A stretch of 64,000 bases of DNA from Chloroflexaceae bacterium (GTDB lineage Bacteria > Chloroflexota > Chloroflexia > Chloroflexales > Chloroflexaceae): contig JANWYD010000003.1 in the NCBI GenBank assembly GCA_025057155.1, positions 62,001-126,000 of the forward strand, given 5' to 3'. This document shows, in pieces, positions 1 through 64,000 of the stretch. Each line of letters begins with the position of its first letter. Positions within the stretch are counted from its first letter, which is position 1. A program made the position numbers and the translations under genes. A model generated the notes under the pieces. It searched no databases, was not told the origin of the DNA, and saw nothing but the letters and a program-made list of their open reading frames with translations.

Positions 1-717
1 TGATCGCGGTGACCACTGCCGGCCACACGTTCGGAAGACCGTGGCGCCAGACTGCTTCACGCGAGCTGTATCCCTTGGCCTGCGCGGTAACCATGAAGGG
101 CTGGCCGAGCACGTCCAGCGTTGCGGCGCGCACCAGCCGCGAGAGCACGGCCACGTTCGGCAGGGCCAGGGTGATCGCCGGCAGGAGCATGCCGGCCAGG
201 GTGGGGCTGCCCAGGGCAGGCAGCCAGCGCAGGGTGGCGGCGAAGACCAGCATTAGAATCAGGGCCACCCAGAAGCCGGGGGCAGCGGCGCCAAGCACAG
301 CCAGCGCCTGAAGCAGAGCGTCGAGCACGCTGCCACGCCGGATGGCGGCGATCAGCCCGAGTGGCAGCGCCACCGCCAGGCTCAGGGCCAGGGTCAGCCC
401 CGCCAGCATCAACGTGGCCGGGAAGCGCTCGCTGTAGATCGCCCACACCGGGCGCCCGCTGCGGTAACATGCCCCGAAGTCGCCCCGCAACGCCCCGGAC
501 AGCCAGTGCAGGTAGCGCGCTGGCAGCGGATCATCAAGTCGCAACTCGGCCCGTTTGGCGGCCACTAGTTCCGGGGTTGGCATGGTCACCCCTTCGGCGA
601 TGAGCAGCAGGCGCGCTGGCTCGCCCGGGGCCAGGGCCATCAACCCGAAGGCCAGCAGGCTGACCAGCCAGAGCGCCAGGAGGCCGCCGCTAATGCGGGC
701 CAGGAGTTGCGCCAGCA
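1..717 (-). CDS. Dpp/Nik-type ABC transporter permease, partial
   Basis: Reading the minus strand from the ATG at 717 gives 239 codons with no stop before the window edge, so the C-terminal part is missing (family length is about 310-340). The protein starts with a membrane segment (ISGGLLALWLVSLLAFGLMA), then a periplasmic stretch typical of DppB/NikB permeases, then several hydrophobic segments, and reaches the cytoplasmic coupling loop (AQAKGYSSREAVWRHGLPNV), the EAA-type motif that docks on the ATPase. It would carry a small substrate across the inner membrane. Its start codon directly abuts the TAA of the upstream substrate-binding protein, so the two are cotranscribed. The substrate (peptide, nickel or a metal chelate) cannot be read from the sequence. 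Confidence 0.85.
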
Positions 718-2289
718 TTACCGTGTCACCTTCAGATCGCGAGTGACGAGGTAAAGATCGTCCGGGTGGGGCGTATAGCCGCTCACCACTTTGCCGTTGA
801 ACGCAGTGATCAGCGGTGGGACTACCAGGTAAATATTGGGCGTATCCTTCGCGACGATCTCCTGCATCTGGCGCGCCAGCTTCTGGCGCTCGGCGGGATC
901 GCTGGCGGCCTGGAGTTCCTTGAAGAGCGCCTCCAGCGCATCGTTGCGGTAGCCGCCGTAGTTATAGGAGGCCCCTTCAACCAGCGTGACGCCCGGCATA
1001 TACTGGGGATCGCTTGCCACGCGCACCGAGAACATACTGGCCTGGAACTCGCCACCCTCGATCTGCGAGGTGATGTCCTGCACCTCCTCGACCTTGACTG
1101 CGAAGCCAATCGCGCCGAGCTGAGCCTGGATGGCGATGGCGATCGGCGTCAGTTCCGGTCGTCCAGGGTAGCTATAGAGCGTGAACTCTAACCGCTGGCC
1201 GTCCTTTACGCGCACCCCATCGGCGCCCGCGACCCAGCCGGCCTCGTCGAGCAGCCGCTTCGCTTTCTCAACATCGGTCGCCTGGGCGGGTACAATCTCG
1301 ATGCCCACCGAGGGCGGGTACATATTCGCGGCCACGCTGCCCTGGCCGTTGAGGGTCGCAGCCAGCAGCGCCTCGCGGTCAATCGCCCACGCGGCTGCCT
1401 CGCGCACCTTCACATCATTGAAAGGCGCGCGCGTATGGTTGAGGATCATATAGTGCAGGCGCGTGCCGGGCACGCTGGTCTGGGAGATGTCGGCGGGCAG
1501 GCTGGCCGCGATATCCGGGGGCACATTGGTGAGCATATCCAGGTCGCCACTCTGAAGGGCCAGGGCGCGCGCGTTACCGTCGGTGATCTTGCGCACGATC
1601 AGCCGCGCTAGCGGCGGCGGGCCGCCCCAGTAGTCGGCGAAAGGCTCCAGTACGAACTCCTGGTCCTTTTCCAGGCTCACCGGACGGTACATGCCAGTGA
1701 GGATCGAGATCCCGTCCTGGGCGGGCCGGTGGATGACGAAGTTCCAGTTTGCCAGGCTGTAGGGCAGGTTGCCCGCCGGCGCCGGCGTGCGCAGCGTGAG
1801 CGTGCGTTCATCAATGACGGTGATCGCAGTGTCGGCCGGTACGAAGTTCTTGGCGCCGGGCAATGCCGTCAGACTGTCCTGGAGCGAGGCGGCAACGGCC
1901 TCAGCAGTCATCGGGCTGCCGTCGTGGAAGCGCACGTTCTGGCGCAGCGTCACCTGCCAGGTGTTCGGGTCAAGCTCGGTGATCGTCTCGGCGAGCCAGG
2001 GCTCGAGCTGTTGCTCCGGGGTCAGGCGGGTCAGCGTCTCGCCGGCGCCGTAGGTGATCATGGTGAAGCCGGTCGAGCCCTGGGTAACGTCCAGGGTGGC
2101 GGGGATGCTCAGACCGGTGCCGATACGCAACTCGCCGCGGCTCGCAGCCGTTGGCGCGGTCGGCGCCGTCGTCGCAGCGGGTAACTGGGCGCCGGGGGTC
2201 GCGACCGGCGTCGTCGTCGGCGCCGCGCCACAGGCGACGAGAACCATCAGAGCGAGCAGGGTGGTCAGGTAGTGAACGAGTGATCGCAT
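718..2289 (-). CDS. ABC transporter substrate-binding lipoprotein (SBP_bac_5 family)
   Basis: A 523-residue extracytoplasmic solute-binding protein of the peptide/nickel family. It has a lipoprotein signal ending in LVACG, an Ala/Thr/Pro-rich linker, and family features such as LTRLTPEQQLEPWLAETI, VRFHDGSPMTAEAV and VREAAAWAIDRE. I chose the ATG at 2289, which has GGAG seven bases upstream; an ATG at 2301 adds four residues but has no ribosome site. It is first in an operon with the permease at 1-717. A palindromic operator lies about 40 bp upstream and is shared with heme and iron genes further along, so a metal chelate or siderophore is as plausible a ligand as a peptide. That ligand is inferred, not shown. 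Confidence 0.85.
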   Translation of the reverse strand: MRSLVHYLTTLLALMVLVACGAAPTTTPVATPGAQLPAATTAPTAPTAASRGELRIGTGLSIPATLDVTQGSTGFTMITYGAGETLTRLTPEQQLEPWLAETITELDPNTWQVTLRQNVRFHDGSPMTAEAVAASLQDSLTALPGAKNFVPADTAITVIDERTLTLRTPAPAGNLPYSLANWNFVIHRPAQDGISILTGMYRPVSLEKDQEFVLEPFADYWGGPPPLARLIVRKITDGNARALALQSGDLDMLTNVPPDIAASLPADISQTSVPGTRLHYMILNHTRAPFNDVKVREAAAWAIDREALLAATLNGQGSVAANMYPPSVGIEIVPAQATDVEKAKRLLDEAGWVAGADGVRVKDGQRLEFTLYSYPGRPELTPIAIAIQAQLGAIGFAVKVEEVQDITSQIEGGEFQASMFSVRVASDPQYMPGVTLVEGASYNYGGYRNDALEALFKELQAASDPAERQKLARQMQEIVAKDTPNIYLVVPPLITAFNGKVVSGYTPHPDDLYLVTRDLKVTR

Positions 2290-2326
2290 AGGCTTCTCCA
2301 TGACAAAGATGGCGGCAACTCAAGAG

Positions 2327-2340
2327 TTAGTATATGCTAA
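2327..2340. promoter_or_regulatory. Putative iron-box operator 1 (TTAGTATATGCTAA)
   Basis: Near-perfect palindrome in the 237-bp gap upstream of the substrate-binding protein gene. On the minus strand it contains TATACT, a good -10 box; 17 bases upstream is only a weak -35 (CTTTAA). The same sequence recurs at 17484-17497 (identical), 37590-37603 (perfect palindrome) and 45495-45508 (one change). Placement over the -10 fits a repressor site. Nothing else clear was seen in 2341-2526. Confidence 0.65.
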
Positions 2341-2526
2341 TTTAAAAGATTTTAAAGTGCTTGCATTAATGCCTGGCACCGTTGAGCGTCTCAACCGGCG
2401 CGAGCTTAATCCGGGGGCCACTCTCCCTGGACATACGGGTATACGTACCTGATAGTATACATCATTCAAAGCCGCCGCCGTCCAGTGTGGGATCGGCTCG
2501 TGATGGCCCTTCTCCCGAAACGCACC

Positions 2527-3561
2527 TTACAACGTAGCGCCGGCCACGGCGCTTGCTAGCTCGCGCGCAAGTTCAAAGGAGCGCCGGGCCACGCTCTCCG
2601 TCAGCAGGCCAAGCCCGCAGGTCGCCGTGATTATGGTGTGCTCCTTCAGCGCGATACCAGGCGGGCCGCTGCGGCTGGCGACGATCCAGCGCACCAGAAG
2701 GTCGGCGAGAGAGACACTGGTCAGATCGCTGAACGTGGGCACGATGCCAAAGGCCAGAACGCCGCCACTGGCAAGAAAGCTCCGCACGGCCGGCTCGGTG
2801 CAGAAAGCCTCGCTGCGCTGGTAGGCGTCGAAGGAGACGACGTCGGCCCCGGTCGCGCACAGCAGCGCCAGCGGCGGCGTCCGGTCAGGCAGGGTCGCGC
2901 AGCAGTGAACGCCAACCAGCGCCCCCGCGGCCCGCAGCGCCCGGCTCAGCCCCTGCACGATTGCCAGCATCTGCCCGTCCCCCGGCTCGGGCAGGAAGGC
3001 CAGGCAGGGTTCGTCGAGCATCAGCAGCACCGGCGTGCGCCAGCGGGCGAGGCGGGTGATCTGCCAGCGCGCCAGACTCTCGACATACGCGCTCACCACG
3101 GCCAGCCCCTCCGGATCGTACAGCAATGGCTGCTCGTCTACGAAGATCTGGGCGGCGAGGGTCAGCGGGCCGATGATCTGCCCCTTCAGCGCGACCGCGC
3201 GAGGGAAGGCATTCGCCGCCAGGGCCGCCTCGAGGGCGAAGAAGCCGGCAGCTACCGCCGGGGTCAGTTCGCCGCGGGCATCGGCGAGCCGGTTCAGCAG
3301 CGTCGCCCGGTTGCGCGCCTCGAGCTGGTAGCCATAACGCCCCTCGCGGGTCCGCAGCAGGTCGGCAACCGGGACAAGCGCCTGCGCGACCATCAGTTCG
3401 CCTGGGGCGCGCTGCGGGAGCTGTGGCCAGAACGGGATCTCCGGGCAGAATTCGGCCACCAGTTGTACTGCGGCTGCCGGATCGGCGTGCGGCAGGCTGC
3501 CGATGCCGGTGATTGCCCCGCCGCCCAGGGTGGCGCAGGTCAGGGCCGTCGTGATGTGCAT
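2527..3561 (-). CDS. UROD/MetE-like methyltransferase-fold protein
   Basis: A 344-residue protein starting at the ATG at 3561 (GAGGAAAGC just upstream). The N-terminus has GIGSLPH, typical of the uroporphyrinogen decarboxylase / cobalamin-independent methionine synthase C-terminal barrel family. Later come VGVHCCATLP and a C-terminal TATCGLG, which resemble the His/Cys zinc ligands of corrinoid methyltransferase barrels (MtaA, MetE type). A TIM-barrel enzyme handling a methyl group or tetrapyrrole is likely, but the substrate is unknown. It is the last gene of a cobalamin-riboswitch unit, 133 bp after the CbiX-like gene, which fits a corrinoid-related role. Confidence 0.7.
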   Translation of the reverse strand: MHITTALTCATLGGGAITGIGSLPHADPAAAVQLVAEFCPEIPFWPQLPQRAPGELMVAQALVPVADLLRTREGRYGYQLEARNRATLLNRLADARGELTPAVAAGFFALEAALAANAFPRAVALKGQIIGPLTLAAQIFVDEQPLLYDPEGLAVVSAYVESLARWQITRLARWRTPVLLMLDEPCLAFLPEPGDGQMLAIVQGLSRALRAAGALVGVHCCATLPDRTPPLALLCATGADVVSFDAYQRSEAFCTEPAVRSFLASGGVLAFGIVPTFSDLTSVSLADLLVRWIVASRSGPPGIALKEHTIITATCGLGLLTESVARRSFELARELASAVAGATL

Positions 3562-3694
3562 GCTTTCCTCACAGTGATACGATAGCGCCGCATAGAGGAG
3601 TTTCTGGGGGGCATGCCTGCCGCCTGGAGGCAGGGGTGTGGGGCAATCTACGTTTCCCCCCACCCCTCCGAGTCGCCGCGCGCACGTTAGACGC

Positions 3695-4471
3695 TCATGA
3701 GGGCGCATCTTCGCCGTTGCTGGAGGAGGCCGCGCCTCCTGGAGTGATGCGATGTTCCTCGACTGGCCGGCCTGCCACCAGGTGCTCGGCCACAATGCGC
3801 CTGATTGCGTCCGGGGTCAGGTGACCGTACCAGACCCCGGCAGGGTAGACCACCAGCACCGGCCCACAGCCACAGGGGTAGAGACAACCGGTGGCGGTCA
3901 CGAGCGTGCGCTCAGCGTTGCCGCGCAGACCATGTTCGTCCAGGCTCGCCCGCAACTGGCGCCAGCATGCGCTTGCGTCGAGCGCCGTGCACCGGGGTCC
4001 CCGGCAGGTCAGCAGGTGGAACTGGTGCGCTGGCAGGATCTGCCAGCTCTCAGGGTCGTGCTCCCAACCCTCCGGAGGCAGGCTGCGCACGTCCGTCCCT
4101 GTCTCGGCGGCCTGCGCAGCAGCTAGCAAAGCCGTGGCGAGCGCCGGTTGCTCAATCAGGCCCGCACCCATCACGATCGCCAGGTTGCTAGCCGGGTTGG
4201 CCGCCTGCCAGCGTCGCGCCACCCTGGCCATCCAGGTCTGGAGTCTGGGTTCCCGGGGAATGCTGACCGGAATGACCAGCGTGCGGCTGGCCCCGGCGAC
4301 TGCGCAGGCGTCCAGCGCCTGGGGCAGCGAAGGCTCGCCCTGGTCAATCAGCGCCGTCAGCACGAGCGCGTAACGCCCGCTGGCATACACCATGGCAGCC
4401 ATCTGCTCGAGTTGACGGCGTGGCGCAGGCCCATGGTTCCCGCGCCCGAGAAGGATGACGACATCGTGCAT
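3695..4471 (-). CDS. CbiX-like chelatase domain fused to a [2Fe-2S] ferredoxin-like domain
   Basis: 258 residues, ATG at 4471 with AGGAG upstream. Residues 1-115 resemble CbiX/SirB chelatases that insert cobalt, nickel or iron into sirohydrochlorin (VILLGRGNHG at 5-14 corresponds to the first metal-binding His). The second CbiX histidine, expected near residues 70-80, is not evident (PVSIPREPRLQTWM), so chelatase activity is doubtful. Residues 150-240 look like a thioredoxin-fold [2Fe-2S] ferredoxin, with Cys156, Cys161, Cys196 and Cys200. CbiX fused to such a domain is known in several bacteria. It follows the NifD-like remnant by 15 bp in the riboswitch operon. Confidence 0.75.
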   Translation of the reverse strand: MHDVVILLGRGNHGPAPRRQLEQMAAMVYASGRYALVLTALIDQGEPSLPQALDACAVAGASRTLVIPVSIPREPRLQTWMARVARRWQAANPASNLAIVMGAGLIEQPALATALLAAAQAAETGTDVRSLPPEGWEHDPESWQILPAHQFHLLTCRGPRCTALDASACWRQLRASLDEHGLRGNAERTLVTATGCLYPCGCGPVLVVYPAGVWYGHLTPDAIRRIVAEHLVAGRPVEEHRITPGGAASSSNGEDAPS

Positions 4472-4486
4472 CAGGCTGCTCCTATG

Positions 4487-5109
4487 CTAGATATGGCGGT
4501 ACAGGCCGTTCAAGATGTGTTCAAGGATAAAAAGCGCCCCCTCGGCCCCCAGCAGCTTCTTTGGCATAACATCCAGGTAGCTGCCGCCGGGCATGGCGAT
4601 CTCGACCCCGGCCACGCGCGCGCTGCTGCTGCGCGCCCGGTCGTTCAGGGCCCGGCTCCCCACCACGGCGTCCGGCATCCGGTTGGGGTCGATCTCCACG
4701 CCCCAGGCATCGGCGCAGCCAATAGCGGCCAGATACTCGCGCAAGGGCCGCGCATACGCGCTGTTCTCGTCGCTGAGCCGGATTGCCAGCGGTATCATCC
4801 CCAGGTAGCCGTGAAGCCAGCGTGTGAGCGGGTAGGCAAGCGATCCCTCTGCCTGCAACGCGAAGGTCGCGCCCTTTGGCAGGCCCGTCAGCGCATTGAA
4901 GCGGCTGATCGCCTCGTAGCTCAGCTGCCGGGCCGACCGTACTGCAGCGAGAGCCGGGGCGGGATCGGCGTTGACCGCCTGGCAGACCTCCGCCAGCCAG
5001 GACTCCGTCGCGTCGAAGCCAACCGGCGCCCCGTGCTGTGGAAACACCCATTCCATGCCATAGCGCTCGTGCAGCCAGGCCGCCAGCCTGCTGCCATACT
5101 CCTCGTGGA
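4487..5109 (-). pseudogene. NifD/NifK-like reductase, C-terminal remnant
   Basis: About 205 codons in one frame encode the C-terminal part of a nitrogenase-like component (BchY/BchZ/CfbD/NifD superfamily): SRLAAWLHERYGMEWV, then PVGFDATESWLAEV (the P-I/V-G-x-x-A/E-T-D/E signature), and a final region ending GALFILEHILNGLYRHI. The first ATG in frame is at 5056, but recognisable coding begins upstream, right at the stop of the NifH-like gene and in a different frame. The N-terminal half, with the cluster-binding cysteines expected there, is absent. The simplest reading is a deletion that removed the 3' part of the NifH-like gene and the 5' part of this one. It may still be translated but should not form a normal reductase. 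Confidence 0.7.
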
Positions 5110-5553
5110 TCAGACGATGCAGACCACATCGGCGTAGCCGGCGTGCAGGGGCACGGCGAAGCCGCCGCAGACCACGTCGCCCAGCACATCGTAGAGCACC
5201 ACGTCGAATGCCGCCGTATCCAGCCCCAGCCGGTCGAGCAGGGCGAAGGTGCTCAGGATGCCGCGTCCGGCGCAGCCGACGCCCGGCTCCGGCCCCCCGG
5301 CCTCGACGCAGGCCACCTCGCCGTACCCGCGGTGCATTACATCGGGCAGGCGCTGCCGATCAGGCGGGGTGTCGCGCAGGTACTCAAGCACCGTTGTGAT
5401 CCGCCGGCCGTCCAGCAACAGCCGGGTCGAGTCGTGTTTGGGGTCGCAGCCGACCTGCAGGACCGTCCGGCCCCTTGCGGCAAAGGCCGCCGCCAGGTTG
5501 GCCGCGATGGTGGATTTGCCGATGCCGCCCTTGCCGTAAAGCGCAATCCGCAT
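5110..5553 (-). pseudogene. NifH-like ATPase, truncated at residue 147
   Basis: From the ATG at 5553 (AAGGTG upstream; a GTG lies at 5559) this encodes the N-terminal half of a NifH/BchL/CfbC-type iron protein: Walker [10 protein letters not shown] at 7-15, [22 protein letters not shown] with Cys94, and [12 protein letters not shown] with Cys129, the two [4Fe-4S] ligands. It stops at VVCIV, where full-length members continue for a further 120-150 residues. [12 protein letters not shown] and TRLLL resemble the uncharacterised nitrogenase-like group (cluster IV) and CfbC more than BchL. It is the first gene after a cobalamin riboswitch. Truncation and direct abutment on a NifD-like C-terminus suggest a deletion. 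Confidence 0.75.
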
Positions 5554-5619
5554 GATCACCTTACCTTTGGACCACCGGTCTCAATGGGCCTATCGCTAGA
5601 GGGTGAGGAGTGGAACATC

Positions 5620-5648
5620 AAAAAAACCGGCCTCTTGCGAGAACCGGG
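5620..5648 (-). terminator. Rho-independent terminator in riboswitch leader 1
   Basis: On the minus strand CCGG TT CTC GCAA GAG G CCGG forms a hairpin followed by a run of seven T. It lies between the cobalamin aptamer and the NifH-like gene, so it is suited to attenuation. Confidence 0.75.
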
Positions 5649-5661
5649 AAAGAACTCACAC

Positions 5662-5703
5662 TCAGCGCCCTGGATGGGGGAAGGTATCGGGGGCGTGGTC
5701 CAT
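5662..5703 (-). CDS. 13-codon leader mini-ORF (MDHAPDTFPHPGR)
   Basis: An ATG with a very strong ribosome site (AAGGAGGACGAAC) follows the cobalamin aptamer, and the frame closes after 13 codons, about 14 bp before the terminator hairpin. The same ribosome site and ATG follow the second aptamer at 13585, where the frame is five codons. Conservation of the ribosome site but not of the peptide suggests that the act of translation matters, or that the site is simply the aptamer's sequestered Shine-Dalgarno. Expression is unproven. Confidence 0.4.
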   Translation of the reverse strand: MDHAPDTFPHPGR

Positions 5704-5740
5704 GTTCGTCCTCCTTGGCTCGAGAAGGGCGGAACAACAA

Positions 5741-5887
5741 CGTCGCGGCAGGCGTCCTGACTTCCGGCGTTCAACCAACGGCCGGTTACAGTTGCGGCAC
5801 AGCGCTGGACTTGCACCAGCTTCCACCTTTACGCCCTGGCATCCGGGCCAACGGGTCGCCGCGACGGGTATGCGTTGCACAGGTGCG
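5741..5887 (-). promoter_or_regulatory. Cobalamin riboswitch 1
   Basis: The minus strand shows the conserved elements in order: GGTGCAAGTCCAGCGCTG, CCGCAACTGTAACCGG, and the B12 box AGTCAGGACGCCTGCC. Downstream, CCTT-CTCGAGCC-AAGG forms the short hairpin that can kiss with the aptamer loop and also holds part of a strong Shine-Dalgarno. It should lower expression of the NifH-like/CbiX-like/UROD-like genes when cobalamin is plentiful (known behaviour of the class). Confidence 0.95.
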
Positions 5888-5898
5888 AGATGGTAGCG

Positions 5899-5927
5899 AT
5901 TATAGCACAGGCTCACGCGGCCTGCAA
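5899..5927 (-). promoter_or_regulatory. Promoter of riboswitch operon 1
   Basis: TATAAT on the minus strand (5904-5899) with TTGCAG 17 bp upstream (5927-5922). Transcription would begin just before the aptamer, the expected layout. Confidence 0.6.
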
Positions 5928-6054
5928 TGTGTACGGTTCTCAACTCAGCGTTGATGCAAAGTCCAACGCCGCCGGCGACGTGTGTGGCGGCTACACCACA
6001 AGCGCGGGAGCCTTTCGCAGTGGAGGCCCCCGTATTGCTGCTCCCACTACGACC

Positions 6055-6083
6055 CTCCCGTAAGCGAGGGGACCTTACGGGAG
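6055..6083. repeat. Inverted repeat after the thioesterase gene
   Basis: CTCCCGTAAG and CTTACGGGAG are a perfect 10-bp inverted repeat with a 9-base loop, 17 bp downstream of the thioesterase stop. It has no T-run, so it may be a terminator or an RNA-stabilising hairpin. The rest of 5928-6099 shows nothing recognisable. Confidence 0.55.
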
Positions 6084-6099
6084 AAGAAGGCGAGCTCTC

Positions 6100-6492
6100 C
6101 TATTCGACCGCCGGCAACTGCGGCACGGCCACCGGGTGGTCCTCGTCGTCAAGGGCCACCAGGATGCACTCGGCCTGGCAGGCCAGCACCCGTTCGTCGC
6201 GGTCCATCGGCTCCCACCACATCTCGACGGCGACATGCATCGAGGTGCGCCCGGTGCGCTTGAGGCGCGCGATCAGTTCGACGATTGACCCCTCGCGCAC
6301 CGGGTGGTGGAAGTTGACCTCGCCGATGTGCACCGTCACCACCTTGCGCCGGCACCAGCGCGTGGCGCAGATGAACGCTGCCTGGTCAATCCAGGCCACC
6401 GCCTGGCCGCCAAACAGCGTTCGGTAGTGATTGGTGTCGGCGGGGAAAATCGGCAGGACCATGCGCGTTTCGGCGCGGTTGGCCTCAGCCAT
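6100..6492 (-). CDS. Acyl-CoA thioesterase, hotdog fold (YciA/BACH type)
   Basis: 130 residues, ATG at 6492 behind GGAGGCAGCC. Family features are NHYRTLFGGQAVAWIDQAAF (N-x-x-x-T-L-F-G-G near residues 21-31) and VHIGEVNFHHPVREGSIVEL. These match the hexameric hotdog thioesterases that hydrolyse acyl-CoA. The start overlaps the 3' end of meaB by 8 bp, placing it last in the methylmalonyl-CoA mutase operon. It may release CoA from propionyl-, methylmalonyl- or succinyl-type thioesters, but the substrate is inferred from context only. Confidence 0.85.
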   Translation of the reverse strand: MAEANRAETRMVLPIFPADTNHYRTLFGGQAVAWIDQAAFICATRWCRRKVVTVHIGEVNFHHPVREGSIVELIARLKRTGRTSMHVAVEMWWEPMDRDERVLACQAECILVALDDEDHPVAVPQLPAVE

Positions 6493-7627
6493 TGGCTGCC
6501 TCCTCGAACGCCTGGGCCAGAGCCTGGGCCCCCGCCGTCACCGGGAGCGTCCCGGCGACGACTGCGGCCTCGATCTCCGGCAGGCGCGCCTTCACCGCGG
6601 GGTGGTTAAAGAAGCGCGAGCGCAGGTAATCCTCGATGAGCGCATGCAGCCAGTCGCGGGTTTGCTGGCGCCGCCGCTCCTGAAAGACCCCGGACGCGGT
6701 CGTGACCTCGCGGAAGCGCTCGATCTCCGCCCAGATCTCGGCGATCCCCTCGCCGGTCACTGCCGAGCAGATGCGAGCGCGGGTCTTCCAGCCGGGGGTG
6801 GCGGGGGCCAGGTAGTGCAGGGCCTTGTTGTAATCGGCCTGGGCGGACATGGCGCGGATGCGGTTCTCGCCGTCGGCCTTGGTGATCACCAGGGCGTCGG
6901 CCAGTTCCATGATGCCCTTCTTGATCCCCTGCAACTCGTCGCCCGCCCCCGCCAGCATGAGCAGCAGGAAGAAGTCCACCATCCCCCGCACGGCCGTCTC
7001 GCTCTGGCCGACGCCCACGGTCTCGACCAGGATCACGTCGAAGCCGGCCGCCTCGCAGACCAGCATGGTCTCGCGGCTCTTGCGGGTGACGCCGCCGAGA
7101 CTGCCGCCGGTGGGCGAGGGGCGGATGTAGGCGTTGGGGTGCCGCGACAGAGCCTCCATGCGTGTTTTGTCGCCAAGGATGCTGCCGCGGGTGACGCTGC
7201 TGGAGGGGTCCACTGCCAGCACGGCGACGCGATGGCCCCGTTCGCAGAGCATCACCCCCAGGGCTTCGATGAAGGTGCTCTTGCCCACGCCGGGCACGCC
7301 GGTGATGCCGACGCGCAGGGCTCCCCCGGTGTAGGGCAGAAGGGCCTGCAACACCTCCTGGGCCTGGGCCAGATGGGCCGGCGCGTTGCTCTCGATCAGC
7401 GTGATGGCCCGGGCGAGGATGGTGCGGTCGCCGCGGCGCACCCCTTCCACGTAGTCAGGCGCCGTCAGATGGCGCCGTCGCGCCACCGGTTTGGAACCCC
7501 CGCCGCTGCTCTGACCCGGAAGCCCGTCGTGGCCGCCGGCCACGCCGTCCATCACCGACGAGGCGAAGACCGCGTCCTTCGGCGGTGTGGCCGGTTGCCA
7601 TTCGGGGCGATGCCTGCCGTTGCTCAT
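6485..7627 (-). CDS. meaB: MeaB, G-protein chaperone of methylmalonyl-CoA mutase
   Basis: 380 residues. Walker [10 protein letters not shown] lies at 110-118, followed by [20 protein letters not shown] and ETVGVGQSE, the switch motifs of MeaB/ArgK GTPases, which load adenosylcobalamin onto the mutase and protect it from inactivation. The C-terminal dimerisation arm is present. About 45 residues before the conserved start (rich in Pro, Gly and Ser) are extra compared with most MeaB; an ATG at residue 26 is an alternative start. Its ATG overlaps the mutase large-subunit stop (ATGA), so the two are translationally coupled. Confidence 0.95.
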
Positions 7628-9861
7628 ACGTCGTTCCTTGTCTCCGCGCTCGCCGAGAGCGCCGGATCGCTTTCCGTCGCTTCGCTCGCGTGGAGGCGGC
7701 GACGCAGTTCGTTGAGCAGCTTCTCGGCGGCAACGGGGATGATGGTGCCGGGTCCGAAGATCAGCGCCGCGCCGTGCTCGCGGAGGAAGGCGTAGTCCTG
7801 CGCCGGGATCACCCCGCCGATGACCACCACGATGTCCTCGCGACCGAGCTTGCGCAACTCTTCAACCAGTTGCGGCAGCAGGGTCTTGTGCCCGGCGGCC
7901 AGCGAACTGATCCCCACTACGTGGACGTCGTTTTCCACCGCCTGGCGGGCTACTTCCTCCGGCGTCTGGAAGAGCGAGCCGATGTCCACGTCAAAGCCCA
8001 TATCGGCGAAGGCGGTGGCGACCACCTTGGCTCCGCGGTCGTGGCCGTCCTGGCCGATCTTGGCTACCAGGATACGCGGGCGCCGGCCCTCCTCCTGGGC
8101 GAAGGCGTCGGCCAGGGCGCGCACGCGGTTGATCTGCTCCGCGTCGCTGTACTCACTGCTGTAGATGCCCGAAATGGCGCGGATGGTGGCCTTGTAGCGG
8201 CCAAACACCCGCTCCATGGCCATCGAGATCTCGCCCAGGGTGGCCCGCGCCCGCGCCGCCTCGATGGCCGCCTCCAGCAGGTTGCCTTCGCCGGTCTCGG
8301 CCACGCGGGTCAGGGCGTTCAGCGCCGCCTGCGTGCGCGCCTCGTCGCGCTCGGCGCGCAGCTTCTTCAGGCGCTCGATCTGGGCCTGGCGCACGGCGGT
8401 GTTGTCCACCTCGAGGATCTCCAGCGGCGGCTCGGAGGGCAGGCGGTACTTGTTCACCCCGACGATGGTTTCCTGCCCCGAGTCGATGTGGGCCTGGCGG
8501 CGCGCGGCGGCTTCCTCGATGCGCAGCTTGGGCAGGCCAGCCTCGATGGCTTTGGCCATGCCGCCGAGGGACTCGACCTCCTGAATGTGGCCCCAGGCCC
8601 GTCGCGCCAGCTTGTCAGTGAGGCTCTCCAGGTAGTAGGAGCCGCCCCAGGGGTCCACGATCTTGCAGATCCCGGTCTCCTCCTGCAGGTAGAGCTGGGT
8701 GTTGCGGGCGATGCGCGCCGAGAAGTCGGTGGGCAGAGCGATGGCCTCATCGAGCGAGTTGGTGTGCAGCGACTGGGTGTGGCCCAGGGCCGCGGCCATG
8801 GCCTCGATGCAGGTGCGGGCCACGTTGTTGAACGGGTCCTGCTCGGTCAGGCTCCAGCCCGAGGTCTGGCAGTGGGTGCGCAGGGCCATGGACTTCTCAT
8901 CTTTGGGATCGAACTGCTTGATGATCTTGGCCCAGAGCAGGCGCGCGGCGCGCATCTTGGCCACTTCCATGAAGTAATTCATGCCGATGGCCCAGAAGAA
9001 GGAGATCCGCGGGGCGAAGCGGTCGATTGGCAGCCCCGCCTTGAGACCGGCGCGCACGTACTCCAGCCCGTCGGCCAGGGTATAGCCCAGTTCCAGATCG
9101 GCGGTGGCCCCGGCCTCCTGCATGTGGTAGCCGGAGATGCTGATGCTGTTGAACTTGGGCATGTGCTTCGCGGTGTAGGCGAAGATATCGGCGATGATGC
9201 GCATCGAGGGCTCGGGCGGGTAGATGTAGGTGTTGCGCACCATGTACTCTTTCAGGATGTCGTTCTGGATGGTGCCGGTGAGCTGATCCTGGCGCACGCC
9301 CTGCTCCTCGGCGGCGACGATGTAGAAGGCCATCACCGGGATCACCGCCCCGTTCATGGTCATCGAGACCGACATCTGATCGAGCGGGATGCCGTCGAAG
9401 AGGATCTTCATGTCGAGGATCGAGTCGATCGCCACGCCCGCCTTGCCCACGTCGCCGACGACGCGGGGGTGATCCGAGTCGTAGCCGCGGTGGGTGGCCA
9501 GGTCAAAGGCCACCGAAAGGCCCTTCTGGCCCGCGGCCAGGTTGCGCCGGTAGAAGGCGTTGCTCTCTTCGGCGGTCGAGAAGCCGGCGTACTGGCGCAC
9601 CGTCCAGGGCTGGGTGACGTACATAGTCGGGTACGGCCCGCGCAGGTACGGCGGAATGCCGGCAGTGAAGCCAAGGTGCTCCAGTCCTTCGAGGTCGGAG
9701 GCGGTGTAGAGCGGCTTGACATCAATCTGCTCCATCGTCCGCCAGACCAGGTTCTCAAGGGGTTGCCCGGCCTCCTGCTCGGCCAGGGCGCGCCACTGCG
9801 CCAGGTCGGGCGCGGCATTGTCGTCGCGGTAGGCGATTTTGGTGAAATCGGGGGTGGTCAC
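7624..9861 (-). CDS. mutB: Methylmalonyl-CoA mutase, large (catalytic, B12-binding) subunit
   Basis: 745 residues from a GTG at 9861, chosen because AAAGGAG lies eight bases upstream and the homologous N-terminus ([12 protein letters not shown]) begins here. The N-terminal TIM barrel carries [18 protein letters not shown]. The C-terminal Rossmann domain carries DGHDRG at 605-610, whose His607 is the lower axial ligand to cobalt, plus SSLAAGH and GGVIPAQD. It converts methylmalonyl-CoA to succinyl-CoA. In Chloroflexia this step serves the 3-hydroxypropionate bicycle as well as propionate use (established for Chloroflexus; inferred here). The GTG overlaps the small-subunit stop by 4 bp. Confidence 0.97.
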
Positions 9862-12014
9862 AGGGCCACTCCTTTCAACTGCTGAAGCCGGGCCAGGGTC
9901 GCGTAGCAATCGGCGCGCAGGTGGATGAACTCGTCCACTCCCGCTGCGCGGTGCGCTTCAACCTGGTCGGCCGGGTAACCGGCCAGCACCACGGTCATGT
10001 CGGGTCGCCCCTCCTTGAGCAGCCGCACTAGCGGCGGCACAAGCTCGGGGTAGGTCTCGTCGGTCGAACAGATGACGGTAATCGAGGCCCCCGAGGCGTG
10101 GGCGGCCTCGGCTGCCTCTTCAACCGTCTGGAAGCCAGGGCCGGCGATCACCTGGAAGCCGCCAGCCTCGAAGAAGCCGGTCGAAAAATCGGCGCGAGCC
10201 TTGTGCTGCGAGACCGGACCCATTGTAGCAAGAAATACCCTGGGGCGCGAGCCGGTGCGAGCGGCGTATGCTCTGGCGGCGTCCTGCAGGGCCTCGAACA
10301 TTTCAGCGCCGCGATGGGCGGAAATGGGTTCGACGGTGATGCCAGCGTCGCTCCCGGCTGCCAGGGCGGCGGTCAGCGCCCCCAGGGTCGCCCCGGCGCG
10401 CGCGGCGGCGATGGCCGCCGGCAGCACCTGCTCGGGCGTGCCAGCCACGGCGCGGGCCAGGTCCTCGAGCGCGGTCCCGGCATCGGCGCCGGCGCGGAAG
10501 CGCCGCAGGGCCTCGGCGCGCTCCGCGTGCAGCGCGGCATGATCCACGCTGCGGGGGGTGAAGGGCTGTTCCTTGATATTGACGTACATGTTCGCGCCGA
10601 CGATCACCTCGCGGCGCAGGGCGATCTGGTTCATGCGCTCAGTACGAACCGAAGCCGCCTGCGCCTGCGGGAAGCCCGCGATGAGAGCCGCGGCCATGCC
10701 CCCCTGTTCCTCGATGCGCTGGAAGAGCGCCCAGGCCTCGCGGGCGATCTCGTCGGTCAGCGTCTCCACCGCCGCCGAGCCGCCGGCGGGGTCTACCAGA
10801 CGGTAGAAGTTGCACTCCTGTTGCAGAATGATCTGCACGTTGCGGGCGATGCGCCGCGAGAACTCATCGGGCAGGCCGATGGCCTCATCGAAGGGACTGA
10901 CGTGGAGGCTGTCGCAGCCGCCCATCACTCCGGCGAAGGCCTCGGCCGTAGCGCGCAGCATGTTGTTGTAGGCGTCGGCGCGGGTCTTGGTCCAGGCCGA
11001 GGTGCGCCCGTGCAGGCGCAGTTTCTGGGCCTGAGCGTTGCCGCCGAAGGCCGCCACCACCCGCGCCCAGAGCATACGCGCCGCGCGCAGCCGGGCGATC
11101 TCCATGAAGAAGGTCGAACCAAGCGAGAAGGCGAACTGCATCCGCGGCGCTACCGTATCCACATTCAGGCCGCGGGCCTGCATCGCCCGCAGATACTCCG
11201 CCCCGGTCGCCAGGGCGAAGGCCAGGTCCTGCACGGCGCTGGCGCCGCCGTTGTGGTAGGGGTGCAGTTCGACCTGAATGGTGCGCAGGTCGGGCGCATG
11301 GGTCGCGGCCCAGGCGGTCAGCCAGGCCATGGCGTCGTAGCTCCGCTCGAGCGCGATCGGCAACGCGCCGTCAGCGGCCAGGGCGCCGAGGGGATCGGCT
11401 CCGATGCACCCCTGCAACTTGCTAGGCTTGACGCCCTGGGCCTCGGCGGCGGCCACGATGAGCGCCGCCAGGGGCAGGGCGACGGCCCCCGCGGGGAAGA
11501 GCAGCGGCGTCTGCGCCAGGGGGATCTCGGCGAAGAGCGCGGTGAAATCGTCGCGCGTAGCCAGCGAGGCGCCGCCCTGGCCGACGGCCTCCGGCGCGGC
11601 CTGGTCAGGGTCCTGCCCCAGCAAGGTCGCCCGATCCAGCCGCACGTGGAGCGTGGTCAGGCCGCGGGGCAGATCCTCGCGGGCGGCCTGGTTGACCTCC
11701 GCGGCGGTGGGGTAGGGCATCTCCTGGGCCACCTCCCACGGGCGGATCAGGTAGCCGAGGGCGCGCGTGCCCCGGACATAGGAGGGCAGACCGGGCAGCG
11801 AGGCGGCGTGGGGCAGGCTGGCCGCGTCGGTGAGATTATAGATCGGCTGCAGGGTAATCCCCTCGTAGGTCCGCGTCAGCAGCCGCTTCTCGAAGGGCGC
11901 GCCCTTCAGCGTCTTCTCGGCGGCGGCGCGCCACGCTTCGGGGCTGGCGGGCTCGAACTCGGCGAAGAGGCGCTCCGGGACGTCGGGGCTGGTCGCCTGG
12001 GTGTCCTGGGTCAT
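9858..12014 (-). CDS. mutA: Methylmalonyl-CoA mutase, small subunit
   Basis: 718 residues, ATG at 12014 behind AAGGAGTGGATCC. It is full-length and homologous to the large subunit over both barrel and B12-like domains, but the D-x-H-x-x-G cobalt-ligand motif is replaced ([13 protein letters not shown]), so it is the non-catalytic partner of the heterodimer. It is followed directly by mutB, meaB and the thioesterase with 4-8 bp overlaps. Upstream, 90 bp separate it from a small unknown gene that lies downstream of a cobalamin riboswitch. No clear promoter is visible in those 90 bp, so riboswitch read-through into the mutase operon is possible. Confidence 0.95.
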
Positions 12015-12104
12015 GGATCCACTCCTTCATCGGCGAAGCGGGCCGGCCAGCGCTCAGAGTCCGTGCGACATGAGCGTCTCGTGGCACAACCCTGTCGGGC
12101 CATC

Positions 12105-12488
12105 TCACACATGGCGCAGGCTGAACAGCAACGCCTCCAGATCTTCCGGATCGATACGCACGGTCGAGAAGAGATCCGAAAGCTCAAAACCCTCATGGGT
12201 GCGGCGCACATACAGATCGCGGTTCCGCGAGACGCGGCGGAAGCCAATCGCGCACATGCGCTCGGTGATGGAAGCCTGCGCCCAACGATCATAATCGAAA
12301 CTAAGCCCGTTTGCCAAGAGGGAAAGGGACAATTCTCGGGCTCGATCGGCGGCGATCGGCTCGAGCAGGTGCAACGCACAGGCGGGGGCCCGATGAATCC
12401 ATGTGGCGAACTCCTGCTGATTGCGTTGGATGCGTTCGTGCACCCTGCTCAACTCGGTACAGATATCGCTCACATCACAGCGTAGCAT
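12105..12488 (-). CDS. Small protein of unknown function
   Basis: 127 residues from the ATG at 12488 (GGGAGG nearby). The start overlaps the stop of the TIM-barrel gene by 14 bp, so the two are one transcription unit. The protein is soluble, mostly helical by composition, with an acidic C-terminal stretch (LSDLFSTVRIDPEDLEALLF) and cysteines at 4, 10 and about 36. I do not recognise a family. Its position behind a cobalamin riboswitch and before the mutase genes suggests a corrinoid-related or accessory role, which is inference only. Confidence 0.65.
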   Translation of the reverse strand: MLRCDVSDICTELSRVHERIQRNQQEFATWIHRAPACALHLLEPIAADRARELSLSLLANGLSFDYDRWAQASITERMCAIGFRRVSRNRDLYVRRTHEGFELSDLFSTVRIDPEDLEALLFSLRHV

Positions 12489-13479
12489 GGGAACCTCCCG
12501 TGGGGGGCGCGCCGGTAAGGGCGCGGCACTGGATGCCGAGGTTGCGCTCCAGTTCGTCGCGGTCGTGCCGCAACAGTTCGTGGGTGATGATCCCGGGGCG
12601 CACCGCGGCGACGATCTCGCGGCAGCGCGGGCTGGTGAAGGGCCGGTGCTCATCAATCCGCGCCACGTGGTTGCGGGCCAGGCCGTAGCGTTCAGCGAAG
12701 GGCAGCGCGGCGAAGCCGTCGGGCAGCGCGGGAGCGCTGCGCTGGTAGGCGCCGGAGAGACTGAGGCTGAGGTGCAGCCCTTCGATCCGCGCCCGCACCT
12801 GCGGGGAGAGGCGGGCCAGCCGTTCCAGCACCAGATCTACGGCCGCCTCTTCGTCGGTTATGTCGGGACAGGTGTTGATCAGGTGGCCGGTGTCGAGCAC
12901 GAAACCCCAGTTCTCAAAGCGCAGGCGTCGCACGAATGCCTCGGCCAGCGCCGGATCGGCAAACGTCAGGCCGGGCCACCAGAGATTCTCGAGCCACAGG
13001 CGCACCGGCGGTTCACCGCCGGGGAAGGTCGCCGCAGTAGCATTGAGCAGGTCAATGGTCGCGCCGACCACCAGCTCCGCGCTGCACGCGTAGCGCCGGG
13101 TGAAACTCTCCTCCAGGGCGACATGGCTGACGTGGAAGACCGCATAGCGGGGACGCAGGGCCGCAGCCTGGCGCCACAGGCGCCGCTGGAGGGCGACCAT
13201 GTGCGAGGCATCGCGGGCGCCCCCGGCGAGGAACTCGCGCTCCTCGGCGGAAACGGCGGCATCGGCGCCGGCGCGCCAGATTTCCACCCAGCGGATCCAG
13301 TAGGGCAGATGGACGCCCTGAACCAGGCCCGCGGGCAGATCAGGCGGCGGATCATCGCCGATCAGCAACTCGATGCCGTCAAGCCCCAACCGGGTGACAA
13401 AGGCGCGAACCTGCTCCCAGTCGCGCTCGAACTGGTCGAGATGGATCGCGTGGGTTGAGAAGTTGATCAGGTGTTGCAT
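12475..13479 (-). CDS. TIM-barrel protein, xylose isomerase/AP endonuclease-2 fold, under cobalamin control
   Basis: 334 residues from the ATG at 13479 (GGGAG upstream), where homology-like sequence starts (MQHLINFSTHAIHLDQ). The barrel pattern typical of the sugar-phosphate isomerase/epimerase superfamily can be followed: GLDGIELLIGDD, VQGVHLPYW, AVFHVSH, RLWLENLWWP, WGFVLDTGHLINT and IEGLHLSLSL. The His, Glu and Asp residues at strand ends could bind a divalent metal. The leader carries a cobalamin riboswitch and a terminator, so the gene is expected to be switched off by B12. Roles in corrinoid or cobalt metabolism are possible; the substrate is unknown. Confidence 0.75.
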   Translation of the reverse strand: MQHLINFSTHAIHLDQFERDWEQVRAFVTRLGLDGIELLIGDDPPPDLPAGLVQGVHLPYWIRWVEIWRAGADAAVSAEEREFLAGGARDASHMVALQRRLWRQAAALRPRYAVFHVSHVALEESFTRRYACSAELVVGATIDLLNATAATFPGGEPPVRLWLENLWWPGLTFADPALAEAFVRRLRFENWGFVLDTGHLINTCPDITDEEAAVDLVLERLARLSPQVRARIEGLHLSLSLSGAYQRSAPALPDGFAALPFAERYGLARNHVARIDEHRPFTSPRCREIVAAVRPGIITHELLRHDRDELERNLGIQCRALTGAPPTGGSHATL

Positions 13480-13501
13480 GGCTCCCGCAGATGGTTTACG
13501 C

Positions 13502-13530
13502 AAAACCCCGGCCTCAGGCGAGCAACGGGG
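13502..13530 (-). terminator. Rho-independent terminator in riboswitch leader 2
   Basis: On the minus strand CCCCG TTG CTC GCCT GAG GC CGGGG is followed by TTTT. It has the same position and layout as the terminator at 5620-5648. Confidence 0.65.
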
Positions 13531-13567
13531 CACGACACGGTCCAGAGGACCATCAGGCGGGAGACGG

Positions 13568-13585
13568 TCACGGGGCGCGGGTCAT
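13568..13585 (-). CDS. 5-codon leader mini-ORF (MTRAP)
   Basis: ATG behind AGGGAGGACGAAC, the same strong ribosome site as in leader 1, closing after five codons. The peptide is not conserved between the two leaders while the ribosome site is. It may be non-functional as a peptide. Confidence 0.35.
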   Translation of the reverse strand: MTRAP

Positions 13586-13623
13586 GTTCGTCCTCCCTGG
13601 CTCGAGAAGGATAGAACAAACAA

Positions 13624-13763
13624 CGTCGCGGCAGGCGTCCTGGCTTCCGGCGGATTAGCGCCGGTTACAGTTGCGGCACAGCGCTGGACTTGCACCAGCT
13701 TCCACCTTTACGCCCTAGCATCCGGGCTGTCGGGTCACCGCGACGGTTAGTTGCACAGGTGCA
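13624..13763 (-). promoter_or_regulatory. Cobalamin riboswitch 2
   Basis: Nearly the same sequence as riboswitch 1: GGTGCAAGTCCAGCGCTG, CCGCAACTGTAACCGG and the B12 box AGCCAGGACGCCTGCC. The downstream hairpin TCCTT-CTCGAGCC-AGGGA keeps its loop while its stem differs from copy 1 with pairing preserved, evidence that the hairpin is under selection. It controls the TIM-barrel gene and perhaps the genes beyond it. Confidence 0.95.
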
Positions 13764-13774
13764 GGGGCTGCGGA

Positions 13775-13780
13775 ATTATA
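13775..13780 (-). promoter_or_regulatory. -10 box of riboswitch operon 2
   Basis: Perfect TATAAT on the minus strand just upstream of the aptamer. No good -35 lies 17 bp above it. Confidence 0.5.
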
Positions 13781-13857
13781 CCACGTGTTGCGCCAAAGTG
13801 GGAGAGGGTTGATCAATTAACTGAACAAATACTATCATAAGGTTGTGATTATTTAAC

Positions 13858-13910
13858 CAGAAAGCGAGGGGCGGAGAGGAAGTGACCCTCACCGTCCCTC
13901 GCTTTCTGGA
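13858..13910 (-). terminator. Hairpin terminator after the MerB-like gene
   Basis: A 14-bp perfect inverted repeat (CCAGAAAGCGAGGG / CCCTCGCTTTCTGG) separated by 25 bases, 17 bp beyond the MerB-like stop. On the minus strand it is followed by TTAAATAAT, a weak T-rich tail. The AT-rich bases 13781-13857 show no other feature apart from the promoter of riboswitch operon 2. Confidence 0.6.
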
Positions 13911-13927
13911 ACGTGCCCGATGCACCG

Positions 13928-14596
13928 CTAAGAATCGGCCAGCAATGGGGTAAAGAAGGCATCCCCAAACGCCACCGTCTCCTCCAGACCGAAGAGACTC
14001 GTGTATTCAGCATCACCGGCCTGCCACTCCCTGGCCCTATCCTGATCCTTGAGAAAGATCATCTCGGTGCACATGCTATGCGCGGCGTGGCAGGTCGTGG
14101 GCGCGGCCCAGCGAATGCCCACCAGCGCGCTCGCAGGCCGGGCCTCGAGGATTGAGCGTCCATGCTGGCGGATATGGATCGGTTCGCCGCTCATGCGGCA
14201 TACCGAATTGATCTCCACCTCCGCGCCAAACATCGGTCCGACGGTGAGGGCATCAAGGGCGCACATGGCATTGATAGCGACGCCGTTAACGACCAGATGA
14301 TGGGGCGTGTCTTCGAGGGTTACCGGATAGGCGCCGACGATCCGCTTCTCAGCGTCGAGAATGATCATATCGTCCCGATTGAGGCGCTCGAGCGCGGTCT
14401 CGAGTTGCTCGGCCGCCATCTCCGTCGCGAACAACGCGCGTTCGAGGGGTTGGCTGCGTTGGATGATCATGCGCAGAATGGCCTGATACAGCCTGCGGGT
14501 CGCCGGTTCCAGGGCCGCGAAGCGAGCATGCAGCGGGAATTGCTGCTCGAGCCGCCGCACCGCACTTGCCACGACTTGTTCCTGCGAGGTGGTCAT
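13928..14596 (-). CDS. merB: MerB-like organomercurial (alkylmercury) lyase
   Basis: 222 residues from the ATG at 14596 (GGAGAG upstream), close to the 212 of E. coli MerB. MCALDALTVGPMFG at 111-124 matches the MerB active-site segment. Cys112, Asp115, Cys133 and Cys175 have exactly the spacing of MerB Cys96, Asp99, Cys117 and Cys159, which cleave the carbon-mercury bond and bind Hg(II). The N-terminal helical region (residues 1-95) fits the MerB winged-helix-like part. No merA or merR is nearby; the neighbour is an ArsP-like permease. It may act on organomercurials or on another organometal. Confidence 0.85.
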   Translation of the reverse strand: MTTSQEQVVASAVRRLEQQFPLHARFAALEPATRRLYQAILRMIIQRSQPLERALFATEMAAEQLETALERLNRDDMIILDAEKRIVGAYPVTLEDTPHHLVVNGVAINAMCALDALTVGPMFGAEVEINSVCRMSGEPIHIRQHGRSILEARPASALVGIRWAAPTTCHAAHSMCTEMIFLKDQDRAREWQAGDAEYTSLFGLEETVAFGDAFFTPLLADS

Positions 14597-14735
14597 TGAA
14601 CTCTCCTTTCCTGATAGGCCCCATGCGGTTTCGCCGCACAGTAACGAAATGGAAAAAAGTCCTCTGGACAGAGCGTAGCCCTCTCTAACCTTCCCCTCTG
14701 GGCAGAAGGCGGAGAAACCAGGCAGGTTTCTCCGC

Positions 14736-15854
14736 TTACGCCAGGATCGCATTGAGGACCAGCCCCAGCGCGATCACATACGCCGCGAACCAGCCCACGA
14801 CCCTGACGGTGGCGCTCCGGCCCAGCAGCCGGTTAAGCATGGCCCACTCGGGGATTGATGACACGGTGGTGGCCATCATGGCCGCCACCAGCGTGCCCGG
14901 CGGCACGATCTGGTGCAGGGCCACGAGGATGGGGGCGGTCGAGGCGGCGTTAATATCGAGGGGCAGGCCGAGGATGACGGCCAGGATCGGCCCCCACCAG
15001 GCCGCCCCGGCCCGGGTGAGGCCCTCAACCAGGGTCAGGTTGAAGTTGACCAGCAGGCCCGCCAGCAGCCCGCTCAGCAGCACCACCCCCAGCAGGCGCC
15101 GGAAGAGGCGCCAGGTCTCGCGATGGGCGCGGAGCAACAGGTTTTCGCGTGGGATGTCGCGTCGGGGTTGCAGCGGGATGATCTGCCCGATGAACCGCTC
15201 GGGTTGCAGCCCCAGCAGGGGGGCCATGTAGGCGGTGAGCAAGGCCGCAAGCAGCCCCCCCAGCAGGTAGATCCCGCCGCCGAGCGGCCCGGCGACGGCG
15301 AACATAAAGATGATCGCGAACTCATTAAGGGCCGGGCTGGCAAAGAGAAAGGCTGCCGAGGCTCGCTGGCTGGCCCCGCCGGCAACCAGCCCGGTGTAGA
15401 TGTTGGTCACCGTACAGGAGCACACCGGCGTAAACATGCCCAGCACGGCCCCGCCCCCCGCGCCGATGAGATCGTTGCGGCCCAGAGTCCGGTCAATCCA
15501 CTGCGTGCCGATGCTGAGACGCAGCAGGGCCATCGCGTAGGTGGTCAGGAAGAGGATGATCGGCAGCTTGAACCATTCATAGAGGGTGTAGGCCGCCGTA
15601 TACCTCACGTCCAGCGGGCCGAACGGCGTCGGGATGCGCCACTGCGGCATCCAGGCCGTCAGCGCCGCGCCGAGAGCCTTGCCCGCGCTGGCGATGGGGG
15701 CCTCGAAGACGGGGATCACCCGGTTAAGCTCGGCGCCGGAGAGCCAGGCCTGAAGGCTGGCATAGAGCACCTGGCTGACAATCAGGATCAGCAACCCCAG
15801 GGTGATGATCGGCAGAAAGCGCTCGATACGATTGCTGAGGGTCTGGTGGCGCAT
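14736..15854 (-). CDS. UPF0718/ArsP-like permease
   Basis: 372 residues with about eight to ten membrane segments. I chose the ATG at 15854, which has GGAG nine bases upstream; an upstream ATG at 15875 has none. It contains FTPVCSCTV, the Cys pair typical of the permease family that includes ArsP (efflux of trivalent organoarsenicals), and FASPALNEFAI. It lies 139 bp upstream of the MerB-like gene on the same strand, suggesting an organometal detoxification pair. A palindrome lies upstream of the start. Substrate is inferred. Confidence 0.75.
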   Translation of the reverse strand: MRHQTLSNRIERFLPIITLGLLILIVSQVLYASLQAWLSGAELNRVIPVFEAPIASAGKALGAALTAWMPQWRIPTPFGPLDVRYTAAYTLYEWFKLPIILFLTTYAMALLRLSIGTQWIDRTLGRNDLIGAGGGAVLGMFTPVCSCTVTNIYTGLVAGGASQRASAAFLFASPALNEFAIIFMFAVAGPLGGGIYLLGGLLAALLTAYMAPLLGLQPERFIGQIIPLQPRRDIPRENLLLRAHRETWRLFRRLLGVVLLSGLLAGLLVNFNLTLVEGLTRAGAAWWGPILAVILGLPLDINAASTAPILVALHQIVPPGTLVAAMMATTVSSIPEWAMLNRLLGRSATVRVVGWFAAYVIALGLVLNAILA

Positions 15855-15883
15855 CGTCGGACTCCGCGCTGGCATAAAATGAT

Positions 15884-15901
15884 AGATAATATCAATTATC
15901 T
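15884..15901. promoter_or_regulatory. Palindromic operator candidate upstream of the ArsP-like gene
   Basis: AGATAAT-ATCA-ATTATCT is a perfect 7-bp inverted repeat 30 bp upstream of the permease start in an otherwise GC-rich region. AT-rich dyads in this place are typical of ArsR/SmtB-type repressors; no such regulator is in the window. The rest of 15902-16070 is GC-rich filler without a recognisable feature. Confidence 0.5.
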
Positions 15902-16070
15902 GAGGGATGATAACGCAGCGCGCGCTCCCCTGTCAAGCGGCGGTTCAGATCTTACGAATGGTTGAACGGCTCCTCACCGCAGAGGGCGCAGAGGAGGGGC
16001 TGCTTACGACTCTCCGCGCTCCTCCGCGTCCTCCGCGGTAGCGCCGGGCAGGCGCCGGATCTGCCCTTAC

Positions 16071-16099
16071 TTGACCGGTCGGCGAGATGCGACTATCCT
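16071..16099 (+). promoter_or_regulatory. Promoter of the deoxyhypusine-synthase-like gene
   Basis: TTGACC, 17-bp spacer, TATCCT, about 90 bp upstream of the start codon at 16191. Confidence 0.55.
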
Positions 16100-16190
16100 C
16101 GAAACAATCCGCGCGGTATCCGCGTTCTCATCATCCGGCTGGCGCAATTCAGAGGATTGCGCCGACACACGGAAGAAAGGAATTCCCTCC

Positions 16191-17180
16191 ATGACCAGTT
16201 CAACGCCAACCGGCGCGATCAGCCAGTTTCTGCGCCATCACTTTCGCCATTTCAACGCGGCGGCGCTGATTGACGCCGCGGAAGCCTACCGCGCCCATCT
16301 TGAGCAGGGCGGGGCGATGCTGATAACCCTGGCCGGGGCGATGAGCACCGCCGAACTGGGTCTCTCGCTGGCCGAGATGATCCGCCAGGAGAAGGTGCAC
16401 GCCATCTCGTGCACCGGCGCTAACCTGGAGGAGGATATTTTCAATCTGATCGCCCACGATTTTTACGAGCGCGTGCCGCACTACCGCGACCTCAGCCCGG
16501 CGGAGGAGCAGGCGCTGTTTGAGCGCCATATGAACCGCGTCACCGACACCTGCATTCCCGAAGAAGAAGCCCTGCGCCGCCTGGAGGGGGCGCTGCTTGA
16601 GGAGTGGACGCGCGCCGACCGGGCCGGCGAGTGCTACTTCCCCCACCAGTTCATCTACCGCATCCTGCGCTCGGGCGCCCTGGAGCAGTACTACCAGATT
16701 GACCCGCGCGACTCGTGGGTGTACGCGGCCATGGAGCGCGACCTGCCGATCTATGTGCCAGGCTGGGAAGACTCGACCACGGGCAACATGTACGCCGCCC
16801 ACTGCATCACGGGGGAGATCCGCAATGTGCATACGGTGCGCGGCGGGATCGAGTACATGATCGAGCTGGCCGACTGGTACACCCGCACGGCGGCCCGGCG
16901 CTCGGTCGGCTTCTTCCAGATCGGCGGCGGCATCGCCGGCGACTTCCCCATCTGCGTGGTGCCCATGCTGCACCAGGACTTGCGACGGACCGATACCCCG
17001 GTCTGGGGCTACTTCTGCCAGATCAGCGACTCGACCACCAGCTACGGCTCGTATTCGGGCGCGGTGCCGAACGAGAAGATCACCTGGGGCAAACTGGCGG
17101 TCGAAACGCCGAAGTTCGTCATCGAGTCCGACGCGACTATCGTCGCGCCGTTGATCTTTGCGCTGGTGCTGGGTTGGTGA
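16191..17180 (+). CDS. Deoxyhypusine synthase-like protein
   Basis: 329 residues from the ATG at 16191. NAD-binding and active-site landmarks of the deoxyhypusine synthase family are present: LAGAMSTAELGLSLAEMI, ISCTGANLEEDIFNL, VGFFQIGGGIAGDFPI and EKITWGKL, whose Lys corresponds to the catalytic lysine. Bacteria lack eIF5A, so members in bacteria act on other amines; some make homospermidine or transfer an aminobutyl group from spermidine (family knowledge). The agmatine-to-putrescine genes aguB-aguA at 52.8-54.7 kb fit a polyamine role, but the true substrate is unknown. It has its own promoter. Confidence 0.88.
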   Translation: MTSSTPTGAISQFLRHHFRHFNAAALIDAAEAYRAHLEQGGAMLITLAGAMSTAELGLSLAEMIRQEKVHAISCTGANLEEDIFNLIAHDFYERVPHYRDLSPAEEQALFERHMNRVTDTCIPEEEALRRLEGALLEEWTRADRAGECYFPHQFIYRILRSGALEQYYQIDPRDSWVYAAMERDLPIYVPGWEDSTTGNMYAAHCITGEIRNVHTVRGGIEYMIELADWYTRTAARRSVGFFQIGGGIAGDFPICVVPMLHQDLRRTDTPVWGYFCQISDSTTSYGSYSGAVPNEKITWGKLAVETPKFVIESDATIVAPLIFALVLGW

Positions 17181-17293
17181 CGGCGGGGTTGCTCTGCCAT
17201 TGCCGGGCAGGCCGTGGCGTGTAGAACCTGGATTCCCCGCGTCCTCCGCCGACCGGCGCTTCATCGCCACTTCGGAAAACGACCGTTATGGAT

Positions 17294-17336
17294 TTTTGGG
17301 TGGTTTTGGCGGCGCAACCGCCGAAACCGCCCAAAA
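17294..17336. repeat. Long interrupted inverted repeat
   Basis: TTTTGGG-T-GGTTT-T-GGCGG, loop CGCAA, then CCGCC-G-AAACC-G-CCCAAAA. Paired A/T tracts lie on the wrong sides for a normal terminator in either direction. It lies in the 380-bp gap between the deoxyhypusine-synthase-like gene and hmuV; the rest of the gap before 17467 holds only small GC hairpins. Confidence 0.6.
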
Positions 17337-17466
17337 TTATTCCCCGGCGCGGCCAGGCCGCACCGGGCCCCCCAGGAGCACACGACCGGTCGCCCCTGCT
17401 GCCTTCTGCGGCAGGGTGTGCAGCTTGCCCCTGTAGAATAAGCCCTGACTGGCTTCCTGCTGAGTA

Positions 17467-17497
17467 TTGACAAAAATTGAAGATTAGTATATGCTAA
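17467..17497 (+). promoter_or_regulatory. hmuV promoter with overlapping iron-box operator 2
   Basis: TTGACA (17467-17472), 17-bp spacer, TATGCT (17490-17495). The palindrome TTAGTATATGCTAA (17484-17497, extended GATTAGTATATGCTAATC) covers the -10 box, so a bound repressor would block RNA polymerase. The layout is the same as at 37573-37603. Confidence 0.8.
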
Positions 17498-17563
17498 TCA
17501 CCACCAGTCGCCTACACTCATATCCAGTTGTTAGCGGGCCGACTCTGGAAAGTTGTGATAGGT

Positions 17564-18415
17564 ATGCTCCTCGACGTTCGCTCACTTTCCTACGTTGTCA
17601 ACGGTCATCGGATCATTGATGACGTGTCTTTTTCTCTGAGCTACGGCGAGGTCATGGTTCTCGTTGGTCCGAATGGCGCCGGGAAGAGCACTTTGCTTGG
17701 CCTCCTGGCGGGCGATCTGCGTCCGACGACGGGTGATGTGCTGCTTGAGGGCGTATCTCTCACGCAACTCTCGGCTCTGGAACAGGCCCGGAGCCGGGCT
17801 GTCCTGCGCCAGCGCCTCGGGGTCGCGCTGCCGTTCACGGCCTACGAAGTGGCGCTGATGGGACGGCATCCTCGGCTCCGGGCCGATGTGGAACGTCCAG
17901 TTGACCATGCGATTACCCGTGATGCGCTGGCTTCCGTGGAGATGTTGCCGTATGCCGGGCGCGCGTTTCCAACGCTTTCGGGCGGCGAGCAAACCCGCGT
18001 GAGCCTGGCGCGGGTGCTGGCGCAACAGGCCCCCCTGCTACTGCTGGACGAGCCTACCGCGGCCCTGGATCTGCGCCACCAGCATGGCGCGTTGCACCTG
18101 GCGCGAGCCATTGCCGCTCAGGGAGGCGCTGTGTTAGCGGTGCTGCACGATCTGAATCTGGCTGCCTGGTACGCTGACCGCATCGGGGTGCTCCACCGAG
18201 GCCGGCTCGTGGTCTGTGGCCCGCCGTGGGAGGTGTTGCGCCCTGAGGTGCTTGGTCCGGTCTACGGGGTTACGGTCGTTGTTACGCCGCATCCGCACGC
18301 GGATGTGCCGGTGGTGTTCTCGCTGCCCAACGTAAGCGCCGCGCAGGACGCTGCGCGATCGCTGCCGCCGCCGGAACGTTCCCGAGCGCACGCTGTGGAT
18401 GTGAGCCGGTCATAA
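17564..18415 (+). CDS. hmuV: Heme ABC importer ATPase HmuV
   Basis: 283 residues. Walker A GPNGAGKST at 35-43, ABC signature LSGGEQTR, Walker B LLLLDEPTAALD and the switch His in VLHDLNLAAWYADR are intact. This is the FecE/HmuV type of ATPase that powers heme or siderophore uptake with the HmuU permease. An ATG at 17564 fits the conserved start (MLLDVRSLSYVV). It is first in the hmuVTU operon, directly under an iron-box promoter. Unusually the ATPase gene comes first. Confidence 0.92.
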   Translation: MLLDVRSLSYVVNGHRIIDDVSFSLSYGEVMVLVGPNGAGKSTLLGLLAGDLRPTTGDVLLEGVSLTQLSALEQARSRAVLRQRLGVALPFTAYEVALMGRHPRLRADVERPVDHAITRDALASVEMLPYAGRAFPTLSGGEQTRVSLARVLAQQAPLLLLDEPTAALDLRHQHGALHLARAIAAQGGAVLAVLHDLNLAAWYADRIGVLHRGRLVVCGPPWEVLRPEVLGPVYGVTVVVTPHPHADVPVVFSLPNVSAAQDAARSLPPPERSRAHAVDVSRS

Positions 18416-18445
18416 TAATGGGCATAACACGCCTGGACGGCTGAT

Positions 18446-19540
18446 ATGACTGAGCAAAGCGCCAGATCAGAGGTCGCCATTTGTCGGTCGGCTTTCCATA
18501 GCGCTACATTCTGGTGTTCCCTGCTGTGTATGATCCTTCTGGCGGGCTGTGGCGCAGCCACCTCGACGACCGGCGTCGCAGCGCCGCCAACCGCCCCTGC
18601 TTCCCCCGTCTCCCCTCCACCCGCCGGCGCGACGGCAGCGCCCACCGTCGCGCCGGTCCCCTCTCCCGGTGCGGAGGCGCCCCGCTTGCCGGTCACCGTA
18701 ACGGATTATCAGGGTCAGCAGGTCGCCATTACCTCTATCGAGCGGATTGTCAGTTTGAACGGTGATATTACCGAGATCATCTTCGCGCTGGGCATGGGCG
18801 ATCGAATTGTCGGTGTGGATAGCAGCGCGACCTATCCGCGGGAACGCACCAAAGCTCTGCCCAACGTTGGCTATCAGCGCCGGCTGAACGCCGAGGGCAT
18901 TCTGGCTCTGACTCCCACGCTGGTCATTGGTGATGAAACTGCCGGTCCTCCCGAGGCTCTGGCGCAGATCCGCTCCGCTGGCGTGCCGGTGGCGCTCACG
19001 GCCGATCCGCCGGATCTTGCGGCGCCGATGGCCAAGATCCGCTTCGTGGCCGCTGCTCTTGGCATACCCGAACGCGGCGAGACGCTCGCAGCGCAGGTTG
19101 AACGCGAGATCACTACGGCGCGCGCCGCGGCCCGCGAATTGTCCGCTGCCCCCAGGGTGCTCTTCCTCTACCTGCGTGGTACGGACGTACAACAGGTGGG
19201 CGGGAGCGAAACGCCGATTGATGCGATGATCAAGGGCGCCGGGGGCGTGAACGCTGCCGCAGAGGCGGGCATTGTCCAGTTCAAGCCTTTGAGTCCCGAG
19301 GTTATTGTTGCCGCCCAACCTGACGTGCTCCTCCTGCTGGAGAAAGGTCTCGAGTCGGTCGGCGGAGTTGAAGGATTGCTGCGCATCCCCGGTCTCGCCG
19401 ACACCCCTGCCGCCAGACACCAGCATATCGTCGCGATGGACGATCTGTATCTCCTGGGTATGGGGCCGCGCACCGGACAGGCGCTGGCCGATCTGACGAT
19501 GGCCTTTCGCGCCGCTATGCTCCGGGAGGCGGGACGATGA
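18446..19540 (+). CDS. hmuT: Heme-binding periplasmic lipoprotein HmuT
   Basis: 364 residues. A lipoprotein signal ends LLAGC at about residue 33, followed by a Pro/Ala/Thr-rich linker. The binding domain reads RIVSLNGDITEIIFALGMGDRIVGVD and PNVGYQRRLNAEGILAL, which resembles HmuT hemin-binding proteins rather than BtuF or FepB. It delivers heme to HmuU at the membrane. The stop overlaps the hmuU ATG (ATGA), so the genes are translationally coupled. The ribosome site at 18446 is weak. Confidence 0.9.
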   Translation: MTEQSARSEVAICRSAFHSATFWCSLLCMILLAGCGAATSTTGVAAPPTAPASPVSPPPAGATAAPTVAPVPSPGAEAPRLPVTVTDYQGQQVAITSIERIVSLNGDITEIIFALGMGDRIVGVDSSATYPRERTKALPNVGYQRRLNAEGILALTPTLVIGDETAGPPEALAQIRSAGVPVALTADPPDLAAPMAKIRFVAAALGIPERGETLAAQVEREITTARAAARELSAAPRVLFLYLRGTDVQQVGGSETPIDAMIKGAGGVNAAAEAGIVQFKPLSPEVIVAAQPDVLLLLEKGLESVGGVEGLLRIPGLADTPAARHQHIVAMDDLYLLGMGPRTGQALADLTMAFRAAMLREAGR

Positions 19541-20607
19541 GCACCACCGGCCAGACAATCCCCGTCGCCAGTGCTGCACACCCTCGGGGCAGGCGCCTGC
19601 TGATACCACTCTTGCTGGCGTTCCTGATCGGGTCGCTGTTAGTTGGGGTTGGTCTCGGACCGGTCATTGTGCCGCCTGAGGTGGTTATAGCGATCCTGTT
19701 GAGCAAGTTGGGGATTACGCTCGATATTCCGGTCACTCAACAGCAGATGGCCGTGCTCTGGAACATCCGCCTGCCGCGAGTATTGCTGGGGGCCTTGAGC
19801 GGGGCGGCGCTGGCAGTCAGCGGCGCGTTGCTTCAGGGCGTGTTCCGTAACCCCCTGGCCGACCCGGGGCTGATCGGGGTGAGTAGCGGTGCAGCTCTTG
19901 GCGCCGTGGCGGTGATCGTCTCCGGGCTGGCGCCGCTGGGGTTGTTCACCCTGCCCTTCGCGGCCTTCGTGAGCGGCGCGGCGACGACATTGCTGGTCTA
20001 TCGCCTGTCGCGGCGCCATGGGCATACCGATATTGCGATGTTGCTGCTGGTGGGCCTGGCGCTCAACGCCGTTGCCGGCGCGTTCACCGGCCTGCTCACC
20101 TACCTGGCCGATGACGCGGCACTGCGCTCGATTGTCTTCTGGACCATGGGCGGTCTGGGCGGCGCGCTGTGGGAGACGCTCCTGGCCGCGGCGCCGGGGA
20201 TTGCGCTGGCATTGCTGCTCGCTCCGCGTCTGGGCCGGGCGCTAAACCTGTTCGCGCTCGGCGAAGTAGAGGCTCGCCATCTGGGGGTAACGGTGGAACA
20301 GGTGAAGCGCGCGGCTGTGCTTCTTGCGGCTCTGGCGACGGGCGCCTCGGTGGCGCTGGTTGGGCCGATCGGCTTTATCGGGCTGATTGTCCCGCACATG
20401 GTGCGGCTGGCGGCAGGGCCGGATCACCGGCTGTTGTTGCCGGCCGCCGCGCTCGGCGGCGCCGGCCTGCTGATCCTGGCTGACCTGGCGGCCCGCACCG
20501 TTGCTGCTCCGGCCGAGGTGCCGGTTGGGCTGATAACCGCGCTGGCCGGCGGCCCGTTCTTCCTGGCCCTCATTTTGCGCTCGCGCCAGCGCTACGGGTG
20601 GGAATGA
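19537..20607 (+). CDS. hmuU: Heme ABC importer permease HmuU
   Basis: 356 residues, about ten membrane segments, FecCD family. Landmarks are NIRLPRVLLGALSGAALAVSG, LLQGVFRNPLADPGLIGVSSG and the coupling segment near GEVEARHLGVTVEQVK. It is full-length and unbroken. It forms the importer with HmuT and HmuV. It is followed 70 bp later by the first of three related small proteins. Confidence 0.93.
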   Translation: MSTTGQTIPVASAAHPRGRRLLIPLLLAFLIGSLLVGVGLGPVIVPPEVVIAILLSKLGITLDIPVTQQQMAVLWNIRLPRVLLGALSGAALAVSGALLQGVFRNPLADPGLIGVSSGAALGAVAVIVSGLAPLGLFTLPFAAFVSGAATTLLVYRLSRRHGHTDIAMLLLVGLALNAVAGAFTGLLTYLADDAALRSIVFWTMGGLGGALWETLLAAAPGIALALLLAPRLGRALNLFALGEVEARHLGVTVEQVKRAAVLLAALATGASVALVGPIGFIGLIVPHMVRLAAGPDHRLLLPAAALGGAGLLILADLAARTVAAPAEVPVGLITALAGGPFFLALILRSRQRYGWE

Positions 20608-20677
20608 GCGCTTGCCGGTTGTTCAAACCAACATTCATATGCTGATCCCTGCCGAGGCTGGAACGGGAGCGGTTGCA

Positions 20678-21061
20678 ATGGCCTTTCACCAGGCGCCATT
20701 TCGAATCCTGGCCCACAACGGACGAAACTGGTACATCCTGCACCTGGGCGACGGCCGTGTGCAGCTCGACTTCGGCCCCTTTGCCGTGGCTTTTCCCCGC
20801 GAAGCCTTTCAGTTGATCCACGGCCTGGTTGAGGCGGCCGTGTCGGAGCCGACCGTCCCGGGTTGTATGGCGCACGCCGGTGTGGAGCGCAGCGTCTGGT
20901 TCGATCCTCAGCATGGCACGATCCTGCTCGTTTTTGAGGGGATGATCTTGCGCTTCCTGCCGCACGAAGCAGTGGCCTTTGTCAGTCTGTGTCGCGAGGC
21001 GGGCAACAGGCTCGGCGTCAACCCTACGCCTCCGCCTTCAACCTTCAGTGGTTTGAACTGA
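20678..21061 (+). CDS. Small protein X1 of the heme island (family of three)
   Basis: 127 residues from the ATG at 20678, chosen for GGGAG nine bases upstream and for a length matching its relatives; earlier TTG/ATG starts at 20612 and 20639 are possible. No signal peptide or membrane segment. The pattern W-Y-I-L-H-L-G-D-G-R-V-Q-L-D-F-G, then a Phe/Leu-rich helix ending LVEAA, then a second beta stretch and a helix, is shared with the genes at 22389 and 27506. Function is not known. Its place between hmuU and ccmC points to heme or iron handling in the cytoplasm. Confidence 0.75.
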   Translation: MAFHQAPFRILAHNGRNWYILHLGDGRVQLDFGPFAVAFPREAFQLIHGLVEAAVSEPTVPGCMAHAGVERSVWFDPQHGTILLVFEGMILRFLPHEAVAFVSLCREAGNRLGVNPTPPPSTFSGLN

Positions 21062-21085
21062 AAAGTCTGGAAAGCGAGCCGTGAC

Positions 21086-22045
21086 ATGGCGCTCAGAACG
21101 CTAGGCAAGCTGCTGATCGGCCTGTGGATGGCCGGTGTGATGATCGCGACCTTTGTGGTAATCCCCTCCTACCAGGGCCTCGGCGACGCCGGGCGGATCG
21201 TGATCCTGCACGTGCCGACCGCCTGGGTCGCCGTAGTCGCCTTTACCGTGTCAGCCGTTTTCAGCGGGTTATACCTCTGGCGTCGCCGCCTCGCCGATGA
21301 TCATCGGGCAACCGCCGCAGCCGAGAGCGGGCTGTTGTTTACCCTGCTGGCGACGCTCACCGGAATGATCTTCTCGCAGGTGGCCTGGGGCATCTTCTGG
21401 AACTGGGATCCGCGGCAGGTGACGATCTTTATCCTGCTGCTGATCTATGCGGCCCTGTTCGTGCTTCGCGCGGCGATTGACGATCCTGACCGACGCCGCA
21501 CCCTTGCCTCAGTCTATAGCCTCTTCGCCTTCGTCACCATGCCGTTCCTGATGTTCGTCGCGCCACGTATGGCCGAGAGCACGCTTCACCCGAACTGCGC
21601 CTTTATCCGGGGTAGCGACTGTGACGGCATTACGCTCCAGGTAGGCCATGTGGGGGTGCTGGGCGATCAAAAGGTGCAGTTGCTCGATCTAAGTCAGAAC
21701 GGCGATCTGGTAACCGCTCGCGTGCAGGTGAGCGCGCCGGGCCTGGCCAGCGAAGCCGTTCTGACGCCGGGCTTTGATCTGGCGGCAGGCGCGTACACTG
21801 ATCGGCCTGCCATCCCTGGCCAGCGCTTCACGCTGGCTCTGGAAGAGGTGGATATAGCCAGCGGCACGGTGCGCCTGAACATCGAAGCGCCCGGAACCGG
21901 CCTCCTGGCTAATCAGCGCACGCTATGGGTTTTCCTGGCGGCCAATCTTGGCTTCACGGCCCTGTTCGTCTGGATGTTCCTGGTACGGTCGCAGGTGCTG
22001 GATCTGGAAACCGCCGTGGAGCAGCGAAAGGTGGCATGGGCATGA
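21086..22045 (+). CDS. ccmC: CcmC-like heme-handling membrane protein
   Basis: 319 residues, about seven membrane segments. WGIFWNWDPRQ matches the tryptophan-rich heme-binding motif of CcmC, and conserved His lie in ILHVPTAW and STLHPN. Between residues about 175 and 270 there is an extra extracytoplasmic stretch rich in beta residues that ordinary CcmC of about 240 residues lacks. CcmC normally hands heme to CcmE for cytochrome c assembly; here it sits inside a heme/iron uptake operon without ccmA, B, E or F. The stop overlaps the next gene (ATGA). Confidence 0.85.
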   Translation: MALRTLGKLLIGLWMAGVMIATFVVIPSYQGLGDAGRIVILHVPTAWVAVVAFTVSAVFSGLYLWRRRLADDHRATAAAESGLLFTLLATLTGMIFSQVAWGIFWNWDPRQVTIFILLLIYAALFVLRAAIDDPDRRRTLASVYSLFAFVTMPFLMFVAPRMAESTLHPNCAFIRGSDCDGITLQVGHVGVLGDQKVQLLDLSQNGDLVTARVQVSAPGLASEAVLTPGFDLAAGAYTDRPAIPGQRFTLALEEVDIASGTVRLNIEAPGTGLLANQRTLWVFLAANLGFTALFVWMFLVRSQVLDLETAVEQRKVAWA

Positions 22046-22392
22046 CCGAAGGAGCGACAGCCGTATACATCGCCCTGGCGACGACCCTGGTGGTCTGGGG
22101 AACAATTGCGCTCTACCTGGGGCGGATCTACGCGCGGTTGCGCGAACTCCGGCGCGCTATCGAGGCGCCGCCGGATCCGCCCGCGTCTTCGACCGGCCCC
22201 TCCGCCGCTCCCACTGTGACCGAGTCATCAGTGGCGTCACCCGTGCCTGAGACGCCCGTCACGAACGACCAGCCATTCCAGTGGCTCATGGCGCTGGTCG
22301 CGCTCCACTGCGGCTGTAGCGGGCCGATGTGGTTGCCCGGCCCGCACCATTCGCTTTCGTCCCAGATCCGGAAGACCCGGGAGGAGCGATGA
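22042..22392 (+). CDS. CcmD-like single-span membrane protein
   Basis: 116 residues. One membrane segment near the N-terminus (VYIALATTLVVWGTIALYLG) is followed by a basic stretch (RIYARLRELRRA), the layout of CcmD, which helps CcmC. Typical CcmD is about 50-70 residues; this one has a Pro/Ser/Thr-rich tail and a Cys pair (LHCGCSGPMW). It overlaps ccmC at its start and the next small gene at its end (both ATGA). The assignment rests on topology and position, not strong similarity. Confidence 0.6.
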   Translation: MTEGATAVYIALATTLVVWGTIALYLGRIYARLRELRRAIEAPPDPPASSTGPSAAPTVTESSVASPVPETPVTNDQPFQWLMALVALHCGCSGPMWLPGPHHSLSSQIRKTREER

Positions 22393-22775
22393 GTCGCGTT
22401 TTACCCCCCCGTCACTTGCTTGCCAGTGATGGCCGTGGCTGGCAGGTGTGCGAACTGCTCGATGGAACCATCCATCTTACGCTGGGACATCCGGGGCTGG
22501 TCTTTCAGTGGAGTGAGTTTACGGCCTGGTTATATCTCCTGGAGGCGGCTGCCAGATCGCCCTCGGACGCTGGCGCGCCTCTCGCGGCGCTCAATCCGTC
22601 GCGGGCGGTGAGTTACGTAGAGGCGCTGGAGCGCTACGTGATGGTGTTTGACCAGTTCATCATCATCGTGAGTCGCGTTGATCTGCACATGCTGGCGAAC
22701 ATCTGCCGGAAGGCCTACGACGTAATGAGCGCGCAGCGCTTGACTAATGCACCGTCACCATATGGAACTGAGTAG
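22389..22775 (+). CDS. Small protein X2 of the heme island (family of three)
   Basis: 128 residues from the ATG at 22389 (GGAGGAGCG upstream, overlapping the previous stop). W-Q-V-C-E-L-L-D-G-T-I-H-L, then EFTAWLYLLEAA, then VMVFDQFIIIVSRVDLHMLANICRKA follow the same plan as X1 and X3. It is soluble with no signal. Function is unknown; translational coupling to the CcmD-like gene ties it to heme handling. Its TAG stop at 22773-22775 lies inside the left end of a repeat element, so the element appears to have landed at the gene's 3' end. Confidence 0.75.
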   Translation: MSRVLPPRHLLASDGRGWQVCELLDGTIHLTLGHPGLVFQWSEFTAWLYLLEAAARSPSDAGAPLAALNPSRAVSYVEALERYVMVFDQFIIIVSRVDLHMLANICRKAYDVMSAQRLTNAPSPYGTE

Positions 22776-22913
22776 TCTGTAACGTGAGTTTCCCGGCATT
22801 TCCGCCCCCCTCCTGGCCTCCCCCCGTTGGGGGGAGGAGCCAGACGCCCTCCCCCAGCGGGGGAGGGTTAGGGAGGGGGCGGGGTTAGCGAAAAACTTTG
22901 TTTACAGACTACT
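22771..22913 (+). mobile_element. MITE-like hairpin element, copy 1
   Basis: Ends AGTAGTCTGTAA and TTTACAGACTACT are inverted repeats. The core contains CCTCCCCCCGTTGGGGGGAGG-type and CCCTCCCCCAGCGGGGGAGGG-type hairpins. About 143 bp, no coding capacity. Related copies lie at 24162, 51014 (degenerate), 54967 and 62442. Confidence 0.7.
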
Positions 22914-22993
22914 GAGGCAGGTGTAGTTAAAAAACGATCGCCTCATCCCAGAGTTGGGGATTCGTGTCGCTGTCTAGAACAGGAGTATCAGGT

Positions 22994-24049
22994 ATGGTTC
23001 GCATGATCAGTCCAATCGTCGTTCGTCTGGCCGTCGCGCTTGCTCTCGTACTGCTAGCCGTTGCCGGCGGCGGCAGCCCGGCGGCGGCGCAGTCGGCGCC
23101 GCAGGTGGTCAACATCTACTCGGCGCGCCATTATGGTGCGCTGGAGAGCGTGTTCAAGCGCTTCACCCAGGAAACCGGCATCGAAGTGCGCCTCTCGCAG
23201 GGTTCGGTGCAGTCGTTGCTCGAACGGCTGCGGGCCGAGGGGCGCGCCACCCCGGCGGACGCTGTGCTCTTCATTGATGCCGGCGGGCTGTGGATCGCCG
23301 CCGAAGAGGGTTTGTTGCAGCGCGTCGATTCGGCTGTCCTGCGCCAGAACGTTCCCAACGCCCTGCGCGACCCGACCGATCGCTGGTTTGGACTGACGCA
23401 ACGGGCCCGGGTTATTGTTTACAACGTGAACCGGGTCCGCCCCTCGGAACTCTCGACCTACGCGGCTCTGGGCGATCCCAGGTGGAATGGCCGGCTCTGT
23501 CTGCGTCCCAGTTCACACATCTATACCCAGGCGCTAGTTGCGCATTTTATTGCCCTGCACGGCGAGAAGGTCACGGAGGAGCAGATTGTTCGTCCGTGGG
23601 TGCGGAACAATCCCCGGTACATTGATAGCGATACGCGCATCCTCGAAACCATCGCCGCCGGGGGCTGCGACGTCGGGATCACCAATCACTACTACGTAGC
23701 CCAGCAACTCGCCCGCAACCCTGATTTCCCGGTGCGCATCTTCTGGCCAAACCAGAATGAGGCCGGCGCCCACGTCAACGTGTCGGGCATGGGCGTTACC
23801 ACTGCTGCGCGGAACCGGGACAACGCCATCCGGCTGCTCGAATGGCTCTCCACCGACGGCAAGGGCCAGGGCGCCGCACCGGACACGCTCTCGGGCGGCA
23901 ACTTCGAGTATCCGGCCAACCCGGTCGCGCCAGTGCATCCCATCGTCGCCGGGTTTGGCACATTTAAGATTGACCCGATCGGCAAGTTCGAGTATGGTCG
24001 CTTCCAGCCCGCCGCGATCCGGTTGATGGAACGGGCCGGGTATCGGTAG
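22994..24049 (+). CDS. fbpA: Fe(III)-binding periplasmic protein (FbpA type)
   Basis: 351 residues from the ATG at 22994 (AGGAG eight bases upstream). A Sec signal peptide with a hydrophobic core and cleavage near SPAAAQ covers about residues 1-33; it is not a lipoprotein. VVNIYSARHYGALESVFKRF and TNHYYVAQQL (230-239) match ferric-binding transferrin-like proteins; Tyr233 and Tyr234 correspond to the paired iron-ligand tyrosines. It feeds the FbpB permease. A hairpin element separates it from fbpB. Confidence 0.92.
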   Translation: MVRMISPIVVRLAVALALVLLAVAGGGSPAAAQSAPQVVNIYSARHYGALESVFKRFTQETGIEVRLSQGSVQSLLERLRAEGRATPADAVLFIDAGGLWIAAEEGLLQRVDSAVLRQNVPNALRDPTDRWFGLTQRARVIVYNVNRVRPSELSTYAALGDPRWNGRLCLRPSSHIYTQALVAHFIALHGEKVTEEQIVRPWVRNNPRYIDSDTRILETIAAGGCDVGITNHYYVAQQLARNPDFPVRIFWPNQNEAGAHVNVSGMGVTTAARNRDNAIRLLEWLSTDGKGQGAAPDTLSGGNFEYPANPVAPVHPIVAGFGTFKIDPIGKFEYGRFQPAAIRLMERAGYR

Positions 24050-24161
24050 GCGACGCCTCTGGTGACCGTGGGAGGGGTGTGGGCCAGGCAGGTTTCCCCA
24101 CACCCCTGGCCCCCGCCCGGTGGACGATTCTGGAAAGGTATAGCCAATCTGGGAAGGTCGC

Positions 24162-24311
24162 TTATTAGTTTGCAAACAAAGTCTTTCGCTAAACCTCCAC
24201 CCCCTCCCCAACCCTCCCCTGCTGGGGGAGGGCGCCCGGCTCCTCCCTCCAACGGGGGGAGGTTGGGAGGGGGGCGGAAAGGCCAGGAAACTTACTTTGC
24301 AGACTACTTAA
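24162..24311 (-). mobile_element. MITE-like hairpin element, copy 2
   Basis: Opposite orientation to copy 1. Ends TTATTAGTTTGCAAAC and CTTTGCAGACTACTTAA are imperfect inverted repeats around GC-rich hairpins. It sits in the 405-bp gap between fbpA and fbpB; the remaining 24312-24454 shows no feature I can name. Confidence 0.65.
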
Positions 24312-24454
24312 TATGTCGAAGTTACAGCATTTCTTGCATACCTTGAACCAGGGCATGGTCACTTGTGACCACTGGGACGCAATGGCGCCAGGGTCTGGCA
24401 TCACTGCCGCAAACACGTTGCGCCTTCACGCCGTTGCATCAACCTTTCTGAGAA

Positions 24455-26101
24455 ATGTTCCAGGCGCTGAAACCGCATAGGGTTGGTATGGGGTACGTAT
24501 ATCGTCTGTTGCTGATCGGCCTGGCCGTCGTGATCATGGCCCCCCTGCTGCTGGTGGCGGCGAACCTGCTGCGGCTCGATGCCACGAACTGGGTCCATCT
24601 GTGGGAGACCCGCCTGCCAGATATGCTGCTACAGACCACCCTGCTGGTTGTGGCCGTCGGCGCGGGCACGCTGGCCCTCGGTACAGGTCTGGCCTGGCTG
24701 GTGAGCGCCTACCGCTTTCCGGGCTGCGGGGTCGTGTCCTGGCTGCTGGTGCTTCCCCTGGCGATGCCGAGTTACGTGTTAGGCTTCGTGTTCATGGCCA
24801 CTTTTGACTATGCTGGCCCGGTGCAAACGACCCTGCGGGCCTGGTTCGGCCCCGAGACCTGGTTCCCCGAGGTGCGTTCCATCGGCGGGGCCGCGCTGGT
24901 GCTGACGCTGGTCTGGTACCCCTACGTGTACCTGCTGGCGCGGGCCGCTTTTGCCGAGCAGTCCTCGGTCACGTTCGATGCGGCCCGCGCGATGGGGCTG
25001 AGCCGCGCCGGAGCCTTCATACGGCTCGTCCTGCCGCTGGCCCGGCCCTCGCTGGTGGCCGGCGTCACCCTGGTAGCGCTGGAAACGCTGACCGATTTCG
25101 CGACGGTGCGCTATTTCAACGTCATGACTCTCAGCGAGGGGATCTTCCGCGTCTGGGAAGGGATGATGGATCGCGATACCGCGATGCAACTGACCACGTT
25201 GCTGCTCCTGGTCGCGCTTGGCTTGATTCTGCTCGAGCGCAGCCTGCGCGGCCAGGCGCGCTACACCCAGGCCGGCGGCGCAGTGCAGCGTATGCAACCC
25301 ACGCCGCTGCGGGGCTGGCGCGCGGCGGCGGCCCTGGGGGTCTGTCTGCTGGTCCTGGCGCTGGCCTTTGGCCTTCCGGCGTCACAGTTGATTGCCTGGA
25401 CCGTGGCCGAAACCCGCCAGCCAACGCTCCCCACCGCTGATGGCGTCGCCTGGCGCTACATTGGCGTTACCCTGGCCCTGGCGGGCGGCGCCGCTCTGCT
25501 GACGACGCTGGTCGCCCTGCTGCTGGCGGTGCTCGGGCGGCTGGAAGGAGGGCGCTGGCAGCGCATCGCTGTACGTCTGGCAACCTCGGGGTACGCCATG
25601 CCCGGCGCGGTGGTGGGTGTCGGCGTGCTTACCTTCCTGGCGACGGTAGATCGGGCGCTGTTTGGAGATGAGTTGTCCGCCGCACTGGTGCTGACCGGTT
25701 CGCTGACGGGTCTGTTGTACGCCTACCTGGTGCGCTTCCTGGCGGTTGCCTACAGCAGCGCCGACGCGAGCGTCGAGAAAGTGACCCCGCGGATGGTGGA
25801 GGCGGCCCGTTGCCTCGGCGCCGGCCGGGGACGCATCCTCTGGCACATTCATACGCCCCTGGTGCGCGCGGGCCTGCTCGCTGGCGCGATACTGGTCTTT
25901 GTCGATGTGATGAAGGAACTCCCGGTTACCTTAATGCTGCGTCCCTTCGGTATGGATACGCTGGCCATCTGGACCTACATGCTCGCCGCCGAGTCGTACT
26001 GGCAGGCGGCAGCGATACCGGCTTTGCTTATCGTACTGGCAGGGGTCGCGCCAGTCGCCGTGCTGGTGCGCGCTGGAGAACGAGGTCGAGTAGTGCCATG
26101 A
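24455..26101 (+). CDS. fbpB: Fe(III) ABC importer permease (FbpB type)
   Basis: 548 residues with two fused permease halves, about twelve membrane segments. Each half has an EAA-like coupling loop: FDAARAMGLSRAGAFIRLVLP and TPRMVEAARCLGAGRGRI. LPLAMPSYVLGF near the start is typical of FbpB/HitB. An alternative ATG at 24488 has AGGG upstream and would drop 11 residues. The stop overlaps fbpC (ATGA). Confidence 0.92.
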   Translation: MFQALKPHRVGMGYVYRLLLIGLAVVIMAPLLLVAANLLRLDATNWVHLWETRLPDMLLQTTLLVVAVGAGTLALGTGLAWLVSAYRFPGCGVVSWLLVLPLAMPSYVLGFVFMATFDYAGPVQTTLRAWFGPETWFPEVRSIGGAALVLTLVWYPYVYLLARAAFAEQSSVTFDAARAMGLSRAGAFIRLVLPLARPSLVAGVTLVALETLTDFATVRYFNVMTLSEGIFRVWEGMMDRDTAMQLTTLLLLVALGLILLERSLRGQARYTQAGGAVQRMQPTPLRGWRAAAALGVCLLVLALAFGLPASQLIAWTVAETRQPTLPTADGVAWRYIGVTLALAGGAALLTTLVALLLAVLGRLEGGRWQRIAVRLATSGYAMPGAVVGVGVLTFLATVDRALFGDELSAALVLTGSLTGLLYAYLVRFLAVAYSSADASVEKVTPRMVEAARCLGAGRGRILWHIHTPLVRAGLLAGAILVFVDVMKELPVTLMLRPFGMDTLAIWTYMLAAESYWQAAAIPALLIVLAGVAPVAVLVRAGERGRVVP

Positions 26102-27138
26102 CCCTGGCTATTGCCCTGAACAATGTGTGGAAGACCTATCCCGGAGGGCCGTGCGCGGTCGCCGGTGTGACGCTGGAGGTCGCCGCGGGGAGCGTGCTGG
26201 CCCTGCTCGGTCCGAGCGGCTGTGGTAAAACCACGCTCCTGCGCCTGATTGCCGGTCTGGAGCGTCCGGATCAGGGCTTGATTCAGGTGGGCGAGCGTAC
26301 CGTGGCCGGCAACGGGGTCTGGGTCGTGCCGGAGCAGCGGCGGGTGGGGCTGGTCTTTCAGGAGGGGGCATTGTTCCCGCATCTAACGGTTGCGGAAAAC
26401 ATCAGTTTTGCCCTCAACGGCCGGCCTCGCGGGGCGCGCGAGCAGCGCGTCGCCACGTTGCTGGCCCTGGTAGGGCTTGAAGGACTGGCGAGCCGTTATC
26501 CACACCAGCTTTCGGGGGGGCAGCAACAGCGCGTCGCGCTGGCCCGCGCCCTGGCGCCTGAGCCGGCGGTCGTGCTGCTCGATGAGCCGTTTGCCAGCCT
26601 CGACCCCGCCTTACGCGGCGAGTTGCGCGAGGAGGTGATGCAGATCCTGCGCGCGGCGGCCACCACGACCGTTCTGGTCACCCACGACCAGGAGGAGGCC
26701 CTGAGTCTGGCCGATCAGATTGCGCTTATGCTCGACGGCCGCGTGGTGCAACATGCCTCGCCCTTCGTGATCTACGACCGTCCAGCGACACGCGCCGTCG
26801 CCGACTTCATCGGCGCGGCTAACTGGCTGCCCGGGTATGCCGAAGATGGGCGCGTCCGCTGCGCGCTGGGCGTTGTTCCTCTTGCCGCGCCGGCTCAGGG
26901 GCCGGTTGATGTGCTGATCCGGCCCGAACAACTCTGTATGGCGCCGGACCCTGCCGGCGCCTGGCGGGTACGCGAGATGCGCTTCTTTGGTCACGACACC
27001 CTGGTCACGCTGGTCGGCGACACGGGCCTTTTGCTGCGCGCCCGGCGCCTCGGGCAGGCGCATGTTAGCGTTGGAACGGCAGTTCAGCTTCAGGTATGCG
27101 GCGCGGTCAGCGCCTTTCCGCGGGAGCAGAAGCCATGA
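26098..27138 (+). CDS. fbpC: Fe(III) ABC importer ATPase (FbpC type)
   Basis: 346 residues. Walker A GPSGCGKTT, Q-loop FQEGALFPHLTV, signature LSGGQQQR, Walker B VLLDEPFASLDP and the switch His in VTHDQEEA are intact. The C-terminal 110 residues form the regulatory OB-type domain seen in FbpC/PotA (VDVLIRPEQL). It starts within the stop of fbpB and its own stop overlaps the heme monooxygenase start, so permease, ATPase and heme-degrading enzyme are translationally coupled. Confidence 0.93.
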   Translation: MTLAIALNNVWKTYPGGPCAVAGVTLEVAAGSVLALLGPSGCGKTTLLRLIAGLERPDQGLIQVGERTVAGNGVWVVPEQRRVGLVFQEGALFPHLTVAENISFALNGRPRGAREQRVATLLALVGLEGLASRYPHQLSGGQQQRVALARALAPEPAVVLLDEPFASLDPALRGELREEVMQILRAAATTTVLVTHDQEEALSLADQIALMLDGRVVQHASPFVIYDRPATRAVADFIGAANWLPGYAEDGRVRCALGVVPLAAPAQGPVDVLIRPEQLCMAPDPAGAWRVREMRFFGHDTLVTLVGDTGLLLRARRLGQAHVSVGTAVQLQVCGAVSAFPREQKP

Positions 27139-27506
27139 TTACCACTGCCAACCGGATCTACGTCCATCCCGACTACGCCGATCGTTTCGAGGAGACCTTT
27201 CGCACCCGCGCACGGCTGGTTGATCGGATGCCCGGCTTCGTCAGCAACCAGTTGTTGCGCCCGGTCAATCCTGGAGACCCCTACATTGTTCTAACCGTCT
27301 GGGAGAGCCGCGCGCATTTTGAGGCCTGGGTCGGCTCCGAGGCCTTTCGCCAGGGCCATGCCCGCTCGGGGACGCTGCCGAAGGAAGCGTTTACGGCCCC
27401 CAACCGGCTCGAACTCCACGAGATCATTCTCGACACCACGCGCCCGGATCTTGTGCCAGAGCCGCGCGGTGTGCCGTTTCAACCTCACGCGGAAGGAGAG
27501 CGCTGA
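27135..27506 (+). CDS. IsdG/MhuD-type heme-degrading monooxygenase
   Basis: 123 residues, ABM-fold (antibiotic biosynthesis monooxygenase). Asn6, Trp65 and His75 line up with the Asn-Trp-His set of IsdG and MhuD that bind and ruffle heme for oxygenolytic opening (by-eye alignment: ANRIYVHP, HFEAW, FRQGH). Together with hmuVTU upstream this gives a route from imported heme to free iron in the cytoplasm. It overlaps fbpC by 4 bp and the next small gene by 1 bp. ABM proteins also include non-heme enzymes, but the context favours heme. Confidence 0.85.
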   Translation: MITTANRIYVHPDYADRFEETFRTRARLVDRMPGFVSNQLLRPVNPGDPYIVLTVWESRAHFEAWVGSEAFRQGHARSGTLPKEAFTAPNRLELHEIILDTTRPDLVPEPRGVPFQPHAEGER

Positions 27507-27913
27507 TGTGCCAGCACATTACCATCCTGGCCGCCGATGACGCGGCTCATCGGATCGCCCAGTGCGAACACGGGACTATTCATCTCTTCTGGGTGCGGGC
27601 GAACATCTTTCTGATCCCCGAAGACCTGCTCAACCTGCTGGCGCTCCTTCAGAGCTGGAAGCCCAACCAGCCCTATGCCGAAAGTGAAGGCTTTGCCGTG
27701 CGCCGTATGGCGGGAGGATACATGCAACTCTGGTGCGCCTGCGCCGGTCTGTTGCTTACCGAACACGAACTGATGCAACTCCGAGATTTGCTCTGGCGAG
27801 CGGCAGGAAAGCTCCAGCTCCTCAACACTGCGCCGCGGCGCTCAACCCGTCACTGGCTCGATGACTATCTGGTGATGACAGGGGTGGCCGAACACGCTAA
27901 TGCCCGGAATTAG
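27506..27913 (+). CDS. Small protein X3 of the heme island (family of three)
   Basis: 135 residues from the ATG at 27506, sharing one base with the previous stop and preceded by GGAAGGAGAG. HRIAQCEHGTIHLFWV, then LLNLLALLQSW, then MQLWCACAGLLLTEHELMQLRDLLW repeats the plan of X1 and X2: a beta stretch ending G-T-I-H-L, a helix, a second beta stretch, a helix. It has cysteines near residues 2, 20, 76 and 78. Function is unknown; direct coupling to a heme monooxygenase suggests heme or biliverdin handling. Confidence 0.75.
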   Translation: MCQHITILAADDAAHRIAQCEHGTIHLFWVRANIFLIPEDLLNLLALLQSWKPNQPYAESEGFAVRRMAGGYMQLWCACAGLLLTEHELMQLRDLLWRAAGKLQLLNTAPRRSTRHWLDDYLVMTGVAEHANARN

Positions 27914-28004
27914 AGACAGAAACGTTGACGCAACGCATATCCGCCCCTGCGCTTCCGCGCCAGTGCATCGGCTTCGATGGCGTGCTCGTCATGGATGAGA
28001 AGCT

Positions 28005-28985
28005 ATGGAACAACCAGCAAAGGCTTCGGTCTTCCCCGCTACGGATCGCTCCTCCTGGCAGGCGTTGCTGCTGAGTAGCGGGGTCCTGATCGTCTTGATC
28101 GTGGGTAGCCTGATGTTTGGCCCGGTGGCATTAACCCCCGGCCAGGTCGTGACGGGGCTGTTCGCTCCGGCGGCCGATCCGCCGGCTGCGGCCATTGTGC
28201 GCAACCTGCGCCTGCCGCGAGTGCTGCTGGCGGTAAGCGCCGGGGCGCTGCTGGGCGTCGCGGCCTTGCTGCTGGGGCGCCTGAGCGGCGCGCAGGCGCG
28301 CGATCCCGGCTGGAGCGGGGTGCTGGCGCTCGGCGCCCTTGCCGCGGTCATTCTGCTCGTGGCGGCGCCCGCGAGCGCGGGCTGGGCGCTGGCTCTGGCC
28401 GTCGGCGCTGGCTGCGGGTTGGGCGTGGCGGCGCTGGTGAGCGCCCATCGCCGCTGGCCACTCGCGCCACGCCGCGTCATGGCCCTTGGATTGGCGCTGG
28501 CCATCGTGGCACCGGCAGTTGCCTTCATCTTGCTGATCCGCGACGTGCGCCTGGCGACCTGGGTGCGCTGGTGTCTGGGCAGTCTGGAACAGCGTGACTG
28601 GGCCACCTGGCAGCAGGTCTGGCCAGTGACCCTCCTGGCGCTCATAGCGCTGGCGGTATGCCATATGCGTCCCCGGATGCCGATCGCGCTGGGAATCGCC
28701 GCAACGCTTGCCGCCACGTCGGCAACCCTGGCAACGGGGGCCATCGGCCTGATTGGCTGGTTAGCCGGGCGACGGGCCAGCCTGCTGAGCCTCAGCAGCG
28801 GCTGGCAGCTGGTTCTGGCGGCGATCATCGGGGCCACCTTTTTGCTCGGCGCCGATCTGATCGCCCGCGGCCTCACAGCGCTGCTTCCCTCGCTGGGACT
28901 GATCAGCGAGGCGCCGGTTGGCGCGTTCCTCGTTGTGGCCAGTCTGATGGTCGGAGCAGCGACGTTCAGGAGGCGCCGCGCATAG
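28005..28985 (+). CDS. FecCD-like permease, divergent orphan
   Basis: 326 residues and about eight to nine membrane segments. RNLRLPRVLLAVSAGALLGVAALLLG is the FecCD signature, and the C-terminal ISEAPVGAFLVVASLMVGA fits. The next part of the signature, normally Q-x-x-x-x-N-P-L-A-x-P, is replaced by RLSGAQARDPGWSG. No cognate binding protein or ATPase sits beside it, so it may work with HmuT/HmuV, act as a second subunit, or be decaying. It starts 91 bp after X3, with no strong ribosome site. Confidence 0.75.
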   Translation: MEQPAKASVFPATDRSSWQALLLSSGVLIVLIVGSLMFGPVALTPGQVVTGLFAPAADPPAAAIVRNLRLPRVLLAVSAGALLGVAALLLGRLSGAQARDPGWSGVLALGALAAVILLVAAPASAGWALALAVGAGCGLGVAALVSAHRRWPLAPRRVMALGLALAIVAPAVAFILLIRDVRLATWVRWCLGSLEQRDWATWQQVWPVTLLALIALAVCHMRPRMPIALGIAATLAATSATLATGAIGLIGWLAGRRASLLSLSSGWQLVLAAIIGATFLLGADLIARGLTALLPSLGLISEAPVGAFLVVASLMVGAATFRRRRA

Positions 28986-29058
28986 ACCCGGGATTGGGAG
29001 GGTCTGGCGGGAGGACGCAGCGCTCCCGAGAAAACCGTATGCAAGCAAAGGAGGCGTG

Positions 29059-29796
29059 ATGAGCTTCCGCACGGTCCGCACGACACCCCTGCGCATTATG
29101 GATGACGCCCATACCGGCGATCACAACCTGACTCCCGCCGAGCGGGCGTATCTGGAAGTGATCGCCTATCTGGAAGCCCGTCGTGAGCCGGTCCTTTCGG
29201 TCTCGATCGCTCGCTGGTTGAAGGTGCGGCCACCCACCGTCACCCATATGCTGCAGCGGCTTGAGCAAAAAGGTTTGATCCGGCGTGACGGCGGGCACAG
29301 CATCGCCCTGACCTCCGAGGGTGCGGCTATCGCGGAGCGCATTATCCGCCGTCATCGCCTGCTGGAATGTTTTCTCCACGACGTCGTGGGCGTGCCCTGG
29401 CACGAAGTGCACCGTGAGGCCACCCTGCTCGAACCCGTCCTGTCGTCGGTGTTGGAAGCGCGGATCACCGAACTGGTTGGGCAAGCCACCGTCTCGCCGC
29501 ACGGCAACCCTATTCCGGGCCGCGGAACGCCGCCGCCCGATGATCTGCCGCTGGTCGTCGCGCCGGTAGGCGACTGGTTCGTGATCACCCGGATTGACGA
29601 GGAGGCGGGTGAGGACAGTTGCACGCTCCAGTTCCTCTGGACTCACGGCCTGGTGCCCGGCACGCCCCTGGTGCGCATGCACGATGCCCCCGGCAGCGTG
29701 CGCATCCAGCGCGCCGGGCGGCGAGTGATCCTTTCGCGCCGGGTGGCGGGCTTTCTCTGGGGCGTCGTTAGAAATTCAGGCAAGAGTAACGTATGA
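29059..29796 (+). CDS. DtxR-family metalloregulator with altered primary metal site
   Basis: 245 residues from the ATG at 29059 (AAAGGAGGCGTG upstream). Residues 24-85 form the winged helix (SVSIARWLKVRPPTVTHMLQ), 86-150 the dimerisation and metal domain, and about 205-240 a FeoA/SH3-like tail. By eye, ancillary-site ligands are kept (His99, Glu103, His118 for DtxR His79, Glu83, His98), but primary-site Met10, Cys102 and His106 are Ala30, Thr122 and Pro126; only Glu125 remains. It is the best candidate for the repressor that reads the TTAGTATATRCTAA boxes. The stop overlaps the next gene (ATGA). Confidence 0.88.
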   Translation: MSFRTVRTTPLRIMDDAHTGDHNLTPAERAYLEVIAYLEARREPVLSVSIARWLKVRPPTVTHMLQRLEQKGLIRRDGGHSIALTSEGAAIAERIIRRHRLLECFLHDVVGVPWHEVHREATLLEPVLSSVLEARITELVGQATVSPHGNPIPGRGTPPPDDLPLVVAPVGDWFVITRIDEEAGEDSCTLQFLWTHGLVPGTPLVRMHDAPGSVRIQRAGRRVILSRRVAGFLWGVVRNSGKSNV

Positions 29797-30734
29797 TACA
29801 GCCTGCCTCTGATCCGTTCGGCGTCGTCGCCGCCGCTGCGACTGAGCATATGAACCGGGACCACGCCGACGCGGTACTGGCCTATGCGCGTGGTCTGGCC
29901 GGGCTGGAGTGGGCAGAGACGGCCCGCATCAGCGCGATTACCGCTGAAGGTCTAGAACTGCACGTCGAGGGTCATGGTCAGACCGCTATCGCTCGCATCC
30001 TCTTTGACGCGCCCCTGACCGATCCGGATCACCTCCGCCCGACGTTGATCGCCCTGGTGCAGCGCGCCCGCAGAGTTGTCTCAGAGGCGGATCTGCATCA
30101 GGCGCCTCCGCCTCAGCGTGATCCAGACCTGGCCCGGCGCCTCTTCAACGTGATTGCCACCCGGAGGAGTTTCAGACTGGAAGATCTGTCGCCGGAGCCT
30201 GTCGAATCTCATCTAGTCACCCAGATGCTTGAAGCCGCCAACTGGGCCCCAAGCCACGGTCGGACAGAGCCCTGGCGCTTCGTGGTTTACACCGGTACGG
30301 CGCGCCGGATCATTGGCGATGCTTTTGCGGTCGCCTATCGGCAATTGCACCCGGATCAGCCCGCCGGAAGCCCCGGTGAGCAGGCTCGGCGGGAACGGGT
30401 CTGGCAGGCGCCAGTCTGGATCGCGCTGGGAATGCGGCCCGATCCGAAGATGCCAGAGTGGGAAGAGCTGATCGCCTTCGGCTGTGCAGTGCATAACATG
30501 CACCTGATGGCCAGCGCGCTGGGGTTGGCTGGAAAATGGTCGAGCGCGGCATGGGCGCTCCATCAGCACGTTGCCGAAGTTGTCGGGTTCGGGCCGGAGA
30601 CCCGACTGTACGGCTTCTTCTATGTCGGGCGACCGGCTGTGCCCTGGCCTGAAGGGCGCCGCCGGTCAATCGTCGCAAAGGTGCGCTGGATACACGAGGA
30701 CGGTAATGGGATCCCATCGGGTTATAGCGGATGA
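29793..30734 (+). CDS. DUF2470 (HugZ-type) domain fused to a nitroreductase
   Basis: 313 residues. Residues about 10-95 are a DUF2470 domain (EHMNRDHADAVLAYARGL), known as the C-terminal part of HugZ/HutZ heme-utilisation proteins. Residues about 110-300 are an FMN nitroreductase (VIATRRSFRLEDLSPEPV, LEAANWAPSHGRTEPWRFVV, NMHLMASALGL). The order is unusual: the heme-associated domain leads and the flavin domain follows. It starts within the stop of the DtxR-family gene, so the two are coupled. A flavin-dependent reductase of heme, ferric chelates or a heme breakdown product is a reasonable guess. Confidence 0.85.
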   Translation: MIQPASDPFGVVAAAATEHMNRDHADAVLAYARGLAGLEWAETARISAITAEGLELHVEGHGQTAIARILFDAPLTDPDHLRPTLIALVQRARRVVSEADLHQAPPPQRDPDLARRLFNVIATRRSFRLEDLSPEPVESHLVTQMLEAANWAPSHGRTEPWRFVVYTGTARRIIGDAFAVAYRQLHPDQPAGSPGEQARRERVWQAPVWIALGMRPDPKMPEWEELIAFGCAVHNMHLMASALGLAGKWSSAAWALHQHVAEVVGFGPETRLYGFFYVGRPAVPWPEGRRRSIVAKVRWIHEDGNGIPSGYSG

Positions 30735-31422
30735 TGTGCAGGCGACGATCGCCGAATGCCCATTTTGCGCCGGGTTGGAGCAGGCAGTTTTGTGTGATTT
30801 AGCTGGCACGGCTTCTATCCGCGAGGTTGACGCTCAGCGCTTTATCTTCCATGAACACGAACCGGCAACGACGTTCTACATCCTTATGCACGGGCAGGCG
30901 CTCTTGAGCAAGCTGGCCGATACCGGTCAGCAGGTCATCATCCGCGCCGTAAAACCTCTGGATGCGATCGGGGTTATCGCCAGCCTGTCGCAAACCGTGT
31001 ATCCTCTTTCGGCGCGGGCTATTCTGCCCTGTACCTTGCTGGCGTGGGATCATTCTACGCTCACAGGATTGATGGATCGGCACCCTGTTCTGGCGCTACG
31101 CGCCTTGCGCTTACTGGCCGGGCGCTTCGCCGATCTGCAACATCAGTATCTGGAACTGGCCACCCAGCGCGTCGAGCGCCGCATAGCCCATACGTTACTG
31201 CGCCTGATGCAGCAGGTCGGGCAGCCAGTGACTGCCGGAACACTGGTTGACCTGCCCCTGTCGCGGCAGCAGCTTGCCGAAATGAGCGGCACGACATTAT
31301 ATACGGCGAGCCGGGTGTTGAGTCGCTGGGCGCAGCAAGGCATCGTTGTCTCCGCCCGTGAACAGGTCATTATTTGCGACCCGCACCGAATGATGCAGAT
31401 CGCCGATAGTCCTCCAGCGTAG
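30706..31422 (+). CDS. Crp/Fnr-family transcription regulator
   Basis: 238 residues from the ATG at 30706, overlapping the previous gene by 29 bp. The cyclic-nucleotide-type beta barrel (FIFHEHEPATTFYILMHGQALL) covers about 30-140 and the Crp helix-turn-helix (LSRQQLAEMSGTTLYTASRVLSRW) about 185-215. An N-terminal Cys pair (ECPFCAGL) is present, but not the four-Cys set of a classic FNR cluster. It could sense heme, NO or redox state, and may control the neighbouring methyltransferase/cupin/ABC unit. Its target is unknown. Confidence 0.88.
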   Translation: MGSHRVIADDVQATIAECPFCAGLEQAVLCDLAGTASIREVDAQRFIFHEHEPATTFYILMHGQALLSKLADTGQQVIIRAVKPLDAIGVIASLSQTVYPLSARAILPCTLLAWDHSTLTGLMDRHPVLALRALRLLAGRFADLQHQYLELATQRVERRIAHTLLRLMQQVGQPVTAGTLVDLPLSRQQLAEMSGTTLYTASRVLSRWAQQGIVVSAREQVIICDPHRMMQIADSPPA

Positions 31423-31771
31423 TTCTGGGCAAAACATAGATATTTTGCCGCAGGTTTATATGATCCTGTGGTCTGGTTCAGGTTTTCCAATTTATTATAC
31501 TAGAAAATGGGCATTCCTGCTGTTAGCGGGAGACGATCTCTGCGTTCGTCGTCGTTTTATTCATAAAAAGCGGCGCTTCTTTGCTTGCTTAGGATGGAAT
31601 AGTGCTGTTTGAGCGGTAATATTCCTGTCTTTGCGCTAACGCAAAGACAGGATTTCAGCGAGGCGCTATGCTGTTGGCGTACCTGTAGGCTGTCCGAAAT
31701 GATCACGCGCAGTACTGACAGCCTCGATACAGTCCTTTGATTATACGCGTCTCGTCTGAAAGGAGAACGAG
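31423..31771. other. AT-rich intergenic region after the iron island
   Basis: About 350 bp, clearly richer in A/T than its surroundings. It contains the hairpin at 31624-31651 and ends with a strong ribosome site (AAAGGAGAACGAG) for the next gene. I could not place a convincing promoter. Confidence 0.5.
31624..31651. terminator. Perfect 12-bp hairpin
   Basis: CCTGTCTTTGCG, loop CTAA, CGCAAAGACAGG. It is the strongest hairpin in the gap between the Crp-family gene and the methyltransferase and probably ends the iron-island transcript; the T-run is poor (ATTTC). Confidence 0.6.
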
Positions 31772-32605
31772 ATGGCCTCTCAGACTGAAGAGTATGTGCC
31801 CGGCGCCGGTCTGGATATGGCCAGGATGCCGGGTCACTGGCTTCTGGCTCGCATGGGCAAGCGGGTGTTGCGCCCTGGCGGGCTGGAGTTGACCCGGCGG
31901 ATGCTTGACGCTCTGGCGCTCAACGCGCGTGATCACGTAGTTGAATTCGCCCCCGGATTAGGGGTAACGGCGCGGATGGCCCTCCAGGCGCGACCGGCGT
32001 CGTATCTCGGCATCGAGCGTGAAGAAGCTGCTGCCGCCAGGGTGCGCACATTCTTAGATTATCCGAACTACCGTTGCCTCGTAGGCTCGGCCGAGGAGAC
32101 GGGGCTTGAGGAGGCCTCAGCGACCGTTGTATACGGCGAGGCTATGCTCACGATGTATACACCCGGCCAGAAGGCGCGCATTGTGCGCGAGGCCTATCGC
32201 ATCCTGAAACCCGGCGGGCGCTATGGCATCCACGAACTGGGACTGACCCCTGATTCCCTGGACGAAGCGGTGAAAGAAGCGGTGTTGCGCGATCTTTCGG
32301 CGGCCATTCACGTCGGCGCCCGCCCGCTGACTGCTTCAGAATGGCGGGCCGTCCTAGAAGCCGAGGGCTTCCAGGTCCGTGAAACGTTCACTGCTCCGAT
32401 GCATCTGCTCGAACCCGGACGCCTTATCCAGGATGAGGGCCTGGGACGAGCCCTGCGCATCGTCTTTAATATCCTGCGGACCCCGCCTGCTCGCAAGCGC
32501 GTGCTGGCAATGCGCCGGGTGTTTCGCACCCATCAGGCCCATCTGACGGCGATTGCGCTGATTGCCGTGAAACCGGTGATCGAGAGCGCTGACCGGCATG
32601 CCTGA
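31772..32605 (+). CDS. SAM-dependent methyltransferase (class I)
   Basis: 277 residues, ATG at 31772. Motif I is VVEFAPGLGVTARMAL (about residues 54-69), the acidic strand end is YLGIEREE, and the later motif is EAYRILKPGGRYGIHELGL. The C-terminal 90 residues contain a basic stretch and may select substrate. No membrane or signal sequence is evident. A strong ribosome site suggests high translation. It is followed 91 bp later by a cupin gene and then an ABC importer. The methyl acceptor is unknown. Confidence 0.85.
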   Translation: MASQTEEYVPGAGLDMARMPGHWLLARMGKRVLRPGGLELTRRMLDALALNARDHVVEFAPGLGVTARMALQARPASYLGIEREEAAAARVRTFLDYPNYRCLVGSAEETGLEEASATVVYGEAMLTMYTPGQKARIVREAYRILKPGGRYGIHELGLTPDSLDEAVKEAVLRDLSAAIHVGARPLTASEWRAVLEAEGFQVRETFTAPMHLLEPGRLIQDEGLGRALRIVFNILRTPPARKRVLAMRRVFRTHQAHLTAIALIAVKPVIESADRHA

Positions 32606-32696
32606 TCTACTGAGGACGCCAGGCCCCGTGGCTCGCGGCGCTCGTGTCGCCATTGTTGCGGATCAACCTTTTCGAGAAACGCGCTAAGGAGGAAGT

Positions 32697-33032
32697 ATGA
32701 CCGCGACCGTGTTTCTTGATCTCGCATCAGAGACGACCATTCCTGAGGATGGCACGCTCAGCCGCACCCTCTATCAGGATCACGGCTTGAAAGTGGTGCT
32801 GTTCGGCTTCGCGGCAGGCCAGGAGCTGTCGGAACACACCGCGGCGGCGCCGGCAATCCTGCACTTTATCCAGGGCGAGGCGCGGGTGACGCTGGGAACC
32901 GAGGTGATCACGGCGCAACCCAACACCTGGGTGCATATGCCGGCCCATCTGCCTCATAGCATTAGCGCAAGCACGCCGGTGATCATGCTGCTGCTTCTAC
33001 TGAAAGGTGCAACGGCGATCCAGGCTACATAG
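32697..33032 (+). CDS. Small cupin-domain protein
   Basis: 111 residues, ATG behind AAGGAGGAAGT. A single cupin barrel: GQELSEHTAAAPAILHFIQGEARVTLG and WVHMPAHLPHSI. The metal-binding set is incomplete compared with the usual two-His/Glu pattern (one His in the first motif, His residues in the second). It may bind a small molecule or metal. The gene ends 9 bp before the ABC permease start, so it is part of that operon. Confidence 0.85.
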   Translation: MTATVFLDLASETTIPEDGTLSRTLYQDHGLKVVLFGFAAGQELSEHTAAAPAILHFIQGEARVTLGTEVITAQPNTWVHMPAHLPHSISASTPVIMLLLLLKGATAIQAT

Positions 33033-33041
33033 GAGGCGTGG

Positions 33042-33854
33042 ATGCGAGGGTCATCGCTGGTTCCGTGGGTGGGCTTGTCTGGATTGCTGCTGGTGCTGCT
33101 TGCCTGGCATGCAGGTGCGCTGGTCAGTCACCCCCTGGTGATGCCTTCACCATTGGCTACCTTTACGGCGCTCGGCCGACTCTGGGCCAGCGGCGCCGTG
33201 GCAACAGCGGTTGTCCACACGCTCGCCCATGCCCTTGGCGGGTTTGCACTGGCGTTGCTTCTGGGCGTGACGCTAGGGTTGCTTGCTGGCGTGCAACCGG
33301 TGGTGCGCGCTCTGGTACACCCTGTAGTTGGGGTTGTACAGGGTGTTCCTCCGATTGCCTGGATTGTCCTGGCTCTACTCTGGTTCGGAACTGGTGAACG
33401 CACGGCTACCTTTACCGTGATGGCAGCTACCCTCCCGCTGCTGATAATCACTACTATCGGCGGTGTTCATCATACCGATCCGCTGCTCATCCAGATGGCG
33501 CGCAGCTATAACGCGCCAGCATCTCTGGTCTTGCGTGACATCTACCTGCCTCATCTCGCGGCTTACCTCTTCCCGACGATAGTCGTAGGCTTAGGCCAAT
33601 CATGGAAGATTGCTCTGATGGCTGAACTGCTGTCTGGTGCGCGCGGGATCGGCGAACATCTGGGTGTCGCGCGGGTCAATCTTGATACGGCGGCGGTATT
33701 TGCCTGGATCGTCATCGTTCTTAGCCTGATGTTTCTGGTCGAGTATCTGATCGTTTTTCCGTTACAGCGCTGGATTGAGCCCTGGCGTCATCGGGGAGAT
33801 CGTCAGCCTGAACTGTCCTCGCGAGCCGATGTGCGGATTAAGCCGACAGGATAA
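33042..33854 (+). CDS. NitT/TauT-type ABC importer permease
   Basis: 270 residues, about six membrane segments, ATG behind AGGAGGCGTGG. It is of the SsuC/TauC type: VQGVPPIAWIVLALLWFGTGE and the coupling loop MARSYNAPASLVLRDIYLPHL. It is complete. It works with the ATPase and Tat-type lipoprotein that follow. Substrates of this family include sulfonates, nitrate, cyanate, thiamine precursors and some metal chelates; nothing here decides. Confidence 0.9.
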   Translation: MRGSSLVPWVGLSGLLLVLLAWHAGALVSHPLVMPSPLATFTALGRLWASGAVATAVVHTLAHALGGFALALLLGVTLGLLAGVQPVVRALVHPVVGVVQGVPPIAWIVLALLWFGTGERTATFTVMAATLPLLIITTIGGVHHTDPLLIQMARSYNAPASLVLRDIYLPHLAAYLFPTIVVGLGQSWKIALMAELLSGARGIGEHLGVARVNLDTAAVFAWIVIVLSLMFLVEYLIVFPLQRWIEPWRHRGDRQPELSSRADVRIKPTG

Positions 33855-33858
33855 ACCG

Positions 33859-34632
33859 ATGCTTCGGTTGACTGACATCTCCCACCATTACGGGCAAACG
33901 CCGGTGCTTGACCGCGTTAGTCTGGAATTGCCGAAAGGGCGGGTGATCTGTCTGGTCGGACCATCGGGTTGTGGCAAGACCACGCTGCTCCACATCGCCG
34001 CTGGACTTTTCCCGCCCAGCGGAGGTGAGGTAACGAACCACTTTCGGCGCATAGCGGTGGTGTTCCAGGAACCGCGCCTGCTACCGTGGCGAAACACCCG
34101 CGACAATATTGCTTTCGGGCTCAAGGCGCACGGAGTGGTGCGCGCCGAACGGCGCGGCATTGCCGAACGTCTTGGTGCGCGGCTTGGCCTTGACGAAGCA
34201 CTGGATCGTTACCCCCATCAACTGAGTGGCGGTATGCGCCAGCGTGCGGCTCTTGGACGGGCTCTCGCCGTAGAACCGGAGCTTCTGCTGCTCGACGAAC
34301 CCTTTAGCGCGCTGGATGTGGGGCTGCGCCGAGATCTTCAGAATCTCTTCCTCGAACTCATTGCCGAACGGGGCCTGGCTGCCCTCTTTGTTACCCACGA
34401 TTTGACCGAGGCCGTGCGAATTGGTGATGAAGTGATGGTCTTAACCCCCGCGCCGGGTCGAGTGGTTGAACACTGGCAGCAGTCGCGTTCCGCTCCTCAG
34501 CGCGATCCTGTGTATGTGTATGAGACGGTCGCTCACCTTTTACGGGTGCCTGCGGTCGCGGATGCTTTTCACGTTGCCGCAAGAGGTGAGCGCGTGTTTA
34601 TTCCAAGGAGGCCCTATGCTGAGCCGTCGTGA
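33859..34632 (+). CDS. NitT/TauT-type ABC importer ATPase
   Basis: 257 residues from the ATG at 33859, 5 bp after the permease stop. Walker A GPSGCGKTT, Q-loop FQEPRLLPWRNT, signature LSGGMRQR, Walker B LLLLDEPFSALDV and switch VTHDLTEA are intact, which is the SsuB/TauB pattern. Its last codons overlap the start of the binding-protein gene by 17 bp. Confidence 0.92.
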   Translation: MLRLTDISHHYGQTPVLDRVSLELPKGRVICLVGPSGCGKTTLLHIAAGLFPPSGGEVTNHFRRIAVVFQEPRLLPWRNTRDNIAFGLKAHGVVRAERRGIAERLGARLGLDEALDRYPHQLSGGMRQRAALGRALAVEPELLLLDEPFSALDVGLRRDLQNLFLELIAERGLAALFVTHDLTEAVRIGDEVMVLTPAPGRVVEHWQQSRSAPQRDPVYVYETVAHLLRVPAVADAFHVAARGERVFIPRRPYAEPS

Positions 34633-35647
34633 CTTTTTGCACGTTCTCATGATTGGCAGCGGGATTACGATAGCCCCAGCACTTGCCGCGTGCGCCCGGC
34701 AAACCACGGTGCCTGCGCCAATCGTAACGCCGGCTGTCGGTCAACTGGCGCAGTTAGTAATCAAGGGGCCTACCGGATTGCCGACGATCCCCCTGGTGCG
34801 GCTGGCCGGCGACCCCGAACTCAAGAGCGTAGTCGGAGAGGTTAGTTTTGCCACCTGGTCGAATCCCGATCAACTCCGTGCCGACGTGGTAGCGGGCGCT
34901 TTACATCTCACCGCAACCCCCACGAACGTCGCCGCAACACTGTATAATCGCGGCATCGATCTGCGCCTGCTTAACGTGATGGTCTGGGGCATTTTGTATT
35001 TGATGAGCACAGATGCATCTATCACAGGATGGAATGATCTCCGCGGTCAGACCATTGCTGTACCCTTCAAAGGCGATATGCCGGACATTGTCTTCCGTGT
35101 GCTGGCACGAGCCAACGGGCTTGATCCTGACCGTGACATGACGATCCGGTACGTGAGTTCGCCAGTGGAGGCTCAACAACTCCTGCTGGCCGGACAGACG
35201 CCACTGGCGCAACTTTCCGAACCTGGCGCTACCGCAGCGCAGTTACAGGGCAAACAGAATAATCTGGACGTCCGCCGGGTCCTTAACATGCAGGAGGAGT
35301 GGGGCCGGGCGATGGGACGCGAGCCGCGCATTCCTATGGCCGGTACGCTAGCCGTAGCTGAATTGACCGAGCAGCATCCTCAGGTCGTCAAAGTTATCCA
35401 GGAGGGGCTACGTCGCGCCGTTGAGTGGGTCAAGCAGAACCCTAAGGAGGCTGGTTCGCTTGGGGAGCAGCATCTAGCAGGACTCAAGGCCCCGGTCATT
35501 GCACAGGCTCTCCCGAATGTGCCCCTGGAGTTTGTGCCGGCAAGCGAAGCGCGGGGAGAACTGGAGTTCTTCTTCACTCAGTTGAAATCCCTGTCTCCTG
35601 ATCTGATCGGGGGCGATCTGCCAGACGATAGGTTTTATGCGGGCTGA
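34616..35647 (+). CDS. NitT/TauT-type substrate-binding lipoprotein, possible Tat substrate
   Basis: 343 residues from the ATG at 34616 (AAGGAGG upstream). The N-terminus SRRDFLHVLMIGSGITIAPA with a following LAAC lipobox combines a twin-arginine motif with a lipoprotein site. The mature part has the NMT1/SsuA-like fold (ITGWNDLRGQTIAVPFKGDMP, VSSPVEAQQLLLAGQTPLA). Export of a folded protein by Tat would suit a bound cofactor. The ligand is unknown. It is the last gene of the importer operon. Confidence 0.87.
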   Translation: MLSRRDFLHVLMIGSGITIAPALAACARQTTVPAPIVTPAVGQLAQLVIKGPTGLPTIPLVRLAGDPELKSVVGEVSFATWSNPDQLRADVVAGALHLTATPTNVAATLYNRGIDLRLLNVMVWGILYLMSTDASITGWNDLRGQTIAVPFKGDMPDIVFRVLARANGLDPDRDMTIRYVSSPVEAQQLLLAGQTPLAQLSEPGATAAQLQGKQNNLDVRRVLNMQEEWGRAMGREPRIPMAGTLAVAELTEQHPQVVKVIQEGLRRAVEWVKQNPKEAGSLGEQHLAGLKAPVIAQALPNVPLEFVPASEARGELEFFFTQLKSLSPDLIGGDLPDDRFYAG

Positions 35648-35952
35648 TACAGAGTGGACACCTGCCGTGGCAGCACCAGGACCGGGACAGTCCTCCTCTC
35701 ACCGGGCGGAAGGGTGGCAGGGAGCTCGCTCCTTGACCCTCTCCAGGGAATGGCTGACGCTGAACGCAGTCCGGGGCCTGGGGCTGCCACAACTTTGCTT
35801 CTTATGAGAGGCTCGGAGGGCTTCAATCCGCCGAAAGCTCGTTGTTAGTGCAGCGCGATGAAGCCGTACCACATCGGAAGGGGAGATTTCCTGGAGACCA
35901 CAGACTCCGCAATCATCGCCAAGAGAAGCGTGGTTATTCATTGCGCCGTGAT
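35648..35952. other. Intergenic region, nothing recognised
   Basis: About 305 bp between the importer and a small membrane protein. There are only short GC hairpins; no convincing gene, promoter or terminator. Confidence 0.4.
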
Positions 35953-36429
35953 ATGATGATATATTTGACTGTTCTGACCCTCCACAACCTGATGCGCTGG
36001 ATTACCTTGATAGCTGGTCTCTGGGCCATCTACCGCGCCTATCGTGGTTGGTGGGGCAGGCGTCCCTGGACTCCGGAAGACCGGCACGCCGGGCAATGGT
36101 TTGCGACAGCCCTGACCATCCAGTTCTTTATTGGAGGGCTGTTCTACTGTCTACCTGGCTCAATGGCCCAGATGCTCATATTTGATCCAGGCACGGTGCT
36201 GCGCGTCCCCCCATTGCGCTTCATCGTGCTTGAGCATGCGGTCCAGATGGTGGTTGCCCTGGGTCTCGCCCATGCGGGGGTCGCTCTCGCACCCAGAGCG
36301 ACACGCCATATCGGCCGGCATCGGCGAGCCGCGCTGCTCTTCTCGCTGGCCTTCGGGATCACCCTGATCGCCATCCCCTGGCCCTTTCTTGACTACGGAC
36401 GCCCCTGGTTGCGCCTCTGGGGAGGATAG
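35953..36429 (+). CDS. Small four-helix membrane protein of unknown function
   Basis: 158 residues with about four membrane segments and several His in or next to them (LTLHNLMRWITLIAGLW, FIVLEHAVQMVVALGLAHAG), so heme b or quinone binding is possible. ATG at 35953 or 35956; the ribosome site is weak. The gene ends 1 bp before the YwiC-like gene, so they form a pair. I do not recognise a characterised family. Confidence 0.7.
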   Translation: MMIYLTVLTLHNLMRWITLIAGLWAIYRAYRGWWGRRPWTPEDRHAGQWFATALTIQFFIGGLFYCLPGSMAQMLIFDPGTVLRVPPLRFIVLEHAVQMVVALGLAHAGVALAPRATRHIGRHRRAALLFSLAFGITLIAIPWPFLDYGRPWLRLWGG

Positions 36430-36430
36430 T

Positions 36431-37237
36431 ATGTCAACGCCAACGATAAGACAACCGGTTCGTCTGCGCCCCATCGCCTTGCCGACCGAGCACGGCGGCT
36501 GGGGGCTGCTCGGCGCGCCCATCCTGCTCGGCCTGTGGGTGGCGCCCTCGGTGGCGGGCGGCTGGCTCAGCCTGGCGGCGCTGGGGGCCTTTCTGGCGCG
36601 CCAGCCGCTCAAACTGGCCGTAGGCGATTGGCGGCGCGGCAGGCGTTTTGCGCGCACGATCTGGGCCGAACGTTTTATCGTGCTGTATGGTGGAACAGCC
36701 TTCCTATCGTTCCTGGCGGCGTGGTTTACCGCTGTAGCGCCATTCTGGCCGCCCATCGTCCTGGCGGCGCCGCTGGCAGCGATCCAGTTGCGGTACGACA
36801 TTCTCAAACAGAGCCGGGCTCTGGCGGCCGAGATGTGCGGAGCCGTGGCTATCAGCGCAACGGTCGCCGCAATGGTGATGGCCGCGGGCTGGGAGTTTCG
36901 ACCGGCCCTCGCGCTCTGGCTGCTCCTGGCGCTTCAGGCGACCACGGCGATCGTCTATGTCGGCGCGCGGCTGCGGCTGGCGCGGGGCGAGGCGGCCCGC
37001 GCCTGGCCGGCCCACGTGGCCCATCTCCTGGCCCTGGTTATCGTCCTCGCGCTGGTCTGGACCGGCCTGGCGCCCCGGCTCAGCGCCGTGGTCTTTGCCG
37101 CGCTCCTGGCCCGATCCCTTCTCGGAGTGTTGCCTTGCAGTTTGAAGACCCCCACCCCCCTCGTCGGCATGCAAGAACTAGGCTTCAGCCTGCTTGCCGT
37201 GGCGGGGATCGCCCTCGGTCTGCGGTTGGGGTGGTGA
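36431..37237 (+). CDS. YwiC-like family membrane protein
   Basis: 268 residues, about seven to eight membrane segments, ATG behind GGAGGATAGT. The N-terminal LPTEHGGWGLLGAPILLGL is the hallmark of the YwiC-like family, which resembles UbiA prenyltransferases in topology. In Bacillus ywiC lies beside fnr and narK. Function is not established. It is paired here with the small four-helix protein. Confidence 0.85.
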   Translation: MSTPTIRQPVRLRPIALPTEHGGWGLLGAPILLGLWVAPSVAGGWLSLAALGAFLARQPLKLAVGDWRRGRRFARTIWAERFIVLYGGTAFLSFLAAWFTAVAPFWPPIVLAAPLAAIQLRYDILKQSRALAAEMCGAVAISATVAAMVMAAGWEFRPALALWLLLALQATTAIVYVGARLRLARGEAARAWPAHVAHLLALVIVLALVWTGLAPRLSAVVFAALLARSLLGVLPCSLKTPTPLVGMQELGFSLLAVAGIALGLRLGW

Positions 37238-37406
37238 TCCCTTGCCAGACCGCGTGCCTGACTACTGCGGGAGGGTGAGGCGGGCTGCGTCGGCCCGGAA
37301 CCTCCTCTCAGGCAGGAGCGTGGAGAAACCCGGTTTCGCTGCCCTCTCGCAGGAGGTGTTCAGGTAGGACCTCGACCTTGTTAACATCTGAGACGCAGTT
37401 TGGAGC

Positions 37407-37475
37407 AGCGCGGGGAGGCTGAGCTTCCCCGCGCTCACTGTTCCGCCCGCGGCGGGGGTGCGCCCTGGCGCACCC
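37407..37475. repeat. Two tandem hairpins after the YwiC-like gene
   Basis: AGCGCGGGGA...TCCCCGCGCT (37407-37435) and GGGTGCGCC-CT-GGCGCACCC (37456-37475). They may mark the end of the preceding transcripts, but neither has a T-run. They lie in the 460-bp gap before the radical SAM gene; 37238-37406 shows nothing else. Confidence 0.5.
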
Positions 37476-37572
37476 AGGACAGGTCTGCCGCCGCGGAGCG
37501 AAACGATGTCTCAGGACAAAATTGCTGATCGGCCGAAGAGCCAGGGAGTATAAAAACGATAAAAGTTATGTA

Positions 37573-37603
37573 TTGACAAAAAGAAAAGATTAGTATATAC
37601 TAA
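37573..37603 (+). promoter_or_regulatory. Promoter with perfect iron-box operator 3
   Basis: TTGACA (37573-37578), 17-bp spacer, TATACT (37596-37601). The operator TTAGTATATACTAA (37590-37603) is a perfect 14-bp palindrome covering the -10 box. Same architecture as the hmuV promoter. Confidence 0.85.
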
Positions 37604-37697
37604 TTAAAAATATTTTAAGATGCTTATCACTGCGCTCTACGCTCGCGGATGCTCGCCACTCGCCTGCGCGTGCGATATCGCTACTCCGGAGACGCCT

Positions 37698-38909
37698 ATG
37701 GTTGCGGCAAAACATACGTCATCCTCCAACAAGTCTGCTGATCCTCACCGTCTCTACTTCAACCCTCAGCCTCATTTTCTGACAGTGTCGGACAACCTGC
37801 GCACCACCTACTCATTTGACGGCGAAGGTCGCCTGCTGGGCGCTTTCCTCGACGGCGTCAATTACCGGCGCGGTCTGGGGGGCGATATTCTGATGAAACA
37901 GGTCGTAGGGGGACGCACCAAACGGCGACGCATGCTTTCAACCTTCGAACGCCGGCAGTTGCTGTCGGTCGTCTCCGCCCATGTTGCGGCCATTCGCGAA
38001 TGCGCCCAGTCGGTTGCCAGCCCTGAGGTGTGCGCCTGGCTTGATCGCGCTCTGACCTGGGACGTTGAGCGGCTTGAGGCCGAGCGTGACGCCTTTCAAG
38101 AGATCTACAAGCCTATCAGCATCCTGCCGCCCGATCAGTATCTTGCCCTGGTGCTCCAGGCGGCGGAGGGGTGTAGCTGGAACCGCTGCACCTTTTGCTC
38201 CCTGTATCGCGACCGGAAGTTTCGCATCAAGACGCCTGAGGAGTTTCGCCGGCATGTCCGTTCCGTCAAAGCCTTCGTTGGGGCAGGACTGCGCATGCGC
38301 AAGTCTATTTTCCTCGGCGATGCGAATGCGCTGATCATTCCCCAGGCCCGGCTGGGTGAACTGCTGGCCGTCGTTCACCAGGAGTTCGTGATTGGCGACA
38401 AAGGGTTGAAAGGCATTTATGCCTTTCTTGACATCTTCGGCGCGGAGCGCAAGACGGTCAGTGACTACCGCGAGTTGCGCGACGCCGGAGTGCGGCGCAT
38501 CTACCTGGGTCTCGAAAGCGGCGACGAGACCGTCTTTCGGTTGCTCAACAAGCCCGGTTCGCCATCCGCCTGTATTGAAGCCGTGCAGGCGATCAAGGCC
38601 GCCGGTCTGAATGTGGGCATTATCCTGCTCGCCGGCGCCGGCGGCGCGCGGCTGGCTCCGGCGCACGTCAACCACTCGCTCGAAGCGCTGGCAGCTATGG
38701 GTCTGAGCGAAGGCGATCTCGTGTACATCTCGCCGTTGATCGTTTCTCCTACTGGTCCTTATGCCGAACAGTTGGATCAGGCCGGCAGTCCGTGGCTCGA
38801 TCACGCGGCGATCAACGCTCAACTGACGTACCTGAAGGATGGTGCGCGAGCGCTCTGCGATCCTCGCGCCAAGGTGGCGCTCTACCATATCGAGGAGTTT
38901 ATCTACTAG
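37698..38909 (+). CDS. Radical SAM protein, CX4CX2C type, iron-box controlled
   Basis: 403 residues from the ATG at 37698, chosen because GGAG lies upstream and the earlier ATG at 37620 would leave almost no leader after the promoter. The cluster motif is Cys159-x4-Cys164-x2-Cys167 (EGCSWNRCTFCSLY), a spacing found in a subgroup of radical SAM proteins, instead of the canonical CX3CX2C. IYLGLESGDETVFRLLNK matches the SAM-binding part. The reaction is unknown. Being first after an iron-box promoter and before EfeO/FTR1 genes, it is expected to be made when iron is scarce, odd for an Fe-S enzyme unless it serves metal acquisition. Confidence 0.85.
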   Translation: MVAAKHTSSSNKSADPHRLYFNPQPHFLTVSDNLRTTYSFDGEGRLLGAFLDGVNYRRGLGGDILMKQVVGGRTKRRRMLSTFERRQLLSVVSAHVAAIRECAQSVASPEVCAWLDRALTWDVERLEAERDAFQEIYKPISILPPDQYLALVLQAAEGCSWNRCTFCSLYRDRKFRIKTPEEFRRHVRSVKAFVGAGLRMRKSIFLGDANALIIPQARLGELLAVVHQEFVIGDKGLKGIYAFLDIFGAERKTVSDYRELRDAGVRRIYLGLESGDETVFRLLNKPGSPSACIEAVQAIKAAGLNVGIILLAGAGGARLAPAHVNHSLEALAAMGLSEGDLVYISPLIVSPTGPYAEQLDQAGSPWLDHAAINAQLTYLKDGARALCDPRAKVALYHIEEFIY

Positions 38910-38967
38910 CTACTATCTCGCGGCGATGAGCAGCCGCCTGGAGGAGGGCGGAGAAAAGGAGTTCGCG

Positions 38968-39035
38968 CGGCCCTGCCCCTCTGCGGCAGGCGGGGAAACG
39001 GGGGGCGCTACGGCCCTGCCCTCTGCGGCAGGCGG
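38968..39035 (+). repeat. Two direct repeats with small hairpins
   Basis: CGGCCCTGCC-(CC)TCTGCGGCAGGCGG occurs twice, about 43 bp apart, in the 220-bp gap between the radical SAM and EfeO-like genes. Each copy can form a CTGCC/GGCAG hairpin. Confidence 0.5.
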
Positions 39036-39131
39036 AGGAATTCCCTGCGTCCTGGCTAGAGGAAAGGTCTGGGGAATGCGAAATCCTTCCAAACAAGCCC
39101 CTTAGATATACTGCTCAGAAGGGAGCGCTCC

Positions 39132-40247
39132 ATGCGTCTATACGTCCTATGGCTCTTGTCACTTGCCATCATGCTTGCGGGCTGTGGCGGGCAGCCCGCG
39201 GCGCAGATGTCTACACCGGGCCCTGCGCGCCCAACCTCGGCGCCAGCCGCGCCGGGTGCGGCGGCCTCCGCCGATCTCGCCGGGATAAAGAAGTACCTGG
39301 TAGAGCAAACCGCGGGGCTGGTTGATGCCGTCGCTGACTTGCAGACGTCCGTGGATCGGTATTTCGCCCTGGCCAGAGAGTTGAACTTCGATTATTCCAC
39401 CCTCTGGGCCAATCGGCGCGATGCCGTCATTGCCGAGCTTGAAGCCGCCCGTGCAGCCTGGATTGTGGCCAGTCCCATCTATGAGAAAATGGAAGGGATT
39501 GTCGCCGGAACGCCCGCTCTGGCGCAGTTTGATGTTGATATTGATGCCGGCGCAGCCGCGGCTGACGATCCAGAGAATGCTGTATCTTTCGATCTCGTGT
39601 TGCTCGATGGCCGCATCTTTCCGAAACCCGGCAATCTCTTCGGGGTTACGGAAAGCGCTCTCTGGGGCACCGAGCCTGAGTACGCCGCGCCGGTTGATGC
39701 CGACTGGAACGGCGATGGAGGCATCACTTTCGGTGAAACCCTCCCTGATGCTCATGTGCTCGAATCAGCCGCGGCGATGCTCTTTGCCAAAGCCAATGAA
39801 CTTGCCGCCGCCGCTCAGGCCTGGGAACCCACGGAGTCAGACGCCTTTACCGCGCTGGTGGTGATGGTGCCGACGATGAGCGAGTATTTCGCGTCCTGGA
39901 GAGACTCGCGCTTCGTGTCGGGTGAGGCTGCAACGCAGCGCGACTTCAATGTCATCTCGCGGCTGGCCGATATTCAAGATATCCTCAGCGGTCTTGAGCT
40001 GGTCTACGCTCAACTCCGCCCGCGCGTCGAAAAGGTGGATCCCGTCCAGGCCGAACAGATTGAAGCAGGGTTGCGCGACTTGAAAGCATTCGTCGCCGAT
40101 ATTTACCGTCAAGAACAGAATGGTCGGCGCTTTACGCCCGAAGAAGCCGATATCCTCGGCGTTGAGGCGCAGAACCGCGCGACCGCCATCACCGGTCAAA
40201 TCAGCCAGATGGCCGGCGCTCTGGGCGTGGCCATCGAGGCGGAGTGA
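39132..40247 (+). CDS. EfeO/imelysin-like iron-uptake lipoprotein
   Basis: 371 residues, lipoprotein signal ending MLAGCG at about residue 18, then an Ala/Pro linker. The mature part is helical (LAGIKKYLVEQTAGLVDAVADLQTSVDRYFALA) and resembles EfeO M75/imelysin-type domains, which bind iron outside the membrane and pass it to an FTR1 permease. Directly followed by FTR1, 7 bp later. It lacks the N-terminal cupredoxin domain of some EfeO proteins. Likely cotranscribed with the radical SAM gene. Confidence 0.8.
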   Translation: MRLYVLWLLSLAIMLAGCGGQPAAQMSTPGPARPTSAPAAPGAAASADLAGIKKYLVEQTAGLVDAVADLQTSVDRYFALARELNFDYSTLWANRRDAVIAELEAARAAWIVASPIYEKMEGIVAGTPALAQFDVDIDAGAAAADDPENAVSFDLVLLDGRIFPKPGNLFGVTESALWGTEPEYAAPVDADWNGDGGITFGETLPDAHVLESAAAMLFAKANELAAAAQAWEPTESDAFTALVVMVPTMSEYFASWRDSRFVSGEAATQRDFNVISRLADIQDILSGLELVYAQLRPRVEKVDPVQAEQIEAGLRDLKAFVADIYRQEQNGRRFTPEEADILGVEAQNRATAITGQISQMAGALGVAIEAE

Positions 40248-40254
40248 GCGAGGT

Positions 40255-42591
40255 ATGCGTAAGGTTCTGGCCGCCCTGACGGCTCTGTTCTTCTTAATAC
40301 TTGCCGGAACGCCCGGTGCGTCCTCTCAGGGGCTGGCGCCGGGCGCTGCGGCAGAGGCGATCCGAACAGCGCTGTTACAGGCCCAGTTCGTGATGCTTTC
40401 AGAGCCAGCGTCGGCGACGGCGCTCCTGGAAGAAGCCTTTGCCACCTACAGCACGATCCTGGCTGAGCCGCTCGGACACGTGGCGACTACTGCTCCTGAG
40501 CGTATTGAGGAAGGCTTCGTGGAAGCCCGTCAGGCTCTTGCCGGGCGCAACGCGCCGGCGTTCGCGGCTGCTCGCGCGCGCATCTGGACGGCGTTGCTGG
40601 CGGGCGGGTACGACGCGGTCATGACCGCCCTTGGCGCTGAAGATGCCGGCGCCGCGCAGCTCTGGCTGCCCCTCCGCGAGTTTCGTCATGCGACGCGGTT
40701 CTCGCGTCCGGCTGCCGACGCGACGCGAGCGCTGCGCGATATGGCTGCTGGTTCGGTCAGCGCTGCCGATGCGGTGCTGGTGGTGCGAGCCGATCTGCTC
40801 GACACCTATCAGGCGCGCCTTACCGAGGCCCTCAATGCCGTCAAAACCGCTGACGTTCAGGGGTTTGCCAGCCGTCGCGCTGAAGCGGCCAGTCTCGCTG
40901 AGGGTTATTTCGCCATCCTGGCGCCCGCCTACGCCGAACAGCGCGGTGATGAGGCAATGGCGCGGGCTACAGTCGCCTTCGCCGATCTGCGGAGCGCCGC
41001 CGTGCGTGGCGAGCCAGTAGCCGAATCGCTGGCAGCCGTCGAGATGACGCTCAGCGGCTTTCGCGCCGCGCCGCTAAGCCCGGCGGAACGCATCCGGCGC
41101 ACCGGTCAGATCCTGCGCTTCCTCGGCCTTGTGCCTGTTGAGTATGCACGTGGGGTGCGCGGCGGTCAGGTGACTATTGATCTGGAAATCCGCGAAGCGA
41201 TCACCTTTCATGCCGGGGCCGCGGCGGCATTCGCCGATCTGCGCGCTGTGCTGGAGCGGCGCGATCCCGCTGCAACAGCGCGGGTCGCGCGACAATTCGC
41301 GGAACTAGGAGACATCCTGGCCGCCGCGGGGAGTCGCGCCGCAGTCGCTGAGCCGGCGACCGTTCGCGAGCGTACCGACACGTTGCTCGCCGAGCTGCGG
41401 AAGCTTCTACCTTCGGAATGGCAACAGCCAGACAGCGGGGCGGATTTTGATGTCATCCGCACCACCCTGGATCAAATGGCGCAGGCCGCGCGTCTTGGGG
41501 ATTATGCTCGCGCGGAGTCGGCGCGCCTGGAAGCGTATGCGATGATGGAGATCGGGCCGGAAGTGAAACTGATCGCCTTCGCTCCGCACCTGAAGCCGGT
41601 TATCGAGGGCTACTTCTGGTATGGCCAGGATGAACAGAAAGGGTTAGCCTATCTGATCGCCCGCAACGCCCCCTATGCTGAAATCGCGGCGACCCGCGCC
41701 GCCCTCGACCGGGCCCTCGCCGACGCTGAACAGGCGCTGGCTGGGAAAAACGCGCCATTCGCCATTGCAACCAATGCCTCGGTTATCGTCTTTCGGGAGG
41801 GACTGGAGGCGGTGCTTATTCTAGCCGCGCTGATGGGCAGCCTGAAGATCGGCGCCCAGCGCCGCTTCCGCCGCCCGCTCTGGATTGGCGCCGGTCTCGC
41901 CCTCCTGGCGACCGTCCTCACCTGGCTGCTGGCCCGTGGCGCGCTGCTGGCAATGGCCCGCCTGGGCGAACGGCTCGAAGCCATTGTGTCACTCATCGCC
42001 ATTGCCGTGCTGCTGCTCATTACCAACTGGTTCTTCCACGACGTCTACTGGAAAGGCTGGATGCAGAGCTTTCACCAGCAGAAGCGGCGCATTCTGGGCG
42101 GTGTAACCGGACAGTGGGCGGGGTTGATCGCCCTGGGCTTCACCAGCATCTATCGCGAGGGGTTTGAAACGGTGCTCTTCTTGCAAGCCCTGGTTCTAGA
42201 GGGCGGGAGCCGCATCGTTCTAAGCGGAGTAAGCGTTGGTCTGATTTTGACGCTGTGCGTCGGGTTTGCCGTGTTTGGCTTGCAAATGCGCTTGCCACAC
42301 AAGAAAATGTTGATTGTGACGGGGATTTTGATCGGCGCCGTGTTGCTGCAAATGGTTGGACACACGGTGCACGTCATGCAGACGGTAGGCTGGATGTCGA
42401 TCCACCCGATCCGCTGGCTCGTCCTGCCCTACTGGACTGGTTTCTGGTTCGGGCTGTATGCGACCTGGGAAGGGATCCTGTTCCAGGCTGCGGCGGCGAT
42501 CTTCGTTATCGGCAGCTACGTTCTGGCTGAATACCTGCACCGGCGGCGGCAGCGCATGCCGGCCTCCGGGTCAACTTTGCGAGAGGCATAG
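40255..42591 (+). CDS. FTR1-family iron permease with large N-terminal extracytoplasmic domain
   Basis: 778 residues. A signal peptide (ALFFLILAGTPGASS) and about 480 helical, Ala-rich extracytoplasmic residues precede a seven-span FTR1 domain from about residue 500. Both iron-binding motifs are present: REGLE at 514-518 and REGFE at 634-638. FTR1 permeases import iron, usually after oxidation of Fe(II) by a partner. The long leading domain probably collects iron with the EfeO-like protein. No EfeB peroxidase or multicopper oxidase is in the window. Start ATG 40255 has GCGAGGT upstream. Confidence 0.9.
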   Translation: MRKVLAALTALFFLILAGTPGASSQGLAPGAAAEAIRTALLQAQFVMLSEPASATALLEEAFATYSTILAEPLGHVATTAPERIEEGFVEARQALAGRNAPAFAAARARIWTALLAGGYDAVMTALGAEDAGAAQLWLPLREFRHATRFSRPAADATRALRDMAAGSVSAADAVLVVRADLLDTYQARLTEALNAVKTADVQGFASRRAEAASLAEGYFAILAPAYAEQRGDEAMARATVAFADLRSAAVRGEPVAESLAAVEMTLSGFRAAPLSPAERIRRTGQILRFLGLVPVEYARGVRGGQVTIDLEIREAITFHAGAAAAFADLRAVLERRDPAATARVARQFAELGDILAAAGSRAAVAEPATVRERTDTLLAELRKLLPSEWQQPDSGADFDVIRTTLDQMAQAARLGDYARAESARLEAYAMMEIGPEVKLIAFAPHLKPVIEGYFWYGQDEQKGLAYLIARNAPYAEIAATRAALDRALADAEQALAGKNAPFAIATNASVIVFREGLEAVLILAALMGSLKIGAQRRFRRPLWIGAGLALLATVLTWLLARGALLAMARLGERLEAIVSLIAIAVLLLITNWFFHDVYWKGWMQSFHQQKRRILGGVTGQWAGLIALGFTSIYREGFETVLFLQALVLEGGSRIVLSGVSVGLILTLCVGFAVFGLQMRLPHKKMLIVTGILIGAVLLQMVGHTVHVMQTVGWMSIHPIRWLVLPYWTGFWFGLYATWEGILFQAAAAIFVIGSYVLAEYLHRRRQRMPASGSTLREA

Positions 42592-42602
42592 TTCGCTTGT
42601 TC

Positions 42603-43205
42603 TCATGACCCCCCAAAAAACCGCGCCACCGGCGTCGGGAAGTCGGCGATGACCCGCGACGGCAGGCGAGCCTGGCCGCGAAACACCCCCTGCGAGCGAT
42701 AGGAACCCTCTTCCAGCACAAGCACCTCGACGGTCTGCGCGTGCGGATCGACGATCCAGTACTCGGGCGCCCCGGCGCGGGCGTAGGCGTCCTGCTTCTC
42801 GCGCCGGTCGTAGCCGGCCGTGCCCGGCGAGGTCACCTCGACCACCAGGTCCGGGGGGCCGCTGATGCAACTCGGGGTGATCAGATGCAGCCGGTCGGCG
42901 CTGATCACCAGGACGTCGGGTTGCACCACGAAGCCGGGGGCGAGTTCCACATCCGTTGGAGCGCTGAAGACCTTGCCCAGGCCGGCAAATTGAACGTGCA
43001 TCGTGAGAAACGTGGCGATCAGGTTGGTTACGCTCTGGTGTTCGGTGCCGGGGGCCGGGGTCATATACAGCACTCCATCGATCACTTCATAGCGCTGGCC
43101 ATCATCGGGCAGGCGGGCGTAGTCGGCATATGTCCAGCGGCCCTGGGGCGGGCCGGGGACGTGACTGGCCGGCATGACGGTCGGGAGCGTGTCGGTGAGG
43201 GTCAT
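42603..43205 (-). CDS. Uma2-family (DUF820) putative endonuclease
   Basis: 200 residues from the ATG at 43205 (GGAGGCGCCC upstream). Motifs of the PD-(D/E)XK-like DUF820 family are visible: YEVIDGVLYMTPAPGTEHQ, VQPDVLVI, PDLVVEVTSPGT, DRREKQDAYARAGAPEYWIV. Such genes are abundant in Chloroflexi and cyanobacteria, often unlinked to other genes. The biological role is not settled. It converges on the FTR1 gene with 11 bp between stops. Confidence 0.85.
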   Translation of the reverse strand: MTLTDTLPTVMPASHVPGPPQGRWTYADYARLPDDGQRYEVIDGVLYMTPAPGTEHQSVTNLIATFLTMHVQFAGLGKVFSAPTDVELAPGFVVQPDVLVISADRLHLITPSCISGPPDLVVEVTSPGTAGYDRREKQDAYARAGAPEYWIVDPHAQTVEVLVLEEGSYRSQGVFRGQARLPSRVIADFPTPVARFFGGS

Positions 43206-43314
43206 CGGGCGCCTCCATATGGCTCCGGGCGGATCCATTTCAGTGTTATGATAGCACGGCCTCCGCGAGAGGAACTTGCCGGTTGATCCTGTACCTGGAA
43301 GGGATTGCCACATT

Positions 43315-44595
43315 ATGCAGCGCTGGAAGGTCAGTATTGGATGGCTCCTTTTCGTGACGGGCATGGCAGCAATGTTCCTGCGAGAACCGTCATTTTTCTT
43401 GGAGCCACGATTCTGGGCGGAGGAAGGCTTGCATTATTACGCTTATGCTTTTCAATATGCACATGGATCATTGTGGTATAAAGGCTTAATTAATATTCCA
43501 CAAGGTTATTTAGCCTTTTGGCCAATTATCGCCTCCGTTATTGCAGCCAACCTTGCTCCGATTGATCACGCGCCGCTTGTGACAACGCTGATGGCATTCC
43601 TGGTGCAACTCATTCCGTTGGGCTTGATCGTCTGGGGCGATGCGCCGCTCTGGGATTCGCCTTTGAGAAAAACCGCCGGAGTGCTTGTCGTCTTGTTAAC
43701 TCCATTAAGTGGTGAGATCTGGTTAAATACAATCAATAGTCAGTTCTATTTAGCTCTGGCGGCTGTACTGATCCTGATGGAACCGATCAAGAAGCGACCT
43801 TTATCAACATGGTTCTACAGGTTCATCCTGCTTCTCGCAGGCCTGACCGGTCCGGTGGCAAGCATGCTTGTTCCGGCTTATGGCATCGTGACGTGGTTGA
43901 CCAGGGAGCGAGAGCGTGGGATTCAGACAGCAATTCTTGGAGTCTGCGCCCTTCTACAAGCAGGACTATTGCTTCGTTTCAGCACAAGCGACCATATGGA
44001 TTTGCGTTTTGCCGGTCTAGGTCATAGTGGTCTGTTTCCATTGGTGTTTGCAATATGGACCCAGGGCATCGGCTTGATGATATTTGGATCAGAATGGATG
44101 CATCAAGTGGCATCCTGGATCGTTGCGGGATATCGAGCAGGTGACATCGCTATTGCGCTCACCTGGATCGGCTTGACAGCATTGACTGCTTCTTTGTTTT
44201 GGTGGCTGTCGGTGCGATTGACGGTTCGCGAACGTGTGGTATTCCTCGGGAGTTACGCTCTTCTAGTGGTATTCTCCTATATTGGTGCGTTATCTCGAGA
44301 TAAACTTAATATCGTCGTCGGCGTAGGAGAGCGGTATTTTTGGGTTCCTAACGCGATATTCGGTTTTCTGTTGATAAGGAATGGTCTTTTCTGGTCTGGA
44401 AACAAGTTTCGAGCGGTGTTTTGTTTCATCATATTATTCGTCATTCTGGCTTTTGGCGCTGTTCGATACCGATCGACGCTTATAATTGATCCTGAATGGC
44501 CAAAATGGCGCGCGGAAATTGCAGTTTGGCAAGATAACCCAGAATACAAAGTGAAAATATGGCCATCGGGTTGGGAAATTGAGTTGAAGAAGTGA
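43315..44595 (+). CDS. Polytopic membrane protein, AT-richer than its surroundings
   Basis: 426 residues, about ten membrane segments, ATG at 43315. The plan (FFLEPRFWAEEGLHYYAYAF in the first external loop, with acidic residues, then many spans) resembles membrane glycosyltransferases of the GT-C type, but I cannot name a family. Codon use and base composition differ from neighbours: many A/T third positions in a region where genes are GC-rich, suggesting horizontal transfer. It stands alone between a Uma2 gene and flavodoxin. Confidence 0.75.
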   Translation: MQRWKVSIGWLLFVTGMAAMFLREPSFFLEPRFWAEEGLHYYAYAFQYAHGSLWYKGLINIPQGYLAFWPIIASVIAANLAPIDHAPLVTTLMAFLVQLIPLGLIVWGDAPLWDSPLRKTAGVLVVLLTPLSGEIWLNTINSQFYLALAAVLILMEPIKKRPLSTWFYRFILLLAGLTGPVASMLVPAYGIVTWLTRERERGIQTAILGVCALLQAGLLLRFSTSDHMDLRFAGLGHSGLFPLVFAIWTQGIGLMIFGSEWMHQVASWIVAGYRAGDIAIALTWIGLTALTASLFWWLSVRLTVRERVVFLGSYALLVVFSYIGALSRDKLNIVVGVGERYFWVPNAIFGFLLIRNGLFWSGNKFRAVFCFIILFVILAFGAVRYRSTLIIDPEWPKWRAEIAVWQDNPEYKVKIWPSGWEIELKK

Positions 44596-44810
44596 GTGAT
44601 AAGACCAGGATCTTCTGGAAGCCAATCCGGCAGCAAACTGACCGGCTGGCGGTGGTCTTTCTTCTTGTCGTCGCGCTGCTCATAAGGTCGCACCGACAAC
44701 GCCGGCGCCAATGAGCGCAATTCGCATAGCTTAAGATTCTAGGGGTCTCACGACCTGGACAGCCTGGTGAGCTCCTGGAACTACTGGTGTCAGGCGTCGT
44801 TGCGGATTAG

Positions 44811-44852
44811 CCGGGGGAAGGGCGTGAACTGCGATCTACACCCTTCCCCCGG
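44811..44852 (-). terminator. Hairpin after the flavodoxin gene
   Basis: CCGGGGGAAGGG and CCCTTCCCCCGG form a 12-bp stem 6 bp downstream of the flavodoxin stop. No T-run follows. Confidence 0.55.
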
Positions 44853-44858
44853 GTGGGG

Positions 44859-45398
44859 TCAGGTTTGTGTTGCGAGCAGCGCCGGGTTGAGCTCGGCCAC
44901 AATCTGGGTCACCCAGGTGCGGATGCGCTCGCCGCTTAACTCAGTCTGATTGATCTCATCGAGGGCCAGACCGAAGAACATGCCATCCTCGACGCCTGCC
45001 GATTCGTAGAAGTCGTAGCCGTCAGTCGGCCAGCGTCCAATAATCGTTGCCCCACGCTCCCGCAGCTTTCGTCCCAGAATGCCCAGCGCATCCTGGAAGT
45101 TATCGGGGTAATCGCGCTGATCGCCACAGCCGAAGAGCGCCGCTGTGATGCCCTCAAAATCCAGGTCGTCGAGTTGTGGAAAGGCGTCGTACCAGTCGTC
45201 TTGCAGTTCGCCTACGTTCCAGGTGGGACAGCCGAGCAGCAGCACCCGATAGTTGAGTAACGGGCGCAGGTCCTCTTTGATGGCAGCAACATCGAAAACG
45301 TCAATCGGCGTACTGACCTGTTTGCGCAGCGTATCGGCAATATCGAGGGCTGCACCGCGGGTGTTGTCGGTCGAGCTTCCGTAGACAATGGCGATCAT
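44859..45398 (-). CDS. Flavodoxin (long-chain type)
   Basis: 179 residues from the ATG at 45398 (GGAGGATCCTGCT upstream). The FMN phosphate loop is YGSSTDNTRGAA (6-17); LLLGCPTWNVGELQDDWYDAF and ALFGCGDQRDYPDNF supply the isoalloxazine loops; the extra loop before the last strand makes it long-chain. Flavodoxin replaces ferredoxin as an electron carrier under iron shortage (well established). A near-match of the iron box lies about 100 bp upstream, consistent with derepression at low iron. Confidence 0.95.
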   Translation of the reverse strand: MIAIVYGSSTDNTRGAALDIADTLRKQVSTPIDVFDVAAIKEDLRPLLNYRVLLLGCPTWNVGELQDDWYDAFPQLDDLDFEGITAALFGCGDQRDYPDNFQDALGILGRKLRERGATIIGRWPTDGYDFYESAGVEDGMFFGLALDEINQTELSGERIRTWVTQIVAELNPALLATQT

Positions 45399-45494
45399 AG
45401 CAGGATCCTCCGTACGGATGGGCTTGTTCAACGATCAACTCTTAGACTGTCAAGCCGTCGGGGTTCGCGCAAAGGCTGGATAGACTATACAGGT

Positions 45495-45508
45495 TTCGTA
45501 TATACTAA
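45495..45508. promoter_or_regulatory. Putative iron-box operator 4 (TTCGTATATACTAA)
   Basis: One base off the perfect palindrome at 37590. On the minus strand it overlaps a possible promoter for flavodoxin: TTGTTA, 16 bp, TATAGT. It lies in the 382-bp gap 45399-45780; the rest of that gap shows no feature. Confidence 0.55.
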
Positions 45509-45780
45509 CAACTTAGGTATCTATTTACTAAATATTGTGATTCAACAACCTTCCTTCCTCGATCAACAGGGCTTGAGCAAAGCCGGTCTCCGGCGGCGGG
45601 GTGCGGAGCGGCTGCGCTGCCAGACAGGATCGGTTTTCGCAAACGCTCGGTCCGGGGCTCGCTCGCGTCGCATTGGCCCGGCGGTTTGACGCCGAGCCTG
45701 GAAGGACGTATCATCCCCTGGCAGGGAGGGCAAGGCCCCTCCAGTGAAGCCAGGATTTCGTTGTCGTGCGGCGCAGCCGA

Positions 45781-46392
45781 ATGATGCCAATCGTCATTGC
45801 CAATACCCGGCCCGAACACTTCGCGCAACTGGCGGCGCACCAGCAGCTCTGCTTTCCAACCATTCCCGCCGAGGACTGGATGACCGCCGAGCACTTCGCG
45901 GCCCACCTGCGCCTCTTTCCTGAAGGGCAGCACGTGGCCCTCGACGGTGAGCGCGTGGTTGCGCAGAGTTCTACTCTGCGCGTCAGCGCCGAACTGGCCT
46001 TCGCGCCCCACACCTATCGCCAGATCACCGGCGCGAATTTCTTCACCACCCACGATCCTGCGGGCGAGTGGCTCTATGGCGCTGATATGAGCGTGCATCC
46101 CGACTACCGGGGCCGGCGCATCTCCTCGATGCTCTACGACGCGCGCAAGGCGCTGATCCGCCGCCTGGGGCTGCGCGGCATGGTCGCGGGCGGCGCGCTG
46201 CCGGGCTATCACTCCTACGCCGGGCGCATGAGCGTCGAGGAGTATGTCGCCGAAGTGGTCGCCGGGCGGCTATTTGACCCTACGTTAACGACCCAGTTGC
46301 GGAATGGCTTTCAGGTGCGAGGCATCCTGCCGGGCTATCTGGGCGGCGGCGACCTGGTGGAAGATGCCACCTTGCTCGTCTGGGAAGCCTGA
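45781..46392 (+). CDS. GNAT-family acetyltransferase
   Basis: 203 residues. GADMSVHPDYRGRRISSMLYDARKAL is the acetyl-CoA-binding motif A of GNAT enzymes. Two consecutive ATG codons (45781, 45784) are candidate starts, both without a clear ribosome site; a GTG lies at 45766. The later part (GYHSYAGRMSVEEYVAEVVAG) is characteristic of a GNAT subgroup with unknown acceptor. It stands alone in orientation and context. Confidence 0.82.
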   Translation: MMPIVIANTRPEHFAQLAAHQQLCFPTIPAEDWMTAEHFAAHLRLFPEGQHVALDGERVVAQSSTLRVSAELAFAPHTYRQITGANFFTTHDPAGEWLYGADMSVHPDYRGRRISSMLYDARKALIRRLGLRGMVAGGALPGYHSYAGRMSVEEYVAEVVAGRLFDPTLTTQLRNGFQVRGILPGYLGGGDLVEDATLLVWEA

Positions 46393-46589
46393 GCGGCGTG
46401 TGAACACGATACCGCGGAGGATGCGGAGTCTGTTTGGGGCCGCGTATGGACACGCTTCGCGCGCCTCGATGACGACGGCTGATGTGTACAGGACGACCTG
46501 GTTCGCAAGGTCGGGTCCGGGGCTAGCGGGCTTCCCGCCTGTGAACCGGAGGGCTATTACAGGATTTGCCGGAGTTTGCACATAGGACT

Positions 46590-47609
46590 ATGAATCAACT
46601 ACAGGTGTGCCAGGCTGGCGATTTCTGCGCCGTCACCGACCTTGACGCCATCAGCCAGCACCTTGAAACCCCGGAAACGGTCGTCTGGCTGGATCTGGAG
46701 TCGCCAGGCAAGGATGAGATCGCCCTCCTGCAGCGGGAGTTCAACTTTCACCCCCTGGCGATTGAAGACGCGGTGCGCGACCACGAGCGCCCCAAGATCG
46801 AGCGGCACACCGACTACTACCTGCTCATCTTCTACGCCGCGTCGTACAACGGCGCGAATGGCGGATTGGCCGCAACCAGCGGTGCGAGTGGCCCCAACGA
46901 TGCCACGCGCGAGCCGCAGATTGACCTGCGGCAACTGAGTATCTTCGTCGGAAAGAACTTTATCGTGACCATCCGGCGCCAGCCGATCCCCCAGGTGGCT
47001 GAGACCATGGCCCGCTGGCGGATGCCGACGATGCCGCTGGGCAACTCCATTAGCAGTATTCTTTATGGTCTGCTCGATGCAATTGTTGATGATTATTTCA
47101 CTCTGATGGATCAGATCGCCGAATGGGTGGATGAACTGGAGGATCTGATCTTTAGCCGTGAACGCCAGGATGCCATCAAGGAGATCTTCGGCCTGAAGAA
47201 GGATCTGCTGCTGTTACGTCGCGTGGTCGCGCCGGAGCGCGATGTGCTCAACATCCTGCTGCGCCAGGAAGTGCCGATTGTGCAGCCCGGCGAGCTGGTC
47301 TACCTCCAGGATGTCTACGATCACCTGGTGCGGGTAACCGATAGCATCGATCTGTACCGCGAACTGCTCACCAGCGCGTATGACAGTTACCTTTCGATCC
47401 AGTCCAATCAACTCAACCAACTGGTCAAGACGTTGACCCTGGCTTCGATCATTTTGATGAGCGCCTCGCTCATCGCCGGCATCTACGGTATGAACTTCGA
47501 GAACATGCCCGAACTGGCCTGGCGCTGGGGGTATCCGATGGCTCTGGGGATGATGCTCGGCGTCGGGACGAGTCTGGCGCTCTTTTTCCGCAGCCGCAAC
47601 TGGTGGTAG
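46590..47609 (+). CDS. corA: CorA-family Mg2+/Co2+ transporter
   Basis: 339 residues. The large cytoplasmic N-terminal domain has FHPLAIEDAV and PKIERHTDYYLLIFY; the C-terminus has two membrane helices with the signature GIYGMNFENMPE between them. It is complete and canonical. Some CorA also carry Co2+ or Ni2+. An insertion of Gly/Ala/Ser-rich residues at about 88-105 is unusual but lies in a loop. The next gene begins within a few bases of its stop. Confidence 0.95.
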   Translation: MNQLQVCQAGDFCAVTDLDAISQHLETPETVVWLDLESPGKDEIALLQREFNFHPLAIEDAVRDHERPKIERHTDYYLLIFYAASYNGANGGLAATSGASGPNDATREPQIDLRQLSIFVGKNFIVTIRRQPIPQVAETMARWRMPTMPLGNSISSILYGLLDAIVDDYFTLMDQIAEWVDELEDLIFSRERQDAIKEIFGLKKDLLLLRRVVAPERDVLNILLRQEVPIVQPGELVYLQDVYDHLVRVTDSIDLYRELLTSAYDSYLSIQSNQLNQLVKTLTLASIILMSASLIAGIYGMNFENMPELAWRWGYPMALGMMLGVGTSLALFFRSRNWW

Positions 47610-47614
47610 TGGGT

Positions 47615-49177
47615 ATGCCTCTGCCGGCAGGGATGGCTTCGCCCTCCCACTTTGGGGAGCCGTCAGTGGAAGTCAACTTGCCCGTGGATCTGCTTATCAA
47701 CGGCGCACCGTGCGTCGGGACGACGGAACTCTCCGAGGGCCAGGCGGTCGAGTTCAGCGCCACGCCGCCGCCCGGCGCGACCCTGGCGCTGTGGGCGGGG
47801 GCCGCGCCGCTGGAGCCGTTTCTGCGCCCCGGAGAAGTCGCCTGGCGCTGGCGCTGGGCGGCTCCTCAGGCCGCCGGGACGTATCCGCTCCGCCTGCGGC
47901 TCGTCTGGTCCGATGGGCGGGTCGAGGAGCAGCGCTATCGCCTGCGGGTGCGGCCGGGCAAACTTGACCAGGAGCGCTACGAGGCCCTGTGCGCCGATCT
48001 CCAGCGCCTCAGGCGCGCCCTGGTAACTGCCTTGAGCGGCGGGGCCGAGCCGCTTGTCGCACGCTCGGCGGCTTTCCCCTGGCCTCCCGATCCGGTCGAG
48101 GAGTTTCACCGTCTGTCTGGCGCCGAGTTCGAGCGCTTCGCCGCCGCGGTCGAGCGTCTGGCCGCCCGCCCCCCCGACCGGCTGCGCCCCGCGTTGCGCC
48201 AGGTGCGGCTGGGCCAGCTCCGCTCGGCGGCGGGTCTGCGCGCTGTGCTTCACGACCGCGACACGGCGCTGATCAGCGCTTCGATAGCGGGCTACGACAG
48301 CTACGAGGCGCGTCTGCTGCGGGGACTGCTCGATGATCTGTCGCGCCGTCTGGAGACCCTGACGGCCGCCCTGGACCTCCCCGTTGCCCTGGCGGAGCGG
48401 GCCGGCGCCGTCCGCGCCCGCCTGCGCGCCCTGCGCGCCCAACCGTTCCTGGCCGGCGTGCCGCCGCTGGACGGTTATCGCGGCCCTACGCCCCGTCTCC
48501 TGCGCGACTCCGACTATCGTATCGTCCATCGCTTCTGGCGGCTGATGCGCCAGCAAGGCGAGGTGCGCTGGGAGGAGACGCCCCTGGCCGTTCCGGTCGC
48601 CGATCTGCCCCGGCTGTACGAGCGCTGGTGCGTGGCGCGGGTCGCCCTGACCTTGCTGGAATGGCCCGGCCATACCCTGGTCAGCCAGGCGCTGCTGGCG
48701 GAGGACGACGAGGGGCGGCCTGGCCTGACTGAAGACGAACCGCTGGTGGTGCTGGCGCGCCCCGACGGGAGCGAACTGCGCCTGCGCTACCATCCCCGCT
48801 ACCGGCCCTTCGCCGAGACCGGACGCCCTCCCCTGCCGGGGAAGCCATCCCTGAGCATCGGTTCCCTCGACCGGCACGTCCGTATTCCCGACCTGGGGCT
48901 GGAGATCTGGCGTCCCGGCGCGGCGCCGCGGCTGCTGGCGCTCGATGCGAAATATCGCCTCGACGCCGCCGGTGGCGTGCCCGCCGAGGCCCTGGCCGAG
49001 GCCTACAGCTATCTGGGCGGCCTTGGCGCGCCCGATGGCGCGCGCGCGGCCCTGGGCGTGGCGCTGCTCTACCCGGGGACCGGCGCGCCAGAATGCTACC
49101 CCAGCGGCGTCGCCGCGCTGCCCCTCCTGCCGGGCGCGACCACGGCGCTCACGGCCTGGCTCGCAGAGTTTCTTTAA
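47615..49177 (+). CDS. DUF2357/DUF524-type PD-(D/E)XK nuclease-like protein
   Basis: 520 residues. The N-terminal beta domain (about 15-115) and helical middle match proteins of the DUF2357 type. The C-terminal nuclease core is around residues 420-475: GLEIWRPGA, then LALDAKYRLD with Asp444 and Lys446, then EALAEAYSYL, the PD-(D/E)XK layout of McrC-related restriction proteins. Such proteins usually act with an AAA+/McrB-type GTPase; none is in the window. GTG codons at 47603 and 47609 are alternative starts. It follows corA by 5 bp, probably read through. Confidence 0.7.
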   Translation: MPLPAGMASPSHFGEPSVEVNLPVDLLINGAPCVGTTELSEGQAVEFSATPPPGATLALWAGAAPLEPFLRPGEVAWRWRWAAPQAAGTYPLRLRLVWSDGRVEEQRYRLRVRPGKLDQERYEALCADLQRLRRALVTALSGGAEPLVARSAAFPWPPDPVEEFHRLSGAEFERFAAAVERLAARPPDRLRPALRQVRLGQLRSAAGLRAVLHDRDTALISASIAGYDSYEARLLRGLLDDLSRRLETLTAALDLPVALAERAGAVRARLRALRAQPFLAGVPPLDGYRGPTPRLLRDSDYRIVHRFWRLMRQQGEVRWEETPLAVPVADLPRLYERWCVARVALTLLEWPGHTLVSQALLAEDDEGRPGLTEDEPLVVLARPDGSELRLRYHPRYRPFAETGRPPLPGKPSLSIGSLDRHVRIPDLGLEIWRPGAAPRLLALDAKYRLDAAGGVPAEALAEAYSYLGGLGAPDGARAALGVALLYPGTGAPECYPSGVAALPLLPGATTALTAWLAEFL

Positions 49178-49503
49178 TATGACGGCTGATGACTTTCTCG
49201 CTGACCTCAAGACCCAATCGGTGGAATCCTCCACTGTTTCGGCGCGGTTCTGAGGCAGGCCAGTACCTGCGTCCGTGCGTCGCTGTTGGGCCGAAGGATT
49301 GGCTGCGCCGGTCCTTCGCCCACGGCGGGCGAAAGCCGGTATGTGCTCGGATGAAGCGCCGGTCATCCTCTGTTCGCTGCGGTCTGCTATAGTATCACTG
49401 ACAACTCTGCACCTGTGTGGTTTGACGATCCGGCTGTGATGCATCCGTGTTTTGCACGCATGGCTTCGCCCTCCCCTGCTCCCCGCTACCGCGGAGTCGC
49501 TCT
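49178..49503. other. Intergenic region, nothing recognised
   Basis: About 326 bp between the nuclease-like gene and the EEP-family gene. No gene, hairpin or clear promoter. Confidence 0.4.
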
Positions 49504-50523
49504 ATGCACCCATCCCGTCGTCGCCTGACCCTGTGGCGTCTGATCCGTGACGTGACGCTGGCCCTCTATCCCCTGGCGCTGGTGCTGTTTGTCCTGGTGA
49601 CGCTGATCGCCCCGCAGCGGACAGGTGTGGTGGCCCTGGCCCAGGTGTTCGCCCATTACCTGTTTGCCGCCGCCCTGTTTCTTGTACCTCTGGCGCTGCT
49701 GCGGAACATGGTTACGTTACGCATGGCCCTGGCGGCTGCCAGCGTGACCTTTCTCCTGGTCTACCCCCCGGCGCTGAACTTCGCTCCGCCCCCGACAGGC
49801 GCCCGCGAGGTGACGGTGCTGGCCTGGAACCTCTACTTCAACCGTGTACCCGCTGAAGAGGTGCTGGCAGTGCTCGACGCGCGCCAGCCCGACGTGGTAG
49901 CCTTCCAGGAGGTGAACGCCCAGGCCCTGGGCGCGAATGCCGCGCTGGCGGCGCGTTTTCCCTACCAGGTTGTCCGCCCCGAACGCGATTCATTGGGAAC
50001 GGCCATCCTCAGCCGCTACCAGGTGCTCGAATCAGGCGTGTTTGAAGGTCCACAGGCGACCGAATTCGCCCTGCGGCTGGTCTGGGCGCGGCTGGACATT
50101 GATGGGCGTCCGGTGACGGTGGTCAATGCCCATCCGGTGCCGCCGCTGATCCGGGTTGATGGCTGCCGCCTGGTGTTCTGTTACAATACAGGCATCCGCG
50201 ATCGGCAGATCAGCGCCATCCGCGCCTTCATTGACGACCTGCGGGCGCGCACCGGCGACCCGCTGATCGTTGCCGGGGATATGAACGTGACCGAGCGCGA
50301 ACAGGCGTACTTCGACCTCTCCAACGGCCTGCGCGACGCGCATCGCGCCGCGGGGGTCGGCTTCGGCTTTACCTGGCGCCCGCGCGCCATCACGCTGCCG
50401 TTCGGGCTGATCCGCATTGATTACGTGTTCACGAACGACCTGGTTCAACCATTGGCCTTTGAGACCGACTGCACCTTTCGCGGCAGCGATCACTGCCTGA
50501 ATGTGGGGCGTTTTGGGTTGTAG
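49504..50523 (+). CDS. Membrane-anchored endonuclease/exonuclease/phosphatase-family protein
   Basis: 339 residues from the ATG at 49504 (GGAG eight bases upstream). Two or three N-terminal membrane segments (residues about 15-100) precede an EEP domain: VLAWNLYF, DVVAFQEVN with the metal-binding Glu, VVNAHPVPP, VAGDMN, and a C-terminal GSDHC. The active site would face outside, as in EEP proteins of this layout. The substrate may be a nucleic acid, phosphodiester lipid or sugar phosphate; not determinable. Confidence 0.87.
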   Translation: MHPSRRRLTLWRLIRDVTLALYPLALVLFVLVTLIAPQRTGVVALAQVFAHYLFAAALFLVPLALLRNMVTLRMALAAASVTFLLVYPPALNFAPPPTGAREVTVLAWNLYFNRVPAEEVLAVLDARQPDVVAFQEVNAQALGANAALAARFPYQVVRPERDSLGTAILSRYQVLESGVFEGPQATEFALRLVWARLDIDGRPVTVVNAHPVPPLIRVDGCRLVFCYNTGIRDRQISAIRAFIDDLRARTGDPLIVAGDMNVTEREQAYFDLSNGLRDAHRAAGVGFGFTWRPRAITLPFGLIRIDYVFTNDLVQPLAFETDCTFRGSDHCLNVGRFGL

Positions 50524-50530
50524 CATTGCG

Positions 50531-50950
50531 ATGCAGTTGCCATTCTTCGTCTACGGCACCCTGCGGCCCGGCGGGATCAGTTACCGGCAGTATCTGTTCG
50601 GGCGCACCAGCGCCGAAACCCCGGCTGTGTTGCGCGGGGCGGTCCTGTTTACCCCCGGGCCATTCCCGTTTCTCACCACTGTTCCCGAACTGGCGGCCCC
50701 CACCGATACGGTCCGCGGCGACCTGATCGCGGTTCACCCCGCCTTCTATCCGGAGACCCTGGCCGCCCTCGACCGGCTGGAGGGGTTCGTTGCCGGGCGG
50801 GCGACCAATCTGTACGAGCGAGTAGCTCTGGAAGTCGAGACGGCGGACGGCCTACGGCGGGCCTGGGTGTACGTCGCAGCGGAGCGCCCCCTGCGGCTCA
50901 TTCGCCAGGGGCGCATGCGCCGCGTGCCCGGCGGCGAGTGGCTCCTGTAA
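50531..50950 (+). CDS. Gamma-glutamylcyclotransferase-like (AIG2) protein
   Basis: 139 residues from the ATG at 50531, 7 bp after the previous stop. FVYGTLRPGG near the start is the substrate-binding loop of the GGCT fold, and LAALDRLEGF supplies the conserved Glu. It may cleave gamma-glutamyl amines or peptides. It is probably cotranscribed with the EEP-family gene. Confidence 0.85.
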   Translation: MQLPFFVYGTLRPGGISYRQYLFGRTSAETPAVLRGAVLFTPGPFPFLTTVPELAAPTDTVRGDLIAVHPAFYPETLAALDRLEGFVAGRATNLYERVALEVETADGLRRAWVYVAAERPLRLIRQGRMRRVPGGEWLL

Positions 50951-51013
50951 CGAGAATTCGGCTCGGCGGGGGCTTGGGGGCCGGCGGGGTCCGGAGTCTT
51001 CGGATTTTCACGG

Positions 51014-51210
51014 AAAGTGGCCAGGAGAGATTCCTGCATGTCCGCCCCCCTCCCAGCCTCCCTCCGTTGGGGGGAGGCGCCAGGCGCCCTCCCCCAGCGG
51101 GGGAGGGTTGGGGCACTGGGAAGGCGCCGCGCACCGATCCGATCCTGCCCTCCCCCAGCGGGGGAGGGTTGGGGAGGGGGCGGGTGGTTGTCGGAAAACG
51201 TAGTTCAAAA
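51014..51210. repeat. Degenerate hairpin element, copy 3
   Basis: The core hairpin CCCTCCCCCAGCGGGGGAGGG occurs twice about 65 bp apart, next to a CCTCCGTTGGGGGGAGG hairpin. The right end (ACGTAGTTCAAAAACCACT) only loosely matches the inverted ends of the other copies and the left end is not recognisable. It abuts the stop of the VWA-domain gene. Confidence 0.55.
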
Positions 51211-51215
51211 ACCAC

Positions 51216-52619
51216 TCACACCATCCGCAGCACGAGGCGCTCGACCGCCTCGGCCAGTTGCCGCAGGTTGCGGACTACGTGCACACTGTCGCAGAGCGGG
51301 AGATAGGCCGGCAGGTCGCTGTCGCCCGTGCCCCAGTCGCGGGGCGACTCGGGGGTGAACCAGATCACCTGGCGCGCGCGGGCCTTGATCTGGCGAAGAT
51401 GGGCCAGACCGGGGTCGCTGCGGTTGTTGCGCCCGTCGCCGAGAATAAGGACGGTGGCGCGCCGATCGAGCGTGTGGAGATGGTCGCGGATGAATTGTTG
51501 CAGCGCCGCGCCGAAATCGGTGGCGGTATAGGCGGCGTCAATGCGCCGCAGGACCGCGCTAACGGCCTCCGCCGGTCGCGCGGCGTGGAAGTCGGCGCTG
51601 ATGTCGTAGAGTTCGGCGATGTAGGCAAAGGCGCGCGCGCGGCGTATGTGGTCGTGCAGGGCGTAGACCAGGTGGAGCATGAAACTGGCGACCTCGCGCA
51701 TCGAGGCGCTGAGGTCGCAGAGGATCACCAGCCGCGGCGTCAGCCGGCGCCGGCGGCGGCGCAGGTCCACCGGCACGCTGGCGTAGCGCAGGCTGGCTCG
51801 CAGCGTGCCCCGGGGGTCGAGGGCGCCCCGGCGGTTGCGGCGACGCTGCAGGGCGGCGTGGGCGCGCAAACGGGCCGCGAGCCGGGCGACTTCGCGCCGC
51901 AGGGCGGCGCGCTCTTCGCTGTCGAGCAGGTGGAAGGGGCGGTCGAGGAGTTCCTCTCGCGGCAGAGGCGCATCTCGCCGGGTGGCGGCCCGCCGTTGCA
52001 TGCTGAGGGCCACGGCGCGCCCGATCTGGCCGGCCTGGGCCTCCTGGTTGAGCCGCGCGGTCCGGGCGATCGCTTCCAGCGCCTCCGCGCGCATCCCCGC
52101 GGCCCGCAAACGTTCCAGCAGCTCGTGCAGCAGCCCCTCCAGGCGCTCGAACTGCACCTCACGCAGCGCCCGCCGGGCCATCCACGGCTCGAAGAGCGGA
52201 GCGCTCACCTCGAGCTGGTCCACCCCTGCCAGCAGAGCATCCAGTTGCTCCCGGCGCAACGGCTCTCCGGCAATGATGGCAGTGAAGAGCCATGCCAGGG
52301 CGGGCGTGGGCGCCGCGGCAGCCGCCTCTACAACGGCCCGGCGCAGATGCTCGCGCTCCGCAGCGCTCAATGCGCCATCGTCGTCGGGCGTGACAAGGGT
52401 GACGCCGTTGCCGCCGAAGTAGAGCGGAAACAGCCGCTCGAAGACCGGCAGATCGGCACGCTCCTTCACCAGCGTGGCGCGCAATGCTCTACGCAGCAAC
52501 CCTTGCTCGGCCACCCCGGTATGCTCCAGCGCGCGCAGGGCGTCAATGCTCTCCGCTACGCTGACCCGCAGGCCCGCCGCGCGCAGGGCGGCGATGAACT
52601 CGAGGATGCGTTCGTCCAT
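51216..52619 (-). CDS. VWA-domain protein of the CoxE type
   Basis: 467 residues from the ATG at 52619. Residues 1-290 are helical and very Arg/Ala-rich; residues 295-465 are a von Willebrand A domain with the MIDAS motif DLSASM at 302-307, followed by DFGAALQQF and LILGDGRNNR. CoxE-type proteins work with a MoxR/CoxD AAA+ ATPase in metal-centre or complex maturation. No such ATPase is adjacent here. It diverges from aguB. Confidence 0.85.
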   Translation of the reverse strand: MDERILEFIAALRAAGLRVSVAESIDALRALEHTGVAEQGLLRRALRATLVKERADLPVFERLFPLYFGGNGVTLVTPDDDGALSAAEREHLRRAVVEAAAAAPTPALAWLFTAIIAGEPLRREQLDALLAGVDQLEVSAPLFEPWMARRALREVQFERLEGLLHELLERLRAAGMRAEALEAIARTARLNQEAQAGQIGRAVALSMQRRAATRRDAPLPREELLDRPFHLLDSEERAALRREVARLAARLRAHAALQRRRNRRGALDPRGTLRASLRYASVPVDLRRRRRRLTPRLVILCDLSASMREVASFMLHLVYALHDHIRRARAFAYIAELYDISADFHAARPAEAVSAVLRRIDAAYTATDFGAALQQFIRDHLHTLDRRATVLILGDGRNNRSDPGLAHLRQIKARARQVIWFTPESPRDWGTGDSDLPAYLPLCDSVHVVRNLRQLAEAVERLVLRMV

Positions 52620-52764
52620 GCGACTTAGCGTACCAGGTTGTGCTCCGATACGCAAATGTCGGTGCGCGGGGGCGGGCCGTCTCGATGCGTTCGCCCCGTC
52701 GGCGTCTGTGGTATCATACAGGCACGTCGTCCAGGGCCGCGACGGTCGTAGAAAGCGGAGAGGT

Positions 52765-53652
52765 ATGGCCAGGCGATCGGTCGTAACCGTCGGTCTGGTG
52801 CAGATGCGCTGCACCGCCGATCCCGAGGAGAACATGGCGCGGGCGATCGCCGGGGTGCGCGAGGCTGCTGCCCGCGGCGCCCAGGTGATCTGCCTGCCGG
52901 AGTTGTTTCGCTCGCTGTACTTCTGCCAGCGCGAGGAGTACGCCCCCTTCGCCCTGGCCGAGCCGGTTCCCGGCCCCAGCACCGCGACCTTCGGCGCCCT
53001 GGCGCGCGAACTGGGCGTGGCAATCATCGCCAGCCTCTTCGAGAAGCGCGCCGAGGGCCTCTACCACAACACCGCCGCGGTGCTCGACGCCGATGGAAGC
53101 TACCTCGGCAAGTACCGCAAGATGCACATCCCCGACGATCCGCTCTACTATGAGAAGTTCTACTTCACCCCCGGCGACCTGGGCTTCAAGGTCTTTCCGA
53201 CCCGCTTCGCGCGTCTGGGAGTGTTGATCTGCTGGGACCAGTGGTACCCCGAGGGCGCCCGGCTGACCGCCCTGCGCGGGGCCGATATCCTCTTCTACCC
53301 CACCGCGATTGGCTGGCATCCCGCCGAGAAGGCCGAGCACGGGGCCGCCCAGCACGAGAGCTGGGAGTTGATCCAGCGCTCCCATGCCGTCGCCAATGGA
53401 TGCTTTGTGGTCAGTGTCAACCGCGTGGGCCACGAGGGCGACCCCGCCAGCGGGATCGAGTTCTGGGGACAGAGCTTCGTCTGTGATCCGCGCGGCACAG
53501 TGCTCGTCCGCGCTCCCGCGGACGAGCCGGCAGTGCTCGTGCAACCGCTCGACCTGGGCATGCTCGATGTTCAGCGGACCCACTGGCCCTTCCTGCGAGA
53601 CCGCCGTATTGACGCCTACGGGGAACTAACCCGGCGTTTCATTGACGAATGA
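52765..53652 (+). CDS. aguB: N-carbamoylputrescine amidohydrolase
   Basis: 295 residues, nitrilase superfamily, ATG at 52765 (AGCGGAGAGGT upstream). The catalytic triad is Glu46 (CLPELFRS), Lys119 (KYRKMHIPDD) and Cys156 (LICWDQWYPE). IGWHPAEKAEHGAAQHESW is characteristic of AguB. It converts N-carbamoylputrescine to putrescine, CO2 and ammonia. It overlaps aguA by 4 bp, giving the full agmatine-to-putrescine route. Confidence 0.95.
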   Translation: MARRSVVTVGLVQMRCTADPEENMARAIAGVREAAARGAQVICLPELFRSLYFCQREEYAPFALAEPVPGPSTATFGALARELGVAIIASLFEKRAEGLYHNTAAVLDADGSYLGKYRKMHIPDDPLYYEKFYFTPGDLGFKVFPTRFARLGVLICWDQWYPEGARLTALRGADILFYPTAIGWHPAEKAEHGAAQHESWELIQRSHAVANGCFVVSVNRVGHEGDPASGIEFWGQSFVCDPRGTVLVRAPADEPAVLVQPLDLGMLDVQRTHWPFLRDRRIDAYGELTRRFIDE

Positions 53653-54719
53653 AGACACCACGGCAGCTTGGCTATCGCATGCCCCCCGAATGGGCCCCGC
53701 ACCAGGCGACCTGGCTCTCCTGGCCGCATAAGGAGGAGAGCTGGCCGGGCCGGCTCCAGGACGTGTTGCCGGTCTATGCCCGGGCGGTGGCCGCCCTCAG
53801 CCGCTCCGAGGCGGTGCATATCAACGTGAACGACGCGGCGATGGAGGCCGCGGCGCGGGCGCTGCTCGCCGAGGCGGGCGCCACGGGCGACATCCGCTTT
53901 CACCGCTTTCCGACTAACGACGCCTGGTGCCGCGACCACGGAGCGATCTTTCTGGTGCGCGAAGAGGACCCGAAGCTTGCCGCGGTGGACTGGGATTTTA
54001 ACGCCTGGGGCAACAAGTATCCGCCCTACGATCTTGACGACGAGATCCCGCGGCAGATGGCCGCCTACCTTGACGCCATCTGCTTCCCCGGCGGCATGGT
54101 TCTTGAAGGCGGCTCGATTGATGTGGACGGGACCGGTCTCCTGTTGACCACCGAGCAGTGCCTGCTCAACCCCAACCGCAACCCGCACCTCAGCCGGGAC
54201 GAGATCGAAACGCGCCTGCGCGAGAACCTGGGGGTGGAGAAAATCCTCTGGCTTGGCGAGGGCATTGCCGGCGACGACACCGACGGGCACATTGACGACA
54301 TCGCGCGCTTCGTCGCCCCCGGCACGGTGCTGGCCGCCGTCGAGGAAGATCCGCTGGACGAGAACTACCATCCGCTCCAGGAGAACCTGCGCCGCCTGCA
54401 ACGCATGACCGACCTCCGGGGGCGCCCGCTGACGGTGCTGACCATCCCTATGCCGCCGCCGCTGGTGTACGAGGGCCAGCGACTGCCGGCCTCGCACGCC
54501 AACTTCTACATCGCCAACCGGGTGGTGCTGCTGCCGACCTTCGGCGGCGCCAGCGACGCTCGGGCCGCCGAGGTGCTGCAACGCTGCTTTCCCGACCGGG
54601 AGATCGTGGGTCTGGATAGCACCGTCGTGGTCTGGGGTCTGGGTGCCTGGCACTGTCTGACCCAGCAGGTGCCAGCGGTGGGGCAGGGTTGCCCGCCATC
54701 TGTGGGCGAAAGGGCGTAA
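53649..54719 (+). CDS. aguA: Agmatine deiminase
   Basis: 356 residues, ATG overlapping the aguB stop (ATGA). MPPEWAPHQATWLSWPH at the start, NDAWCRDHGAIFLV, GGSIDVDGTG and GDDTDGHIDD are conserved in agmatine deiminases; the catalytic Cys336 lies in GLGAWHCLTQQ. It hydrolyses agmatine to N-carbamoylputrescine and ammonia. Arginine decarboxylase, which would supply agmatine, is not in the window. Confidence 0.96.
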   Translation: MKTPRQLGYRMPPEWAPHQATWLSWPHKEESWPGRLQDVLPVYARAVAALSRSEAVHINVNDAAMEAAARALLAEAGATGDIRFHRFPTNDAWCRDHGAIFLVREEDPKLAAVDWDFNAWGNKYPPYDLDDEIPRQMAAYLDAICFPGGMVLEGGSIDVDGTGLLLTTEQCLLNPNRNPHLSRDEIETRLRENLGVEKILWLGEGIAGDDTDGHIDDIARFVAPGTVLAAVEEDPLDENYHPLQENLRRLQRMTDLRGRPLTVLTIPMPPPLVYEGQRLPASHANFYIANRVVLLPTFGGASDARAAEVLQRCFPDREIVGLDSTVVVWGLGAWHCLTQQVPAVGQGCPPSVGERA

Positions 54720-54966
54720 CCCTGTTCAGCGGTGCGGCAGGGGCAACCGGCCGGTCGCCTGTGCCTGATCCGCCTCTCAACCGTTTTCCTGGAGAGTGAG
54801 TCGCTCTTCGTGTGCCCGGTCCTGTGCGCGATGCTCCAGCGGGTCCCTGACCATCGGGCGGCGTCTCTACCGCGCACCCCGCCACGAGAAGGGGAACGAC
54901 GCGCGAGTCCTGTCTGCGCACCGGGCGCCAAGAAACGTTCTGCAGGCATCTCTCGCTCGGAGGATA

Positions 54967-55288
54967 ATTAGTCTGTGAACGACGTTTTTCGCTAAACCCC
55001 CCACCCCCTCACCAACCCTTCCCCGCTGGATGAGAGCGCCCGGCTCCTCCCCCAACGGGGGGCTCTCAGGTGCAGGGTTTTTCGAGCGAGAAGGGGTTTT
55101 CGGCATTCCAATGCGCTTACGATCCTCACCCCCCCGCCCCCCCTCTCCCGCGAGCGAGAGAGGGGGGAGTTGGGCGTCCGAATGCCCCGGATGGCGAATG
55201 CGACGCGAGCATGCGCCGGAAAACCCTGCACCTGAAAAGGGGTCGGGATGGGGGTGGAAAGGCAAGGAAACGTTGTTAACAGACCAAT
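54967..55288. mobile_element. MITE-like hairpin element, copy 4, interrupted
   Basis: Ends ATTAGTCTGTGAAC and GTTAACAGACCAAT are inverted repeats matching the other copies. The core is split by a different element at 55066-55235; without it the copy would be about 152 bp, the size of copies 1, 2 and 5. It occupies most of the 657-bp gap between aguA and the ZIP transporter; 54720-54966 shows nothing else. Confidence 0.7.
55066..55235. mobile_element. Nested inverted-repeat element (170 bp)
   Basis: The 18-bp terminal repeats TCAGGTGCAGGGTTTTTC and GGAAAACCCTGCACCTGA match at 17 of 18 positions. The interior has a CCCTCTCCCGCGAGCGAGAGAGG hairpin-like region and no gene. No clear target duplication. 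Confidence 0.65.
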
Positions 55289-55376
55289 CAGGCGCCTCGC
55301 GGACCGGTGGGCGGCGCATGCAAAAAGTTTCGTCATACCCCTGCGCCACCCTTTCTGTAGCCCCACTGGCCCGGGT

Positions 55377-56189
55377 ATGGTAGACTGGTTTATCAACCTG
55401 GACCCGATCCTGCAAGCCTTGCTCGGCGGGTGCTTCACCTGGGGCGTCACGGCCCTCGGCGCGGCGACGGTCTTCCTGCGGCGCGATCCGCCAGCGGCGT
55501 TTCTCGACGCCATGCTCGGCTTCGCCGCCGGAGTGATGCTGGCGGCCAGTTTCTGGTCGCTGTTGCAGCCGGCGATTGAACTGGCGGAGGCGCAGGGCGC
55601 GCCGCCCTGGTTGCCCGCCACCGTTGGCATCCTTAGCGGAACAGCCTTTCTGCGTGTCGCCGACCGGCTCCTGCCGCACCTGCATCCCGGCCTGCCCCTC
55701 GCCGCCGCCGAGGGGCCGCCCACCGTCTGGCGGCAGTCAACCCTGCTGGTGCTGGCGATCACCCTGCACAACGTTCCCGAAGGGCTGGCCGTCGGGGTGG
55801 CCTTCGGCGCCGCTGCCGCCACCGGGAGCCAGGGCCTCCTTAGCGCGGCCCTGGCGCTCACCATCGGCATCGGCTTGCAGAACTTTCCAGAGGGGGTGGC
55901 GGTGGCCATGCCCCTGCGCCGCGCCGGGGTTCCCGCGACGCGCAGCTTTAAAGCGGGGCAGCTCTCGGCCGCGGTCGAGCCGGCGGCCGCCGTGCTGGGC
56001 GCCTGGGCGGTGCAGATCATGGCCCCATTGCTGCCCTACGCCCTGGCCTTCGCCGCTGGCGCGATGATCTATGTCGTCGTCGAAGAACTCATCCCCGAAT
56101 CTCAGCGCGGCGGGCGCACCGATATGGTGACCGTCGCCACCATCGTTGGCTTCGCGGTCATGATGGTGCTCGATGTAGCCCTGGGGTGA
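55377..56189 (+). CDS. ZIP-family divalent metal transporter (GufA-like)
   Basis: 270 residues, about eight membrane segments, ATG at 55377 without a clear ribosome site. HNVPEG and QNFPEG are the two metal-binding helix motifs of ZIP transporters (H-N-x-P-E-G and its second-helix partner), and [10 protein letters not shown] is conserved in the GufA group. It imports zinc or another divalent metal such as iron or manganese. No operator like the iron boxes is visible upstream. Confidence 0.9.
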
Positions 56190-56343
56190 GTGGAGGCAGG
56201 GTGCGGGGAAACCTGGTTTCCCCTCTCCTTCAACCGATGCTTCCTGACGCATACAGCGTCTTCGTGTATGCTTACAGCGAGAACGAGGCTTGCCGGGATC
56301 GCAGAAGATGTCCAGATAGGTTCCAACTCATGAGAAAGAGGCA

Positions 56344-56643
56344 ATGAGCAGTGCTCTGATGATACCTGAGGCTGAATTGGTCGCGTTTTGTCGTCGTTAT
56401 CGGGTGAGGCGGCTTTCCCTCTTTGGTTCGGCGCTGCGCGAAGACTTTGGGCCGCAGAGCGATGTGGACATGCTGGTCGAGTTTGAGCCTGAGGTTGCAG
56501 TGGGGTTTCTCACTCTGAGCCGGATGGCGCGTGAGTTATCCGATCTGTTGGGAAGACCCGTGGACCTTGTGCCCCGGAGTGGTCTCAAACCCTCGATTCG
56601 CGAAGCCGTGCTGCATGGAGAGCAGGTAATCTATGCGGCCTGA
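56344..56643 (+). CDS. mntA: MNT-domain nucleotidyltransferase, MntA-type antitoxin
   Basis: 99 residues, ATG behind GAGGCA. The motif G28-S29-x10-D40-x-D42 (GSALREDFGPQSDVD) defines minimal nucleotidyltransferases, and VDLVPRSGLKPSIREAVL is the usual C-terminus. In MntA/HepT pairs the antitoxin AMPylates or otherwise neutralises the HepT RNase (established for several pairs). It overlaps the hepT-like gene by 11 bp. Confidence 0.88.
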   Translation: MSSALMIPEAELVAFCRRYRVRRLSLFGSALREDFGPQSDVDMLVEFEPEVAVGFLTLSRMARELSDLLGRPVDLVPRSGLKPSIREAVLHGEQVIYAA

Positions 56644-56974
56644 GCGTCTCTATCTGACCGATATTGTGGATGCTGCCGACGCCATTGCCCGCTTCCTGCA
56701 CGGTGTAGATGAGGCTGCTTTTATGCAGGATGAACTTCGGCAAAGCGCCGTGCTGCAGAAACTCATCGTCATAGAAGAGGCAGCCGCTCGTTTACCCCGC
56801 GCTTTTTGTGAAGCACATTCCGAAATCCCCTGGCCGGACATCGTAGCTAATATCGCCATACACGAGTATTTTGCTGTAGACTGGCGCATTGTCTGGGTGA
56901 CGTCGACGCAGGAGGTCTCGTTGTTGCGACAGCAGATCGGACGCTTGATTGAGGGGGTTGACGATGATGGCTGA
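56633..56974 (+). CDS. hepT: HepT-like toxin lacking the motif arginine
   Basis: 113 residues, HEPN fold: an all-helical protein with [17 protein letters not shown]. The catalytic HEPN motif R-x4-H-x-Y is present as Ala72-x4-His77-x-Tyr79 ([10 protein letters not shown]), so the arginine is replaced by alanine. This may reduce or change RNase activity. It overlaps the antitoxin gene, as usual. Otherwise the length is normal. Confidence 0.85.
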
Positions 56975-57150
56975 ACCTCCGAATCGTGGTTGAACTGGCG
57001 GCCGGCGATGGGTCGGGTCCGACACACGTGCTATTGTCGCCGGCCCGCGATGCCTGTTCGCCAGCGTTATTTGATGTTACGTTACACTCAACTGATGTCC
57101 GTTATACCTTGATTCCCGACTCTACGCCTACACGAGGGGAGATAGCCACA

Positions 57151-58152
57151 GTGAAAAAGCTGATCAACGCTCCCGAGAACATCGTTCGGGAAGCCCTGGC
57201 GGGCATGGCCGCGGCGCATCCGGACTTGCTGCGGGTGCACGTTGACCCCGACTACATCGCGCGCGCCGACGCCCCGGTGCGGGGCAAGGTGGCCCTCGTC
57301 TCCGGCGGCGGCTCCGGCCACGAACCGCTGCACGGCGGGTTTGTCGGCGACGGCATGCTCGACGCGGCCTGCCCTGGCGCAATCTTCACCTCGCCGGTGC
57401 CCGATCAGATGCTCGCCGCCGCCCGCGCCGTCCACGGCGATGCTGGCATCCTCTTTATTGTGAAAAACTATACCGGCGACGTGATGAACTTTGAACTGGC
57501 CGCCGAACTGGCTGCCGCCGAGGGTATTCCCGTGGCCTCGGTGGTGACGAACGACGACGTGGCGGTGCGCGATAGTCTCTACACCGCCGGCCGGCGCGGG
57601 GTGGGGGTGACGGTGCTAGTGGAGAAGATCGCCGGCGCGGCCGCCAGGGCCGGGGCTGATCTGGCGACCTGCCAGCGCATCGCCGAGAAGGTCAACGCCC
57701 AGGGGCGCTCGATGGGCATGGCCCTCACCAGTTGCACCGTGCCCCACGTGGGCCGGCCCACCTTCGATTTGCCCGATGACCAGATGGAGATCGGCATTGG
57801 CATCCACGGCGAACCCGGTCGCACCCGCCAGCAACTCGCTTCCGCCGCCGCCATCGCTGAACTCCTGGCCCGGCCCATTCTGGAGGATCTGCCCTTCCAG
57901 CGCGGCGATCAGGTCCTGGCCTTTGTCAACGGCATGGGCGGCACGCCGCTGATTGAACTGTACGTCATGTACCACGAACTGAGCAAGATCCTCGCCGGTG
58001 AGGGCATTACCATCAGCCGCAGCCTGGTGGGTAACTACATCACCTCGCTGGAAATGGCCGGCTGTTCGTTTACCCTGCTCAAGCTCGATGAGGAGTTGAC
58101 CAGGTTGTGGGACGCGCCGGTGTTGACCCCCGCGCTCCGCTGGGGCATCTAG
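57151..58152 (+). CDS. dhaK: Dihydroxyacetone kinase subunit DhaK
   Basis: 333 residues from a GTG at 57151, where the conserved start [12 protein letters not shown] begins. [19 protein letters not shown] binds substrate, and His219 in [10 protein letters not shown] is the residue that holds dihydroxyacetone covalently (His218 in E. coli). With DhaL it phosphorylates dihydroxyacetone using a phosphate relayed by DhaM from PEP. No dhaM is in the window. Likely one transcript with dhaL. Confidence 0.96.
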
Positions 58153-58370
58153 GGGATTTTGGATTTTCGATTTTGGATTTTGGATTTGGCGGGGCGGGTC
58201 CGGGGCGGTGGGGGTCGCGTTGATGCCCGAGGGGAGGGTCTGGGAAGGCGCACCCCGCCCGGCGGGAGGGTCTGGGAGGGATGCGCCCTCCCAGAAACGC
58301 CCTTTTCTTCATGCCGTGAGCGTGCGTGAAGCGTATGGACGGCTGATGGTTCCACAGAGGAGTGGCTTCC
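58153..58370 (+). repeat. Short tandem repeats between dhaK and dhaL
   Basis: Starts with repeated GGATTTT units (58154-58189), then two copies of GGGAGGGTCTGGGA around a GC-rich stretch. It separates two genes usually adjacent. No gene seen. Confidence 0.5.
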
Positions 58371-59015
58371 ATGCAGATCGAGTCCGATTGTGTGCTCAAG
58401 TTCCTTGAAGTGGTTGCCGCCCGTATCAAGGAGCAGCGTGACTATCTCACCGAGTTGGACGCGGCGATCGGCGACGCCGACCACGGCGTGAACCTCGACC
58501 GGGGTTTCAGCGCAGTGATGAGCAAGCTCCCCACCCTGACCGGCCGTGACATCGGTTCGATCCTGCGGACCGTCGGCACGACCCTGGTCTCGACCGTTGG
58601 CGGCGCGAGCGGGCCGCTGTACGGCACGGCGTTCATCCGCGCCGGAGCGGCTGCCGCTGACCGCTTTCAACTCGACCCCTACGAGTTTGTTGTTGTCCTG
58701 GAAGCGGCGCTGCGGGGCATCGAGACGCGGGGGAAGGCGACGCGCGGCGAGAAGACAATGCTTGACGCCATCGCTCCCTTTGTGGAGACTCTGAAGGCCG
58801 GCGTAGAGGCGAATGAAGATCCGCTTATCGCACTGCGAAAGGCCGTGGCGGCTTGCGAGGAGGGCATGCGCGCCACCATTCCGATGCTCGCCACCAAGGG
58901 TCGCGCCTCGTACCTGGGCGAACGCTCCATCGGCCATCAGGACCCCGGAGCGACCTCGGCCTATCTGATGGCCCGCGCGATGCTGGATGTGGTCGAGGAG
59001 CGCAACGCAGAGTAA
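58371..59015 (+). CDS. dhaL: Dihydroxyacetone kinase subunit DhaL (ADP-binding)
   Basis: 214 residues from the ATG at 58371 (AGGAG upstream). LDAAIGDADHGVNLDRGF carries the aspartates that bind Mg-ADP, and VGGASGPLYGTAF is the phosphate-binding segment. The C-terminal GRASYLGERSIGHQDPGATS is typical of PTS-type DhaL. It accepts phosphate onto bound ADP and passes it to dihydroxyacetone on DhaK. Confidence 0.95.
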   Translation: MQIESDCVLKFLEVVAARIKEQRDYLTELDAAIGDADHGVNLDRGFSAVMSKLPTLTGRDIGSILRTVGTTLVSTVGGASGPLYGTAFIRAGAAAADRFQLDPYEFVVVLEAALRGIETRGKATRGEKTMLDAIAPFVETLKAGVEANEDPLIALRKAVAACEEGMRATIPMLATKGRASYLGERSIGHQDPGATSAYLMARAMLDVVEERNAE

Positions 59016-59046
59016 TGATTGACGCTTCCGGTGACTGTGATGTAGA

Positions 59047-59188
59047 GGTGTGGAGGTGTGGAGGTGTGGAGCACGTGTCCGTCTGGTCTTCATCTCCACA
59101 GCTCTACAGCTCCACATGAGCTGCGCGATGCGCCATTGCCGCCATCCGCGCCGGTCTAGTCTTCATGCCACAGCTCTACGGCTCCACA
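59047..59188 (+). repeat. Minisatellite and imperfect direct repeats upstream of glpK
   Basis: GGTGTGGA units repeat at 59047-59070; a 35-bp unit beginning GTCTGGTCTTCAT at 59081 recurs at 59154 with few changes. The right part (GGCTCCACACCTCCAC) is the inverse complement of the minisatellite. No gene is encoded. Confidence 0.55.
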
Positions 59189-59221
59189 CCTCCACGGATC
59201 GGTTAGACAGAGCGAGGGCCT

Positions 59222-60712
59222 ATGTCCAGGTTTGTCGCCGCCATTGACCAGGGCACCACCAGTACCCGCTGTATGATCTTCGACCACGGCGGGCAAGTGA
59301 TTGCCTCTGACCAGCGTGAGCACCGGCAGATTTACCCTCAGCCGGGATGGGTCGAGCATGACCCTGAGGAGATCTGGCAGCGCACCTGCGAGGTGATCCG
59401 CGCCGCGCTGCGGAGCGGCGGCCTGACCGCTGGCGATCTCGTCGCCGTTGGCGTGACCAACCAGCGCGAAACTACGGTGGTCTGGAACCGCTATACCGGC
59501 CAGGCGATCTCTAACGCGCTCGTGTGGCAGGATACCCGCACCGCGCCCCTGGTCGAGGAGCTGACCCGCGCCGGAGGCCAGGACCGCTTCCGTGCGCGCA
59601 CCGGGCTGCCCCTGGCGACCTACTTTTCCGGCACCAAGATCGCCTGGCTCCTCGACAATGTTGCCGGTGCGCGCGCCGCTGCCGAGGCGGGCGACCTGAT
59701 TTTCGGCACGATTGACACCTTCCTGACCTGGCGGCTCACCGGCGGTCCCCGTGGCGGCGTGCACGTCACCGATGTGACCAATGCCTCCCGTACCATGCTG
59801 ATGGACCTGACCGCGCTGGACTGGGATGAGGAGATTCTACGCATCCTGGGCATTCCGCGGGCCATGCTGCCCCGGATCATGCCCAGCAGCGCGGTCTACG
59901 GCCACGCCGTTGATCCGTTGGAAGGGGCGCCTGTGGCCGGTCTGCTCGGCGATCAGCAGGCGGCCATGGTCGGCCAGACCTGTTTTGCCCCCGGCGAGGC
60001 CAAGAACACCTATGGCACCGGCTCGTTCCTGCTGCTCAACACCGGCACGAGGCCGGTCGCCTCGCGGCACGGCCTGCTCACCACGGTCGGCTATCAATTT
60101 GGCGACGCGCCAGCGGTGTATGCCCTGGAAGGCTCGATTGCCATCACCGGCGCCCTGGTACAATGGCTCCGCGACAATCTGGGCCTGATCACCTCCGCCG
60201 CCGAGGTGGAGGCGCTGGCGAGCCTGGTGGAGGACAGCGGCGGCGTTTACATCGTGCCCGCCTTTTCGGGCCTGTTCGCGCCCTACTGGCGCTCCGACGC
60301 ACGCGGGGTGATTGTCGGCCTGACCCGCTATGCGAACAAGAGCCACCTGGCCCGCGCCGCGCTGGAGGCCACCGCCTACCAGGTGCGCGACGTGACGGAG
60401 GCGATGGAACAGGACTCGGGGGTGCGCCTGTCGGCCTTGAAGGTAGATGGCGGCATGGCAGCAAACAACTTGTTGATGCAGTTCCAGGCCGACATCCTCA
60501 ACGTGCCGGTCGTGCGCCCGCGCGTTATTGAAACTACCGCCCTGGGCGCGGCCTATGCCGCCGGGCTGGCGGCAGGCTACTGGCGGCATCTCGACGAATT
60601 GCGCGCCAACTGGAGCGTGGACCGCACCTGGCACCCACAGATGGACGATGCCCGGCGCGAGCGCCTGTACCGTGGCTGGAAAAAGGCCGTTGTGCGCACT
60701 TTTGAGCCGTGA
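59222..60712 (+). CDS. glpK: Glycerol kinase
   Basis: 496 residues, ATG at 59222. FGGY kinase: [16 protein letters not shown] (phosphate loop), [29 protein letters not shown] (adenosine motif), and [20 protein letters not shown]. It phosphorylates glycerol to glycerol 3-phosphate. Length and motifs are normal. Followed 48 bp later by glpA. Confidence 0.97.
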
Positions 60713-60760
60713 CCCTCGCCGGGAGGGTGTGGGAGGGCCAGGCGCTCCCTGGCATGCTAT

Positions 60761-62401
60761 ATGCAACCTATTGAAACCGAAGTCCTGGTCATCGGCGGCG
60801 GCGCCACCGGTCTCGGCTGCGCCCTGGATCTGGCCCTGCGCGGCATACGCGCCGTCCTGGTCGAAAAGGGCGACCTGACCCACGGCACTACCGGACGCTA
60901 CCACGGTTTGCTGCACTCCGGGGGCCGTTATGTGACGAAGGACCCCCAATCAGCCAGCGAGTGCGCCCGCGAGAACGCCATTCTGCGCCGGATCATGCCC
61001 CACTGCATCGAGGACACCTCGGGTTTCTTCGTCATCACCCCCTGGGATGACCCCGCCTACGGGGACGTGTTCGTGGCTAATTGTCGCCGCACCGGCGTGC
61101 CTGTGACCGAGATCAGCCTTGCCGAGATGCTGCGCCGCGAGCCGCTGCTCAATCCGCGTATTTCGCGGGTCTTCGAGGCGCCCGACGCCGCTGCCGACTC
61201 CTTCCTGGCGGCTCGCTCGGTGGCCCTCGCCGCCCGCGAGGCCGGCGCGGAGATTCTGACCTACCACCACGTCGTGGACCTGATCCGCGTGGGCGACCGG
61301 GTTGTGGGCGCGAGGGTAGAGGACCTGCGCGATGGGACCCTCAAGCAGATCGCCTGCGCCTGCGTGTTGAACGCCACCGGCGCCTGGGCGGGCAAGATCG
61401 CGCGCATGGCCGGGCTAACGGTGACCGTGGTCCCCGGCAAGGGCACGATGGTGGCGATGAACCACCGCATGGTCAACACCGTCATCAATCGCTGCAAACC
61501 GCCCGACGACGGCGACATCCTGGTGCCCATTCACACCGTCGCGGTGATCGGCACCACCGATACCCTTGTACCCGACCCTGACGTGTACCGCATCGAGCCT
61601 GAGGAGATCCAGCTCATGCTCGATGAGGGCGAGAAACTCGTGCCGCGGTTCAAAGAGTATCGCGCCCTGCGGGCCTGGGCGGGGGTGCGCCCGCTGTACC
61701 GTGAGAGTGAAGCGGTGCGCGACCGCGATATTCCGCGCACCTTCAAGCTGCTCGACCACGAAACCCGCGACGGGGTCGCCGGGATCGTCTCCATTGTCGG
61801 CGGCAAATGGACCACCTACCGCCTCATGGCCGAAGAGACGGTCAATCTGGTCGCTCGGCGTCTGGGCAACACCCGGCCCTGCCGCACCGCCATAGAGGTG
61901 CTGCCGGTCCCGCCCTTCGAGCAGCATGGCCCTCCCGCCGCCTCCGGCGGCGCGCGCCACTACTGGCTCGGCAAGTCTCTGGCTGCGGTGGAGGCGGAGC
62001 GCGCCTACGGCGAGCTGATCTGCGAGTGCGAACTGGTAACCCGGGCGCGGCTTCTGGCGGCGATTGACAGCGGTGCGAAGAACCTGGACGATCTGCGCCG
62101 CGACGTGCGCCTGGGCATGGGGCCGTGCCAGGGAGGCTGGTGCGTGTACCGCGCCGCGGCCCTGCTCTACGAGCGGCGCCACCCCGCCGGGCTTGGCCAT
62201 GCCCACGCCAACCAGGCCGTGTTGCACATGCTTCAGGCTCGCTGGAAGGGTATGCTGCCGGTGCTCTGGGGCGATCAGTTGCGCCAGGCGCGCCTCGATG
62301 AGTTGATCTACCGCGGGGTGCTCGGCGTGCAGCACCTCGAGCCATTCGCCGAACCCGGCGGCGGTCTGGTCACCGAGCATCCTGCGGTAGTGACCGAGTG
62401 A
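60761..62401 (+). CDS. glpA: Anaerobic glycerol-3-phosphate dehydrogenase subunit A
   Basis: 546 residues. An N-terminal FAD-binding Rossmann motif (VLVIGGGATGLGCALDLALRG) and the DAO fold are followed by a C-terminal BFD-like [2Fe-2S] domain with Cys421, Cys423, Cys456 and Cys461 (CECE, GPCQGGWC). This domain distinguishes GlpA from aerobic GlpD. It oxidises glycerol 3-phosphate to dihydroxyacetone phosphate and passes electrons through GlpB/GlpC to quinone. A hairpin element lies between it and glpB. Confidence 0.96.
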   Translation: MQPIETEVLVIGGGATGLGCALDLALRGIRAVLVEKGDLTHGTTGRYHGLLHSGGRYVTKDPQSASECARENAILRRIMPHCIEDTSGFFVITPWDDPAYGDVFVANCRRTGVPVTEISLAEMLRREPLLNPRISRVFEAPDAAADSFLAARSVALAAREAGAEILTYHHVVDLIRVGDRVVGARVEDLRDGTLKQIACACVLNATGAWAGKIARMAGLTVTVVPGKGTMVAMNHRMVNTVINRCKPPDDGDILVPIHTVAVIGTTDTLVPDPDVYRIEPEEIQLMLDEGEKLVPRFKEYRALRAWAGVRPLYRESEAVRDRDIPRTFKLLDHETRDGVAGIVSIVGGKWTTYRLMAEETVNLVARRLGNTRPCRTAIEVLPVPPFEQHGPPAASGGARHYWLGKSLAAVEAERAYGELICECELVTRARLLAAIDSGAKNLDDLRRDVRLGMGPCQGGWCVYRAAALLYERRHPAGLGHAHANQAVLHMLQARWKGMLPVLWGDQLRQARLDELIYRGVLGVQHLEPFAEPGGGLVTEHPAVVTE

Positions 62402-62441
62402 GGCGTGGGGAAACGCTAGTATTTATATCTTCTAACACGAT

Positions 62442-62585
62442 ATAGTCTGCGAACCAGGGTTCATTGCATTTCCGCCCCCCTCCCAGCCTCCCCCCGTTGG
62501 GGGGAGGAGCCAGACTCCCTCCCCCGGCGGGGGAGGGTTGGGGAGGGGTCGGGAGTGAAGCGAAAAACTTCGTTCATAGACTAAT
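62442..62585 (+). mobile_element. MITE-like hairpin element, copy 5
   Basis: Ends ATAGTCTGCGAAC and GTTCATAGACTAAT are imperfect inverted repeats; core hairpins as in copy 1, same orientation. It lies between glpA and glpB. The flanks 62402-62441 and 62586-62709 hold nothing recognisable. Confidence 0.65.
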
Positions 62586-62709
62586 GAACCTGCCGCAGAG
62601 GGTTTCAACAGGCCCCTCCTCCGTGTACTCTGCGGTAAGCATCCAGAGAAACCAGGCTCCCTCTTGACCGCGCTGGCGTGGAGCCTGGCGTGGCCATATA
62701 GCGAATAAT

Positions 62710-63951
62710 ATGCCCTACGATACCATCGTCATAGGCGCCGGCCTGGCCGGGCTGATGGCCGCCCTCGGGCGCGCCGGGCAGGGCGAACGTGTGCTGGTGC
62801 TGGCAAAGGGACACGGGGCGACCCACTGGGCCTCGGGCCAGATTGATGTTCTGGCCGGCGATGCCAATCCCCTGGCCGCGGTGGAGCGCCTGAGGGTCGA
62901 GCGCCCCGAGCATCCCTACACCCTCGTGGGAATGCCGGCGCTGGAAGCGGGCATCGCGCATCTTCGAGCGCTCTGCGCCGACGCTGCTTATCCCCTGGCG
63001 GGCAACCTCCACCAGCGCCTGCTGCTCCCCACGGCCCTCGGCGCCCTGCGGCCCACCGCCCTGGCCCCGGCCACTATGGTCGCCGGCGAATCGCGGCAAC
63101 TCGCCGATGGCCGCCCGACGCTAATCGCCGGCTTCCCTGAACTGCGCGACTTCTTCCCGCCCCTGGCGGCGGCCAACCTGCGCGCCCAGGGCTTCCCCGC
63201 CGATGGCTGCTACCTCGCCCTGCCGCCGAGCGGCCGCCGGCAGAGCTTCGACCCGGTGGTCCTGGCGCGGCTGTTTGAGACGGCGGAGTTCCGGGCGGAG
63301 GTGGGCCGGCAACTGGCCGAGGAGGTGCGCCGTGGCGGCTATGCGCGGGTGGGGCTGCCCGCCGTCCTGGGCCTGCGCCACGCAACCGAGGTGGTTCGCG
63401 ACCTCCAGGCTCATGCCGGCGCCCTGATCTTTGAAATCCCTACCTTGCCTCCCTCCGTGCCGGGTATGCGTCTCTACCACGTCTTGGAAGAGGCTCTGCT
63501 GCGCCTGGGCGGGCGCATCCAGTTGGGCGCCTTTGTCCGCCGGGGCGAAGGGCGCGACATAGTGCTGGAGGCGGTGTACTCCGAGGCGGCGGCCCGCGAG
63601 CAGCGTCACGTCGCGCGGCGCTGGGTGCTGGCGACGGGGGGCCTGGCCGGTGGCGGTCTACGCGCCACCCCGGACGGGGAACTGCGCGAGACGGCCCTGG
63701 GCCTGCCGGTGCGCGCTCCCAACAGGCGCGCCGACTGGTTCGCCCGGCGCTTCCTCGACCCGGCAGGCCACCCCGTCTTCAGCGCCGGCATTGCCGTTGA
63801 TGAGGCGCTGCGGCCCCTCGACGCCGCCGGGCGCGTGGTCTACGCCAACGTCGCCGTGGCGGGCAGCGCCATCGCCGGATTCGACCCCATCCGTGAGGGC
63901 TGTCTCGAGGGCGTGGCGATTGCTACCGGCTATGCCGCTGGCGCGACGTGA
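62710..63951 (+). CDS. glpB: Anaerobic glycerol-3-phosphate dehydrogenase subunit B
   Basis: 413 residues, ATG at 62710. DTIVIGAGLAGLMAALGRAGQG is the FAD-binding motif; GATHWASGQIDVLAG and the C-terminal ATGGLAGGG fit GlpB. It carries electrons from GlpA to the membrane subunit GlpC, whose gene is expected to the right of the window. A GC-rich 49-bp tail follows the stop. Confidence 0.93.
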   Translation: MPYDTIVIGAGLAGLMAALGRAGQGERVLVLAKGHGATHWASGQIDVLAGDANPLAAVERLRVERPEHPYTLVGMPALEAGIAHLRALCADAAYPLAGNLHQRLLLPTALGALRPTALAPATMVAGESRQLADGRPTLIAGFPELRDFFPPLAAANLRAQGFPADGCYLALPPSGRRQSFDPVVLARLFETAEFRAEVGRQLAEEVRRGGYARVGLPAVLGLRHATEVVRDLQAHAGALIFEIPTLPPSVPGMRLYHVLEEALLRLGGRIQLGAFVRRGEGRDIVLEAVYSEAAAREQRHVARRWVLATGGLAGGGLRATPDGELRETALGLPVRAPNRRADWFARRFLDPAGHPVFSAGIAVDEALRPLDAAGRVVYANVAVAGSAIAGFDPIREGCLEGVAIATGYAAGAT

Positions 63952-64000
63952 GACCGCTTGCCCCGGCGGGCAAGGGCGTGGGGCAACCAGGTCGCCCCGC

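Follow-up and report, generated by a model that had tools for sequence, protein, structure and literature searches.

Probable remnant of a nitrogenase-like reductase operon in a Chloroflexaceae genome and its intact relatives beside a MesB-type core methionine synthase-like gene

The stretch of DNA analyzed here, called the window throughout (64,000 nucleotides of contig JANWYD010000003.1 of a Chloroflexaceae bacterium), carries what is probably a pseudogene remnant, left when one deletion of about 2.5-2.6 kb destroyed a nitrogenase-like reductase. Taken as a whole, this is the explanation that best fits the sequences, and we put its probability at about 80%. The remnant by itself would be ordinary gene loss; it points to a rare operon. 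In its intact form, genes for a nitrogenase-like reductase and a MesB-type core methionine synthase-like protein stand together under predicted B12 control, an arrangement that looks new. The window's own genome (G000) is a 5.13 Mb draft in 189 contigs, with a listed completeness of 100% and contamination of 0.8%. The features under discussion are as follows.

5730..5878, minus strand: cobalamin riboswitch (copy B) at the head of the operon that holds the remnant (Rfam RF00174)
5620..5647, minus strand: hairpin followed by seven U, a possible terminator of the riboswitch, from folding
5110..5559, minus strand: N-terminal 147 residues of a NifH-like protein, up to the putative deletion junction (ATG 5553, stop TGA 5112-5110)
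4487..5113, minus strand: C-terminal half of a NifK-like subunit (residues 223-430 of 431; first in-frame ATG 5056)
3695..4471, minus strand: CbiX-like domain fused to a thioredoxin-like [2Fe-2S] ferredoxin domain (PF01903)
2527..3561, minus strand: MesB-type protein, resembling a core methionine synthase and carrying H-C-D-C as zinc ligands, assigned from its residues and from orthologs behind nflK
718..2301, minus strand: NikA/oligopeptide-type ABC substrate-binding protein (PF00496; best NCBIfam model Opp5A/NikA, 273 of 600 bits)
1..718, minus strand: N-terminal part of an ABC permease (PF00528), the rest lying beyond the window (L022 13790-14719)

The first piece of the remnant is a frame of 149 residues, 147 of them counted from the ATG, that covers profile positions 1-147 of 271 of Pfam Fer4_NifH (E 8e-61) and keeps the P-loop and both cluster cysteines. 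Translation and Pfam thus bear out the preliminary description, which had seen here the N-terminal 147 residues of a NifH-like protein with both cluster cysteines. The second frame, from 5113 to 4490 on the minus strand, differs in frame from the NifH piece, overlaps its TGA, and matches positions 201-398 of 399 of Pfam Oxidored_nitro (E 2e-14). This two-piece match to nitrogenase-like families is far beyond chance. The same description had let the NifH stop coincide with the start of a NifD-like C-terminal half in another frame; the overlap and the change of frame stand, and the piece itself is NifK, with 74-77% identity to the intact K of two relatives (G001 and G030). A NifD origin was ruled out, the piece aligning with the C-terminal half of K of these relatives. 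The NifH piece is 89-92% identical to their H domains. Measured as a three-component reductase, the window copy is incomplete, having half of H, no D, and half of K.

A search of related genomes, proposed earlier as a check for an intact ancestor, found the complete operon in two Chloroflexales MAGs, Chloroflexales bacterium W4_Combined_metabat2_035 (G001, contig JAAXUL010000476.1) and Chloroflexaceae bacterium PL24a_bin.39 (G030, contig JANQID010000140.1). The ancestor had been pictured as an nflH-nflD pair, which it is not: in both MAGs, the first gene is a NifH-NifD fusion of 764 amino acids (G001, from a GTG) or 805 amino acids (G030, from an ATG chosen by homology), and the second encodes a NifK-like protein of 431 amino acids, its start overlapped by the end of the fusion gene. 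In G001, the fusion holds a NifH domain (residues 3-266) and a NifD-type domain (344-744) in one open frame, with PF00142 matched over 1-265 of 271 and PF00148 over 1-398 of 399; the K protein matches PF00148 over 3-398 of 399. The MesB-type core methionine synthase-like gene comes third in the intact order. Judged by these homologies, the relatives encode NifH, NifD, and NifK components together, which is the makeup of a predicted nitrogenase-like three-component reductase.

Aligned to the intact operons, both window pieces fall into place with a single gap of 2485 nt (against G001) or 2614 nt (against G030), and at the junction H codon 147 meets K codon 223. A loss of about 1 kb or more in one internal deletion had been anticipated; a single gap is indeed what is seen, but it is larger, about 2.5-2.6 kb, and includes the whole NifD domain. 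Such a deletion would have taken out the entire NifD together with half each of NifH and NifK, and would have fused the NifH-NifD gene out of frame to the NifK-like gene. The immediate stop at the junction follows from the different frames of the two genes. The window organism keeps the riboswitch and the methionine synthase-like gene but would have lost the reductase. The lost D domain was not found elsewhere in the window genome, where every hit was read as one of the expected nif and bch genes, and the K piece had no match among plasmid records. Three further full NifH-family genes in this genome were read as nifH, bchL, and bchX. A PF00148 search of the genome gave six other hits, read as NifDK, BchNB, and BchYZ, and no NifE/NifN pair was seen among them.

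The junction could instead be an artifact of the draft assembly, through collapse or through chimerism of strains, in an organism that has the intact operon. The fragmentation of the assembly and a similarity of about 20 nt between the two sides of the junction speak for this, but that shared stretch is short and imperfect, the junction sits on a contig of 321 kb, and no stray fusion or D fragment turned up on any other contig of the genome at E 0.001; we consider an artifact improbable. Alternatively, the short form could still function as two genes maintained by selection, one conceivable product being a small NifH-like ATPase fragment. Pairwise dN/dS of the window pieces against the relatives is 0.08-0.23, changes being mainly synonymous, and neither piece has a stop apart from the junction. 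Low dN/dS can, however, be inherited from the intact lineage, the short form is missing NifD entirely and NifH beyond its first half, and no other genome had it, whether in the family (41 searched) or in a sample of 400 from the phylum, which makes a working pair very improbable indeed. The absence of relatives sharing the short form among the 41 family genomes also leaves standing the reading as a broken operon, which such relatives had been expected to overturn. Replacement changes unique to the window amount to 6/28 in H, against 7/35 for the other two branches combined (p 1.0), and to 23/56 in K, against 9/37 (Fisher p 0.12, nonsignificant). Changes are mainly synonymous, no extra stop is present, and the excess in K is nonsignificant; this pattern fits a recent loss but stops short of showing decay, so the deletion should be young.

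Close relatives of the reductase are few. At E 0.001, the K piece matched four of 41 family genomes, namely its own, two close ones (75 and 77%), and one weakly. At 1e-20, K matched 4/400 phylum genomes: its own, G030, G162 (separate H, D, and K genes, 32% identity), and G293, whose nfl genes are more distant. A pattern scan across the contigs of 84,980 species, which misses divergent members and may omit the window's own genome, confirmed four loci among 37 pattern matches, one of them in a Nitrospinae MAG. In a tree of 17 rows, the four D sequences grouped together (100/100), separate from NifD and the subunits of the Bch enzymes, while the four K sequences did not form a single clade; with no Mar, Isr, or Cfb sequence among its rows and long branches joined, the tree was used for the D clade only. 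A fused nifH/nifE is mentioned in the available text of a methanogen paper (PMC4153887), so NifH fusions have precedent there.

The cluster ligands bear on the kind of enzyme. Aligned to NifD and NifK, the Chloroflexales copies keep three P-cluster-type cysteines in D and one of three in K (the start of the G030 D domain lay outside the main cysteine alignment, and its first cysteine was seen in a separate one). The same 3+1 pattern occurs in the BchY/BchZ of the window genome. An equivalent of NifD Cys275 is absent in all four D sequences aligned, and the His442 region of D aligns poorly. The distant Nitrospinae K keeps 3/3 cysteines, which shows that the wider group does not share the 3+1 pattern throughout. 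We infer from the 3+1 cysteines and the missing cofactor cysteine that the Chloroflexales enzyme would be a [4Fe-4S] reductase, expected to hold a single cluster as in DPOR/COR. A Mo, V, or Fe nitrogenase was rejected on the lack of a Cys275 equivalent in 4/4 D sequences and on the single P-cluster cysteine of Chloroflexales K. A separate NifD-like protein on contig C17 of the window genome (L072, L078) keeps the Cys275 equivalent and apparently has Ala where His442 would be.

Among solved structures, the best match of both D and K by sequence is MarDK of the methylthio-alkane reductase entry 9fmg/9d9u (D, E 3e-27; K, E 2e-34 by profile and 3e-15 by single sequence). That neither a chlorophyllide nor a protochlorophyllide reductase came first counts against the kind of enzyme inferred here. 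The methylthio-alkane reductase has six P-cluster cysteines plus MarD Cys270 and His429, according to the portion of PMC12552129 available. On these ligands, a methylthio-alkane reductase proper was rejected: Chloroflexales K has 1/3 cysteines, and the MarD Cys270 position is not Cys in a D-MarD alignment that stops short of the MarD His429 loop. The H domain scored best against CfbC (NF033200), at 302.2 bits and below the curated cut-off of 402, and the fusion fell below the NCBIfam cut-offs of BchX, BchL, BchN, BchB, and BchZ among the best 25 of 35 families, which held no BchY model. Predicted structures reached a mean pLDDT of 45.5 for the MesB-like protein (3 sequences) and 53.1 for K (4 sequences), and for this reason no fold search was run with them.

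The partner gene lies directly behind nflK in both intact relatives and behind the CbiX-ferredoxin gene in the window. The preliminary description had overlooked it, although it gives the better hint at function. Its close orthologs (76-78%) occur in exactly the 3/41 family genomes that have close nfl genes, and 25 more distant MesB-type matches are spread across the family (41 genomes). Counting the zinc ligands alone, since the paralogs seem shifted by one position at the serine column, H, C, D, and C are all kept in 3/3 nfl-linked copies versus 0/18 paralogs examined of the 25 found. The three nfl-linked copies also keep the S and D homocysteine residues. Neither Pfam nor NCBIfam puts a name to the window protein, and a search of solved structures with it gave no match up to E 1. 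The protein resembles a core methionine synthase, an assignment made from residues and size (about 345 residues). Price et al. 2021, in the text available (PMC7857596), describe MesB-like proteins of Chloroflexales that are without the zinc-site ligands. Such zinc-site-lacking proteins are widespread in the family (L076 6598-7644; paralogs L033-L049), and by eye the one in G030 adjoins genes resembling methylthioribose-phosphate isomerase, SAH hydrolase, and SAM synthetase.

Other methionine synthases were sought in seven genomes. MetH scored over its cut-off in six of them, the exception being G025, listed as 84% complete, and MetE in none. PF03599 (CoFeSP, AcsC/AcsD) matched in 2/7, both times inside MetH-matching stretches (20.3 bits in G030, below the cut-off of 24.8, and 26.5 bits in G024, over it), and not in the window genome or G001.

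A CbiX-like neighbor and control by cobalamin had both been proposed from the letters alone, and both are supported by family models: PF01903 at 24.6 bits against a cut-off of 22, and RF00174 at 51.3 bits against a gathering cut-off of 31.5. For the CbiX-ferredoxin protein, PF01257 and the NCBIfam ferredoxin models all stayed below cut-off. An ortholog was not found in G030 at E 1e-10, and that of G001 lies on another contig (L073, G001:C203), away from nfl, where by eye it adjoins a gene resembling a cobalamin-type ABC substrate-binding protein.

Between the riboswitch and the remnant, a 61-nt stretch with the hairpin folds at -18.1 kcal/mol (z -2.4; 7/200 shuffles as good), and a similar hairpin with a T run is present in G030 (L013 4169-4188); a pattern scan of the window leader found no promoter or terminator. 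The riboswitch of G030 ends 139 nt before the fusion gene. In G001, none was found ahead of the fusion gene on its 6.4-kb contig, and an AdoCbl-II riboswitch follows the MesB-type gene. Transcription presumably stops when cobalamin is bound to the window riboswitch, which would turn the operon on under cobalamin scarcity. A further cobalamin riboswitch at 13613-13757 of the window (minus strand, 56.5 bits) lies, by eye, upstream of two methylmalonyl-CoA mutase-like genes and one MeaB-like gene.

The window riboswitch has a distal copy in the same genome (C3:60570-60719; L022 12571-12720), the two forming a direct repeat with about 7 kb between them. Two close sister species share the flanking genes, at 96% (G025) and 94% (G027) identity across the query, but at this site they are without everything between C3:60731 and window position 5690, that is, the remnant, the CbiX-ferredoxin gene, the MesB-type gene, and the NikA-type transporter. 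Each has one riboswitch there, its similarity extending further with the distal copy on the left and with the 5730-5878 copy on the right; on the right, other DNA (about 1 kb in G025, about 11 kb in G027) precedes the resumption of the shared flank. The remaining two genomes of the genus are likewise without a close K and a close MesB-type gene. Recombination between the riboswitch copies could have added or removed the cassette, in either direction. In G030, three direct riboswitch copies surround the operon (L013 3931, 10606, 12457). Direct-repeat cobalamin riboswitches around B12-related operons may more generally act as recombination points.

What the intact operon does can be proposed with less assurance. 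With a cobalamin riboswitch governing both a strong reductase and a core methionine synthase-like gene, the operon looks like a standby for the B12-dependent MetH at low B12. Our tentative reading is that a [4Fe-4S]-only, ATP-driven enzyme of the chlorophyllide-reductase kind and a core methionine synthase may form a B12-sparing route to methionine used if MetH fails. The CbiX-ferredoxin and NikA-type genes of the window cassette allow a more elaborate version, in which the H-D/K reductase might make or re-reduce a substitute metallo-tetrapyrrole methyl carrier for the MesB-type synthase; this B12-independent backup, riboswitch-induced, would make the reductase a new functional class among nitrogenase-like enzymes, its cassette moved and lost between riboswitch copies. 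This version is distinctly doubtful; the CbiX-ferredoxin gene was not found in G030 and is on another contig in G001.

Two readings would take the enzyme elsewhere. It could be a tetrapyrrole or corrinoid reductase serving the making, repair, or reductive activation of cobamides, with no methionine route. The H domain's best score against CfbC points this way, as do the BchY/BchZ-like cysteines of Chloroflexales D/K, the CbiX-ferredoxin and NikA-like genes near the remnant, and FecCD-type ABC transporter genes seen by eye upstream in G001, with similar genes in the window genome (PF01032, PF00005). The missed NCBIfam cut-offs for CfbC, BchL, BchX, BchB, BchN, and BchZ and the lack of a detected CbiX-ferredoxin gene in G030 tell against it, as does the MesB-type gene that comes after nflK in both intact operons; we think this reading rather unlikely. 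The other makes it methylthio-alkane reductase-like, releasing methanethiol for methionine, as the MarDK match might suggest. This is a poor candidate: K has a cysteine at only 1/3 P-cluster positions (in the NifK alignment, the third position also against MarK), D is without an equivalent of the MarD Cys270 reported in the available part of PMC12552129, and no MarB-like gene was noticed by eye beside the intact genes.

If the tentative methionine link is real, nitrogenase-like enzymes would gain a further role, and the methyl source of a core methionine synthase without the Wood-Ljungdahl pathway would become testable. All three MesB-type copies with an intact zinc site share an operon with nfl or its remnant, in contrast to the zinc-site-lacking MesB-like proteins of Chloroflexales in the available text of PMC7857596. 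Our literature search, outside of which most subscription journals lay, found no paper that links cobalamin riboswitches to a nitrogenase-like enzyme, nor any that links riboswitches to MesB.

Among known systems, cobalamin riboswitches control metE, and B12-responsive control of a MetE-superfamily protein would be shared by the operon described here; the difference is that a nitrogenase-like reductase comes ahead of the core synthase. Chlorophyllide a reductase (BchXYZ) and DPOR (BchLNB) are alike in lacking the cofactor cysteine and in the 3+1 cysteines, as in BchY/BchZ of the window genome, whereas the intact enzyme has a separate D clade in the tree and HMM scores far below cut-off. Cfb gives the best family score of the H domain, yet only 302 of the required 402 bits, and the intact operon has a K subunit, which Cfb is without in the available text of PMC11423573. 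MarHDK, a Group IV nitrogenase-like enzyme, shares the H, D, and K components, the best solved-structure match, and, on the tentative reading, a link to methionine supply. Unlike it, the Chloroflexales enzyme is without two of the K P-cluster cysteines and the cluster-anchoring cysteine of D, and the intact operon has H and D fused, a cobalamin riboswitch, and a MesB-type partner. Finally, the MesB core methionine synthase (PMC7857596, in the text available) is alike in the H-C-D-C zinc ligands, the S and D homocysteine residues, and the length of about 345 residues, whereas the window-type protein sits with nfl and is accompanied by no convincing Wood-Ljungdahl corrinoid protein.
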